Part shown: one piece after another, positions 1 to 7,076 of the stretch
Position numbering within the stretch: the first letter of the stretch is position 1
Layout: each line of letters opens with the position of its first letter
Assembly (NCBI GenBank): GCA_018667995.1
Contig: JABIQT010000898.1
Location: forward strand, 1 to 7,076
Length of the DNA stretch: 7,076 nt
Reading direction: 5' to 3'
Source: Candidatus Latescibacterota bacterium
GTDB lineage: Bacteria > JAAXHH01 > JABIQT01
Position numbers and translations under genes: made by a program
Notes under the pieces: generated by a model
Databases searched by the model: none
Told to the model about the DNA's origin: nothing
What the model saw: the letters and a program-made list of their open reading frames with translations, nothing else

Positions 1-440
1 ATGAAACGCTCCGTCCACATATCTTCGATAGCAAAGAGTCCACCTGCATAACGGGCAAACGTGGTTGCGACCGCTCCCATGGCTCCAGTGATGATGATGA
101 ATAGAAAGGCCCACCCGAAGAGATAGGCAATGATGTCGGAATCATATGCTCTCCGTAGAAATGCATAGGTTCCGCCACTCTCTGGTATGGCCGCTCCCAA
201 TTCGGCGAAACAGAAGGCACCTGCGAGTGAGAGCAGACCCGCCGCGATCCAAACCAGGAGGCTCAGCGAGGGCGAGCCCACCTGGGACGCCACAGAGCTC
301 GGTACCATGAAGATACCGGAGCCAATGATTCCCCCAATTATCAGAGCCGTCCCAGTTCGGGCACTCAGCACCCGGAGCAGCTGTGGCTGCTCTGTAGATT
401 GGGAGGATTGACTCTCAGTTCGCGAATCTTGATCGGACAT
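1..440 (-). CDS. APC-superfamily amino-acid permease, N-terminal part (cut by left window edge)
   Basis: The minus-strand frame opens at an ATG (438-440) and stays open for 146 codons to the left edge. A GGAG Shine-Dalgarno six bases upstream (447-450) supports the start. After a polar, Ser/Gln-rich cytoplasmic leader of about 25 residues comes the first membrane segment, with the APC hallmark IIGGIIGSGIF (residues 34-44), where the broken helix binds the amino-acid backbone. A second helix lies at about 59-78, followed by the conserved loop FAELGAAIPESGGTYAF (78-94). A third helix is at about 103-125. The loop resembles the LAT/SteT-type exchangers and related amino-acid permeases. Expected full length is about 430-480 residues, so roughly two thirds is missing. 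It is last in the operon, which suggests it imports (or exchanges) the amino acid the upstream enzymes degrade; tryptophan is an inference from the neighbouring IDO. Family assignment is firm, substrate is not. Confidence 0.9.
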   Translation of the reverse strand, partial: MSDQDSRTESQSSQSTEQPQLLRVLSARTGTALIIGGIIGSGIFMVPSSVASQVGSPSLSLLVWIAAGLLSLAGAFCFAELGAAIPESGGTYAFLRRAYDSDIIAYLFGWAFLFIIITGAMGAVATTFARYAGGLFAIEDMWTERF

Positions 441-509
441 ATTTATCTCCCATCCGGTGGGACGTTAATATCTGCCGCTCGATCGGTACCACTTCATTGA
501 GACATCTGT

Positions 510-1655
510 TCAATCGATCAGGTTCTGTTGGGATTCTGTTCTGGCCTGTTTCAGGAATGGCAGAAAATCTGTACCACCGGTGCCTACTGTACCTTCATCC
601 GAATTAGCCAGATGTGTGATGTACCGGACCGTGATCTCCATGTGACGTCTTCGGAACTCGGTCAAACCTGTAACGCAGGCGTTGTAAGATTGTCGAAGTG
701 CAGGACATCTTGCAGCCCGCGCATTCACATATTCGTGGGTGGACGGGCCACCAGCAAGATCTTCGATGAACCTGCGATGCGCAGGTGGCATGTACCGTCG
801 CATATCCATCAGGAATGGTCGCGTCTTGTTGTCTTCATGTACTATGGAGAGACCTGCGTCAATGGCCTGAAGTAATGAACTCTGGGCGGCACTTCCGCCG
901 GCCAATACACGGGGAGTATCGTAAACGCCCTCGTACAGCACGCCGGGTTCTTTCCAGCCTGCCAGGAAGGGGCGCACTCTGTGGTAGAATACATAAGGAG
1001 CACAGCGCTCGGGGATTCGTGAGAGCGCATCCGAGATGGATTCGATGACCAATGCAATAGACCCAAGCAGATCCGTTACCTTCTCTGGAGCATCGGCGAC
1101 TACCGCCGCTTTTAGATTGACGAGTTCAGGCAGTGCGGGGGCTCCCTTGGCCTCAATTGCCACGGTTGTCAGATAGAACCAAGCCTCATCCATGCCTCCC
1201 AGAAACAACTGGCGCGTGCCCATATTACTCAGGTCCAGGGCCTTAGTTTCGTCAAGCAGATACCAGTTATTTAGAACAATGGAGGCATGGGAGATAATCA
1301 TGGGTCTCCCCAGGCGCTCGGCCACCTCTGCCCAGGGCACCGCGAGGGCACGGGGAATGACGCTTGCCGTCTCAGGTCCTCCCCATATGTAAGAGTTGCC
1401 GAATACGGAGAGCAACAACATGGCCCTCTGCAGTTGGGCCTCCGTTTCCAATCTGGTCGTGTCAGGTATGGAGAGTCTGTCTACGGCAGACCGATATCGT
1501 CCCGCGATAAGAAGGTCCGATAGTCTGGCCGCGAGCTGATCCCAACCGGAGAAACCTTCAGGCAACTGCGAAATGGGGGATCGGGCGGGCAGGAATCCCC
1601 GCTGCGGATCGACTTGATAGTCTGACAGTCGCTTAATGATCGGTGGACACGTCAT
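510..1655 (-). CDS. Indoleamine 2,3-dioxygenase (heme enzyme, IDO family)
   Basis: IDO enzymes use heme and O2 to cleave the indole C2-C3 bond, converting tryptophan to N-formylkynurenine in the cytoplasm. The 381 residues are close to the roughly 400 of animal IDO1, and the C-terminal half matches it almost motif for motif from memory: FLAGWK (230-235), LYEGV (240-244), AGGSAAQSS (252-260), DMRRYMPPAHR (284-294) and GTGGTDFLPFLK (358-369). The proximal heme ligand is His338 (FRRRHMEI). Phe223 and Arg228 match the distal-pocket Phe226 and Arg231 of human IDO1. Human Phe163 matches Phe160, while human Ser167 is Thr164 here. The ATG has GAGG seven bases upstream. The gene lies 43 bases after the extradiol dioxygenase and 69 before the permease. 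Related heme enzymes (PrnB, tryptophan 2,3-dioxygenase) fit less well. The exact indole substrate is unproven. Confidence 0.93.
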   Translation of the reverse strand: MTCPPIIKRLSDYQVDPQRGFLPARSPISQLPEGFSGWDQLAARLSDLLIAGRYRSAVDRLSIPDTTRLETEAQLQRAMLLLSVFGNSYIWGGPETASVIPRALAVPWAEVAERLGRPMIISHASIVLNNWYLLDETKALDLSNMGTRQLFLGGMDEAWFYLTTVAIEAKGAPALPELVNLKAAVVADAPEKVTDLLGSIALVIESISDALSRIPERCAPYVFYHRVRPFLAGWKEPGVLYEGVYDTPRVLAGGSAAQSSLLQAIDAGLSIVHEDNKTRPFLMDMRRYMPPAHRRFIEDLAGGPSTHEYVNARAARCPALRQSYNACVTGLTEFRRRHMEITVRYITHLANSDEGTVGTGGTDFLPFLKQARTESQQNLID

Positions 1656-1698
1656 GTATCTGCCTCGATATCGCTACAGCCAATGCACAGGATAGGGC

Positions 1699-2694
1699 CT
1701 ATTCAGGCGCGATGATAGGTTTGGCGTTCAGTGACGGAGGGTAGATCTCGGTATCAGAAAACAGGGAGCCCTCCTCAAACCAGGTCCGCGGCGCTGCTTG
1801 ACCCCACAGGGTCTGTCGGCTGGGATCATCAAGATTCCACAACCTCGGTGGATGATCAGGATCCATCGTCATGTAATCGCTTGAAAATAACTCTATCCGG
1901 TGCCCGTCCGGATCCCGCATGTAGAAGAAGAAAGCATTGGATATGCCATGGCGGCCCGGGCCTCTTTCAAAGGCCCCTCTGTATCCGGCACTGGCGAGCA
2001 GGTCGCAGAAGTTGATAATGTCCGTGGCCGTGGGAACCCACACTCCGATGTGATGAAGCCTCGGCCCCAAACCGTTGGTAAAAGCCATATCATGAACATT
2101 GCCCTTACGATGCGTCCATGCGGCCCAGATGTCCGAATGGTCATCTTCGATATCGGTCATGGTGACTTCTGTAATGCGAAAACCCAACTCACTCACATAG
2201 TACCGCGTGAACGCATTCACATCGTTGGCGAAGACGTTCACGTGGTCTATGCGCTGGATCCGGGCTCCCTTATAGTGGGTGTACTTTTGCAGCATCAGTT
2301 CTCGCCGCTCCATCTCATAGTAGAATTCGAGGGGTATTCCGAACGGGTCTCGAACCTGGAGCGTACGTCCCTGTGCATAGGAATCGATCCATCGAGGGGC
2401 GGCACCGGCTTCCGTGAAGTACTGTTCCGCCAGATCCAGATCTTCCTCGCTCCCAACCTTGAAGCCGATGTAGTCCACCTGCGGAGTCTCCGATTTTCGA
2501 AGGATAAGGGAGTGATGGTTCCGCTCCTCCAGTCCACGTAGGTACAAGGCGTCTTCCGTCTCATCCTCGCAGAGATACCCCAGAATATCCACGTAGAACG
2601 TCCTCGACCGGGCAAGATCAGTTACACCCCATGAGACATGACTGACTCGTATGATATTGAAAGGCGGGTTTCGATTAGGCAGAGGCAGTGGCAT
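1699..2694 (-). CDS. Extradiol ring-cleavage dioxygenase, homoprotocatechuate 2,3-dioxygenase-like (VOC fold)
   Basis: This is a non-heme Fe(II) or Mn(II) enzyme that opens a catechol-type ring next to the hydroxyls. Two VOC modules are seen: an N-terminal non-catalytic one (about 13-128) and a catalytic one (about 147-275). Compared from memory with Brevibacterium fuscum homoprotocatechuate dioxygenase, the metal triad is present as His151 (RIDHVN), His215 (RLHHIG) and Glu268 (DGHRIEL). The second-sphere residues Asn153, Trp193, acid-base His201, Arg244, His249 and Tyr258 also match. The reference Arg292-Arg293 pair near the substrate tail becomes Arg293-Gln294, and the C-terminal tail is some 25-35 residues shorter. 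The fold and chemistry are therefore clear, but the substrate may not be homoprotocatechuate. The ATG has GGAG seven bases upstream. It sits 32 bases after the aldehyde dehydrogenase and 43 before IDO. HpaD-like by family; no symbol is assigned because the substrate is uncertain. Confidence 0.9.
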   Translation of the reverse strand: MPLPLPNRNPPFNIIRVSHVSWGVTDLARSRTFYVDILGYLCEDETEDALYLRGLEERNHHSLILRKSETPQVDYIGFKVGSEEDLDLAEQYFTEAGAAPRWIDSYAQGRTLQVRDPFGIPLEFYYEMERRELMLQKYTHYKGARIQRIDHVNVFANDVNAFTRYYVSELGFRITEVTMTDIEDDHSDIWAAWTHRKGNVHDMAFTNGLGPRLHHIGVWVPTATDIINFCDLLASAGYRGAFERGPGRHGISNAFFFYMRDPDGHRIELFSSDYMTMDPDHPPRLWNLDDPSRQTLWGQAAPRTWFEEGSLFSDTEIYPPSLNAKPIIAPE

Positions 2695-2726
2695 GGCCAG
2701 TCTCCAGGCAAAGGCACGGGGGCAAA

Positions 2727-4243
2727 TTATCCCAACTTTGGAATACGATGATCGCCCAGAGCCACATCGATATTTTTCGTTTCCATATAGAAATCAAAAC
2801 TGTAGTCTCCCCCGTCGCGACCGATGCCACTGGACTTCATGCCCCCGAAAGGGGTCGGAAGGTAACGAACATTCTGAGAGTTCACCCAGATCATTCCCGC
2901 GTCCAATCGCTGGGAAAAGGTGTGGGCACGTCGTACATCACCTGTCCATAGATACGCCGCCAAGCCATACTTGGTATTATTAGCCAGTGCGAGTGCTTCG
3001 TCTTCACTGTCGAAGGGCAGAGCCGTAAGGAATGGGCCAAAGACCTCTTCCTGGGCAATCCGCATATCGCCCGTAGCCGCAGCAAATAGTGTTGGTTCAA
3101 AGTAGTTACCGTCCCCTAGGCCCTCTGGCCTATTGCCTCCGGCCGCGAGGGTAGCGCCTTCTTCGCAACCCACCGTAACGTAACGCATGACCTTCTCAAG
3201 ATGAGTCGGATGGATCAGCGGCCCTATATCTGTTAACTTGTCGAAAGGATCACCAACTTTCAAATTCCTGACGCGCTCCACGAGTCTTGCTATAAAATCG
3301 TCGTAGATGCCTCGCTCCACCAACAAGCGGCTGCTGGACGTACAACGCTCACCGTTCAAACTGTATATCATGAATAAGACTGCGTCCAGTGCCCGCTCCA
3401 GATCTGAGTCTGCAAAAACAACGACCGGGTTCTTGCCGCCGAGTTCAAAATGAACGCGTTTCAAGGTATCCGATCCCTGCCGCATGATGGCCTTTCCGGT
3501 TTCGGAATCGCCCACAAATCCAATGGCTTTGATATCGGGATGTTCGGTCAGTGCCTTTCCTGCTACCTCACCCATTCCGTTCACCACATTGACCACGCCC
3601 GGTGGAATACCCGCTTCGTGAATCAATTCTGCAAGCCTTATCGCGGTAATGGGGCTCCATTCTGCCGGCTTGTGCACAACGGTGCATCCCGCCGCTAGTG
3701 CAGGAGCTATTTTCCAGGTACTAAGCATGAAGGGCGTATTCCAGGGCGTAATAATGCCGACCGGACCAATGGGCTGACGCATGGTGTAATTCAAATGGCC
3801 ATCTGTAGGTAACGCCAGGCCATCCTGGGCGGATTCGGCCCGGTCCGCGAAGAACCGGAAGTTATCAGCTGCTCGCTCCGCCGCCTTACTCATAAATTTG
3901 ATGGTTTGTCCGGTATCGAGGACTTCAAGCAACGCGATTTCTTCTGAGTTGGCCTCTATGAGATCTGCGACGGCGTGCAAGCGTGTTTTTCGCTCTGCGG
4001 CCGGTATGTCCCGCCACGCCGGAAAGGCCGCCTTCGCAGCCATTACAGCCCGGTTGATATCCTCATTGTCGCCCAGGGCAACATTGGTGATAAAGGTATT
4101 GTCCAGGGGCGTATGATTCTCAAATACCGCCTCTGCAGCGGAGTTTACCGGTTCCCCGCCGATCAGGTGCGGAATGCCGTTCTGGGAATATCGGGATAGA
4201 TAGGTATGCGCTGTTTTACGGTCGGGATGATGCGAAAGGCCAT
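2727..4243 (-). CDS. Aldehyde dehydrogenase, HpaE-like semialdehyde dehydrogenase; 5' end apparently frameshifted
   Basis: NAD(P)-dependent oxidation of an aldehyde to an acid, here probably the ring-cleavage semialdehyde. Numbered from the internal Met at 4043, the general base Glu200 (HFELGGKNP) and nucleophile Cys234 (GERCTSSSR) are intact, as are TPWNTPF and the C-terminal FGGMKSSGIGR. NGERC and the overall pattern resemble HpaE and 2-aminomuconate semialdehyde dehydrogenases. The Met at 4043 is not the true start: the same frame upstream encodes typical N-terminal family sequence (GIPHLIGGEPV, then about 34 more conserved-looking residues), yet it reaches a stop at 4272-4274 without ATG, GTG or TTG. 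The best start, ATG 4241-4243 with GGAGGA ten bases upstream, lies in another frame. One extra base, most simply in the run of four T at 4214-4217, would join the two and give about 505 residues, near the family norm. A natural frameshift or a sequence error are both possible. Confidence 0.85.
4163..4243 (-). other. Candidate frameshift zone at the 5' end of the aldehyde dehydrogenase gene
   Basis: From ATG 4241-4243 the frame reads MAFRIIPTVK and onward for 26 codons, then meets TGA at 4163-4165. The aldehyde dehydrogenase frame is offset by one base and already looks like family sequence (HLIGG) across that point. The only homopolymer longer than three in the zone is TTTT on the plus strand (4214-4217, AAAA in the mRNA). 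Adding one A there gives the smooth join IIPTVKTAHTYLSRY. No canonical slippery heptamer (X XXY YYZ) is present, so programmed frameshifting is not favoured. Confidence 0.6.
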
Positions 4244-4253
4244 CTCTTGGGAG

Positions 4254-4259
4254 TCCTCC
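4254..4259 (-). promoter_or_regulatory. Ribosome binding site GGAGGA for the aldehyde dehydrogenase
   Basis: GGAGGA on the minus strand sits ten bases before the ATG at 4241-4243. This strong site argues that translation of the aldehyde dehydrogenase starts there and not at the internal Met at 4043, where no comparable site is seen. The other nearby ATG (4259-4261) overlaps the GGAGGA itself and has no site of its own. Spacing is at the long end of normal. Confidence 0.55.
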
Positions 4260-4271
4260 ATGATGATTGGG

Positions 4272-5009
4272 CTACGCTTCGATGACCTTGTTTTCGAGCA
4301 CACCTAGCCCGTCGACCTCCAGGCGTACTGTGTCACCGGGATAAATATGTGAGATCCCCTCGGGGGTACCCGACCAGATCATATCGCCTGGGTTCAAAGT
4401 CATATAGTCTGTGATATACTCGATTAACTCTGCAACGCTGTGGCGTAGATTCTTGGTGTTCCCTTTCTGGCGAAGCTCACCATTCACGTAAGTTCGCAAG
4501 CCAACATTTGCAGGGTCGACCTCATCCGCACAGACAAGGTAGGGACCGATGGGGCCAAAAGTATCAAATCCCTTTGCCTTTATCGGTGGGCGGAAATAGT
4601 TAGTTACGAAATCCCGGACGGTAACATCGTTTCCGATGGTGTAGCCACTCACGTATCGCAATGCGTCATCTGCAGAGACTTTACGTGCAGGCAGTCCCAT
4701 GACGGCCACAAGCTCGCATTCGTAGTGCATATAGTCAATACCCGCTGGAGCAACGATTTGAGCGCCGTGACCAATGTACGAGCTGGCCATCTTCTGGAAA
4801 AGAATAGGCTCATCGGGCAATTCAAGGTCGAGCTCGGCTGCGTGATCTTTATAACCCAACGCCACACCGATCGCTTTACCAGTGTGTGCAACGGGAGGCA
4901 GCCACATTACGTCTTCGGGATCGTAGGCAATGGTACCCACCCAGAGTTGCCCGTGCTCGAAAACAGCATCATGGACCTGACCGTTGTATGCGAAGCGTGC
5001 CCTTTTCAT
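4272..5009 (-). CDS. Fumarylacetoacetate hydrolase-family enzyme, HpaG-like isomerase/decarboxylase
   Basis: Members of this fold act on ring-cleavage products: isomerisation or decarboxylation in the homoprotocatechuate route (HpaG), or hydration and decarboxylation of oxo-enoates in other meta routes. The 245 residues hold a short N-terminal domain (about 1-45) and one complete catalytic module. Metal ligands are Glu97 and Glu99 (HYECEL) and Asp128 (GNDVT). Also present are Lys146 in KGFDTFGPIGP (146-156) and the SGTPEG loop (213-218). Enterobacterial HpaG is a fusion of two such modules of about 430 residues in all; only one is seen here, so a partner may be encoded elsewhere or be unnecessary. 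The ATG has AAGGAG five bases upstream (5015-5020), and only 15 bases separate it from the NTPase stop. The fold and a pathway role after ring opening are confident; the precise reaction is not. Confidence 0.88.
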   Translation of the reverse strand: MKRARFAYNGQVHDAVFEHGQLWVGTIAYDPEDVMWLPPVAHTGKAIGVALGYKDHAAELDLELPDEPILFQKMASSYIGHGAQIVAPAGIDYMHYECELVAVMGLPARKVSADDALRYVSGYTIGNDVTVRDFVTNYFRPPIKAKGFDTFGPIGPYLVCADEVDPANVGLRTYVNGELRQKGNTKNLRHSVAELIEYITDYMTLNPGDMIWSGTPEGISHIYPGDTVRLEVDGLGVLENKVIEA

Positions 5010-5024
5010 CTCAGCTCCTTTTGG

Positions 5025-5903
5025 CTAAACCAGATACCATTGCTGCACGTGTTGATCCAGTTCCGATGCGGTAGGATATTGTTCCAATACTTTGGCTATA
5101 CATACTTCGACATCTATCGCAGAAGGGATCAGTTCCTTGACCGGAATGTCCAGATCGTACACGGAGCGCCCTTGCGTATCGAAGGTCGTGTCGATAGAAA
5201 GAATCTCGTGATTTCGGTGTTTCATCAATGCGGCAAACATACCACCGTAGATATCGGGGTCGTAACCATTCTTTCCAACTTCAGGTATGCGGTCGATGAT
5301 CTTGAGGTCGTACGCTACTCTATACAGATCTTCCCATAGAGAACGCATTACTGCAGGTACGGCGTCTGACTGCTCACGCTCGTGCTTTGGATCCGAGCTA
5401 CGTTCCTCACGGGAAGCTTCAATTACACGCCTCACCTCGTGTGTGGGCACAGGTGTCACGAACTTAGTTTTGTTGTCGGCAAGCGTTTGCTCAATAGGGT
5501 CGTCAATCCGTCGGAGAAGGGACATGAGGCGGTCTCCTACCAGCGACATTTCACCTATCAAGAGATTTTTCGGGTCCACATGGGTCTTGTGCCATTGCTC
5601 AATGGCGGTCCGCGCCCAGATACCCACTGCGGTTCGTACCGCCGGGTGCGTCACTCCGTCGATTTCCGGGAATGCTGCTTGGGCCTCAGCACTCGCCTCG
5701 AACGGTTGACGGCAGACGTCCCACTGAAGCAGATGAATGGTTCGCCCACGAGCCTGACCGATATGAGCCAGCTGATTAATCAATAGGCTCTTTCCGACTC
5801 CTGGAAGACCAGTGCAGAAGACCATTCTACTGTCCCCTGCGAGGCGGCTTAGGGTGCTGTGTAGGGGGGAGTCTACGGGAATGATGACACCTGATTCAGA
5901 CAA
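5025..5903 (-). CDS. P-loop NTPase of unknown function
   Basis: I do not recognise this family. The 292 residues begin with a beta strand leading into a clear Walker A motif, GLPGVGKS (32-39), preceded by MVFCTG as in P-loop kinases and small ATPases. A second strand ends in HLLQWD (57-62), where many P-loop kinases place a conserved acid. NLLIGE (113-118) may be the Walker B strand. A charged Arg/Glu/Lys-rich segment (about 157-179) could be a lid. No signal peptide, membrane helix or DNA-binding motif is seen. It is tightly linked to the following hydrolase gene (15 bases), so it is probably co-expressed with the pathway. Roles such as a small-molecule kinase, a cofactor or metal chaperone, or a regulator are open; none is shown. 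The start is TTG, chosen because GAGGA lies six bases upstream and an in-frame TGA sits four codons before it. Confidence 0.75.
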   Translation of the reverse strand: MSESGVIIPVDSPLHSTLSRLAGDSRMVFCTGLPGVGKSLLINQLAHIGQARGRTIHLLQWDVCRQPFEASAEAQAAFPEIDGVTHPAVRTAVGIWARTAIEQWHKTHVDPKNLLIGEMSLVGDRLMSLLRRIDDPIEQTLADNKTKFVTPVPTHEVRRVIEASREERSSDPKHEREQSDAVPAVMRSLWEDLYRVAYDLKIIDRIPEVGKNGYDPDIYGGMFAALMKHRNHEILSIDTTFDTQGRSVYDLDIPVKELIPSAIDVEVCIAKVLEQYPTASELDQHVQQWYLV

Positions 5904-5909
5904 TCGAGA

Positions 5910-5914
5910 TCCTC
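5910..5914 (-). promoter_or_regulatory. Ribosome binding site GAGGA deciding the TTG start of the NTPase
   Basis: GAGGA on the minus strand lies six bases before TTG 5901-5903. The next in-frame Met (residue 27) is only five codons before the Walker A motif and would remove the preceding sequence, so the TTG start is preferred. The TTG may also lower the output of this protein relative to its neighbours. Confidence 0.6.
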
Positions 5915-5999
5915 AGACGGGTGTTCCAACGGTGTGATATACAAATCGCAAGAGCGTGCGGTATTCTCGGACAATCGTTCCGTGGCGATGTGGACGACC

Positions 6000-7076
6000 C
6001 TAAATGCCACGGACGCGTGGTAGTGACTTGAACTTGTCGGGGCTCGGCATGTCGCCAACGGGAATCTCAATTATCGTGGGCCCCGATTCAGCGAAGCCTC
6101 GTCTGATCGCATCGCCAAGTTCTTCGGGCGTATGGGCGCGTAGCCCTTGCGCCCCGAAAGACTCTGCCATTTTCACGAAATCGGGGTTGTGCAGGTCGCT
6201 CGCGATTACCCGATTGCCGTAGAGATCTTTCTGCATTCGCTTCACATTCCCAAAGGCATTGTCGTTAAAGATGAGGGCAACTAAGCCGATCCTGTGCTGA
6301 ACGGCACTAGCGAGTTCCTGCATGGTAAACATGAATCCGCCATCGCCGGAAACCGATATGACCGGCGTATCCGGATGGGCGACCTTGACGCCGAGGGCGG
6401 TGGAAAATCCCCATCCCAATGTACCTTGATACCCCGTCGAGATAAAGGTATAGGGCTTGTACACTGGTAGTACCTGACGACTTACATATCCTATCTGGGT
6501 GAGTTCATCTACAAAAATGCCGTGATCCGGTAGTTCCTGCCTGATGACTTTCAAGAAGGAGTTTTGAGGTTCCAGAAAAGCGAACTGGTTTTCGCTCCAG
6601 GCTTTCAGCTCTAGCATTTCTTCTCTTCTTGACGGCCGTACGTCGAGGCGTGACTCTACAAGAGGCAGAAGGGCGGGCATAGCATCTTCTGTCCGGGCCA
6701 CGATTCCGATGTTAGGGCGAGCAAGGCGATTGAGTGCCTCAGCATCAACATCGATGCGGATGATCTGGAGACCGCTATCTGTGCCCCAATGTGTCTGCGG
6801 CAGTTGAAGGCGGGAACCTATGGCAAGGACCACATCCACTTCTGGCCATAGCTTGTGGGCCACCGGAATCGGATGACTCAGATAGTGCCGACTACTCAGA
6901 ACTCCTCTGCCGGTGCGATAGCCAATGACTGGCGCTTGAAGCATTTCGGCCAGATGTTCTACTTCTTCTGACACATTCATGGCACCGCGCCCCACGAAAA
7001 TCATAGGACACTTTGCAGCGCCCAGAGCCGCGGCGGCACGCTCAAGCATGTCTGTGTCTACCGGGGGATTGCGCAG
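6000..7076 (-). CDS. ThDP-dependent enzyme, acetolactate synthase/decarboxylase-like, C-terminal part (cut by right window edge)
   Basis: These enzymes use thiamine diphosphate and Mg2+ to decarboxylate 2-oxo acids or form and break C-C bonds. About 358 residues are present; the frame remains open through the nine codons upstream of the first Met (7047-7049) to the edge, so the gene starts outside. The visible part holds the central Rossmann-like domain (about residues 10-140 from that Met; MIFVGRGAM, VDVVLAIGSRL) and the cofactor-binding C-terminal domain. The latter has GDGGF (235-239) and FNDNAFGN (261-268), the GDG...N signature for Mg-diphosphate binding. The missing N-terminal domain, with the catalytic Glu, would reveal more of the substrate class. 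Total family length is about 540-600. A 2-oxo acid decarboxylase for an aromatic or ring-cleavage product fits the context, but a carboligase or lyase is equally possible. Its stop lies 96 bases before the NTPase start. Confidence 0.87.
   Translation of the reverse strand: MRNPPVDTDMLERAAAALGAAKCPMIFVGRGAMNVSEEVEHLAEMLQAPVIGYRTGRGVLSSRHYLSHPIPVAHKLWPEVDVVLAIGSRLQLPQTHWGTDSGLQIIRIDVDAEALNRLARPNIGIVARTEDAMPALLPLVESRLDVRPSRREEMLELKAWSENQFAFLEPQNSFLKVIRQELPDHGIFVDELTQIGYVSRQVLPVYKPYTFISTGYQGTLGWGFSTALGVKVAHPDTPVISVSGDGGFMFTMQELASAVQHRIGLVALIFNDNAFGNVKRMQKDLYGNRVIASDLHNPDFVKMAESFGAQGLRAHTPEELGDAIRRGFAESGPTIIEIPVGDMPSPDKFKSLPRVRGI

Follow-up and report, generated by a model that had tools for sequence, protein, structure and literature searches.

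The window, that is the whole stretch of 7,076 nucleotides analysed here, carries on its minus strand a gene for a P-loop NTPase that is a member of an unnamed family within the known P-loop superfamily and not a new kind of system. Two unrelated bacterial groups have this gene directly behind that of a thiamine-dependent (ThDP) decarboxylase-type enzyme in operons for amino-acid breakdown, so that its product probably carries out an unrecognised step of such a pathway. Our preferred reading, to which we give slightly less than an even chance, is a small-molecule kinase of the DxxR kind that is coupled to the ThDP decarboxylation route.

The gene and its operon

The window is one entire contig of an assembly of 6.06 Mb in 1165 contigs, and its features are collected in Table 1. 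The plus-strand reading of 5025-5903 is broken by several stops, and a plus-strand gene was rejected for this reason. On the minus strand, the open frame extends upstream of the TTG by 3 more codons at most (295 aa), and a GAGG ribosome-binding site is located 8 nt 5' of this start. The ThDP gene ends 96 nt upstream of the NTPase gene, and 15 nt separate the NTPase stop from the ATG of the FAA-hydrolase/HpaG gene, which has the ribosome-binding site AAGGAG; the placement after the ThDP enzyme and 15 bases before the hydrolase gene described in the earlier note is confirmed. Full-length homologues with 36-48% identity, purifying selection and a conserved operon position establish that the gene is real, in agreement with the original observation. 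No match to the family was found in the phage and viral contigs searched, and PADLOC and PHROGs returned weak P-loop matches only, so that a phage or defence origin was rejected.

Table 1. Features of the window and of related operons (positions outside the window are preceded by the locus)
Feature	Position	Strand	Basis or remark
ThDP enzyme (PRK08266 type), C-terminal part	6000..7076	minus	runs off contig end
Unclassified P-loop kinase-like NTPase gene	5025..5903	minus	292 aa, TTG start
Walker A, GLPGVGKS (residues 32-39)	5787..5810	minus	sequence; GLPxxGKS pattern in 16/16 homologues
DxxR motif (D62..R65), end of strand beta-2, within WDxxRxxF	5709..5720	minus	16-sequence alignment and E. 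coli APS kinase alignment
LLIGE (residues 114-118), Walker-B-like	5550..5564	minus	E118, invariant, closes predicted strand beta-3
FAA-hydrolase-fold HpaG C-terminal-type isomerase/decarboxylase	4272..5009	minus	TIGR02303 over cut-off
HpaE, 5-carboxymethyl-2-hydroxymuconate semialdehyde dehydrogenase	2727..4043	minus	TIGR02299 over cut-off
HpaD, 3,4-dihydroxyphenylacetate 2,3-dioxygenase	1699..2694	minus	TIGR02295 over cut-off
Indoleamine 2,3-dioxygenase (IDO)-family heme enzyme	510..1655	minus	PF01231, E 1.8e-106; optional neighbour
PPDK_N/PEP-utiliser-like protein	L048 2695-5055; L049 10085-12427; L050 9165-11528		

The gene order ThDP enzyme - NTPase - HpaG - HpaE - HpaD is shared by all 13 assembled loci of the order, the window included (L001 and L028 denote one and the same 40,920-bp contig). 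Wherever the locus is assembled, the NTPase is thus part of the catabolic operon, as had been proposed. HpaD is present in 14 of the 16 genomes of the order that were searched; in the fourteenth (G015), the contig starts inside HpaG and is hence uninformative on the position of the NTPase, and both genomes without HpaD are also without the NTPase. An IDO gene within the operon was found in the window and in G013 only, where it is the last of the enzyme genes; in genus g3 the operon lacks it. In the relatives examined, the operon is followed by genes for an APC amino-acid permease (seen in L001) and for a sulfatase, and the window closes with the beginning of the permease gene.

Since HpaD, HpaE and HpaG all score over their cut-offs, 3,4-dihydroxyphenylacetate is the likely ring-cleavage substrate in this order. 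These three proteins, HpaG as its C-terminal-type domain, are shared with the hpa operon of 4-hydroxyphenylacetate/homoprotocatechuate meta-cleavage, but the operon in the window has one HpaG-type domain only and no HpaBC hydroxylase was seen in it. To our knowledge, the known hpa operon includes neither a P-loop gene nor a ThDP enzyme, and we know of no kinase step in the 3,4-dihydroxyphenylacetate pathway. The family of the ThDP enzyme is annotated as no more than hypothetical (PRK08266), and the second-best model is 5-guanidino-2-oxopentanoate decarboxylase.

Motifs, family assignment and predicted fold

Both motifs from which the earlier note started, the Walker A sequence and HLLQWD (residues 57-62), are present. 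The Walker A pattern of the P-loop superfamily, GxxxxGK[ST] after beta-1, is found here behind a strand predicted at 27-30 and together with a helix predicted at 38-51. Likewise, the D-x-x-R at the end of beta-2 that marks kinases of the APS kinase, PSTK and polynucleotide kinase type could be identified: W61, D62, R65 and F68 are invariant in 16 sequences, and D62/R65 align with the D..R of E. coli APS kinase (CysC). LLIGE118 on the predicted beta-3 is the candidate Walker B, whose glutamate, invariant in the 16 sequences, has a putative magnesium role. The candidate lid contains the invariant R165 in the helix after predicted beta-4, a region with a pLDDT of ~50-65. Altogether, 54 positions are invariant across the 16 sequences, many of them charged, including K38, D62, R65, H86, R90, R98, E118, R125, E138, R165, E177 and D180, and this charge-rich set looks typical of an enzyme active site. 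Invariant cysteines are missing from the alignment of the 16 sequences, as are a conserved Cys/His metal-binding cluster, the deviant Walker A GKGGxGK and a conserved NKxD.

In Pfam and NCBIfam scans, no member of the family passes the cut-off of any model, and the weak matches of the 15 aligned members scanned lie mostly around the P-loop. A known housekeeping family was rejected on this basis, and the earlier statement that the protein can be placed in no family stands; no literature on the family was found. When the family profile was compared with PDB sequences, the best match was the bifunctional SAT/APS kinase 2gks (E 1.5e-4), accompanied by APS kinase, archaeal adenylate kinase and PSTK; each of these matches covers the P-loop and DxxR within ~45 residues at the start of the NTPase domain. 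Against a yardstick set of 17 E. coli proteins that included non-P-loop controls, hhalign ranked APS kinase first (prob 86, E 5e-6, with 39 aligned columns that take in the D..R), followed by MeaB (prob 80) and shikimate kinase (prob 76), and the controls scored <1. Both the DxxR motif and the similarity to APS kinase and PSTK support the kinase-like character that had been read from HLLQWD; the resemblance to kinases in sequence stops after DxxR.

With APS kinase (PF01583/CysC), the best match of both the yardstick and the PDB profile comparison, the NTPase shares a P-loop followed by strand beta-2 and D-x-x-R. However, only ~40 residues align, the Pfam score is 13.8 bits against a cut-off of 21.1, the protein has 292 aa compared to 201, and the conserved motifs THxxR, LIGE, DA and YDPxxY are its own. 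PSTK, the O-phosphoseryl-tRNA(Sec) kinase, has the same GLPGVGKS Walker A and an equally spaced D..R, but the matches have E 0.07-0.15, do not continue past residue ~75 and reach 11.5 against an NCBIfam cut-off of 290.5.

An AlphaFold2 model built from 13 sequences predicts a P-loop alpha/beta domain (pLDDT 77.7, pTM 0.81) with the topology P-loop, beta-2/DxxR, beta-3/E118, beta-4, R-rich helix, beta-5, and a second model, built with a different member as the lead sequence, reproduced this topology less confidently (pLDDT 72.8). Model confidence is moderate, with minima in the putative lid and near residues 121-132. Foldseek found no match to the model at E <= 0.001. The top rows of VIA-align were ArsA/Get3 (Z 9-10, rmsd 3.8-4.9), and among the kinases PFKFB (Z 8.8), adenylate kinase (8.7), PSTK (8.3) and gluconate kinase (8.0) were matched, as well as thymidylate and pantothenate kinases (Z 8-9); the second model was in agreement. 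With ArsA/Get3 tied or slightly ahead, the two groups are effectively tied, and the predicted structure alone would pick neither a kinase nor a SIMIBI ATPase. The kinase side is favoured because the protein has an ordinary Walker A and DxxR and lacks GKGGxGK and NKxD. Sequence and predicted topology together agree with a P-loop kinase that has a DxxR substrate motif of the APS kinase or PSTK type, but with no specific family.

Relatives, proposed function and alternatives

Of 15 other genomes of the order, 12 have an NTPase homologue (43-48% identity), and homologues with 37% identity are encoded on two Rhizobiaceae plasmids, from Agrobacterium and Rhizobium. In another phylum, G377 contains a homologue with 43% identity in two adjacent frames, a split that is probably an assembly frameshift, and its relative G384 contains a C-terminal fragment only (L047 8456-8878), probably a decayed copy, which adjoins TIR-domain and MoxR-like AAA genes. 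Several hundred other genomes, sampled mostly at one per family, yielded no further lineage with the family, and no homologue was found in genomes of another taxon that were reached via a RepC family. The NTPase is under purifying selection, as estimated from a median dN/dS of 0.22 over 45 pairs in genus g3, where the median for the ThDP enzyme is 0.14.

On the Rhizobiaceae plasmids, the operon consists of a HisC-like aminotransferase, the ThDP enzyme, the NTPase, a HAD hydrolase and an aldehyde dehydrogenase, with spacings of 6, 10, 1 and -1 nt in the annotated Agrobacterium plasmid and an identical gene order in that of Rhizobium. HpaD, HpaG and IDO are absent from these operons. The idea that the gene travels with IDO or the extradiol enzyme holds for HpaD within the order and fails beyond it: the association with HpaD, HpaE and HpaG, found in 13 of 13 loci there, does not extend to the Rhizobiaceae plasmids and G377, and IDO is optional. 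Because the Rhizobiaceae operons keep the ThDP enzyme and the NTPase without HpaD or IDO, the partner of the NTPase is the ThDP enzyme and not the dioxygenases. At least one other context exists, since in G377 the gene before the NTPase encodes an AMP-forming acyl-CoA ligase, with no ThDP neighbour. What emerges is not the housekeeping NTPase without co-occurrence with the catabolic genes that the earlier note had named as its counter-case. A phosphonate pathway, with the ThDP enzyme as phosphonopyruvate decarboxylase and the HAD protein as phosphonatase, was rejected because the HAD matches include no phosphonatase model.

In a DxxR kinase of the proposed kind, ATP would be bound by GLPxxGKS, the acceptor would be held by D62/R65 and the phosphates would be handled by invariant arginines such as R165. 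For an amino acid, the pathway would proceed from a transaminase via a ThDP 2-oxoacid decarboxylase to an aldehyde dehydrogenase, the first steps (transamination, decarboxylation by the ThDP enzyme and aldehyde oxidation) being those that family annotation suggests. As the route feeds 3,4-dihydroxyphenylacetate meta-cleavage by HpaD, HpaE and HpaG, this amino acid would be tyrosine- or DOPA-like. The NTPase may then phosphorylate a hydroxylated compound that enters or leaves the decarboxylation step, and the HAD hydrolase encoded by the next gene in Rhizobiaceae could, to judge from its position, remove the phosphate.

That the protein is a kinase of some small molecule has, in our estimate, about an even chance. 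Phosphorylation of an intermediate, as put forward earlier, survives as the best guess; in its narrower form, a kinase acting on an intermediate of its own pathway, it is rather doubtful, and the substrate is putative. It would be a long shot to propose the whole scheme, i.e. a new kinase family for an undescribed phosphorylation in aromatic (tyrosine- or DOPA-like) amino-acid catabolism that is tied to 2-oxoacid decarboxylation, reversed by the HAD phosphatase in Rhizobiaceae and used to protect and release a reactive aldehyde or catechol. If the NTPase is a pathway kinase, current annotation overlooks a step in the oxidation of an aromatic amino acid towards meta-cleavage, and a function that can be tested becomes available for a family without a Pfam model. 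Owing to its natural variation, with plasmids that do or do not carry the NTPase gene and with two different downstream pathways, the system is well suited to genetic work in an ordinary soil bacterium.

This variation also bears on an improbable alternative, in which the NTPase uses ATP to assemble, repair or activate the ThDP enzyme as its chaperone or activase, comparable to MeaB for methylmalonyl-CoA mutase. Such a role would suit the position of the gene, which immediately follows the ThDP gene throughout the order and on the two Rhizobiaceae plasmids, as well as the weak sequence similarity to MeaB (Pfam E 4.3e-4; the hhalign match above) and the place of ArsA/Get3 at the head of the structural rows. 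However, plasmids of Microvirga lotononidis and Cupriavidus taiwanensis retain a full-length ThDP gene, 82-89% identical to that of Agrobacterium, without the NTPase, and in Microvirga a remnant of its first ~23 codons directly follows the ThDP stop before unrelated sequence begins. This persistence, known from the genes alone, speaks against an obligatory chaperone, as do the missing ThDP neighbour in G377 and the fact that many other ThDP enzymes function without an NTPase-type partner. Moreover, the MeaB scores stay below the cut-offs (PF03308 19.8 versus 23.1; TIGR00750 19 versus 240.75), ArsA, Get3 and MinD have the deviant Walker A GKGGxGKT in place of GLPGVGKS, and the conserved NKxD of SIMIBI GTPases is lacking.

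Even less probable is a role in signalling or regulation, in which the NTPase would sense the state of the pathway and adjust expression or activity. Weak nSTAND3 and AAA_16 Pfam matches recur across members in the P-loop region, but they stay under the cut-offs (AAA_16 28.3 versus 32.6; nSTAND3 14.4 versus 27.2), no DNA-binding or signalling domain was found in the 292 aa, the invariant core is polar and enzyme-like and the gene sits among enzyme genes. Metal or heme loading onto HpaD or the IDO-family enzyme, the other early suggestion, is very improbable and disfavoured, as it has nothing but proximity in the window and G013 in its favour, while IDO is missing from the operon of the other genus of the order, the Rhizobiaceae operons keep the NTPase without any of its supposed clients, and the protein has no Cys/His cluster and zero invariant cysteines.

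Neighbouring genes

The HpaG-type protein of the window consists of the C-terminal-type domain alone (245 aa). Classical HpaG is a two-domain fusion, and the partner domain may be encoded elsewhere. Relatives of IDO in the heme superfamily include tyrosine hydroxylases, and the IDO-family protein of the window might hydroxylate instead of cleaving tryptophan. Upstream of the listed ATG of HpaE (4043), the conserved N-terminal ~45 residues can be read without an ATG, GTG or TTG in frame (window 4030-4285, minus), and a peptide with an ATG start is encoded immediately ahead of it in a different frame, which suggests a frameshift, real or from assembly, near the 5' end of the HpaE gene.

Genes of the phytanoyl-CoA-dioxygenase family are located 5' of the operon in both genera (L001 2711-3436; L027 3330-4124 and 4137-5108), and in genus g3 a D-2-hydroxyacid dehydrogenase gene immediately precedes the ThDP gene. 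In the symbiotic-plasmid operons without the NTPase, a PPDK_N/PEP-utiliser phosphotransferase-like protein is encoded next to the aminotransferase-ThDP pair, and the genes occur in two arrangements (Table 1). This protein, which is 71% identical between Microvirga and Cupriavidus, could be a replacement for the NTPase or could merely share the symbiosis region.
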